A stretch of 33,285 nt of DNA from Acidobacteriaceae bacterium. Lineage in GTDB: Bacteria > Acidobacteriota > Terriglobia > Terriglobales > Acidobacteriaceae. This document shows positions 1 to 33,285 of this stretch, piece by piece (the stretch's first letter is position 1; every line of letters begins with the position of its first letter). The DNA lies in the NCBI GenBank assembly GCA_003151335.1, contig PLXE01000064.1, positions 1 through 33,285 of the forward strand, written 5' to 3'. The notes under the pieces are model-generated. The model had not been told where the DNA came from. It did not search any database and saw only the letters and a list, made by a program, of their open reading frames with translations. Both the position numbers and the translations under genes were made by a program.

Positions 1-240
1 AGCAGCCTCTTCAGCCGTGCCGCACGAGGTCAATAATGATTTTGGGCTTTAGCCCCTAAGGACCGTTTTTGCAGGGGCTAAAGAGCGTGTGCGAGAACTC
101 ATTCTGAGTTGGCACGGTGGGACGATTGCGCAAAATCCAGCGCCGTAAGCGCGGCATAACTTAGCCCAGCACGCAGCCGCAGGCGGAGTGCTGGGGAGAG
201 TGGAAATTAGATCCGAGTCCCGTAGGGACGACAGACGTTC
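1..240. repeat. Intergenic dispersed-repeat DNA
   Basis: No gene is supported here. Positions 1-60, read on the minus strand, match the core of the element at 10491-10644: both hold a GGGGCTAAAGCCC palindrome followed about 20-25 bases later by GCGGCACGGCTGAA. A further hairpin is formed by CCCAGCAC at 165-172 and GTGCTGGG at 188-195. Positions about 218-235 hold a CCCGTAGGGACGACAG string, also typical of acidobacterial intergenic repeats. The 109-aa reading frame starting at 188 runs through the tRNA and is not a gene. Confidence 0.55.
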
Positions 241-341
241 TCACACACCCGCTTCAGGCCCGCGTCCAGGGTTCGTACAATTCCGAGCTTCAGCCGCTTG
301 GATACAGTTACTTTGGAATCGCTCTGACGGTCAGGGCGAAT

Positions 342-416
342 TGGAGCGGGGTACGGGGATCGAACCCGTGACATCGAGCTTGGGAAGCTCGCGTTCTACC
401 GCTGAACTAACCCCGC
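342..416 (-). tRNA. tRNA-Gly (anticodon CCC)
   Basis: On the minus strand the sequence folds as a standard cloverleaf. The acceptor stem GCGGGGT (346-352 and 410-416) closes perfectly, the D-arm holds AGCGGTAGA, and the anticodon stem CGAGC/GCTCG encloses loop TTCCCAA, giving anticodon CCC. The T-arm has GGTTCGATCC. The discriminator base is followed by an encoded CCA at 342-344. Decodes GGG glycine codons. Confidence 0.95.
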
Positions 417-436
417 TCAGCTCGGTAGGTGTGCAA

Positions 437-466
437 AGTGTACCATCTGCGCAAATTCTCAGGCAA
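437..466 (-). promoter_or_regulatory. Promoter of tRNA-Gly
   Basis: On the minus strand TTGCCT (461-466) and TACACT (437-442) are separated by 18 bases, a good sigma-70-type match. The expected start, about base 430, lies 14 bases before the mature tRNA 5' end. Confidence 0.6.
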
Positions 467-497
467 TGCGTTACAGGGGCCTCGAAACTCTCTCAAA

Positions 498-1847
498 CTA
501 CTTCGTCGCAATCATAAGATTGACGGGACCCGGTATGCGGACCCTCTTGCTCCCGGCAAAGCCTGCGGCCTTCAACCACTCTTCGTATTCCGGTTCGCTA
601 TAGCTTGCTCCCGCCCGAGTGCCCACCAGCATGTTCAGCGCGAACAGCGTGGCGAAGCGCGGAGAAGTCTTGTCCGCATCGAGGATAAAGTCGGCAATAA
701 CGAGGCGCCCTTGCGGCGCAAGAGCTGCGTAGGCACGAGCCAGTAGCTGCCGATTTTCTTCTGGCGAGAACATGTGGCAGATCGCCGACAGCAGAATCAA
801 GTCGTAACTTGCCGGCGCAAGTGGAACGGTCAACATGTCGCCGGCGCGAGTGCTGATGCGGTCGCTCAGTCCGGCCTGGCGAATATGTTCCTGTGTAATG
901 GGCAACACTTCGGGCAGATCGACGATCTCGGAATGTAGCGCTGAAGCGGCTTTGACAAACGCAATGGAGTAGGCGCCCGAACCTCCGCCGAGATCGAGCA
1001 TGCGCTTCTCGCCGTCCAACTCGACAGCCTGCGCCACGGCGCGCGCCCGGCCGCGAGCGGTGTGGTCCATGGCGGCGATGAACGAAGTGACCCATCCATT
1101 GTCGCGACCTGACTCAACCGCAGTGCCGGTGCGTACGGCTTCCGTAAGCTTGGACCAGCGCTGCCACATGTTTGCCATGTGCAATTGCGCGGTGCGAGCG
1201 CTGTCGGGAGAACCCTCCACCAGGAAGCGCGCCGCCACCGGCGTATTCGTATACATCCCGTCATGCTTTTCCAGCAGCTTGAGGCTTACCAGGGCGTTCA
1301 GCAGCATCTCGGTGGCGCGCACCGCAGCCTGAATTCTGGCTGCGATCTGTTGCGCGTTGCCGCCCTTGCCGACGGCGGTAAATACGTCAAGTTCCAGGGC
1401 CGTCAGAAGGGCGCGGCTGGGCATAAAGCTGCGGATCATGTCGTGGATGTCATCCGGCAGCACACCGGCGGCGTCCTTGCCCTTCAGCATGGCGAGATAC
1501 CTGTTGCGATGGTCGAGAATCTCGGTCTTCATGTCAGCGTCGGGGTTTCGCTCCAGGCGAGCGACCTTTCGTCCCGCCTTCAGGTGCGACGATACGATCT
1601 CCGGCACGTCGTTCGGGGCCAGCTTCGCATACCAGGTGCCCTCGGGATAAACGATCATCACCGGTCCGCTGTCACAAATTCCCAGACAGCCGGAACTGGA
1701 AACTTGGACATCGTCGCTCAGTCCCTGGGTGCCGAGCTCGCGGTGCAAGGCGTTGAGAACGCCGAAGGAGCCCGCCGCCGAGCAGCAGGGAACTCCTTCA
1801 GCTTTTTCCTGTGTGCAGACGAAAATATGATGACGAAACGGTTCCAC
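498..1847 (-). CDS. Thioredoxin-like [2Fe-2S] ferredoxin fused to SAM-dependent methyltransferase
   Basis: 449 aa, GTG start at 1847 preceded by a GGAGGT ribosome binding site. Residues 1-105 are a thioredoxin-fold [2Fe-2S] ferredoxin with the expected four cysteines: C11, C22, C54 and C58 (the last two in GCLGIC). Residues about 110-449 are a class I methyltransferase of the O-methyltransferase/BchU type: a winged-helix dimerisation domain (about 125-200, SRALLTALELDVF), then the SAM-binding loop MLDLGGGSG at 283-291, an acidic residue after strand 2 (EIVDLPEV) and a GDML motif. The substrate is unknown. The two-domain arrangement suggests a redox-dependent or redox-gated methyl transfer; that is inference. 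The gene stands alone, with no cofactor-biosynthesis genes beside it. I recall similar fusions in other Acidobacteria, annotated only as methyltransferases. Confidence 0.85.
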   Translation of the reverse strand: MEPFRHHIFVCTQEKAEGVPCCSAAGSFGVLNALHRELGTQGLSDDVQVSSSGCLGICDSGPVMIVYPEGTWYAKLAPNDVPEIVSSHLKAGRKVARLERNPDADMKTEILDHRNRYLAMLKGKDAAGVLPDDIHDMIRSFMPSRALLTALELDVFTAVGKGGNAQQIAARIQAAVRATEMLLNALVSLKLLEKHDGMYTNTPVAARFLVEGSPDSARTAQLHMANMWQRWSKLTEAVRTGTAVESGRDNGWVTSFIAAMDHTARGRARAVAQAVELDGEKRMLDLGGGSGAYSIAFVKAASALHSEIVDLPEVLPITQEHIRQAGLSDRISTRAGDMLTVPLAPASYDLILLSAICHMFSPEENRQLLARAYAALAPQGRLVIADFILDADKTSPRFATLFALNMLVGTRAGASYSEPEYEEWLKAAGFAGSKRVRIPGPVNLMIATK

Positions 1848-2063
1848 GGGACCTCCAGGTCAGTTATTGGACTGTCACAGTTTATCTTCAGGCCAGGGCG
1901 GCAGACGCGGAAAGGTCGGGGCTCACAGCGCGGGGTGACGAAGAGTGGGACGCAACCGATGTCCGTTCGCCTAGAAATCAGCCGCGACGTCCACGAATAG
2001 TTACAATTGGGAAAATTCTTCTTGGGTTCATCTTCCAGTAACCGCCGTCATCAACAATTCATC

Positions 2064-2091
2064 TTGACATGCCCCCGATGTGCACTATGAT
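2064..2091 (+). promoter_or_regulatory. Promoter of the MerR-type regulator
   Basis: TTGACA (2064-2069) and TATGAT (2086-2091) with 16-base spacing, the strongest sigma-70-type promoter in the window. It lies about 43 bases before the start codon at 2134. MerR-family promoters usually have an extended 19-20-base spacer when MerR activates them; this one does not. Confidence 0.75.
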
Positions 2092-2133
2092 GTTTTAAAC
2101 ATTTATTGTGGGATTTGTTTTGGGTGAATCGCG

Positions 2134-2604
2134 ATGCAGCAGACGTTCACATCCAAAGAAGTGGTGGCCCTGACGGGCATCAGCCCGCGTCAGCTGCAAT
2201 GGTGGGACGAACGTCATCTCGTGGTTCCGGCCCGCGAGGGGCATAAACGCGTCTATGGGATGGACGATCTGGCCGAAGTGGCCGTGATTTGCGATCTGCG
2301 CCAACGCGGTTTCTCCCTGCAGAAGATTCGCCGGGTCATCCGCTTCCTGCAGAAGGAGCTGGGCAAGCGCCTGGTGGAGACGGTCTCCGCCGCCTCCGAA
2401 TACCATCTGCTGACCGACGGCCGGCATATTTACCTGGAAGATTCAGCCCGCGCGGTGGTTGACCTGCTAAAAAACGCCCGCCAGCCGATGTTATCGGTGT
2501 GCCTGAGCGACACCATCCAGCGGGTCCGCGCCGAGGTGCGCGGAGCGAGAAAGCGCAGCGCTTCCGTTCGTCATCCAACTGTAAGGCGAAGTCGGGCTTC
2601 TTGA
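2134..2604 (+). CDS. MerR-family transcriptional regulator
   Basis: 156 aa. Residues 5-75 form a winged helix-turn-helix of the MerR type: the HTH begins FTSKEVVALTGISPRQLQWW, followed by the wing GHKRVYGMDDL and the helix RQRGFSLQKIRRVIRFL. The C-terminal part (about 85-156) is short and basic, with no cysteine cluster or other known effector-binding pocket, so the ligand cannot be named. An in-frame TGA at 2125-2127 fixes ATG 2134 as the first usable start; the ribosome binding site is weak. It is followed 19 bases later by a small zinc-ribbon-like gene, probably in the same transcript. MerR proteins bind as dimers to spacer DNA in promoters; autoregulation from 2064-2091 is plausible but not shown. 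Confidence 0.85.
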   Translation: MQQTFTSKEVVALTGISPRQLQWWDERHLVVPAREGHKRVYGMDDLAEVAVICDLRQRGFSLQKIRRVIRFLQKELGKRLVETVSAASEYHLLTDGRHIYLEDSARAVVDLLKNARQPMLSVCLSDTIQRVRAEVRGARKRSASVRHPTVRRSRAS

Positions 2605-2623
2605 ACGGCCTGAAGGAGGGCAC

Positions 2624-2887
2624 ATGATCGGAGAACTGAGCGTGTTGAGCGAGTGGATCCCCGAACAGATGGAGCCTGGAACCATCTTTGTGCTGGAAAA
2701 CGCCGGCGAGGTGGGCGAAAAGGAAGACCCTTATTGGGCGGTCCTGTCGTGCCCAAAATGCGGACAGCTCGGGCTGGTTACCCGCAAACAGATCGCCGGC
2801 TTGATGACTGTCATCTGCGGTTCTGAGAAGTGCTCCGCCCAATTCTTCATCCGCGATGAAGAGATCGTGCAACGCAAGCCGAGCTAA
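2624..2887 (+). CDS. Small zinc-ribbon-like protein of unknown function
   Basis: 87 aa, ATG with a strong GGAGGG site 4 bases upstream. Two cysteine pairs, C43-P-K-C46 and C65-x4-C70, enclose a hydrophobic hairpin and look like a zinc ribbon with a slightly wide second knuckle. The N-terminal 40 residues are acidic with no recognisable motif; no signal peptide or membrane segment. It sits 19 bases after the MerR-type regulator, suggesting a two-gene operon. Function unknown; metal binding is inferred from the cysteine spacing only. Confidence 0.75.
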   Translation: MIGELSVLSEWIPEQMEPGTIFVLENAGEVGEKEDPYWAVLSCPKCGQLGLVTRKQIAGLMTVICGSEKCSAQFFIRDEEIVQRKPS

Positions 2888-3078
2888 GGAGCGCGGAGCC
2901 AAACGAGATGTGCTCAAGGCGTCTACGAAATAAGTTTTGTCAGGCGACCGGCGGCTGCCCCATCCTTGTCGGCTGCTTTTGCGGACAGGGTGGGAGCGGA
3001 CGATGAGCCCGGCTGGTAATCATGCCGCGCAATGGTGTCGCCGGCTGAAGCCGGCTGAGGATTCCTACAACCAGCCCA

Positions 3079-3145
3079 CCCAGGACTCAACCACCCCAAC
3101 AACCGCAAATTCGGCGGTTGTTGGGGACCCCGGTCACGTCCTGGG
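3079..3145. repeat. Nested inverted repeat in a convergent intergenic region
   Basis: The gene-free stretch 2888-3351 separates two convergent genes. Its main structure is a perfect 13-bp stem, CCCCAACAACCGC at 3094-3106 with GCGGTTGTTGGGG at 3114-3126, around a 7-base loop. An outer pair, CCCAGGAC at 3079-3086 and GTCCTGGG at 3138-3145, encloses it. There is no T-run on either side, so this is not a typical intrinsic terminator. It may be a dispersed palindromic element or a bidirectional transcript end. Confidence 0.6.
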
Positions 3146-3177
3146 CTAATTTTGTTTCGGTCCTGCGGAACTCGAAA

Positions 3178-3250
3178 GGTAGTGGTTAGTGGATAGTGGA
3201 TAGTTAAAGCGCGATCGTGCTGAAGGCTGACGGCTGAGAGCTGACGGCTG
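3178..3250. repeat. Short tandem near-repeats (GTGGATA and GCTGACG types)
   Basis: 3178-3206 repeats the unit AGTGGATAGTGGATAGT with small variations. 3219-3250 repeats GCTGACGGCTG-like units. These look like the heptad-type short tandem repeats of acidobacterial intergenic DNA. Similar wording recurs at 28490-28512 and 10634-10670. Confidence 0.5.
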
Positions 3251-3351
3251 GAAGCAGGTCCCTCCGCTCGGGCTCTCCTGAGGGATGTCCAACGGACTTA
3301 ATCAAACCTTCCCTAGGGTGAGCGTCCCCGCAAGAAAATTACGTCGTCCGC

Positions 3352-3807
3352 CTAGCGCCGGTACACGTTGGGCTCGGGGCCCTTCTCCAGGGTCTCGCGG
3401 TTCCAGATGAGCCCTTCCCGGCTGTAGTTCGCCATCTCAAAGTCCTGGGTCAACTCCAGTGCGTCGGTGGGGCAGGCGTCTTCGCAAAGTCCGCAAAACA
3501 TGCAGCGGCTCAGGTCGTAGGTGAAGTCCGTCAGCTCCTTGCGCCGGGTGTGAGGATTGCGTTCGCTGTTCACCACGATGAGGTGCTCAGGACACGCCAG
3601 GGCGCAGAGATCGCAGGAGATGCACAGGGTCTCGTTGGTATCGGGATTGTTGTTGAGGCGAGGCGCGCCGCGGAAACGCTCCGCGACTTCAGGCCGCTGC
3701 AGCGGATACTGTTCGGTGATGAGTTCCTTCGGGTCCTGATTGCGGAAGGTGACTCTCAGTCCCTTGATCAAATCCACGAACATCAGCTTGCGTAAAACCG
3801 TGTTCAT
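3352..3807 (-). CDS. nuoI: NuoI-type 2x[4Fe-4S] ferredoxin (NADH-quinone oxidoreductase subunit I-like)
   Basis: 151 aa from ATG 3807. The frame stays open to 3915, but the upstream part is non-conserved and overlaps a dispersed repeat, and a GAGG site directly precedes ATG 3807. Two classical [4Fe-4S] motifs are present, CISCDLCALACP and CMFCGLCEDACP, with the NuoI-type sequence between them (HTRRKELTDFTYDLSRC). The N-terminal helix with VTFRNQDPKELITEQYP fits complex I subunit I, which passes electrons through clusters N6a and N6b at the membrane arm junction. Length is a little short for NuoI. No other nuo gene is nearby, so it is an orphan copy, either a second NuoI or an electron-transfer subunit of another membrane enzyme. 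Confidence 0.75.
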   Translation of the reverse strand: MNTVLRKLMFVDLIKGLRVTFRNQDPKELITEQYPLQRPEVAERFRGAPRLNNNPDTNETLCISCDLCALACPEHLIVVNSERNPHTRRKELTDFTYDLSRCMFCGLCEDACPTDALELTQDFEMANYSREGLIWNRETLEKGPEPNVYRR

Positions 3808-3861
3808 CCTCAACCCTCGATGTGAGTGAAGTTTAGCATAGCAAGCTTCGCGCGATCTCTT

Positions 3862-3960
3862 TTCCCGCCTGTCCTCCTGAGCGACGAGGAGTCGAAGGAC
3901 CCCTATACCGCCCACTCAGTTTCGCCTGGCACGTTTTTCGACAGAGCGAAATCGAAGGGC
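3862..3960. repeat. Single copy of the CCTGAGCG...GTCGAAGGACCCC dispersed element
   Basis: A CCTGAGCGACGAGGAGTCGA string followed by AGGACCCCTAT (about 3876-3907) matches the arm of the inverted pair at 8910-9051. A poorer opposite arm may lie near 3931-3955. It lies between the divergent NuoI-like gene and the secretin. Confidence 0.5.
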
Positions 3961-4041
3961 GGTGAATGATTTCCGTCCGAGCTGCTCACCGGGTTACTGA
4001 CGCGACAACCTCCAATCCGCTGGCATACAATCTCAACACTG

Positions 4042-6000
4042 ATGCGCTTTTTGGCCGGGATGCTACTTGCGCTCGCGATGACGAGCACGCTGGCTGGGCA
4101 GCAGACGGCTGCTCCCGCCCCGGCTACTGCTCCGCCAAAGGACACAACCACAGCCGCCAGCACGGCGCAATCGGCCCAGCCGGGCAACTCCAACCCAGCG
4201 AGCCAGCCAGCTACTAACACGAATCCACCCACGCCAGCGCCGGCCTCGCAGCCAAGTGCGGCAGCGCCCGCTCCGCCTGACGATCCCAAAGATGTCGCCA
4301 AAGCCAAGCGCCAGTTCAAAGCCGGTGTGAAGCTGAAGTCGGCGGGCCAGATGGATGCCGCCTTCGAGAAGTTTGAACTTGCCGCAGAACTCGCGCCCCA
4401 CAACGTCGAGTTCGTTACCGCCCGTGAGTTCACCCGCCAGCAACTGGTAATGCAATTTCTGAAGCAGGGCAACCAAGCCATGCTCGACCACGACGAGATC
4501 GTTGCCATGGCCGATTTCCGGCACGCTCTGGAATTCGACCCCAGCAACGAATACGCGCTGCAGCGTTTGCGCGACTCGATCCCGCTGGACGAAGAGCCGG
4601 TAAGCCGAAATATGCGCGTGGTGGAACAGTCCACGCCCATCGAACTGCAGCCCGCAGCCAAGCATCAGGACTTCCATTACAAGGGCGATGGCAAGGGCCT
4701 GCTCACCCAAGTGGCACAAGCCTACGGGATAAGCGCGCAGTTCGATGACTCGGTGCCGCAGAAGCGGGTCCGATTTGACATTGAAGACGTGAACTTTGCC
4801 ACCGCCATGGAAGCGGCAACGAGCGTCACCAAGACATTCTGGGTACCACTATCGGCCAAGCAGATGCTATTCGCGGCCGATACCGTCGAGAACCGGCGCA
4901 ACTACACGCGCATGTCATTGCGCACTTTCTACCTGCCCGACCTGGCGACCGACCAGGAGCTGACGGAGATGACGAACTCGCTCCGCGTGCTTCTTAATCT
5001 GCGCTACATCGCGCCCGACAAGGCGCAATCCACCATCTCGGTGCGGGCGGAAGAGCCGGTGTTGAAAGTCGCCGGCCAGTTGCTGGAAAGCCTGGCCGGC
5101 GGCCGTCCCGAAGTCCTGCTGGACATGCGGGTCTATGAGGTTAGCTCCAGCTTCCTGCGGCAGCTCGGGACTACTCCGCCGGCCCAGTTCACTCTATTCA
5201 ATATCAGTCCGGCGCTCATCGCGGGTCTGGGACAAAATGCCCAGAACCTCATCAACCAATTGATCGCATCCGGCGGAATCAACCAGGCCAATTCGCAGGC
5301 CATCCAGGCCTTGCTGGCACAACTATCCAGTCAAGCCAGCTCGATTTTATCGACCCCGTTCGCCACCTTCGGCGGTGGTGCTACGCTGTTTGGGCTTAGT
5401 GGAGGCACTGGAACTACCGTCAACGTGAATCTCAATCAGTCGGACATCCGCTCCCTGGAGCACGTTACCCTGCGCGCCTCGCAGAACACTGCTGCCGTGT
5501 TCAAGGTGGGTGAACGCTATCCCATCGTGAACGCAACCTTCGCTCCCATTTACAACTCCTCGGCCATCTCAAAAGTCATCGGCAACCAAAGCTACATTGC
5601 GCCCTTCCCGTCCTTTAATTTCGAAGACCTGGGGCTCAATCTGAAGGCTACCCCCATCATTCACGCGGACCGTGACGTCACTTTGAAATTGGAGCTGAAC
5701 ATTCGTTCCCTGGGCACGCAGACGGTGAACGGCATTCCCATCATCAACAACCGCGAGTACAGCGGCAGCATTACGCTGAAAAACGGCGAGTCCAGCGTAA
5801 TTACTGGCCTTATCTCTTCCGCCGACAGCCGCAGCATAAGCGGATTGCCGTTCTTGGCTAGAGTTCCGGCTCTAACCTACGCGGCTTCGGGCCACACTAA
5901 GAACGACAGGGCGGACGACCTGCTGGTGGTTATCACGCCTCACATCCTCCGTCTGCCGGAGACCAAATCGTTCGCGGTGCAGTTACCCAGCGGACACTGA
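4042..6000 (+). CDS. Secretin (GspD/PilQ family outer-membrane channel protein)
   Basis: 652 aa. Signal peptide at residues 1-19 (MRFLAGMLLALAMTSTLAG). Residues 20-90 are an Ala/Pro/Thr-rich linker, and about 90-175 form TPR-like helices. Residues about 205-270 look like an STN/N0 domain and 285-350 like an N1-type domain. The C-terminal secretin domain (about 355-640) ends with the conserved GLPFLARVPALTY and DDLLVVITPHILR strings. A Gly/Asn/Gln-rich insertion at about 395-470 sits where the gate loops lie. Secretins form a ring of 12-15 subunits for type II secretion, type IV pili or filamentous phage export. The N-terminal TPR segment is unusual for classical GspD. No gsp/pil neighbours are adjacent; the pseudopilin-like gene at 17142 is the only related gene. 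A TACAAT box at 4026-4031 suggests a near-leaderless mRNA. Confidence 0.88.
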   Translation: MRFLAGMLLALAMTSTLAGQQTAAPAPATAPPKDTTTAASTAQSAQPGNSNPASQPATNTNPPTPAPASQPSAAAPAPPDDPKDVAKAKRQFKAGVKLKSAGQMDAAFEKFELAAELAPHNVEFVTAREFTRQQLVMQFLKQGNQAMLDHDEIVAMADFRHALEFDPSNEYALQRLRDSIPLDEEPVSRNMRVVEQSTPIELQPAAKHQDFHYKGDGKGLLTQVAQAYGISAQFDDSVPQKRVRFDIEDVNFATAMEAATSVTKTFWVPLSAKQMLFAADTVENRRNYTRMSLRTFYLPDLATDQELTEMTNSLRVLLNLRYIAPDKAQSTISVRAEEPVLKVAGQLLESLAGGRPEVLLDMRVYEVSSSFLRQLGTTPPAQFTLFNISPALIAGLGQNAQNLINQLIASGGINQANSQAIQALLAQLSSQASSILSTPFATFGGGATLFGLSGGTGTTVNVNLNQSDIRSLEHVTLRASQNTAAVFKVGERYPIVNATFAPIYNSSAISKVIGNQSYIAPFPSFNFEDLGLNLKATPIIHADRDVTLKLELNIRSLGTQTVNGIPIINNREYSGSITLKNGESSVITGLISSADSRSISGLPFLARVPALTYAASGHTKNDRADDLLVVITPHILRLPETKSFAVQLPSGH

Positions 6001-6141
6001 CGGAAGCATCGCTCGCAGGCAGGTTCGCGCCGTAGTAAGATACGGGGTTGGAAGTACCAAGTAGATTTGAAATGTGCTCAAATTGACCCGTCCTTGACAA
6101 CTCAGTGATCAAACTGGGGTTAATCTCGGGAGTGGAGATGG

Positions 6142-6879
6142 GTGGAGATGAATGATTCAGTCCGGCGTAGACGCAACCAAAAGCTCCATTTGTTTTGTCA
6201 TGGCAGTGTTCTTCGGCTGCTGGGTCTTAGGCGGCGCTTAGGGCTAGCGACAGGTATCGCCATTCTCCTATGCCTGGCGTGGGCAGGCTGCACGGGTTTC
6301 TTTGTAAATCCTACAATAAGTTCAATTTTTATCACCCCCGCTTCGACTACGATCGCCCTCAACGGCACGCAGCAGCTAATCGCCACCGGCACCTTCTCCG
6401 ACGGAAGCAGACAGCCACTTTCGGGGTCCACGGTCGGTTGGTCAAGTTCGGATGACAAAGTAGCCACGATCACGAACGGCGGACTGGTCACGGGAGTCTC
6501 CCTGGGCACCGCAACCATAACTGCCACCGCGCAAGGCGTCAGCGGGACAGGCAGCGTCACCGTCACGGTCGGAAACTTGACAACCATATCAATTACTACG
6601 ACGCAGGGGAGTACTGTCCCCCAATCGACCGCTTCGATGTCCGGGATACCATCAACGCTGCAGTTCTACGCCTACGCTAATGGATCGGCTAACGAGGATA
6701 TTACAAACGCCGTAACCTGGAGTTCGTCGAACACGAACGTGGCTACGATCAGCACCGGTCTCAGCAGCGGCAGTGGCGTGGCCACGAGCGTGAAGCTAGG
6801 AACTACGGTCATCACTGCGACGTCCGTTGGCTCCATCGGCACGGTCACCAGCAACCCTATAACGCTGACCGTTCAGTGA
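6142..6879 (+). CDS. Lipoprotein with two BIG2 (bacterial Ig-like) domains
   Basis: 245 aa from GTG 6142; ATG 6148, preceded directly by GGTGGAG, is an equally good start. A long basic N-terminus leads to a hydrophobic segment and a lipobox, LAWAGC, predicting a lipid-anchored exported protein with the cysteine near residue 50. Two Ig-like BIG2 domains follow: about 58-143 (ITPASTTIALNGTQQLIATG, then GLVTGVSLGTATITATAQG) and about 148-245 (WSSSNTNVATIS, then GTTVITATSVG). Such proteins are surface adhesins or structural modules; no catalytic part is seen. The frame ends at TGA 6877-6879, but a further BIG2-like stretch continues in another frame to 6998. Confidence 0.75.
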   Translation: MEMNDSVRRRRNQKLHLFCHGSVLRLLGLRRRLGLATGIAILLCLAWAGCTGFFVNPTISSIFITPASTTIALNGTQQLIATGTFSDGSRQPLSGSTVGWSSSDDKVATITNGGLVTGVSLGTATITATAQGVSGTGSVTVTVGNLTTISITTTQGSTVPQSTASMSGIPSTLQFYAYANGSANEDITNAVTWSSSNTNVATISTGLSSGSGVATSVKLGTTVITATSVGSIGTVTSNPITLTVQ

Positions 6880-6998
6880 GTCCGCAGAGCCAGACGCTGG
6901 TCGTCGGTACGCAGCATGCGACCGCGGTGGCAACCGGCAGCACGACGATCATCGCAGCCTTGGGTATCATCGGAACCACCACTCTTGCCGTGCAATAA
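6876..6998 (+). pseudogene. Frameshifted remnant of a third BIG2 domain
   Basis: In the frame shifted relative to the lipoprotein gene, bases 6876-6998 encode about 40 residues that start VSPQSQTLVVGTQHATAV and end with a GTTTLAVQ strand before TAA 6996-6998. This is the first strand of a BIG2 domain joined to its last strands, with the middle missing. It begins exactly where the main frame reads its last residues (ITLTVQ) and stops. The simplest reading is a frameshift plus an internal deletion at the 3' end of the lipoprotein gene. Confidence 0.6.
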
Positions 6999-7159
6999 TC
7001 TGCACGTTTCAGGCGATGCTGGCCTCGGCCTGCGAGACTTTTCCAGCTTCCTGGTTACGTTTCTCGTCCTCAACCGTCTCATTCCATGGGGGATAAGCGA
7101 AGATCATGGCCGGTTCGGGCGGGAGTTCCCGGGCCCGCCGTAGGGATTTGCATTTTCCT

Positions 7160-7188
7160 TTGATCTGAGCGGAAAAACGAGGTATAGT
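7160..7188 (+). promoter_or_regulatory. Promoter of the 75-aa protein gene
   Basis: TTGATC (7160-7165) and TATAGT (7183-7188) with exact 17-base spacing. Predicted start near 7195 gives a leader of about 180 bases before ATG 7376. Confidence 0.65.
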
Positions 7189-7194
7189 ATCCAG

Positions 7195-7375
7195 TCTCTA
7201 GGCCTTCTGTTTGGGACCCTACCCTCGTGTCCCCCTTGGGACAATGCGCCCCTTGAATCCTTGTGGAAGTGGCGCGAATCCAATTAGATAACCGGGCTGG
7301 GTAGGCATCATTTGCTCATTTGGGGCCGATTACGTCATCCTCATAATAAATCTCGAAAGCGGAAAGAGCGCAAAT
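7195..7375 (+). promoter_or_regulatory. Long structured leader with competing hairpins
   Basis: The leader holds GGGAC at 7213-7217, GTCCC at 7229-7233 and GGGAC at 7238-7242. The central GTCCC can pair with either neighbour, giving two mutually exclusive hairpins. A second stem is possible between GCGCC 7246-7250 and GGCGC 7271-7275. I recognise no known riboswitch class. Confidence 0.35.
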
Positions 7376-7603
7376 ATGGCAAAACGTCGTGGCAATCCTA
7401 ACTGGGGCAAGCCGGAACCCATCGGGCCGGTTGTTCCCACGATCACTGAATTCGAGCAGGTGGTGAAAGAGTTCAAGCTCCAACCTGACCAGTACATTCG
7501 TTCCACCCGTCTGCGGGAATGGGCACGCAAGAACAAGAATTCCAAATACATCCCGGAACCTCTTCTGGAGGCTTGGGGATTCGAAATCGAGTCCACTCTG
7601 TAA
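7376..7603 (+). CDS. Conserved 75-aa protein of unknown function
   Basis: Small basic protein beginning MAKRRGNPNWGKPEPIGPV and rich in charged residues after a Pro/Gly-rich N-terminus. The middle (ITEFEQVVKEFKL) and end (REWARKNKNSKYIPEPLLEAWGF) look helical. No cysteines, signal peptide or membrane segment. A purine-rich GCGGAAAGAG site lies upstream of ATG 7376. It is a monocistronic unit with its own promoter, a long leader and an intrinsic terminator, which suggests a well expressed housekeeping role. I recall near-identical proteins across Acidobacteria but no function. The basic N-terminus would allow nucleic-acid or ribosome binding; that is a guess. Confidence 0.85.
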   Translation: MAKRRGNPNWGKPEPIGPVVPTITEFEQVVKEFKLQPDQYIRSTRLREWARKNKNSKYIPEPLLEAWGFEIESTL

Positions 7604-7621
7604 AACCCTCCGATTTCCGTA

Positions 7622-7646
7622 AGGGCCGCCTCGTGCGGCCTTTTTT
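7622..7646 (+). terminator. Intrinsic terminator after the 75-aa gene
   Basis: GGCCGC (7624-7629), loop CTCGT, GCGGCC (7635-7640), then six T (7641-7646). Classic rho-independent structure 20 bases after the stop codon, and just before the ribBA promoter region. Confidence 0.9.
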
Positions 7647-7717
7647 GCTGCTCAGCGAACCGCGAACAGCGATTCACTGCTTCCCCGCTTCCCTGCTAGA
7701 ATCTTCACCAGCCCATC

Positions 7718-8884
7718 GTGTCCACTCACTCCCCATTTTGCGACGTTGAGACCGCGCTGGAGCACATCCGCGACGGCCGCATGGTCGTGGTCATCGACGA
7801 CGAAGACCGCGAAAACGAGGGCGACCTCACCATGGCCGCCGAGAAGATCACTCCGGACGCCATCAACTTCATGGCCAAATATGGCCGCGGCCTGGTCTGC
7901 CTGGCCATGACCGAGGAGCGCCTCGACTACCTTCGCCTCGGCCAGATGTCCGCCGAAAATACCTCCGCCTTCGGCACCGCGTTTACCGAGTCCATCGATG
8001 CCAAGGACGGCGTCACCACCGGCATCTCGGCTTACGATCGTTCGCAAACCATTCAGGTGGCGATTGATCCCGCAACCCGTCCCAACGATCTCGCGCGTCC
8101 CGGGCACGTCTTCCCGCTTCGCGCCCGCAAAGGCGGGGTGCTGGTTCGCGCCGGACAGACGGAAGCCTCGGTGGATCTCGCTCGCCTCGCAGGGCTGGTT
8201 CCCGCCGGCGTGATTTGCGAGGTCATGAGCGACGACGGCACCATGGCCCGCGTTCCTGAGCTCACCGAATTCTGCCGCCGCCACGACATGAAGATGCTCA
8301 CCGTCGCCGAGCTGATCCGCTACCGCATGGCGCACGAGCGCTACGTGCGGCGGCTAGCCGAGGCGGTCGTGCCCACCGCTTACGGCGAGTTTCGCATGAT
8401 CGCCTACGAGTCGGAGATCACCGGCAACTCGCACATCGCCATGGTGAAGGGCGACGTGGAGAATGCGGGCGACGAGCCGGTGCTGGTGCGCATGCATTCG
8501 CACTGCCTGGTGGGCGACGTGTTCGGCGCGAAGTGGTGCGGGTGTCGCGATGTCATTGATGCCGCCATGCGCCGCATCGCCGAGGAAGGCCGCGGCGCGC
8601 TGATCTACCTGCACTCGGCCTCCAAGGGCTATTCGGTGCAGCGGCTGGGCGACCGCATGACCATCCAGTTTCACCACGAGCAGCAACTGGCAACCCTGCC
8701 CGAGAGCCAGCGGCGCACCCAGCGCGAGATCGGCATCGGCGCGCAAATCCTGTCGGACCTCAACCTCAAACGCATTCGCCTGCTCACCAACCATCCCCGC
8801 AAGGTCGCCGGCCTCGAAGGCTTCGGAATCGAAATCGTGGAGCAGGTTCCAGTGTCGGCGGCAGGAAAAGCGTCGGTGCGATAA
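7718..8884 (+). CDS. ribBA: RibBA-like: 3,4-dihydroxy-2-butanone 4-phosphate synthase with divergent GTP cyclohydrolase II domain
   Basis: 388 aa, GTG start at 7718. Residues about 8-205 are the RibB domain, which converts ribulose 5-phosphate to the four-carbon riboflavin precursor: [10 protein letters not shown] at 27-36 and [10 protein letters not shown] are intact. The catalytic/metal His of the usual GHTEA motif is Gln (Q147, GQTEA). Residues about 215-380 are GTP cyclohydrolase II-like. The zinc ligands C263, C274 and C276 are kept, and so is the C-terminal [10 protein letters not shown]. The usual EGRGIGL loop instead reads SASKGYSV, the HSEC segment reads HSHC, and the usual D-x-R-x-Y-G motif reads TQREIG. 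The second activity may therefore be weak or lost; a separate RibA would then be needed. No other rib gene is adjacent. A TAGAAT box at 7697-7702 implies a leader of only about 10 bases. Confidence 0.88.
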
Positions 8885-8909
8885 GTCCCGCCCATACTCT
8901 TTAAGAGTT

Positions 8910-9051
8910 GTCATCCTGAGCGAGGTCGCCGCGGCGACCGAGCCGAAGGACCCCTATGCTGAAGAAAATATCAGGGGGAAACTCTTCTCCAACTATAGGG
9001 GTTCTTCGACTGCGCTTGATCGCTTGGGGACTTCGCTCCGCTCAGAATGAC
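8910..9051. repeat. Inverted pair of dispersed palindromic elements (BIME-like)
   Basis: Left arm from 8910 (GTCATCCTGAGCG, ending GAAGGACCCCTAT at about 8957) and right arm 8995-9051 (ATAGGGG then TTCTTCGACTGCGC, ending CGCTCAGAATGAC) are inverted copies of one unit separated by about 37 bases. It fills the gap between the convergent ribBA and the ferritin-like gene and could act as a two-way transcript end. Related copies: 3862-3960, 9818-9870 and 16891-17020. Confidence 0.75.
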
Positions 9052-9116
9052 AGCGGCAGGAACGTTCGAGTGGATGCAACTGAGCAATCATCCGGCGATG
9101 GCCTGAAGGTCTGCCT

Positions 9117-9641
9117 CTAGTTCGCCTTCTTGTGGTTGGTGGGGTGGGGGACGAGCTTGCGCTGAATGTAAGCCACGTGGCCGTCTTCCATTTCGGCAAG
9201 TTCGCGATACAGCCGGCGCAGCGTTCCTTCCTGCGTCTTCTGTGCCAGGTCCGAGTAGTAACGTTGGGCGCTTAACTCCGCGGTGAGCGCCACCTGCAGG
9301 GCACGGGCCCGCGGGTTGGTTGTGCGGCCTTCACTGGTGGCAGCAAAGACGTCCCCGTCCTCCAACTTCGGGACTTCGATCGATTCGATCAGGTCTTCTT
9401 CCGTAAGGGCGCAGCGCGCGTTTCCGTACTCTTCGATGTACTTGTCTTGCAGGGCCGAGCTGTGGTTTCTTTCCTCCGCCGCCATCTCCCAGAAAACGCT
9501 GGCGATTTCCAGCGATTCGCTATCGCGAAACTCGACAAACATTTCCGCGAAGCGGTGGTACAACTCGGCATTGCGTTCCTCGATGAAGATGGCGACGTGC
9601 AGGGCTTCCTGAGGGTTGAGGGAAGTGAAACTCCGTTTCAT
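9117..9641 (-). CDS. Ferritin-like di-iron protein (rubrerythrin-type)
   Basis: 174 aa from ATG 9641, which has GGAG 7 bases upstream; the longer frame to 9824 runs through a dispersed repeat and is unlikely to be used. Four-helix-bundle di-iron motifs are in the right order: helix 1 IFIEERNAELY (E21/E22), helix 2 EMAAEERNH (E57-x-x-H60), helix 3 LTAELSAQRYYSDL, helix 4 ELAEMEDGHVAYI (E-x-x-H). There is no rubredoxin cysteine domain, so this is an erythrin-type protein likely to act in peroxide reduction or iron oxidation in the cytoplasm. A short insert (about 75-110) separates helices 2 and 3. Convergent with ribBA; stands alone as a transcription unit. Confidence 0.82.
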   Translation of the reverse strand: MKRSFTSLNPQEALHVAIFIEERNAELYHRFAEMFVEFRDSESLEIASVFWEMAAEERNHSSALQDKYIEEYGNARCALTEEDLIESIEVPKLEDGDVFAATSEGRTTNPRARALQVALTAELSAQRYYSDLAQKTQEGTLRRLYRELAEMEDGHVAYIQRKLVPHPTNHKKAN

Positions 9642-9817
9642 GTTGGCTCCGCCAGGCGCTGGCCCGATGCCGCATTCTATCCGCAAAAAGGCCGGAGAAT
9701 TCCATGCGCGCAGAATCTTTCGTAGGTTCGGTTCCGAATTGGGACGAATTCTGACGCTTTGCGGTACAAGAAGAGGAACTGGTCGAGGCTTGGAGGCGAA
9801 GCCACCCGCCTCTGTGG

Positions 9818-9870
9818 GTGCCATCCCGAGCGGAGCGCAGCGGAGTCGAAGGATCTGCGGTTCGGCCGGC
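9818..9870. repeat. Single copy of the dispersed CCGAGCGGAG...GTCGAAGGA element
   Basis: A GTGCCATCCCGAGCGGAGCG string followed by GGAGTCGAAGGATC matches one arm of the unit seen at 8910-9051. It lies upstream of the ferritin-like gene and directly downstream of the next minus-strand gene. Confidence 0.5.
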
Positions 9871-9876
9871 AGTCGC

Positions 9877-10269
9877 CTATCCCGCCTTCTGAGTCACGAG
9901 TTCCGCTTTCTGTTTGGCGCGATCAGCTTCGATTCTGCCGATGGTGCGTTTCAGCCAATGCTTTAGGTTCTCTCGCAGCTCTTCCTCCGTCTGATTTGGC
10001 GTTGCGACGGTAACCCCTTGGCGATTCAATAGGATGTGATGGCAGGGTACGTCTTCGGTGCGGTATTCCTCGGGAACGAAGTCATAAAGCAAGCACTCGT
10101 GACACGCGTGCTTACGAGTGGGGTCCCCGTGGTTGGGGCAGGTAAGGGAATCCTGGAAGATGGAAGCAGGCCCCCACGGCGTGCTATACCAATTTCCATA
10201 GCCTCCTTGCTCCAGGAAGTTGAGTTCGTACCGCAAAACCTCCAGAACGTCGCGTTTGTCTTCCGACAT
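9877..10269 (-). CDS. Cys/His-rich protein of unknown function
   Basis: 130 aa, ATG 10269 preceded by GGAGGG. The N-terminus (MSEDKRDVLEVLRYELNFLE) is helical. The centre is dense in potential metal ligands: C44, H47, H54, C56, H57, C59 and C76-H77-H78, grouped as TCPNHGD, HACHEC and VPCHHI. The C-terminal 45 residues form a charged helix (EEELRENLKHWLKR). No signal peptide. I recall this family as a conserved acidobacterial hypothetical with the same Cys/His pattern; no function is known. A zinc or iron-sulfur site is a reasonable inference. It precedes the ferritin-like gene on the same strand, but with 235 bases and a repeat between them, so co-transcription is uncertain. Confidence 0.8.
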   Translation of the reverse strand: MSEDKRDVLEVLRYELNFLEQGGYGNWYSTPWGPASIFQDSLTCPNHGDPTRKHACHECLLYDFVPEEYRTEDVPCHHILLNRQGVTVATPNQTEEELRENLKHWLKRTIGRIEADRAKQKAELVTQKAG

Positions 10270-10490
10270 GGCTCCCTCCTCGACGGCGGCGCCTGAGGCG
10301 CCTCACTCTGCTGAAATTGTGGTCTCAAGACGCACCACCCTGCTGTGATCTATCTCACGTTTTGGTGTGACGGATGTCCGCTGGCTTCACAGTATCGCCC
10401 TCGGTACTCAAGCCGGGATTCCGAGGTAAATCTTGCAGGTTAGGCAGAACCAGGTTAGGGAAGGACCCATGCATCCGAGTTTTGCTAAAT

Positions 10491-10644
10491 GCTAGTTACT
10501 AGAAGCCATCTTATAAATAGCGGGGCGGCCCAAAGCGAAGTGCCTCAGGGGCTAAAGCCCAGTCCGCAACGGGCCATTTGCGGCACGGCTGAAAGGCGTG
10601 CCCTGATACAAACCGATTTATGAGATAGCTTCTGGCTTGCTAGC
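10491..10644. repeat. MITE-like element with terminal inverted repeats
   Basis: The gene-free stretch 10270-10661 contains a 154-base element. Its ends, 10501-10518 and 10616-10633, are inverted copies matching at 16 of 18 positions, and the similarity extends outward through GCTAG at 10491 and CTAGC at 10644. Inside are the palindrome GGGCTAAAGCCC and the hairpin GGCACG/CGTGCC. The core recurs in inverse orientation at 1-60. No coding capacity. Confidence 0.6.
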
Positions 10645-10661
10645 TGCTAATTGCTGCGCCG

Positions 10662-12107
10662 CTAGCTGTTCCCGTTTTCCCGGTTCTTCTTCTTGATCTC
10701 AATGTTCAAGCGCTTGATTTTCTGGTTCAGGGTGGAGAGTGGAATGCGGAAGCGGTCGGCGGCTTCGGTCTGGTTCCAGCCGCATTTTTCCAGCATATCG
10801 CTGATAATGCGGCGCTCGCAGTCTTCAATGATTTCGAAGAGCGAGGCGTCAGGGCGCTGTTCCATGATGGCAAACTTGCTGCCCCGGCCAATGAGATTGT
10901 CGGGCAGCAGGTCCACGGTCAGGTTTGGTCCGGTTGCCAACACCACGGCACGCTCGATCACGTTTTCCAATTCGCGCACGTTACCCGGCCAGTCGTACTC
11001 CAACAGCGGACGCATGGCTTCGGGAGTGGTGCGCAGCGGCAGCCGCTCGTTCTCTTCGGCAAACTTGGCGATGAAGTACGCCACCAGCATCGGAATGTCA
11101 TTCTTGCGCTGGCGTAACGGGGGTAGGTCAATGGTGATCACGTTGAGACGGTAGAACAGGTCATCGCGGAACTTGCCGTCCTTCACCTGTTGCTGCAGAT
11201 TGACGTTGGTGGCGGCGATAATGCGCACGTCCACTTGTATCTCGGTGACGCCGCCCAGGTGCATGAACTTGCGGTCCTGCAGCACGCGCAGGATCTTGGC
11301 CTGCGTCTCCAGGTTCATGGTGCCAATCTCGTCGAGGAAAAGCGTCCCGCGATCGGCCACCTCGAACAGGCCTTTCTTGCTGGCAATGGCGCTGGTGAAG
11401 GCCCCCTTGACGTGGCCGAAGAGGGTGGACTCCAGCAGGTCGGCCGGCATGGAGCCCGTGTTCACGGGCACGAACGCGCGGTCGCGGCGGGTAGAGTTCA
11501 TGTGGATGGCTTTGGCGATCAGCTCTTTGCCGGTGCCGCTTTCGCCTTGCAGCAACACGGTGGAGCGGCTGGGCGCCACCTGCGCCACCAGGTCGAAGAT
11601 GCGCAGCATGGGATCGCTCTTGCCGATGATGTGCTCGAAGTTGTAGCGCTGCTTGAGGGCGCGCTTCAGTTGAATGACTTCTTCTTCGGCGCGGCGCCGG
11701 CCCACCGCAGTGCGTACGTCGGCCAGCAGCTTTTCATTGTTCCAGGGCTTCTGGATGAAGTTGGTGGCCCCGGCCTGCATGGCGTTCACGGCATTTTCCA
11801 CCGTGCCGTAGGCGGTGATCATGATGACGGGCAGATCGGAATCGCGCTCGCGGATGTCGTGCAGGACCTCAATGCCATTGCGCTCGGGCAGCGCGAAATC
11901 CAGCAGTACCAGGTCGAAGGGGCGTTCCGCAATGCGAGCCAGCCCCTCAAGGCCGTCGTTGGCCACCTCCACGGCGTAGCCTTCAAACTCCAGCAGAGCT
12001 TGCAGCGACTCCCGGATGGCGGCTTCGTCATCGACGATCAGCACGGAGCCAGGGGAGGACAGGTCTTCGCGTCCCGTAGCCATATGACCGACGGCCAGTT
12101 CAGGCAT
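10662..12107 (-). CDS. NtrC-family sigma-54-dependent response regulator (AtoC-like)
   Basis: 481 aa. The receiver domain (about 21-135) has acidic pocket D26/D27, phosphoacceptor D70, T97 and K120. The AAA+ domain (about 155-390) has Walker A GESGTGKE (188-195), Walker B LFLDE (256-260) and the arginine-finger region FRDDLFYRLNV. The sigma-54 contact loop reads GAFTSA (235-240) instead of GAFTGA. The C-terminus holds a Fis-type HTH (about 435-470, WNQTEAADRFRIPLSTLNQK). ATG 12107 overlaps the end of the kinase gene by 8 bases, so the two are translationally coupled; ATG 12083 is an alternative start. It should activate sigma-54 promoters when phosphorylated by the kinase upstream. The divergent atoE-like transporter is the best candidate target, by analogy with E. 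coli AtoC. Confidence 0.92.
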   Translation of the reverse strand: MPELAVGHMATGREDLSSPGSVLIVDDEAAIRESLQALLEFEGYAVEVANDGLEGLARIAERPFDLVLLDFALPERNGIEVLHDIRERDSDLPVIMITAYGTVENAVNAMQAGATNFIQKPWNNEKLLADVRTAVGRRRAEEEVIQLKRALKQRYNFEHIIGKSDPMLRIFDLVAQVAPSRSTVLLQGESGTGKELIAKAIHMNSTRRDRAFVPVNTGSMPADLLESTLFGHVKGAFTSAIASKKGLFEVADRGTLFLDEIGTMNLETQAKILRVLQDRKFMHLGGVTEIQVDVRIIAATNVNLQQQVKDGKFRDDLFYRLNVITIDLPPLRQRKNDIPMLVAYFIAKFAEENERLPLRTTPEAMRPLLEYDWPGNVRELENVIERAVVLATGPNLTVDLLPDNLIGRGSKFAIMEQRPDASLFEIIEDCERRIISDMLEKCGWNQTEAADRFRIPLSTLNQKIKRLNIEIKKKNRENGNS

Positions 12108-15045
12108 TAACCACCTTTCTCATCATGGGGAACTCCATGATGAAGGTCGTACCTTGTCCGGGTGCGCTGGCCACACGAATCTTGCCGGCATGTTCCTGGA
12201 TGATGCCGTAGGTCACCGACAAGCCCAAGCCAGTGCCACCGCTATGTCCTGTCTTGGGCTTGTTCTTGGTGGTGAAGAAGGGATCGTAGATGCGATGAAT
12301 ATGTTCCTGCGCGATTCCGCTGCCCGTATCCGACACCTTCACCTCCACGTGATGGCCATTGGAGGTGCTGATCATGAGCGTTCCGCCAGCCGGCATCGCG
12401 TCTTTGGCGTTCAGGAACAGGTTGAGAAAGACCTGCTGGAGCTTTCCGGTGTTGCCGTAGATGGGCGGCAGTTCCGGCTGCAGATCGGGTTGCACTTTGA
12501 TGCGCGCGGTCTTGAACTGATGATCAAGCAGGGTCAGCGTGTCCTGAATGACGCGATTCAGGTCCACATTGCTGAATTCGGTGCTCGAGGTGCGCGAGAA
12601 GTTCAGCAGGCTGTTCACGATTTCCGAAGCGCGGAAGGTCTGGCGCGTGATTTTGTCCAGCAAGCCGGACTGCTTCTCGTCGCCGTGCACCTGCTTGGCC
12701 AGCATCTGCGCGTAGGACGAGATGACCGCCAGAGGAGTGTTGACTTCATGCGCGACCCCGGCGGCCAGCAGACCGATGGAAGAGAGCTTCTCGGCCTGCG
12801 AGAGTTGCGATTCCAGCTCGATCCGCTCGGTAATATCGTCCACGATGATCAAGCGGCCGATGACGCTGAAGTCCTTGGTGACCAGTGGCGCGATGGCGAT
12901 ATTGGCCACTCGGGCGTCGCCGGCGGTGGTGCCCAAGCGGAACTTATAGAGATTGTGGATGCCCGGAGTCTGACGCACGCGGTAATACTCTTCCAGAAAC
13001 GCGGGCGCCATCACTTCGCCCAGCGGGCGCCCCAGCGCTTCCAGGCGGGGCAAGGCGTACATCACTTCCATCTGCGAATTCCACGACTCGATGCGATCTT
13101 CCAGGTCAATCGCGAGCACACCCACGCTGATGGATTCGACAATGTTCTCGTTGAACTCCTTCAGACGCTCATACTGCCCGGCTTTTTGCTCCAGCGACTT
13201 GTACAGACGCGCGTTCTGCACCGCGATGCCGATATATCCGGCGAGGGTTTCCAGCAACTGCACATCTTCGCTGGAGAGGAAATCGCCTTCCGACGTTTTA
13301 CCCAGACCCAGGACTGCGATCATGCGATTCATGACCGTGCAGGGAATGTAGTAGTTCAGCTCCAGCCGGCGGATGGTGTCGCGCGCGCTCGGAGTCTCAC
13401 GAACCGCCTGGTTGGTGTTGTCGAAGAACAGATGGCCCAATTTCCACTCCGGCCGTTCGACGTGCAGGAAGTCGAAGTCGAGCCCGCTGGTGTTCGAAAT
13501 GCCGAATGACTTGGCCAGCGAAAACTGCTCTGCCTGTTCCGGGTCGGAAAGGAAGATGGCCAGCCGGTCCACCAGCAAAGTGCGCGACAAGCGGTCCACG
13601 ATCGAGGTGAGCATCTTGTCGAGGTCGGTCTCCGAGTTCAAATCGCGGCCGAACTCCGTCAGCGTCTTCCGGTAATCGTAGCGTTTGCGATAGAAGAATT
13701 TGTCCAGGTAATCCTGCACCCAGTTTTTGAACGGATCGAACAGCAACGCGGTCACGGCGATGGCCACGATCAATCCGATGGGGCCGACGCTGGGGAAGCT
13801 GCGATGGAACAGCACCGATGCAATGCCCACCGCCGCGAAGTAGGCCCCAGTGATGGCGCCCGCAGCGATGGTGTAAGCCATGCCGCGTTTGAAGATGAGG
13901 TCCACATCCATCAGGCGGTAGCGGAAGATGGCATAGCCGAAGGTGAGCGGCAGAAACACCAGCGACAACACCGAGATCCTCATCCACATCCACAGCGCGG
14001 GCGGGCTTCCCGCCAGGTAGGGGACCACATAGAGCAGAGTGAAGGGCGCGACGGCGAGAATGGTCCCGCGGGTCACCCACTTCATCTGCTGCCGCAGAAT
14101 TGCCGACTCGGCATGACGATAGCTGTGCCACAGCACCGCCGCCGACAACACAAAATAGGCGGCCAGGTACGACATCTGCAGCCGGTCGAGGTTCCAACGC
14201 AGCACTTCACTGGGTTGCAGCAGTTCGAGGGCACAGATGTGCGCGATCAGTAAAATCGCGCCCGGGACATACACCGCCGGAATCAGCCAGCGCCGGCGGT
14301 CCACCAGGCGTTTGCGTTCGGGGAACGTCAGCGAGAAATGCAGAAACAGGGCCGGTTGCAGCAGCCATGCCACCACATTGGCCCAGTAGATGATCCAGTC
14401 GAAATCGTTCAGCTTGCCGGTGTAATGGAAGGAGTAAAAGATGAAAGAAACCAGGCAGAAAACGTAAAAATGAGTGCTCTTGGGAGCGGTCCAACGCCGC
14501 AGCAGAACATACATGCCGATGCCCAGGTACACCAGAGCAATAAGCCGCAATCCGCCAAACAGGGAGCGGTCGGCGGGGGCGAGAATCAGAGGCGCCTCCA
14601 GATTCACGCCTTGGCGCACCAGCGAGTAGTTAGCTTTGGACCAGATGCCAGCGCGATACAGCTGCCGTTCCAGGCTGCCGACGTTGCTTACGTCCCGGCC
14701 GTCAACCGCTGCCAGACGGTCACCCAGCTTAATGCCCGCCTTCTGGCCGGGACCGTCAATGTCCACCCGGGCCGCCCGCAGGTGGCTACCGTCTTCCACC
14801 CACCAAACCCCATCGTAGGGGGCAGAGAACTCACGTTCCTTGTCAAAGTTGATCCAAGCGAACACGACCGCCGCTACGCTCAGTAGCGCCAGGATGACGG
14901 CAAAAAAACGCGTTTGTAAGTCTCGTGCCATCGGGGCAGGCGGCTCATGGGTACGACGCACCTGTGGAATCACACCTACAGGTGCATCATTACTGTGCAA
15001 CTTTGATGCCACGCCCGCGCCGACCGACTGCATAGTAACCCTCAT
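12100..15045 (-). CDS. Membrane histidine kinase with PDZ, GAF and PAS domains
   Basis: 981 aa. Order of domains: TM1 at about 47-66; an extracytoplasmic PDZ-like domain at about 90-155 (GPGQKAGIKLGDRLAAVDGR); a block of about seven further TM segments (165-435); a GAF domain at about 465-620; PAS at about 635-745; HisKA with phosphoacceptor H766 (GVAHEVNTPL); and an HATPase with N box NLFLNAKDAM, G1 DTGSGI and G2 GGTGLGL. Three starts are possible: ATG 15045, ATG 15033 (best site, GAGGG) and ATG 14931 (just before TM1). A TATAAT box lies at 15065-15070 on the minus strand. It is coupled to the sigma-54 activator and divergent from the AtoE-like transporter. PDZ domains bind peptide C-termini or hydrophobic ligands, so the signal could be a peptide, a partner protein or a fatty acid; this is not resolved. 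Confidence 0.9.
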   Translation of the reverse strand: MRVTMQSVGAGVASKLHSNDAPVGVIPQVRRTHEPPAPMARDLQTRFFAVILALLSVAAVVFAWINFDKEREFSAPYDGVWWVEDGSHLRAARVDIDGPGQKAGIKLGDRLAAVDGRDVSNVGSLERQLYRAGIWSKANYSLVRQGVNLEAPLILAPADRSLFGGLRLIALVYLGIGMYVLLRRWTAPKSTHFYVFCLVSFIFYSFHYTGKLNDFDWIIYWANVVAWLLQPALFLHFSLTFPERKRLVDRRRWLIPAVYVPGAILLIAHICALELLQPSEVLRWNLDRLQMSYLAAYFVLSAAVLWHSYRHAESAILRQQMKWVTRGTILAVAPFTLLYVVPYLAGSPPALWMWMRISVLSLVFLPLTFGYAIFRYRLMDVDLIFKRGMAYTIAAGAITGAYFAAVGIASVLFHRSFPSVGPIGLIVAIAVTALLFDPFKNWVQDYLDKFFYRKRYDYRKTLTEFGRDLNSETDLDKMLTSIVDRLSRTLLVDRLAIFLSDPEQAEQFSLAKSFGISNTSGLDFDFLHVERPEWKLGHLFFDNTNQAVRETPSARDTIRRLELNYYIPCTVMNRMIAVLGLGKTSEGDFLSSEDVQLLETLAGYIGIAVQNARLYKSLEQKAGQYERLKEFNENIVESISVGVLAIDLEDRIESWNSQMEVMYALPRLEALGRPLGEVMAPAFLEEYYRVRQTPGIHNLYKFRLGTTAGDARVANIAIAPLVTKDFSVIGRLIIVDDITERIELESQLSQAEKLSSIGLLAAGVAHEVNTPLAVISSYAQMLAKQVHGDEKQSGLLDKITRQTFRASEIVNSLLNFSRTSSTEFSNVDLNRVIQDTLTLLDHQFKTARIKVQPDLQPELPPIYGNTGKLQQVFLNLFLNAKDAMPAGGTLMISTSNGHHVEVKVSDTGSGIAQEHIHRIYDPFFTTKNKPKTGHSGGTGLGLSVTYGIIQEHAGKIRVASAPGQGTTFIMEFPMMRKVVNA

Positions 15046-15431
15046 TTTATGAACAGCTTCCCAAATTATAGATCAGCAAACGCGGCGAAGTTACTATTTT
15101 TGGAATATCGATCCAAAATTCAGAATGACGAAGTTACTAAAGGGGTATGTACTTGAACACAGTAACCTTGCAGGCAGGATACCAGATAGTGATGTCGGCG
15201 ATGCAGCCGACCGGTTCGTCAGGTCAGGTTTTCGGGTTGGAAGGGCGCTCGGCTTCAGCTACGCCGTCGTGTACGGTCTAGTGGCTTTCCAAGCCGCTCG
15301 CACGGCATGTGCTTTCCTCATTTTCTTGGCGGTGCTGTGACGCCAGGTGGTAATCTCTCTGGCGGTAGCGCGATCGCTGCAATCCCGCGTCGGTGAACTG
15401 GCCTCCTATTAAGCAGGCCAAGGAGGAAGCA
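15046..15431. promoter_or_regulatory. Divergent regulatory region between the kinase and atoE genes
   Basis: The sequence CGAAGTTACTA occurs twice as a direct repeat (15086-15096 and 15129-15139, 43 bases apart). Inverted partial copies are TAGTAAC at 15033-15039 and AGTAAC at 15161-15166. A minus-strand TATAAT box lies at 15065-15070. On the plus strand only a weak GG-N10-GC match (15364-15377) could be a sigma-54 promoter. The 71-aa reading frame at 15125-15340 shows no protein-like features and is not called. Confidence 0.4.
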
Positions 15432-15434
15432 ATG
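15399..15434 (+). promoter_or_regulatory. Ribosome-binding-site-sequestering hairpin before atoE
   Basis: The strong site AGGAGG (15421-15426) lies 5 bases before ATG 15432. CCTCCT at 15402-15407 is perfectly complementary to it. TGGCCT (15399-15404) can alternatively pair with AGGCCA (15415-15420), which would free the site. The two pairings are mutually exclusive. Confidence 0.4.
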
Positions 15435-16862
15435 CCATCCGAGCCGGTGTCATCCGGGCGTAAGACAAACTCGGCCCAGCAAGATAGTGGTTTAGCGCGT
15501 TTTGGGTTGGCCCTGGCAACCTGGAGCGAGCGCTGGTTTCCTGATCCACTGGTCTTTGCGCTGGCCGGAATCGTCATCGTTTTCATCTTCGGACTGTGTC
15601 TCCACGAGTCGGCGAGCAAGCTTGCCATCCAAGGCGCCAAAAATTTCTGGACCCTGGTGCCGTTCACCATGCAGATGGTGATGATCATCATTGGCGGATA
15701 TGTGGTCGCCACTACGCCCGTGGTGAACCGCCTGATCCGTGCTTTGGCCGGAATCCCGAAGAGCGGGCGCAGCGCGATCGCGATGATCGCATTATTTTCC
15801 ATGTTGACCTCGCTGATCTCCTGGGGACTCAGCCTGATCTTCAGCGGGCTGCTGGCCCGCGAACTGGCTCGCCGTGTGAAGGGCATGGATTATCGCGCCG
15901 CGGGAGCTGCTGCCTACCTCGGGCTCGGGGCAGTGTGGGCGCTGGGACTGTCCTCCTCGGCGGCTATGATGATGGCCACCAAAGGATCCATCCCTCCAGC
16001 GCTGTTCACTATTTCCGGCCTGATCCCGCTGCGGCAATCGCTTTTTCTGTGGCAAAGCATCGCCATGGCAGTCGTGCTGATCGTGGTTTCGGTGGCAGTG
16101 GCCTACTTCTCCGCGCCGTCGCCGGAGAGAGCGAAGACCGCCGCTGACTTCGGCATCGAGTATGAGTCGGTTGACCGTCCCCTGGAGAATAGAACAAAGC
16201 CTGGCGAGTGGTTGGAGTACAGCCCGCTGCTGACCGTCTTCGTGTCAGCGCTGATCGTTTGGTATCTGTTCGATTTCTTCCGCACTTCGCCACAAGGCGC
16301 GCTCGCGGCGTTGGACCTGAACACCTACAACCTGATGTTCATTACCGCCGGGCTGCTGTTGCACTGGCGGCCCAAACGGTTTGTGCGGGCCGTCGCCGAC
16401 TCGGTTCCGGCGACCGGTGGCGTGCTGATCCAGTTCCCGTTTTACGCAGTTATTTTTGGCATGATCGTCGGCACTGGCATCTCCACCTGGCTGGCCAGCC
16501 TGTTTGCGCGAATCACCACCCAGGCGACCTATCCGCTGCTGGTGGCGCTGTACTCGGCAATCCTGGGGACCTTTGTTCCTTCCGGCGGAAGCAAGTGGGT
16601 CATCGAAGCGCCTTACATTCTGCAGGCGGCGAACTTGCACCACGTCCATCTCGGCTGGGTGGTGCAAATTTACAATGCGGCGGAAGCTCTGCCCAACCTG
16701 GTCAATCCGTTTTGGATGCTGCCTCTGCTGGGGATTCTCAAGCTAAAGGCGCGCGACCTGGTCGGCTATAGCGTGCTGCAAATGATGGTGCACGTCCCCA
16801 TCGTGTTTTTCATGTGCTGGTTGTTTGCGCGCTACATCCCGTATCTGCCGCCGATGAAGTAG
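15432..16862 (+). CDS. atoE: AtoE-family short-chain fatty acid transporter
   Basis: 476 aa from ATG 15432, chosen because a full AGGAGG site precedes it; an in-frame GTG at 15393 is less likely. About ten to twelve hydrophobic segments span the protein. Family-like strings include SERWFPDPLVFAL near the N-terminus, IIGGYVVATTPVVNRLIRAL, ALFSMLTSLISWGLSLIF, LGLSSSAAMMMAT, FYAVIFGMIVGTGIS and FVPSGGSKWVIEAPYI. The family is the AtoE (short-chain fatty acid uptake) group of inner-membrane carriers, thought to import acetoacetate or butyrate-type acids. No atoDAB genes are adjacent. It is divergent from a sensor kinase/sigma-54 activator pair, recalling E. coli atoS-atoC-atoDAEB. Confidence 0.88.
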   Translation: MPSEPVSSGRKTNSAQQDSGLARFGLALATWSERWFPDPLVFALAGIVIVFIFGLCLHESASKLAIQGAKNFWTLVPFTMQMVMIIIGGYVVATTPVVNRLIRALAGIPKSGRSAIAMIALFSMLTSLISWGLSLIFSGLLARELARRVKGMDYRAAGAAAYLGLGAVWALGLSSSAAMMMATKGSIPPALFTISGLIPLRQSLFLWQSIAMAVVLIVVSVAVAYFSAPSPERAKTAADFGIEYESVDRPLENRTKPGEWLEYSPLLTVFVSALIVWYLFDFFRTSPQGALAALDLNTYNLMFITAGLLLHWRPKRFVRAVADSVPATGGVLIQFPFYAVIFGMIVGTGISTWLASLFARITTQATYPLLVALYSAILGTFVPSGGSKWVIEAPYILQAANLHHVHLGWVVQIYNAAEALPNLVNPFWMLPLLGILKLKARDLVGYSVLQMMVHVPIVFFMCWLFARYIPYLPPMK

Positions 16863-16890
16863 GAGAAGCGCGAGCGCCGCGTTTTCTTGT

Positions 16891-17020
16891 GTGCTGTCCT
16901 GAGCAGAAGGGAAGCGACGACTCGAGGGGCCCCTTATACCTGCCGCGAACCTCGGCTTAGTTCTAGGAATGCTTCGACTCGAGTTCGCTGAACCCGGCGA
17001 ACGCTTGCTCAGCATGGCAC
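16891..17020. repeat. Inverted pair of dispersed palindromic elements
   Basis: GTGCTGTCCTGAGCA at 16891-16905 and TGCTCAGCATGGCAC at 17006-17020 are inverted copies (12 of 15 matches). Inner CGACTCGAG strings occur at 16917-16925 and at about 16974-16982. It is the same family as 8910-9051 but more diverged. It lies downstream of atoE. Confidence 0.65.
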
Positions 17021-17141
17021 CTCAATAAGCGCTTAGAATGGGCATGTAAACGGAAAACAGCGAGGATGCGCAGGGCCGACAAAGGTTTTTCCCGCAACCT
17101 CCCTTGGGCCTACTCGTCTATACAATACGATTAGGAAAAGC

Positions 17142-18182
17142 GTGCAACGTCATCTTCCAGTTCGGGCCATCGATCCTCGCCGGCGCCAGCGTGAGGGCGG
17201 CTATTTGCTGTTGGCTATTCTGTTGATGATGGCGCTGATGATTATCGCCGCCACCGTCGAGGCTCCCCGGCTGGTGCAGCAAATGAAGCGTGACCGCGAA
17301 GAGGAGATGGTCCATCGCGGCACCGAGTACGCGCGCGCCATCAAGAAATTCTACAAGAAGTTTGGCCGCTATCCCACCAGCCTGGAGCAGCTCGACAACA
17401 CCAACCAGATCCGTTTCCTGCGCAGGCGCTACAAGGACCCGCTTACCAAAGGCGGCAAGTGGACGCTGCTGCACTACGGCGACATCCAGGCGCTGGCGTT
17501 GGGATTGGCCGCACCTGGAACGCCGGCAGCCGGGCTGGGCTCGCCCGGCGCGACGCCGGGCGGTGCGGCCTTGACCAACGGTCCCGGCTCGGACGGGAGC
17601 GGCGCCCCCTGGCCGACCATGCCGGTTGTGTCTCCGCAGTACATTCCTGGCCCCGAGTCGGAGGGGAGCGGTGGTACTTTCGCGGGAAGTCCTCCGCAGA
17701 GTCCGCAGTATATGCCCGGCCCCGATTCGGAGGGGAGTGGTGGCACTTTCGCCGGCAAGGGCGCGCAGCCAGGCAGCGGTCTAGGGACCAGTCCGCTTGC
17801 CAAAATCGCCAGCGGACAGACGGGGGCCCCGGGCTCGTCGAGCTCCGCGGGGGATAATCAGACGTTTGGCGGTGGCGCGATTGTCGGCGTCGCAAGTTTG
17901 AGCAAAGATCCCACGATCCGCATTTACAACAAGAAGAAGAAATACAACGAGTGGCAGTTCATCTATGACCCCATGTCTGACCGGCCAAATGTTTTGCTGC
18001 GCGGTCCCTACCAGCCGGTCACTTTCGGCGGAGCGCAAGTGGGAACTCCAGCCGGGCTGGTGAGTGGCCAGCAGCAAAGCCCATTCGGGCAGCAACCGGG
18101 TAGCACTCCGCAGCAGATTGCACCAGGACAACGCGGCCCGGGGAGCCAGTTTCCACCTGATCAGAACCAGCCGCAACAGTAG
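17142..18182 (+). CDS. Type II secretion/pseudopilin-like protein with a Gly/Pro-rich repeat region
   Basis: 346 aa, GTG start with AGGA 8 bases upstream. Residues 1-18 are basic and lead to a prepilin-like site, REGG followed by YLLLAILLMMALMIIAATVE, a single TM helix. The usual Glu at +5 is Ala, as I recall for other members of this T2SS-associated family and for GspK. Residues 50-115 are the conserved part: RGTEYARAIKKFYKKFGRYP, then LRRRYKDPLTKGGKW. Residues about 130-235 are low complexity with two 23-aa tandem repeats (QYIPGPESEGSGGTFAG and QYMPGPDSEGSGGTFAG). A structured segment follows (about 245-290, PTIRIYNKKKKYNEWQFIYD), then a Gln/Pro/Gly tail. Probably a minor pseudopilin. No other gsp/pil gene adjoins it; the secretin at 4042 is the only possible partner here. 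Confidence 0.75.
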   Translation: MQRHLPVRAIDPRRRQREGGYLLLAILLMMALMIIAATVEAPRLVQQMKRDREEEMVHRGTEYARAIKKFYKKFGRYPTSLEQLDNTNQIRFLRRRYKDPLTKGGKWTLLHYGDIQALALGLAAPGTPAAGLGSPGATPGGAALTNGPGSDGSGAPWPTMPVVSPQYIPGPESEGSGGTFAGSPPQSPQYMPGPDSEGSGGTFAGKGAQPGSGLGTSPLAKIASGQTGAPGSSSSAGDNQTFGGGAIVGVASLSKDPTIRIYNKKKKYNEWQFIYDPMSDRPNVLLRGPYQPVTFGGAQVGTPAGLVSGQQQSPFGQQPGSTPQQIAPGQRGPGSQFPPDQNQPQQ

Positions 18183-18277
18183 AGCGAAGGGCGATTCGCC
18201 GTCCCCAACCGATCTTCGTCGGCAACAAGCCGATTACAGCTAAAATCATCGCAGCCAGCCTTCGAGCGGAGTTTCCG

Positions 18278-19270
18278 ATGATAGCCGCGGTCCTTGCAGC
18301 AGCCCGGGATATTTCGAAGAGTCCTCTTCGCATAGAGGAAGTTCCGCGTCCGGCGCTGGAACCGGGCCATGTCCTGTTGAAGGTCCGAGCTTGCGGTGTT
18401 TGCCGTACCGACCTGCATATTGTGGAGGGGGAACTTCCTCTGCGGCGGGAGCACCTGATTCCCGGACATCAGATCGTCGGCGATGTCGTGGAGGGCGCCA
18501 CCGCGGACCTTGCGGCCGGCATTCGCGTCGGAGTTTCGTGGATTGGCGGCATCGACGGAACGTGTTGGTACTGCTGCCGAGGCATGGAGAACCTCTGCGA
18601 TGCGCCCGTCTTCACCGGCTATACGGTCAACGGTGGTTATGCGGAATATGTGCTCGCTCGGGCCGATTTCGTCTTTCCACTTCCGCCGGGGCTCGACGAC
18701 TTGCATGCCGCGCCACTGCTGTGTGCCGGCATCATCGGTTTTCGCAGTTTGCGCGTTGCCGGAGTAGAGCCGGGAGAGCGCGTTGGCCTATTCGGATTTG
18801 GCGCGTCGGCACATCTCGCAATCGATGTGCTGCACGCCTGGAACTGTGGCGTGTACGTTTCGACGCGAGGAGCTTCGCATCGCCAACTGGCAACATCGCT
18901 CGGGGCCACGTGGGTGGGAACGGAAACGGAAAGGCCGCCAGTCGAACTCGACCGCGCCATCACCTTCGCGCCCAGCGGAAACGTGGTGATCGCTGCCCTG
19001 GCCAGTTTGCGCAAGGGTGGAGTGGTCGCCATCAACGCGATCCATCTCGATTGCATTCCCCAGTTCGACTATGACCATCTGCTCTGGGGCGAGCGCCAGA
19101 TTCGCAGTGTCACCAACATGACTCGCGCCGATGCCCGCGACTTCCTCAAGATTGCCGCCGAGATCAACCTTCATCCCAAGAGTACAAAGTTTCCGCTCCA
19201 GCAGGCCAATGAAGCTCTGCTCGCGATCAAGAACGATTCCATCGACGGCGCAGCGGTCATCGTTCCCTGA
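18278..19270 (+). CDS. Zinc-dependent alcohol dehydrogenase (medium-chain, adh_fam_2 type)
   Basis: 330 aa with GGAG 7 bases before ATG. GroES-like N-terminal domain with the catalytic zinc ligands C39 (RACGVCRTDLH), H64 (PGHQIVG) and C149 (PLLCAGIIGFRSL). The structural zinc lobe has C96, C99/C100 and C107 (TCWYCCRGMENLC); the first of the usual four cysteines is replaced (GGIDGTC), which I recall as common in this subfamily. The Rossmann domain starts VGLFGFGASAHLAID. It should oxidise primary alcohols or reduce aldehydes with NAD(P). It ends 40 bases before hypF on the same strand and could be co-transcribed with the hyp genes, although no functional tie is established. Confidence 0.87.
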   Translation: MIAAVLAAARDISKSPLRIEEVPRPALEPGHVLLKVRACGVCRTDLHIVEGELPLRREHLIPGHQIVGDVVEGATADLAAGIRVGVSWIGGIDGTCWYCCRGMENLCDAPVFTGYTVNGGYAEYVLARADFVFPLPPGLDDLHAAPLLCAGIIGFRSLRVAGVEPGERVGLFGFGASAHLAIDVLHAWNCGVYVSTRGASHRQLATSLGATWVGTETERPPVELDRAITFAPSGNVVIAALASLRKGGVVAINAIHLDCIPQFDYDHLLWGERQIRSVTNMTRADARDFLKIAAEINLHPKSTKFPLQQANEALLAIKNDSIDGAAVIVP

Positions 19271-19310
19271 GCCAGGTCTTTTCTTCGATGGCTGACACCT
19301 CTGCCTTGCC

Positions 19311-21722
19311 ATGCAACTACATGTAGCACCGGGCATCAGCGGCATGGTAGTGTCTCCTAACGGGACGGTCGGGAGCACCTATTTGGCGGCCACAACACGT
19401 CCGTTGCTAATCCGCAAACAGATACGTGTGCGCGGCATCGTGCAGGGTGTTGGGTTCCGTCCATTCGTTTACAACCTCGCACGCGAACTCAGGCTAACCG
19501 GATGCGTCTTCAATTCATCGGCAGGTGTGACGGTCGAGATTGAGGGCGCCGACGAGGGCATCCAGAAATTCCTGGACGCATTGCGGCACCGGCCGCCGCC
19601 TCTGGCGTTGATCAAAGAAGTCAGCGTGGCCGAGCTCGATCCGCTTGGCGAAAGCGACTTCGTAATACGGCAAAGCCACGCGGAAGCGGGCGAGTTTGTG
19701 CTGGTATCGCCCGATGTGGCGACCTGCGACGAGTGCTGGCGCGACTTTGGCGACCCCAAGAACCGCCGCTTTGGATATCCGTTTACTAACTGCACCAATT
19801 GCGGACCGCGCTACACCATTATTCAGGACATTCCTTATGATCGCCCGATGACCACCATGTCATCGTTTCGCATGTGCGCGCTTTGCCAGGCGGAGTACGA
19901 AGACCCAACCAATCGCCGCTTTCATGCGCAGCCGACTGCCTGTCCGGTGTGCGGCCCAGCTTTGGCGATCGCGGGATCCGGATCGGTTTTCCCGCAAGAT
20001 GCGGACTACAACCCTGCTGGATCTGCGGCGATCATCGGAAGGGCGCGCGAGCTGCTGCGCGAAGGCAGGATCGTAGCGGTCAAAGGGCTGGGCGGTTTCC
20101 TGCTGGCCTGCGATGCGCAGAACGATGCCAGTGTGAAGCTGTTACGCGCTCGCAAACGCCGCAGTGACAAGCCTTTCGCCTTGATGGCGCGCGATCTTGC
20201 CGCCGTCGAAAGCTTCTGCGTTGTTTCCGGCGCGGAGCGCGCCGCTCTACTGAGTCCGCGACGCCCCATTGTGGTGCTGCGCCGCCGACCGGACGCGACG
20301 ATCTCCCCGGCCGTCGCTCCCAGCAATAACACCATTGGCGTCATGCTGCCGTACACGCCGCTCCATTACCTGCTGTTCAGCGACTCGCCCGACGACCCGC
20401 CGCAGTTTACGGCGTTGGTGATGACCAGCGGCAACCTCAGCGAGGAGCCCATTGTCATTTCAAATCAAGAGGCGTGGGAGCGTTTGCAGCCGGTGGCCGA
20501 TTGGTTTGTATTTCACAACCGCGACATCTACATGCGCACGGATGATTCCGTGGTGCGCACGCTGGAAGGACGTGAGCGTGTGCTGCGGCGTTCCCGTGGA
20601 TATGTGCCGCATCCCGTGGACCTTGGTGTCCCGCTGGGCGAGATCCTGGCGTGCGGCGCCGAGCTGAAGAATACGTTTTGCCTGACCAAGGGCACCTACG
20701 CAATCCTGAGTCAACACATTGGCGATCTGGAGAATTACGAGACGCTGGTGTTCTTCGAGGAAACGCTGGCCAACCTGAAGAAGCTCTTCCGGGTTGAACC
20801 TCTCGCCGTGGCGTATGACCTGCATCCCAACTATATGAGCTCGCGTTTTGCCCTCAGATTACCGATTGCGCAAAAGGTCGGCGTTCAGCACCATCATGCG
20901 CACGTCGCCAGTTGCATGGCGGAAAATCACCTCTGCGGCAAGGTGATCGGCGTAGCCTTCGACGGCACCGGTTATGGCACGGATGGAAAGATCTGGGGCG
21001 GGGAGTTTCTGGTGGCCGACTTCGCGGGATTCGAGCGGCGGGCGCATCTGCGTTATGTCCCGCTCGTGGGCGGCGATGCAGCGGTGCGGCAGCCTTGGCG
21101 CATGGCACTTAGCTATCTGCGCGACACCTTCGGTGCGCGATCCCTGCCGCCGGGCATCCGCTTTCTCGGCAGCATTCCGGAAAAGCAAGTCGGCCTGGTG
21201 GACGCCATGCTGTTGCGCGGTATCAACAGCGTTGAGACGTCTTCCTGCGGCCGCTTGTTCGATGCCGTGGCCTCCCTCATCGACCTACGGCAGGAGGTCA
21301 ACTTTGAGGGGCAAGCGGCGATCGAATTGGAAATGATCGCGCAAGCTGGGGTCGAACAGCGGTATCCTTTCCTTGTGAGTGATGGCGAGCCGGCGCAGGT
21401 GGACATGCGGCCCATGATCGAGAACATCGTACAAGACCTTGCGCGGTCGAAGCCGGCTGCATACATCGCCGCGTGTTTTCATAACACCGTCGCCGCTGCG
21501 ATTGTGGAGGTTTGCCGGAGCATCGGCAAGCGTGAGCAACTGAAGCGCGTTTGCCTGAGCGGTGGCACCTTCCAGAACCTGTACCTACTGCGCCGCGTGG
21601 TGGAAGGATTACAACGCGATGGGTTCGAGGTTTACCTGCACAGCTTGGTTCCTCCCAACGATGGAGGAATCGCGCTCGGCCAGGCGGTCATCGCGAACGA
21701 AATGTTGCGAAGAGGGAACTGA
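19311..21722 (+). CDS. hypF: HypF, carbamoyltransferase for [NiFe]-hydrogenase maturation
   Basis: 803 aa from ATG 19311; later in-frame starts are ATG 19344 and TTG 19383 (the latter with GGGAG), so the first 25 residues are uncertain. Domains in order: acylphosphatase-like (about 37-125, VRGIVQGVGFRPFVYNLARE); two zinc fingers of form C-x2-C-x18-C-x2-C (C139, C142, C161, C164 and C189, C192, C211, C214); a YrdC-like domain (about 240-420); and a Kae1/TobZ-like domain (about 440-800, with HHHAHVASCMAEN and FDGTGYGTDG). HypF uses carbamoyl phosphate and ATP to place a carbamoyl group on the C-terminal cysteine of HypE, the source of the active-site cyanides. All catalytic motifs look intact. 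It ends one base before hypC. Confidence 0.95.
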   Translation: MQLHVAPGISGMVVSPNGTVGSTYLAATTRPLLIRKQIRVRGIVQGVGFRPFVYNLARELRLTGCVFNSSAGVTVEIEGADEGIQKFLDALRHRPPPLALIKEVSVAELDPLGESDFVIRQSHAEAGEFVLVSPDVATCDECWRDFGDPKNRRFGYPFTNCTNCGPRYTIIQDIPYDRPMTTMSSFRMCALCQAEYEDPTNRRFHAQPTACPVCGPALAIAGSGSVFPQDADYNPAGSAAIIGRARELLREGRIVAVKGLGGFLLACDAQNDASVKLLRARKRRSDKPFALMARDLAAVESFCVVSGAERAALLSPRRPIVVLRRRPDATISPAVAPSNNTIGVMLPYTPLHYLLFSDSPDDPPQFTALVMTSGNLSEEPIVISNQEAWERLQPVADWFVFHNRDIYMRTDDSVVRTLEGRERVLRRSRGYVPHPVDLGVPLGEILACGAELKNTFCLTKGTYAILSQHIGDLENYETLVFFEETLANLKKLFRVEPLAVAYDLHPNYMSSRFALRLPIAQKVGVQHHHAHVASCMAENHLCGKVIGVAFDGTGYGTDGKIWGGEFLVADFAGFERRAHLRYVPLVGGDAAVRQPWRMALSYLRDTFGARSLPPGIRFLGSIPEKQVGLVDAMLLRGINSVETSSCGRLFDAVASLIDLRQEVNFEGQAAIELEMIAQAGVEQRYPFLVSDGEPAQVDMRPMIENIVQDLARSKPAAYIAACFHNTVAAAIVEVCRSIGKREQLKRVCLSGGTFQNLYLLRRVVEGLQRDGFEVYLHSLVPPNDGGIALGQAVIANEMLRRGN

Positions 21723-21723
21723 C

Positions 21724-22005
21724 ATGTGTTTGGCGATTCCCGGCAAGGTGGTCGAGGCATTCGACCAGCAGGGCATGCGTATGGCCAAGGTCCAGTTCGG
21801 CGGCGTCGTGCGCGAGGCCTGCCTGGAGTACCTGCCGGAGACCCAGGTCGGCGACTATGTCCTGGTTCATGTGGGTTTCGCCATCAGCAAGGTTGATGAG
21901 GAAGAGGCGCAGCGCACCTACCAACTGCTCGAAGAATTGGACCAACTGACGGAACTCAATGCGCCGCTCGCGGATGAGATCGACGATGGGAGACCCAAGC
22001 AATGA
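21724..22005 (+). CDS. hypC: HypC, hydrogenase maturation chaperone
   Basis: 93 aa. The start is ATG 21724, giving the diagnostic N-terminus MCLAIPGKV in which C2 binds iron after removal of Met; GAGGGA lies upstream. The rest is the small beta-barrel ([40 protein letters not shown]) with an acidic C-terminal helix. HypC partners with HypD to assemble Fe(CN)2CO and delivers it to the large subunit precursor. The stop codon overlaps the hypD start as ATGA. Confidence 0.95.
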
Positions 22006-23144
22006 AGTACCTGGATGAATATCGTGATGGACGGCTGGCCGGCAAGATCGTCGAGGAAATTCACCGTATCCAGACCAAGCCGTGGGTGATTATGGAAGTC
22101 TGCGGCGGGCAGACGCATTCCATCGTCAAGCATGGAATCGACTACCTGCTGCCGCGGGAGATTGAGTTGGTACACGGCCCCGGCTGCCCGGTTTGCGTGA
22201 CGCCCCTGGAGATGATTGACAAAGCGCACGCCATTGCCCGGCGCCCTGACGTGATCTTCTGCTCGTTCGGCGACATGCTGCGCGTGCCCGGATCGGACGG
22301 CGATCTTTTTACCATCAAGTCGCAAGGCGGCGATGTTCGCGTGGTTTACTCGCCGCTGGATTGCCTGAAGATTGCGCACGCCAATCCCGACAAGCAAGTG
22401 GTCTTCTTCGCCATTGGCTTCGAGACCACTGCGCCCGCCAACGCCATGCTGGTCTGGCGCGCCCAGCAGGAAGGCGTGAAAAACGTCTCCATGCTGGTTT
22501 CCCATGTTCTGGTGCCGCCCGCGATCGCCGCCATCCTGCAATCTCCGCTGAACCGGGTGCAGGGATTTCTAGGGCCGGGGCATGTCTGCGCGGTGATGGG
22601 GTATCGCGAGTACGAACCGCTCAGCGCGCAGTTCAAGGTGCCGATCGTCATCACGGGATTCGAGCCGCTGGACATTCTGCAGGGAATACTGATGACCGTC
22701 CGGCAGCTGGAGAGCGGGCGCGCCGAAGTGGAGAACGAATACTCGCGCGTTTTGGACCGGGAAGGGAACAAGCCGGCGCAGAAGTTGGTGTTCAACGTGT
22801 TTGAAGTCGCCGATCGCAAGTGGCGAGGGGTGGGGACGATTCCGAAGAGCGGTTACAAGTTACGCTGGGAGTTCCGCGATCACGATGCAGAAAAGCTGTT
22901 CGACGTGAAGGAGATCGATACGCTGGAGTCCGAGGTTTGCATCAGCGGTCAAATCCTGAGCGGCATCAAGAAGCCGCACGATTGCCCGGCCTTTGGCACC
23001 GAGTGCAACCCGCAACACCCGCTGGGCGCGACCATGGTCTCAGCCGAAGGCGCCTGCGCCGCCTATTATGCCTATGGCAGGCACCTGAAGAGAGATAAAG
23101 ATGATGTTAAGCTGACGGCGATTTCCATGGGTGGGCCGGCATGA
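22002..23144 (+). CDS. hypD: HypD, Fe-S scaffold protein for Fe(CN)2CO assembly
   Basis: 380 aa, normal length. The conserved cysteine motifs are present: [46 protein letters not shown], and the C-terminal set CISGQILSG / [16 protein letters not shown] / [10 protein letters not shown] that holds the [4Fe-4S] cluster. HypD carries the iron centre with HypC while cyanide and CO are added. Coupled by 4-base overlaps with both hypC (22002-22005) and hypE (23141-23144). Confidence 0.96.
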
Positions 23145-24199
23145 CGGTATTCGGTTCCTGTCCACTGCCCATCTTCGAGCACAAGCAGATCATGCTGGGC
23201 CACGGCAGCGGCGGCAAGCTGACGGCTGAGTTGATTGACAAGGTCTTCCGTCCAGCCTTCACCAACCCATTTCTCGACAAGCTTGACGACCAGGCCGTGG
23301 TGCAGGTGAATGGCACGCGGCTGGCATTCACCACGGACTCGTTCGTGGTGACGCCGATTTTTTTCCCCGGTGGAGATATCGGGCGACTGGCAATCAATGG
23401 CACGGTGAATGACCTGGCCATGAGCGGAGCCCGTCCGCTGTATTTGGCCGCAGCGTTCATTCTGGAAGAAGGGCTGGCGGCGGATGACCTGCGCCGCGTG
23501 GTCGAATCCATGCGCGACGCGGCGAACGAAGCCGGTGTGCTGCTGGTGACCGGAGACACCAAGGTAGTCAATCGCGGCAAGGGCGACCAGGTGTTCATCA
23601 CGACGACGGGGCTTGGCGTGATCGACCGGCCAGTGGAGATTTCGGCCGATCGCGCGCGTCCGGGCGACAAGATCATCCTCAGCGGATTCATCGGCGATCA
23701 CGGCATGGCGGTCATGTCGCAACGGGAGAACCTGGAGTTCGAAGGCGCCATTCAAAGCGACTGCGCGCCACTGCATGGCCTGGTTAATGTAATGCTTGAA
23801 GTGACGGGTAGGGAAGGACTCCCGACCATCCACTGCCTGCGCGATCCAACCCGCGGCGGCGTAGCTACCACCTTGAATGAAATTGCGGGCCAGTCGCAGG
23901 TCGGAATGCTGCTGCAAGAGCGTAATATTCCAGTCCGCGAAACCGTCCAAGGCGCCTGCGAAATATTGGGACTTGATCCTCTTTATGTGGCCAATGAGGG
24001 TAAGCTGGTTGCGATCGTTGCCGCTGCGTCAGCGGATGAAATTGTCCAGCGCATGCGCCAGCACCCGCTGGGCGGCGAAGCTGCGGTGATCGGAGAGGTG
24101 GTTGCCGATCATGCCGGCATGGTGCTGATGAAGACCGAGATCGGCGGCACGCGCGTCCTGGACGTCATGTTCGGCGAGCAGCTCCCACGAATTTGTTAG
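23141..24199 (+). CDS. hypE: HypE, thiocarbamate dehydratase
   Basis: 352 aa. Begins with the PurM-like ATP-binding fold ([37 protein letters not shown]) and ends PRIC, with the C-terminal cysteine that receives the carbamoyl group from HypF. Also visible are [19 protein letters not shown] and the [15 protein letters not shown] motif. HypE dehydrates the thiocarboxamide to thiocyanate and passes cyanide to HypC-HypD. Last gene of the coupled hypFCDE block; 140 bases follow before the CBS gene. Confidence 0.96.
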
Positions 24200-24339
24200 C
24201 TCGGCAATCCGCCCTCCAGAGGATGGCATCACACCGGGCTTGAGTACCAGGGTTGGGGACTCGAACTCGAAAGTAGCCTACGACGAGGAATGTTTTTTGC
24301 GGCCCAGCGTGCTAGCATGAAAACCCGACAGGTGCTCAC

Positions 24340-24792
24340 ATGAAGGTCAATGACGCAGTTGAATTGCTGCTCAAGCAAAAGGCCACCAACGCAGTTTTGT
24401 CGGTAGGTCCCGAACAGTCCGTTTACGAGGCCATTGAGAAGATGGCTAAGGAGGGGGTCGGGGCCTTACTGGTGTTGTTTGAAGGCAAACTCGTGGGGAT
24501 CCTCTCCGAGCGTGACTATGCCCGCAAGGTCATCCTTAAGGGACGGTCGTCGAAGGACACTCCGGTCCGTGAGATCATGACCAGTCCGGTGATCTTTGTA
24601 ACTCGCAAAAACACAATAGAGGAGTGCATGGCCATCATGACCAATCGCCATTTCCGGCATCTTCCGGTAGTCGAGGAGGGCACCGCCATCGGCATAGTGT
24701 CGATCGGCGATCTGGTGAAATGGATCATCTCCGGTCACGAAGAGACGATCCGGCACCTGGAGGGCTACATCACGGGAAAGTATCCAGCCTGA
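24340..24792 (+). CDS. CBS-pair domain protein
   Basis: 150 aa with AGGTG 6 bases before ATG and a TAGCAT box at about 24311-24316. Two CBS motifs fill the protein: about 20-75 ([33 protein letters not shown]) and 85-140 ([45 protein letters not shown]). No attached catalytic domain. CBS pairs bind adenine nucleotides and work as energy or ligand sensors, often for a partner protein; the partner is unknown. It has its own probable promoter and is separated from the S1-domain gene by 54 bases. Confidence 0.88.
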
Positions 24793-24846
24793 GGCAGCCC
24801 CGCCAGCATCCGTGTCCGGATTATGACAGAATAAAACCATAGCCTC

Positions 24847-26535
24847 ATGTCCAATCCAAGCATTCCAGATTCCCAACCTACGGCCGAACCCGACGAGTCA
24901 TTCGGTGAGCTTCTTTCGCAGTTCGAACAGAGCCATTCGCGCAAGGCTGAAGACGGTAGCAGACAAATCCAAGGCACGGTGATTGCCGTCTCTGCCGAGT
25001 CGGTTTTCCTCGATATCGGTTTCAAGAGCGAAGGCATCCTGCCGCTGGCAACGTTCCAGAGCGCCGGCGAAGAAGTGAAACCCGGCGACAAGCTCTTGGT
25101 CTCGGTGAAGGGCCGCGATCCTGACGGCTACTACGAGCTTTCCCGCTTCAAGACAGCCCTGCCCAGGGACTGGTCAGCGCTGGAGCGCGCCTTCGCCGAC
25201 AAGACGACGATCATGGGCACAGTGACAGGCGTCATCAAAGGCGGGCTGAGCGTGGATGTGGGAGTGCGCGCGTTTATGCCGGGTTCGCGCAGTGGAGCGC
25301 GCGACGCTGCCGAGATGGAGAAGTTAGTCGGGCAGGAGATCCGCTGCCGAATCATTAAGCTCGATGTAACCGACGAAGATGTGGTGGTGGACCGCCGCGT
25401 CGTGACCGAAGAGGAGGAGCGCAGCGGGAAGGAGCGCCGCTATTCGGAGGTCAAAGAAGGCGAGACGGTGCATGGCGTGGTCCGCAGTCTCACCGATTAC
25501 GGCGCCTTCGTTGATATCGGCGGAGTGGACGGCTTGCTGCACGTCGGCGACATCGCCTGGAGCCGCGTTTCCAACCCTGCTGACGTGCTTTCGGTGGGGC
25601 AGGAAATCGAAGCAAAGGTTCTCAAGATCGACCTTGAAAAGCGGCGCATTTCGCTGGGCCTGAAACAGCTTCAGCCTGATCCATGGCATTCCGTGGCCGA
25701 CAAATATACGGCAGGCGAGCGCGTGCGCGGCGCGGTGACGCGCGTCGTCGACTTCGGAGCGTTTGTGGAACTGGAGCCCGGAGTGGAAGGCTTGATCCAC
25801 CTTTCGGAGATGTCGTGGGCCAAGAAGGTGAGGCAGCCCAGCGATGTAGTGAAGCCGGGCGAGGTAGTTGAAGCAGTAGTTCTGACAGTCAGCCCAGGCG
25901 AGCGCCGCATTTCTCTGGGACTGAAGCAAGCCCTGGGAGATCCCTGGACTGAGGTGACGCAGAGGTTTGGGGTGGGCTCGGTCATCGAAGGATCGGTCAC
26001 CAGCCTTACCAACTTCGGCGCATTTGTGCAGCTTGCCGAAGGCGTTGAGGGGATGATTCACGTCAGCGAAATCAGCGCCGAGAAGCGCATCAACCATCCG
26101 CAAGAAGTGCTGAAGGTTGGGCAGGTGGTCAAGGCCCAGGTGCTTGCCATCGACAAAGACAGGCGGCTCCTGCGATTGGGGATGAAGCAACTGGTTCCCA
26201 CCAGTCTGGATGAATATATCGCCGAGCACAAAGAAGGCGATGTGGTCACGGGACGCATGATCGAGATTGCGGACGGACACGCTCGCGTCGAATTGGGCGA
26301 AGGCATCCTGGGCACCTGCCCAATCGTGGCGCAGAGTCCAGCGAAGGAAGAGATGCGGGGCAAAGGCAAGGCGGATTTGTCAGCGCTGAGTTCCATGCTG
26401 AAGGCGCGCTGGAAGGGCGGCGCTGCGGGCAGCGCGGCCAAGCCGGAAGCCATTCATGCCGGACAGATTCGCAGCTTTCGCATTGCCAAGCTGGATGCGG
26501 CGTCGAAAAAGATTGAATTGCAGTTGGCAGAATAG
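24847..26535 (+). CDS. rpsA: 30S ribosomal protein S1-like protein (six S1 domains)
   Basis: 562 aa, about the size of ribosomal S1. S1 OB-fold domains begin near residues 41, 120, 203, 288, 375 and 460. The first two are divergent, as in ribosome-bound S1, and domains 3-5 are canonical (DYGAFVDIGGVDGLLHVGDI, DFGAFVELEPGVEGLIHLSE, NFGAFVQLAEGVEGMIHVSE). The sixth is split by an insert of about 40 residues (495-535). No Shine-Dalgarno site is seen, as is common for rpsA; a CAGAAT box at 24827-24832 hints at a very short leader. S1 helps load structured mRNAs onto the 30S subunit. A second S1-like paralogue elsewhere is possible, so whether this is the main RpsA is not certain. Confidence 0.82.
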   Translation: MSNPSIPDSQPTAEPDESFGELLSQFEQSHSRKAEDGSRQIQGTVIAVSAESVFLDIGFKSEGILPLATFQSAGEEVKPGDKLLVSVKGRDPDGYYELSRFKTALPRDWSALERAFADKTTIMGTVTGVIKGGLSVDVGVRAFMPGSRSGARDAAEMEKLVGQEIRCRIIKLDVTDEDVVVDRRVVTEEEERSGKERRYSEVKEGETVHGVVRSLTDYGAFVDIGGVDGLLHVGDIAWSRVSNPADVLSVGQEIEAKVLKIDLEKRRISLGLKQLQPDPWHSVADKYTAGERVRGAVTRVVDFGAFVELEPGVEGLIHLSEMSWAKKVRQPSDVVKPGEVVEAVVLTVSPGERRISLGLKQALGDPWTEVTQRFGVGSVIEGSVTSLTNFGAFVQLAEGVEGMIHVSEISAEKRINHPQEVLKVGQVVKAQVLAIDKDRRLLRLGMKQLVPTSLDEYIAEHKEGDVVTGRMIEIADGHARVELGEGILGTCPIVAQSPAKEEMRGKGKADLSALSSMLKARWKGGAAGSAAKPEAIHAGQIRSFRIAKLDAASKKIELQLAE

Positions 26536-26601
26536 GCTGGAGCAATTCCAGAGTCTCGCCTTTCAGGCGTGCATGCCAACAAGCGTTCACCGTGCGCGTG
26601 T

Positions 26602-26630
26602 TTGACCATGCCAGAAGCGTCATGTAAACT
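26602..26630 (+). promoter_or_regulatory. Promoter of the tRNA-Val/tRNA-Asp unit
   Basis: TTGACC (26602-26607) and TAAACT (26625-26630) with 17-base spacing. Predicted start near 26637, about 44 bases upstream of mature tRNA-Val. Confidence 0.65.
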
Positions 26631-26652
26631 CAAAATAGTTGATTCCGCTCTA

Positions 26653-26677
26653 GTACCACCTCGTAAGAGGTGCGTAC
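26653..26677 (+). other. GNRA-capped hairpin just before tRNA-Val
   Basis: GTAC CACCTC, loop GTAA, GAGGTG C GTAC: ten base pairs with one bulged C and a GNRA-type tetraloop, ending 3 bases before the tRNA 5' end. Located in the predicted pre-tRNA leader; no T-run follows, so it is not an intrinsic terminator. Confidence 0.6.
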
Positions 26678-26680
26678 GAC

Positions 26681-26757
26681 GGGCGGTTAGCTCAGTTGGT
26701 TAGAGCGCCTGCCTTACAAGCAGGAGGTCGCAGGTTCGAGCCCTGCACTGCCCACCA
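26681..26757 (+). tRNA. tRNA-Val (anticodon TAC)
   Basis: Acceptor stem GGGCGGT/ACTGCCC (one G-T pair), D-arm AGCTCAGTTGGTTAGAGC, anticodon stem CCTGC/GCAGG around loop CTTACAA giving TAC, T-arm with GGTTCGAGCC, discriminator A and encoded CCA at 26755-26757. Confidence 0.96.
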
Positions 26758-26824
26758 CACTCGTCACCGGCGAGTAGAATAAGCACGGTGACACGTCCCG
26801 AGCGGGACAACAACCGCGCAAAGC

Positions 26825-26901
26825 GGGGTCGTAGTTCAGTTGGTTAGAACGCTGCCCTGTCACGGCAGAGGCCGCGGGTTCGAGTCCCGTCGACCCCGCC
26901 A
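26825..26901 (+). tRNA. tRNA-Asp (anticodon GTC)
   Basis: Acceptor stem GGGGTCG/CGACCCC, D-arm GTTCAGTTGGTTAGAAC, anticodon stem CTGCC/GGCAG around loop CTGTCAC giving GTC, T-arm with GGTTCGAGTC, discriminator G and encoded CCA at 26899-26901. It lies 67 bases after tRNA-Val, probably in the same transcript. Confidence 0.96.
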
Positions 26902-27019
26902 TCATTCCAGAGATTTGCGGAATGGTGGCTCAAAAAACTCAGCCTACAATCCAGCCCACGAACCGTTGATGCATGAGAGATTAGGTAACAGCTAGCGGCT
27001 TGCTTTATCCTCATCTCGT

Positions 27020-28492
27020 ATGCCCGCACTCGTAGAATGTGTACCCAACTTTTCTGAAGGGCGCGACAAGTCCCGAGTCGACGCCATCCTCGACGCCATG
27101 AAGATGGACGGCGTGTATCTGCTCGATCGCGAGATGGACGCCGACCACAACCGCTGTGTCATTACGCTGGTCGGCGATCCGGTGAACGTGGCGGAGGCCG
27201 CGATCCGCGGAGTCGGCAAGGCCGCCGAGCTTATTGACCTCACCAAGCACACCGGAGCGCATCCCCGGCTGGGCGCTGCCGACGTGATTCCGTTCATCCC
27301 GATCGAAGGTGTGACGCTGGAAGACTGCGTGGCCCTGGCGCGGCGTGTCGGCGAAGAAATATGGAAGCGGTATCGCGTGCCGGTTTACCTGTACGAAGCG
27401 GCCGCGCAAACGCCCGAGCGTCAGAACCTGGAGAACGTGCGCCGCGGGCAATTCGAAGGCATTCGCGAGGAGCTGAAAACAAATCCGGCGCGCAAGCCCG
27501 ACTTTGGCAATGCCGAGCTGCACCCGACGGCAGGAGCGACCATTGTTGGCGCGCGCAAATTTCTGGTTGCCTACAACGTCTATCTCAATACTCCCGATGT
27601 CGAGATCGCGAAGAAGATCGCCAAGACCGTGCGCTTTTCCAACGGCGGCCTGCGCTACGTGAAGGGAATGGGCGTGCCGGTGCGCGGGTTGGCACAGGTC
27701 TCCATGAACCTGACCGACACCGATCAGACTCCGATCGCGCGCGTATTCGAGTACGTGAAGCGCGAGGCGGCGCGCTATGGAGTCGTGCCGGTGTCAAGCG
27801 AGATCGTCGGCTTGATACCCAAGAAGGCGCTGGAAGACGCGGCGGAGTGGTTTCTGCAGATCGAGAACTTCGACTCGTCGCTGATGTTGGAGAACCGCCT
27901 GGCCGCCGTGATGAGCGGGAAAATGGCGGTCGGAGGAATTCGCTCCGGGGTCGAACCGTTTATCGAGCAGCTTGCGGCGCCGACGGCTGCTCCCGGAGGA
28001 GGTTGCGCGGCGGCTGCAACAGCGGCGATGGCTGCGGCGCTGGGCGGCATGGTCGCCGGAATGTCGCGCGGCAAGAAGGCTTATGCGCAATACGAGCGCC
28101 AGTTAAGCGATGCCTTGGCGCGTCTGGCCGAGCTGCGCGAACAGTTCAAGGCGTCCATTGACGCCGACGCCGCGTCGTTCAACGAGGTGATGGCGGCATT
28201 CAAGAAGGCGAAAGATCATCCCGGGGCGCAGGCCGAGGTCGAAGTGGCAACCAAGAAGGCGACGCTGGTTCCGCTGCTGGTTGCCGAACGGGCAAGGGAA
28301 GTGCGACAGATACTTGAATCGCTGCGGCCCATCACCAATCCGAGGATGGCATCGGATTTGGCCGTGGGTGTGAGCTTGGCGCGAGCCGCGGCCGAGGGCG
28401 CGCTGGCGAACGTGGAGATAAATCTTGCCGATATCAAGGATGAGGCTTTTATCGCGGATGTGCGGCAGCGGGTGGCGGTGATGAGAAGTTAG
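27020..28492 (+). CDS. ftcD: Bifunctional glutamate formimidoyltransferase / formimidoyltetrahydrofolate cyclodeaminase
   Basis: 490 aa. The N-terminal formimidoyltransferase part (about 1-300) begins ECVPNFSEGRD and has the catalytic histidine region HTGAHPRLGAADVIPF (H81 by alignment memory) and GLAQVSMNLTD. The C-terminal cyclodeaminase part (about 305-490) begins near EPFIEQLAAPTAAPGGG and contains DADAASFNEVMAAFKKAK. The protein transfers the formimino group from formiminoglutamate to tetrahydrofolate and then deaminates it to 5,10-methenyl-THF, linking histidine breakdown to folate. The fused form is the animal-type arrangement, also found in some bacteria. No hut genes flank it. No ribosome binding site; a TATCCT box at 27006-27011 suggests a near-leaderless mRNA. 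Confidence 0.93.
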   Translation: MPALVECVPNFSEGRDKSRVDAILDAMKMDGVYLLDREMDADHNRCVITLVGDPVNVAEAAIRGVGKAAELIDLTKHTGAHPRLGAADVIPFIPIEGVTLEDCVALARRVGEEIWKRYRVPVYLYEAAAQTPERQNLENVRRGQFEGIREELKTNPARKPDFGNAELHPTAGATIVGARKFLVAYNVYLNTPDVEIAKKIAKTVRFSNGGLRYVKGMGVPVRGLAQVSMNLTDTDQTPIARVFEYVKREAARYGVVPVSSEIVGLIPKKALEDAAEWFLQIENFDSSLMLENRLAAVMSGKMAVGGIRSGVEPFIEQLAAPTAAPGGGCAAAATAAMAAALGGMVAGMSRGKKAYAQYERQLSDALARLAELREQFKASIDADAASFNEVMAAFKKAKDHPGAQAEVEVATKKATLVPLLVAERAREVRQILESLRPITNPRMASDLAVGVSLARAAAEGALANVEINLADIKDEAFIADVRQRVAVMRS

Positions 28493-28681
28493 TGGTTGGT
28501 GGCTAGTTACTACGCGACGCCGGTTTCACCGCCTCTCCGGGCGCCTTGTCCTCTAATCGTGAGCCGTGTTGATGTTGGTGCGCGTCTAACGTCTAAACCT
28601 TTGTTGGCTAGCAGTGGAAGTGCAGTAAAAGCAACGGACGGTAACAATCCCGCATCTCTTCGCAGATTGTCGAGTAGAATT

Positions 28682-29623
28682 ATGAGCATGAAGCAGTTCC
28701 TCACAGGCCTTTTTCTGAGCGCCGTTTTCTGCCTGCCCGCAGTTGCGGCGCCTCTGAGCAGCAATGCCCGTACCGTGGTTCCATCGGCGGTCCAGCAAAT
28801 CATCTCCATCGATTACCGCGCACTGCGCGATTCGCCATCGGCGCGCGCCCTCAAAGACCAGGTCCTGCCTGACGTCCTGAAGCAATTCGAGACCGCTCTG
28901 AAGGGCGCGGGCATTGACCCTGACAAGGACATGGAGCAGCTTACCTTCGTTACGTATCGCCCGGCCAAAGGCGGTCTGCGCAGCATCGGTATCGCCCAGG
29001 GCCCTTTCAAGCAGAAGGAATTTCTGCAGAAGATGCGCCTGAAGAAGATCAAGCCGGAGAAGTATCTGCTCTCCTACATCTACCCGATGGGCACGGGCAT
29101 GCACCTGGTGTTCCTCGATCCCAGCACCATCTTGTTCGGCGAGAGTGCTTCCATTAAAGGCGCAATCGACGTGCGCGACAACAGCGCCGAGTCTCTGGAA
29201 TCCAACAATACCATTGACGATCTGATCACCAGCGTGGAAAGCGCGGCGATTTGGAGCGTACTCGATCAGCCGGGGACGCAGACCATGCTGCGGTCGGTGC
29301 TGGGGCAGGCGGCCTCTATAGGTGACTACGACGTGGTGAAGAAGCGGCTGCTGGCCTCGGATTACACCATGAACTTCACCAATGGGGTAACCTTCGACCT
29401 GAATGTCAAAACTTCCGACACCATGACCGCAGCCACCATGGCCACGCTGCTGAAGGCGGGAGTGTTGTATCGCAAAATGAACGCCACTCCGACGGAGAAG
29501 CTGGCGCTGGACGACACCACCGTCGACAACTCCCACGATATGCTGCAAATGCACTTTAAGACCGACGATCAACGCTTCACGGCGCTGCTGAAGTCGGACC
29601 TGTTTGCCGCGGTATCGAAATAG
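28682..29623 (+). CDS. Exported protein of unknown function
   Basis: 313 aa from ATG 28682 (or 311 aa from ATG 28688). The frame is open from 28496, but those residues are not protein-like and derive from repeat DNA, while a proper signal peptide (MKQFLTGLFLSAVFCLPAVA) starts at 28688. The mature part has no cysteines, repeats or catalytic motif that I recognise. It alternates beta-like and helical stretches (VQQIISIDYRALRDSPSARA, TFVTYRPAKGGLRSIGIAQG, LVFLDPSTILFGE). It resembles conserved exported proteins of Acidobacteria, function unknown. A TAGAAT box at 28675-28680 lies just before the start. Followed 32 bases later by another exported protein gene. Confidence 0.72.
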   Translation: MSMKQFLTGLFLSAVFCLPAVAAPLSSNARTVVPSAVQQIISIDYRALRDSPSARALKDQVLPDVLKQFETALKGAGIDPDKDMEQLTFVTYRPAKGGLRSIGIAQGPFKQKEFLQKMRLKKIKPEKYLLSYIYPMGTGMHLVFLDPSTILFGESASIKGAIDVRDNSAESLESNNTIDDLITSVESAAIWSVLDQPGTQTMLRSVLGQAASIGDYDVVKKRLLASDYTMNFTNGVTFDLNVKTSDTMTAATMATLLKAGVLYRKMNATPTEKLALDDTTVDNSHDMLQMHFKTDDQRFTALLKSDLFAAVSK

Positions 29624-29640
29624 GGGCGATTCCCAGCATT

Positions 29641-29646
29641 TATAAT
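29641..29646 (+). promoter_or_regulatory. Consensus -10 box directly before the TPR gene
   Basis: A perfect TATAAT ends 9 bases before the TTG start at 29656, so a transcript from it would be leaderless or nearly so. No good -35 box is visible at 16-18 bases. Confidence 0.4.
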
Positions 29647-29655
29647 CAAGGCGCT

Positions 29656-31302
29656 TTGCGACACTTTCTCAATCGCTTCATTTTCCGTGGCCTTCTTTTA
29701 TTGGCCACGTTCTGCCTGCTTTGTCATCCGGGTGCGGCCCAGACGCTGGCCGGAACCCGCACCGTGATGGTCATGCCGTTTGAAAATCAAACCACCGCTC
29801 CCGGGCTGGAGTGGATCGCTGAGGCTTTTCCCGAAGTCCTGTCGCAGCGCATGGAGTCGCCCGGGCTCTACGTCATCAACCGCGATGATCGCAGCTACGC
29901 CTTCGATCATGCCGGCATTCCGCTGAGCGTTCGGCCCTCGCGGGCGACGGTTTACCGTGTCGCTGAACAGATGGATGCCGACTACGTCGTGCTCGGCACG
30001 TACAGCCTCGAGGGCCAGACCTTCAAGGCCAATGCGCAACTTCTCGACATGAAGAAGCTGCACCTTTACCCGCAGGTCCACAGCAGCGGCGCCTTGGCCA
30101 GCCTGATCGATTTGCAGACGGCGTTGGCGTGGGAGCTGCTGCAACAAATGGCTCCGCCGCCCGCGATCACCCGCGATCAATTCCTGAAAGCCTCGAGGCC
30201 TATCCGCCTCGATGCGTTCGAAAGCTATATCCGCGGAATCCTGGCCACCGGCCAGCAGCAGAAGATTCGTCACCTGCGGGAAGCGGTAAAGCTCAATCCT
30301 GATTACACGCTGGCCATGCTGCAGTTGGGCAAGACGTATTACGGCGCCCACGAATACGAATCGGCCGCTGCCTGGTTCAGCCGCATACCCAAGGATGATC
30401 CGGTCGCCGGCGAGGCCAACTTTCTGCTGGGCATGTCGGAGTTCTATCGCGGAAGTTTCGAGAAGGCGTTCACCGCGTTCAACTATCTGGCCACCCGCCT
30501 GCCGCTCACCGAGGTTTACAACAATCTGGGTGTTGTGGAGGCCCGGCGAGGCCGGCGCTCGGCGGCGGTCGAATACTTCTCCAAGGCGGTCAGTGCCGAC
30601 CCGAACGACCCGGACTACCGCTTCAATCTGGCGGTGGCTCTCTTCAAGAACGGAGATGGCTCCGGGGCCGCGCGCCAATTGCGCGAACAGTTACAACGGA
30701 GCCCAAGCGATGGCGAAGCCAAGGTCCTGTTGGATTTGATCAACCGTGGTGGTACGCCGCCCCCTGTGACGAATCCCAACACGACTGCGGCTTCGGGCAA
30801 CGCTTTACTGTCGCCAAACCAGCCGCGCATTCCCATGGAACGCCTCAAGCGCAACTACGACGAGGCGTCCTATCGTCAAATCGAGATGGAAATCAACAAG
30901 CTTGCCGAGGCGCGGCTGGCCAAGGCCGACGGACACACTCGCGCGGCCTATCACGTAGTACGTGGCAAGGAGTTGCTGGCGCAGAACATGGCGACCCAGG
31001 CAGAGAGCGAATTCCGCGCCGCGATCGGCTCCGACCATAACAATGCCGCGGCGCACGCGCAGTTGGCAGTTCTGCTGGAAAACAAGGGCGATCTCGCAAA
31101 CGCGCGGACGGAAGCGCAAACTTCGGTGCGTTTGCAGCCCAACGTTGACGCCTGGCTGGTGCTGGCCCGGCTTGACCTGAAGCAGGGCCAGTTGGAGGGC
31201 GCCGCCAGCGAGGTGGACCGTGCCCTGGCCTTGCAACCCGCCGACCCGACCGCACAAGCCTTGAAGCGCGACATCGCGGCCAAGCGGACGGTTTCAAAGT
31301 AG
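29656..31302 (+). CDS. Exported TPR-repeat protein with a CsgG/TolB-N-like domain
   Basis: 548 aa, TTG start at 29656, needed to include the signal peptide (FRGLLLLATFCLLCHPGAAQ). Residues about 35-175 resemble the FlgO/CsgG/TolB N-terminal fold: VMVMPFENQTTAPGLEWIAE, then ADYVVLGTYSLEGQTF. Residues about 200-365 and 425-545 contain TPR motifs (YTLAMLQLGKTYYGAHEYES, AEVYNNLG-type helices, NAAAHAQLAVLLENKGDLAN). A Pro/Thr/Asn linker at about 370-390 divides the two TPR blocks. Probably a periplasmic scaffold in envelope assembly. It follows the exported protein gene by 32 bases, yet a TATAAT box in the gap suggests separate transcription. Confidence 0.8.
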   Translation: MRHFLNRFIFRGLLLLATFCLLCHPGAAQTLAGTRTVMVMPFENQTTAPGLEWIAEAFPEVLSQRMESPGLYVINRDDRSYAFDHAGIPLSVRPSRATVYRVAEQMDADYVVLGTYSLEGQTFKANAQLLDMKKLHLYPQVHSSGALASLIDLQTALAWELLQQMAPPPAITRDQFLKASRPIRLDAFESYIRGILATGQQQKIRHLREAVKLNPDYTLAMLQLGKTYYGAHEYESAAAWFSRIPKDDPVAGEANFLLGMSEFYRGSFEKAFTAFNYLATRLPLTEVYNNLGVVEARRGRRSAAVEYFSKAVSADPNDPDYRFNLAVALFKNGDGSGAARQLREQLQRSPSDGEAKVLLDLINRGGTPPPVTNPNTTAASGNALLSPNQPRIPMERLKRNYDEASYRQIEMEINKLAEARLAKADGHTRAAYHVVRGKELLAQNMATQAESEFRAAIGSDHNNAAAHAQLAVLLENKGDLANARTEAQTSVRLQPNVDAWLVLARLDLKQGQLEGAASEVDRALALQPADPTAQALKRDIAAKRTVSK

Positions 31303-31646
31303 CGCAACCTTCGGCATTATGCGCGAACACAGCTAACGTTCAGGACTTTTGTCGGCTAGTGCCGCACCGATTTCTGTAGCGCCCGCAGAGCCCGTGCATT
31401 TACTCCCGCATTCGACATCGTCGAAGAGCGCGAATTGCGCGAGAAATTTGGGGTGGAATGGGGCGATTATGCAGCGCGAGTACCGCAATTCCTGTCGAAA
31501 CTCCCAGGCCGATTGCCTGAGCAGGGGGCCCTTCCCCTTTCTAGGCACAGTGCGATTTTGCGTGGTGAAGAGATCTGCTATCCCCACGATTCACCTTTCC
31601 GAAAAAGAACTCAGGCGTGGAGTCCAATCGTGAGCAGCTTCCCGGT
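31303..31646. other. Intergenic stretch with a gene fragment
   Basis: 344 bases without an intact gene. The only protein-like content is the fragment described at 31405-31500. The frame then runs on without features into the end of the minus-strand gene. No promoter or terminator was recognised. Confidence 0.5.
31405..31500 (+). pseudogene. C-terminal fragment of an isoprenylcysteine methyltransferase-like (ICMT/PEMT) protein
   Basis: Frame from 31405 reads PAFDIVEERELREKFGVEWG, then DYAARVPQFLSKLP. This is the typical C-terminal tail of small membrane methyltransferases of the ICMT family (EERELRERFGxxYxxYxxRVPRF type). There are no membrane helices upstream: the frame closes at a TAG at 31357-31359. 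After the tail the frame continues with unrelated residues. I read this as the leftover 3' end of a lost gene. Confidence 0.45.
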
Positions 31647-33110
31647 TCACTTCCATTTAAAGATGCTTATGACACTCGAAAAGTCGTCCGTCCAGACCTT
31701 CGATCCCGGTTTGCTAAGCAGCGGCCTCCATCTTGAATCACCTACCAGCTTGCCCAAATCATTTGAGCTGCGTCCAATGACCGCCCAAACAGACGGGAAC
31801 CTCCCGTTCTTCGTCTGGGCCTCACTGATGCGTGTGTCCCTTTCGATCAAGCAGATCAAACCGGCGTCCCCGGCAAGGCTCGCAACCACCGGCTGCAGAT
31901 CAAGGTAGCTGTTGCTGATATGGAAGACCAAAATCCCAGTTGGCGTGAGCTTCTTGAGGTAAAGCTGTAATGCCTCCCGGGTGAGCAAATGCGCAGGGAT
32001 GGAGTCCCCACTGAAAGCATCGATGACGATGAGGCCATAGGAATGGTCCGGGGCCGCCTTGAGCGACATCCGGGCGTCGCCGAGCACTACCCGAACATTC
32101 GGGTTGCAATCTCGAAGGAAAGTAAAGTATTGGGGATCTTGGGCAATGCGCTCTACCGCAGGATCAATCTCGTAATAGGTCAGCTGCTGCGGGGGACTTA
32201 CATAACATGTCATTGAACCAGCGCCAAGACCCACAATGGCGACTTGGTTCTCATCCGAACTCCCAGAGAAGGCGTCGAACACCTGTCCGATGGGTCCAGC
32301 TTTTGTGTAGTACGCCAGCGGCTCCTTGGACCTTGCTGGGTCTAAGCTCTGCATACCATGTACCGTCCCTCCATGAGAGATCCGTCGGAATTGCCTCTCG
32401 TCGTCATCGGTGACTCGATATACCCCAAAGAAACTCCGCTCCGCATGCAGTAGGTGGCCATACGATCCCGTATATAAAGTGCTGGCGAGAAATATGGCTG
32501 TCAGGCCGGCAGCAAACCGGATGGGGCGTCTGCCGAATGACAAGCACCACTCCAGGGAGAAGCCAAAGATTAGGATACCCATCGCGAGCCCGGGCTTCCG
32601 TCCCAAAGCTTGCAAAATCAAAATGACGGCCAGCAGACTTAGCCCCAGGATGACTGGCAACAGAAAGTCCAGCCTACGGGCACGCTGAGTGTTTTCCTTG
32701 ACATCGATCGCTGGACGCAGCAATGCAGCCAGGACCAGGACCAGTGGAAGTTCAATCACCGAGTGGAAGATCACTGGGGCAATCAATGCATTGAAAATCC
32801 CGCCAAGGACTCCGCCGACCGAGATCCAGAGATAAAATTCGGTGAGATGCCTTGCGGATGGACGGCTGTGCGCCAGTTCGCCATGACAAACCATGGCCAC
32901 GCCCAGGAGTGTGAGAAGATCCAGCGGGATCCATGCCAGGATGGGCAGCCTCGATCCAGAGACAATTGGAAAAGCCGCAGCGAGAATCAGAAGCGGGAGT
33001 CTCCGAATCAACCAGTCGTGCGAAACAAGAGGTTTGCGCGCGAAGACGAAAACAAAGCTGAGCAGATAAAACGCCAGGGGCAGAACCCAGAGGAGAGGAA
33101 TTGGCGGCAA
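31647..33110 (-). CDS. Membrane spermidine synthase-like protein, 5' part interrupted
   Basis: 487 aa from TTG 33110, but the same frame is open and protein-like up to 33230 (RWVVLAFVPASLTLGITTAL just upstream), with no ATG or GTG there. Residues 1-225 hold about seven TM helices. Residues about 235-487 are a spermidine synthase-like Rossmann domain: SAM-type loop VAIVGLGAGSMTCYV, YYEIDPAV, LGDARMSL and LIVIDAFSGDSIPAHLLT. The family is the fused MFS/spermidine synthase-like membrane proteins, whose substrate is mostly unproven; full-length members are longer at the N-terminus. A TAG at 33231-33233 cuts the frame, so the gene may be a pseudogene or start at an unusual codon. Confidence 0.7.
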   Translation of the reverse strand: MPPIPLLWVLPLAFYLLSFVFVFARKPLVSHDWLIRRLPLLILAAAFPIVSGSRLPILAWIPLDLLTLLGVAMVCHGELAHSRPSARHLTEFYLWISVGGVLGGIFNALIAPVIFHSVIELPLVLVLAALLRPAIDVKENTQRARRLDFLLPVILGLSLLAVILILQALGRKPGLAMGILIFGFSLEWCLSFGRRPIRFAAGLTAIFLASTLYTGSYGHLLHAERSFFGVYRVTDDDERQFRRISHGGTVHGMQSLDPARSKEPLAYYTKAGPIGQVFDAFSGSSDENQVAIVGLGAGSMTCYVSPPQQLTYYEIDPAVERIAQDPQYFTFLRDCNPNVRVVLGDARMSLKAAPDHSYGLIVIDAFSGDSIPAHLLTREALQLYLKKLTPTGILVFHISNSYLDLQPVVASLAGDAGLICLIERDTRISEAQTKNGRFPSVWAVIGRSSNDLGKLVGDSRWRPLLSKPGSKVWTDDFSSVISIFKWK

Positions 33111-33285
33111 CTCGGTGGTGAGGGCTGTGGTGATACCCAGAGTGAGACTGGCGGGAACGAAGGCCAGGACGACCCAGCGAAATCGCCTTCCATGAGAAGG
33201 CCGGTCGCAGTCAAGTTCTGTTTTGCCTTCCTAGATTCCACCTTCCTTTCTTAGCGGCGAGTTTTTCAGAGCGGCCCACAGCCGT
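33111..33285 (-). pseudogene. Upstream continuation of the spermidine synthase-like gene across an in-frame TAG
   Basis: From the window edge the minus-strand frame reads RLWAALKNSPLRKEGGI, then TAG (33231-33233), then EGKTELDCDRPSHGRRFRWV, and joins the called gene without a shift. RPSHGRRFRWVVLAFVPASL closely resembles the segment that joins the two halves in full-length family members. The rest of the 5' end lies outside the window. Confidence 0.5.

Follow-up and report, generated by a model that had tools for sequence, protein, structure and literature searches.

What does a ferredoxin cluster do at the N-terminus of a methyltransferase? This question is raised by a single reading frame in the window, i.e., the 33,285 nucleotides of acidobacterial DNA from a soil bacterium. 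The original prediction had described the gene product as a two-domain fusion, and this layout is confirmed: the ferredoxin, dimerisation and catalytic domains all score above their Pfam gathering cut-offs, with 2Fe-2S_thioredx at residues 5-86 (E 4e-6, 27.2 bits versus 24.8), Dimerisation at residues 133-210 (E 1e-16, 60.8 bits versus 25.6) and Methyltransf_2 at residues 247-431 (E 4e-29, 101.8 bits versus 22.3). The enzyme half, residues 133-449, is complete. The plus strand over the frame is interrupted by stops, and the start position is common to all 61 distinct fusion readings (53 ATG, 7 GTG and 1 TTG). The coordinates are given in Table 1. We tentatively consider a redox coupling in cis of the cluster to the methyltransferase as the most likely purpose of the fusion, with a probability of about 0.42.

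Table 1. Positions, in the window, of the fusion gene, its domains and expected functional residues, and the divergent regulator.
Feature	Position	Strand	Evidence
Ferredoxin-methyltransferase fusion CDS, 449 aa, GTG start at 1847	498..1847	-	ORF, Pfam, NCBIfam, PDB
Thioredoxin-like [2Fe-2S] ferredoxin domain, residues 4-98	1554..1838	-	Pfam, NCBIfam, PDB sequence match, predicted fold
Cys11 codon, expected cluster ligand	1815..1817	-	61/61 fusions; aligns with Aquifex ferredoxin
Cys22 codon, expected cluster ligand	1782..1784	-	61/61 fusions
Cys54 codon, expected cluster ligand	1686..1688	-	56/61 fusions; other five Ser54 with Cys52
Cys58 codon, expected cluster ligand	1674..1676	-	61/61 fusions
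Linker residues 99-131, mainly one helix (104-126)	1455..1553	-	corresponding C-terminal tail in three stand-alone ferredoxins
O-methyltransferase dimerisation domain, residues 133-210	1218..1451	-	PF08100
O-methyltransferase catalytic domain, residues 247-431	555..1109	-	PF00891; fold match Plim_1147 5i2h
SAM-binding glycine motif GGGSG, residues 287-291	975..989	-	G287-S290 in 61/61 fusions; Gly287 aligns with DsyB Gly173
His358 codon, position of usual general base of family	774..776	-	61/61 fusions
Divergent MerR-family regulator	2134..2604	+	PF13411; conserved neighbour within genus only
13-bp palindrome ATGTTTTAAACAT (ATGTTT-N-AAACAT), probable MerR operator	2090..2102		arms invariant in 6/6 aligned genomes

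How widespread is the fusion? Genome-by-genome searches covered the family of the window and three phyla, Acidobacteriota, Gemmatimonadota and Desulfobacterota. In the family, 58 of 398 genomes match at E 1e-60. The full-length fusion occupies 53 places in 52 genomes; G265 and G405 have the enzyme half only, and pieces are present in G692, G648, G566 and G528. The Acidobacteriota sample comprises 20 matching genomes out of 396, eight with the fusion, that of the window included, and twelve with the enzyme half only. Thus, the acidobacterial homologues mentioned in the original prediction do exist in family and phylum, and the search for the architecture added two genomes of Desulfobacterota and one of Gemmatimonadota, whose proteins are 46-53% identical to that of the window. 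Of 395 genomes from the phylum of the Desulfobacteraceae genome, 14 match and two of these have the fusion; of 249 from the phylum of the Gemmatimonadetes genome, two match, one with the fusion and one (G1184) with the enzyme half only. A sequence collection was also scanned with peptide patterns of the window protein, an approach limited to close relatives. It gave 16 loci, mostly acidobacterial, along with one each from Gemmatimonadetes and Desulfobacteraceae; among the 16, L017 carries no more than the enzyme half, and L016 is truncated at the end of its contig. Plasmid records gave 158 matches to the window protein, all below 60% identity. Among the best 20 of these none reaches query residues before 54, and a Bosea plasmid match that starts at residue 54 overlies an ordinary annotated methyltransferase. 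Two broken fusion copies with internal stops were seen (G581:C49:64366-64926 and G536:C17:94496-95374), both in genomes that also have an intact copy. As the draft genome of the window consists of 121 contigs, an artefact of assembly or of gene calling might be suspected; the same full-length frame in so many independent genomes of the family and in three phyla refutes it.

The ferredoxin half carries the cysteines of its class. The spacing in the window protein, C11-X10-C22-X31-C54-X3-C58, agrees with the signature Cys-X10-12-Cys-X29-34-Cys-X3-Cys described for thioredoxin-like [2Fe-2S] ferredoxins (PMC11138216). The NCBIfam equivalog of stand-alone ferredoxins, fdxn_Clost (NF041612), covers residues 4-98 with E 5.6e-24 and 84.7 bits, which is under its cut-off of 150, and a PDB sequence search matched the Aquifex ferredoxin 1f37 at 5e-19. 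The four cysteines named in the original prediction withstand comparison: Cys11, Cys22 and Cys58 are each present in all 61 distinct fusions and Cys54 in 56. At positions 52 and 54 the fusions have Cys-Cys (45), Ser-Cys (9), Cys-Ser (5) or Thr-Cys (2); in none of the 61 are both cysteines absent. The Ser54 fusions, L021, L023, L024, L025 and L067, with G029 and G245 among their genomes, all possess Cys52, which together with the score sets the fusion domain apart from the NF041612 stand-alone ferredoxins. As four of these five cluster in the tree (93/65), the counts at 52 and 54 follow relatedness and represent few events. Residue 21 is also Cys in the window protein and is Cys in only 18 of the 61 fusions. 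The conservation suggests that the domain binds a low-potential [2Fe-2S] cluster. Elsewhere in the genome of the window the sole other PF01257 match spans nearly the full model (3-145 of 145) and is taken as NuoE.

Structure prediction gave the same picture. AlphaFold2 modelled domain and linker (residues 1-131, 60 sequences) with pLDDT 94.2 and pTM 0.86, and the predicted fold is thioredoxin-like. It superimposes on Azotobacter FeSI 5abr (Z 19.3, rmsd 1.2, 102 residues), on the Aquifex entries 1m2a, 1m2b and 1m2d (Z about 19, rmsd 1.1-1.7, 98-100 residues) and on Aquifex 1f37 (Z 18.3, rmsd 2.4, 106 residues). In Foldseek the Aquifex Cys55Ser variant ranks first. The Aquifex ferredoxin (1f37/1m2a) and FeSI, both PF01257 proteins, thus resemble the fusion domain in fold, four-cysteine pattern and dimer-interface residues; they are free-standing, whereas the fusion domain forms the N-terminal part of a methyltransferase. 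The interface residues, taken from the description of FeSI (PMC8561814), are kept in the fusions: H7 in 61/61, F9 in 56/61, T or S51 in 58/61, G53 in 60/61 and Y67 in 61/61. Most of them (H, F, G, Y) are present in ordinary stand-alone ferredoxins too, and therefore they mark family membership rather than coupling. One could read these kept interface residues, together with the five Ser54 fusions and two stand-alone relatives with Ser at both 52 and 54, as signs that the N-terminal domain only aids dimerisation and that its cluster is vestigial. We consider such a structural relic very improbable: three ligand cysteines are invariant, fusions devoid of Cys54 always have Cys52, and the engineered Aquifex variant 1m2b, with Ser for Cys55, is by its entry title still a [2Fe-2S] ferredoxin.

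Is the second half an active enzyme? Both of its domains lie over their cut-offs, and the SAM motif GGGS (287-290), Asp310 and His358, the latter at the position of the general base, are present in 61 of 61 distinct fusions, which places the protein in O-methyltransferase family 2 and agrees with the intact SAM-binding and dimerisation parts of the original prediction. His358 is presumably the usual general base of the family, with a catalytic role. In all likelihood the fusion is an active methyltransferase, since SAM site and His358 are intact. The AlphaFold2 model of the whole chain (62-sequence alignment) has a mean pLDDT of 90.9 and a pTM of 0.84. Its enzyme part superimposes on Plim_1147 5i2h (Z 33.4, rmsd 2.1, 300 residues of the model), on RedM 8tjj (Z 28.2 over 229 residues) and on 1fpq (279 residues, rmsd 2.5); the remaining structure matches, of 50 listed, align about 200-230 residues or deviate by 13-14 A overall. 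The dimer of O-methyltransferase family 2 is normally intertwined. As the superpositions are mostly partial and the model is a monomer of an intertwined dimer, the placement of the dimerisation domain is not to be trusted. Plim_1147, RedM and PigF (7clf) are like the fusion in dimerisation and catalytic domains, SAM motif and the position of His358; to this the fusion adds the ferredoxin half.

Several known identities were considered and rejected. The label 'BchU/O-methyltransferase-type' of the original prediction holds for the superfamily and fails for BchU, the bacteriochlorophyllide C-20 methyltransferase: the score against TIGR02716 is 70.7 bits, far under the curated cut-off of 276.1. 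Family members other than DsyB also methylate atoms besides oxygen. DsyB (7wdq), among the PDB matches listed the closest solved sequence to the enzyme half (E 7e-40), is described as an MTHB S-methyltransferase that methylates sulphur, and its MTHB-binding residues are given as Tyr97, Gln101, Tyr129, Tyr142, Gln146 and His291 (PMC10989797). The counterparts in the window protein are T219, H223, a gap, I257, D261 and M406, i.e., 0/6 are kept, and a DsyB-like function was rejected on this ground. Of the SAM residues of DsyB (Ser150, Gly173, Asp196, Asp223, Ala224, Ser239) four of six are identical in the window protein (G287, D310, D337, S354), a result that does not separate DsyB from the rest of the superfamily. 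The dimethylsulphide-forming MddM1 and MddM2 are set apart by their description as proteins of 210 and 204 aa from the UbiG/UbiE families (PMC12904073). In none of the 60 PDB chains listed does the best matching segment span both halves. PDB 22ow, of 461 aa, matched only over 138-449; a search with the ferredoxin half did not retrieve it at E up to 10, thus its N-terminal part contains no recognisable ferredoxin.

Have both halves been maintained? The comparison started from 96 distinct readings, 61 fusions, 30 methyltransferase-only and five truncated or broken ones which were dropped (L016, L139, L122, L138, L114); the broken copy L113 was left among the 30, and of the 61 fusions L068 is truncated by the end of its contig and the match of L071 stops at residue 410. 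Over 1830 fusion pairs the mean pairwise identity is 63.6% for the ferredoxin half and 61.4% for the enzyme half, and the two diverge in step (r 0.90 over the same pairs), as expected for parts of one old gene. In nine pairs the dN/dS ranges from 0.03 to 0.29 for the ferredoxin and from 0.07 to 0.18 for the methyltransferase. The ferredoxin value exceeds that of the enzyme in six of nine pairs, about twofold or more when the window is compared with its nearest relatives in the set (L039, L040, L041), and is still well under 1. Both halves are under purifying selection. Loss of the cysteines or decay of the N-terminal domain, named with the original prediction as findings that would speak against it, were looked for in the 61 fusions: the ligands are kept and the domain is no less conserved than the enzyme half.

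A tree of the enzyme half (91 rows) places all 61 fusions within one clade (97/99). This clade also takes in the methyltransferase-only L106, L140, L069 and L028, the broken L113 and a misplaced L002; L002, like L003, is a long-branch remote paralogue from the window's own genome, misplaced in the tree. The simplest reading, which we prefer, would be one gain of the fusion and several losses, with the base of the clade poorly supported. A tblastn search (E 1e-3) at the 19 loci filtered for, G1184 being outside this set, found no ferredoxin remnant upstream of the methyltransferase-only genes and matched only two intact fusions, L087 and L104.

The ferredoxin half also occurs on its own. A search with this half in the 396 phylum genomes at E 1e-25 gave 11 matches, eight fusions and three stand-alone genes of the fusion subfamily, the latter in G032, G262 and G268 (that of G268 is L167:1489-1881 on the minus strand; the other two are L170, with an ORF at 1225-1896 on the plus strand, and L149:1402-1857 on the minus strand). 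All three proteins include the region of the linker helix and terminate at the point at which a fusion would continue into the enzyme. In the proteins from G268 and G262, positions 52 and 54 are both occupied by Ser, which leaves Cys at just three of the usual four ligand positions. In a ferredoxin tree, built from few columns, the three group together (99/88) and are nested among the fusions (94/89); nine of the ten ordinary stand-alone ferredoxins chosen as outgroup were included and form a separate group (100/100). G032 and G262 encode the subfamily ferredoxin and a methyltransferase on different contigs. G268 has no match to the enzyme half at E 1e-10.

Since the halves are found apart in evolution, each can live without the other, and the remark in the original prediction that neither half normally needs the other is borne out by the methyltransferase-only rows inside the fusion clade and by the three stand-alone ferredoxin genomes. 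This counts against a strict mechanistic dependence and is to be weighed against the long-kept fusion. It also opens an alternative in which the ferredoxin half docks to a different redox partner or works alone, the two chemistries being uncoupled and simply co-localised. The separate occurrence of both halves, in G032 and G262 even on different contigs, would suit such a docking or convenience, as would the occurrence of thioredoxin-like ferredoxin domains within subunits of hydrogenases and of complex I. We regard it as a serious rival, though somewhat unlikely. Against it, the fusion persists in three phyla and no ligand position is vacant. Further, the methyltransferases of G032 and G262 (L029, L031) fall outside the fusion clade; therefore these pairs are not simply split halves, and they lend weak support for a joint function.

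Gene neighbours were compared over flanks of mostly 5-8 kb per side, less at contig ends, at 42 loci with a usable match. No neighbour cluster stands beside the fusion or target gene at more than six of the 42 loci, and in Pfam searches of 94 of the 114 listed near neighbours of fusion loci no family has more than four matches. The listing of neighbours proposed with the original prediction thus yielded none common to different lineages at the 42 loci, as seen with a simple longest-ORF caller that kept some false ORFs and hid real genes. An attempt to derive a pathway from operon logic was given up, as none was assignable from the neighbours across these loci. That the neighbours differ across lineages fits a self-contained function.

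Near relatives share one neighbour. The MerR gene of the window, missed by the ORF caller and recovered by tblastn, diverges from the fusion gene and adjoins it in all six genomes of the genus where it is visible, partly also in a seventh; outside the genus it was not found in the loci examined. The palindrome overlaps a promoter-like -10 oriented towards the MerR gene. This points to a probable operator of MerR autoregulation. A control of the fusion gene by MerR is possible and would be a genus-level trait. Other features nearby are noted for completeness. Downstream of the fusion, on the same strand, lies a tRNA-Gly (CCC) at 342-416 (-); an ORF at 188-517 on the strand opposite to the fusion runs over it and is probably spurious. 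At 3352-3915 (-), near the fusion, a 4Fe-4S dicluster ferredoxin (Pfam Fer4 families) is read as NuoI-like. A 76% identical gene is also near the methyltransferase-only gene of G265, in the other orientation; as no other window gene matched there, the link was treated as chance. Three ORFs at 19311-24199 (+) are read from their translations alone as hypF, hypD and hypE of hydrogenase maturation.

A further use of the cluster has to be weighed at this point. It may deliver electrons to the acceptor in place, e.g., reduce a quinone to the hydroquinone, the hydroxyl of which is then methylated. Flavin oxidoreductases, i.e., old-yellow-enzyme-type flavoproteins of PF00724, are encoded beside the fusion of G783 (L104:9040-11058, minus strand) and beside the stand-alone ferredoxin of G268 (L167:410-1492, plus strand), in line with such chemistry; these are, however, only two loci, the recurrent families of neighbours do not include PF00724, and no linked electron donor gene was found. 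The closest solved enzymes, RedM, PigF, DsyB and Plim_1147, have small aromatic or sulphur compounds as substrates or ligands, which would agree with an acceptor of this kind. Ferredoxins of this class are described as carriers of electrons (PMC11138216), yet the clade includes methyltransferase-only members. On balance electron delivery is a serious rival, though it appears unlikely. The protein would then constitute an electron-dependent SAM methyltransferase, a self-contained 'reduce then cap' enzyme made of two otherwise separate domains, whose acceptor may be a quinone or some other oxidised small molecule; this reading is compatible with the evidence and about equally unlikely.

We return to coupling in cis as the preferred reading. 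The protein would be a cytosolic, dimeric, SAM-dependent small-molecule methyltransferase of O-methyltransferase family 2 with a low-potential [2Fe-2S] cluster of its own on the N-terminal domain, the cytosolic site and the dimer being expected from family knowledge. In the dimer with the enzyme half, the cluster would make methylation depend on the redox state of the cell, i.e., on whether it is oxidised or reduced, present or lost. The acceptor is probably phenol-like or another small molecule. What argues for a coupling between the halves is only that the fusion has long been kept: it is found in three phyla, and every fusion has a Cys at 54 or 52. Against it count the methyltransferase-only members inside the fusion clade, which indicate that the enzyme can dispense with the ferredoxin, and the three genomes that have the subfamily ferredoxin without the fused enzyme.

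Both halves are of known kinds; for the joined protein no published description was found. In the full-text literature searched, which holds few subscription journals, none of the results listed described a ferredoxin-methyltransferase architecture by title and start of the abstract. To our knowledge the large O-methyltransferase family does not otherwise carry clusters. The corrin methyltransferase CbiH60 reportedly has an added Fe-S domain, as in the fusion, and is said to differ in methyltransferase fold and in cluster. Plant DGAT3 is described as a [2Fe-2S] transferase with a thioredoxin-like ferredoxin domain, again as in the fusion; it differs in catalysing acyl transfer with an unrelated enzyme (PMC6250708).

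Since the fusion links a ferredoxin cluster with a defined chemistry, the influence of such a cluster on an enzyme can be addressed directly. Should methylation turn out to be gated or powered by the cluster, the fusions would form a branch under redox control within a large family of methyltransferases. Otherwise, natural experiments remain, namely proteins with both halves, proteins with the methyltransferase or the ferredoxin alone, and natural replacements of Cys by Ser at one ligand.
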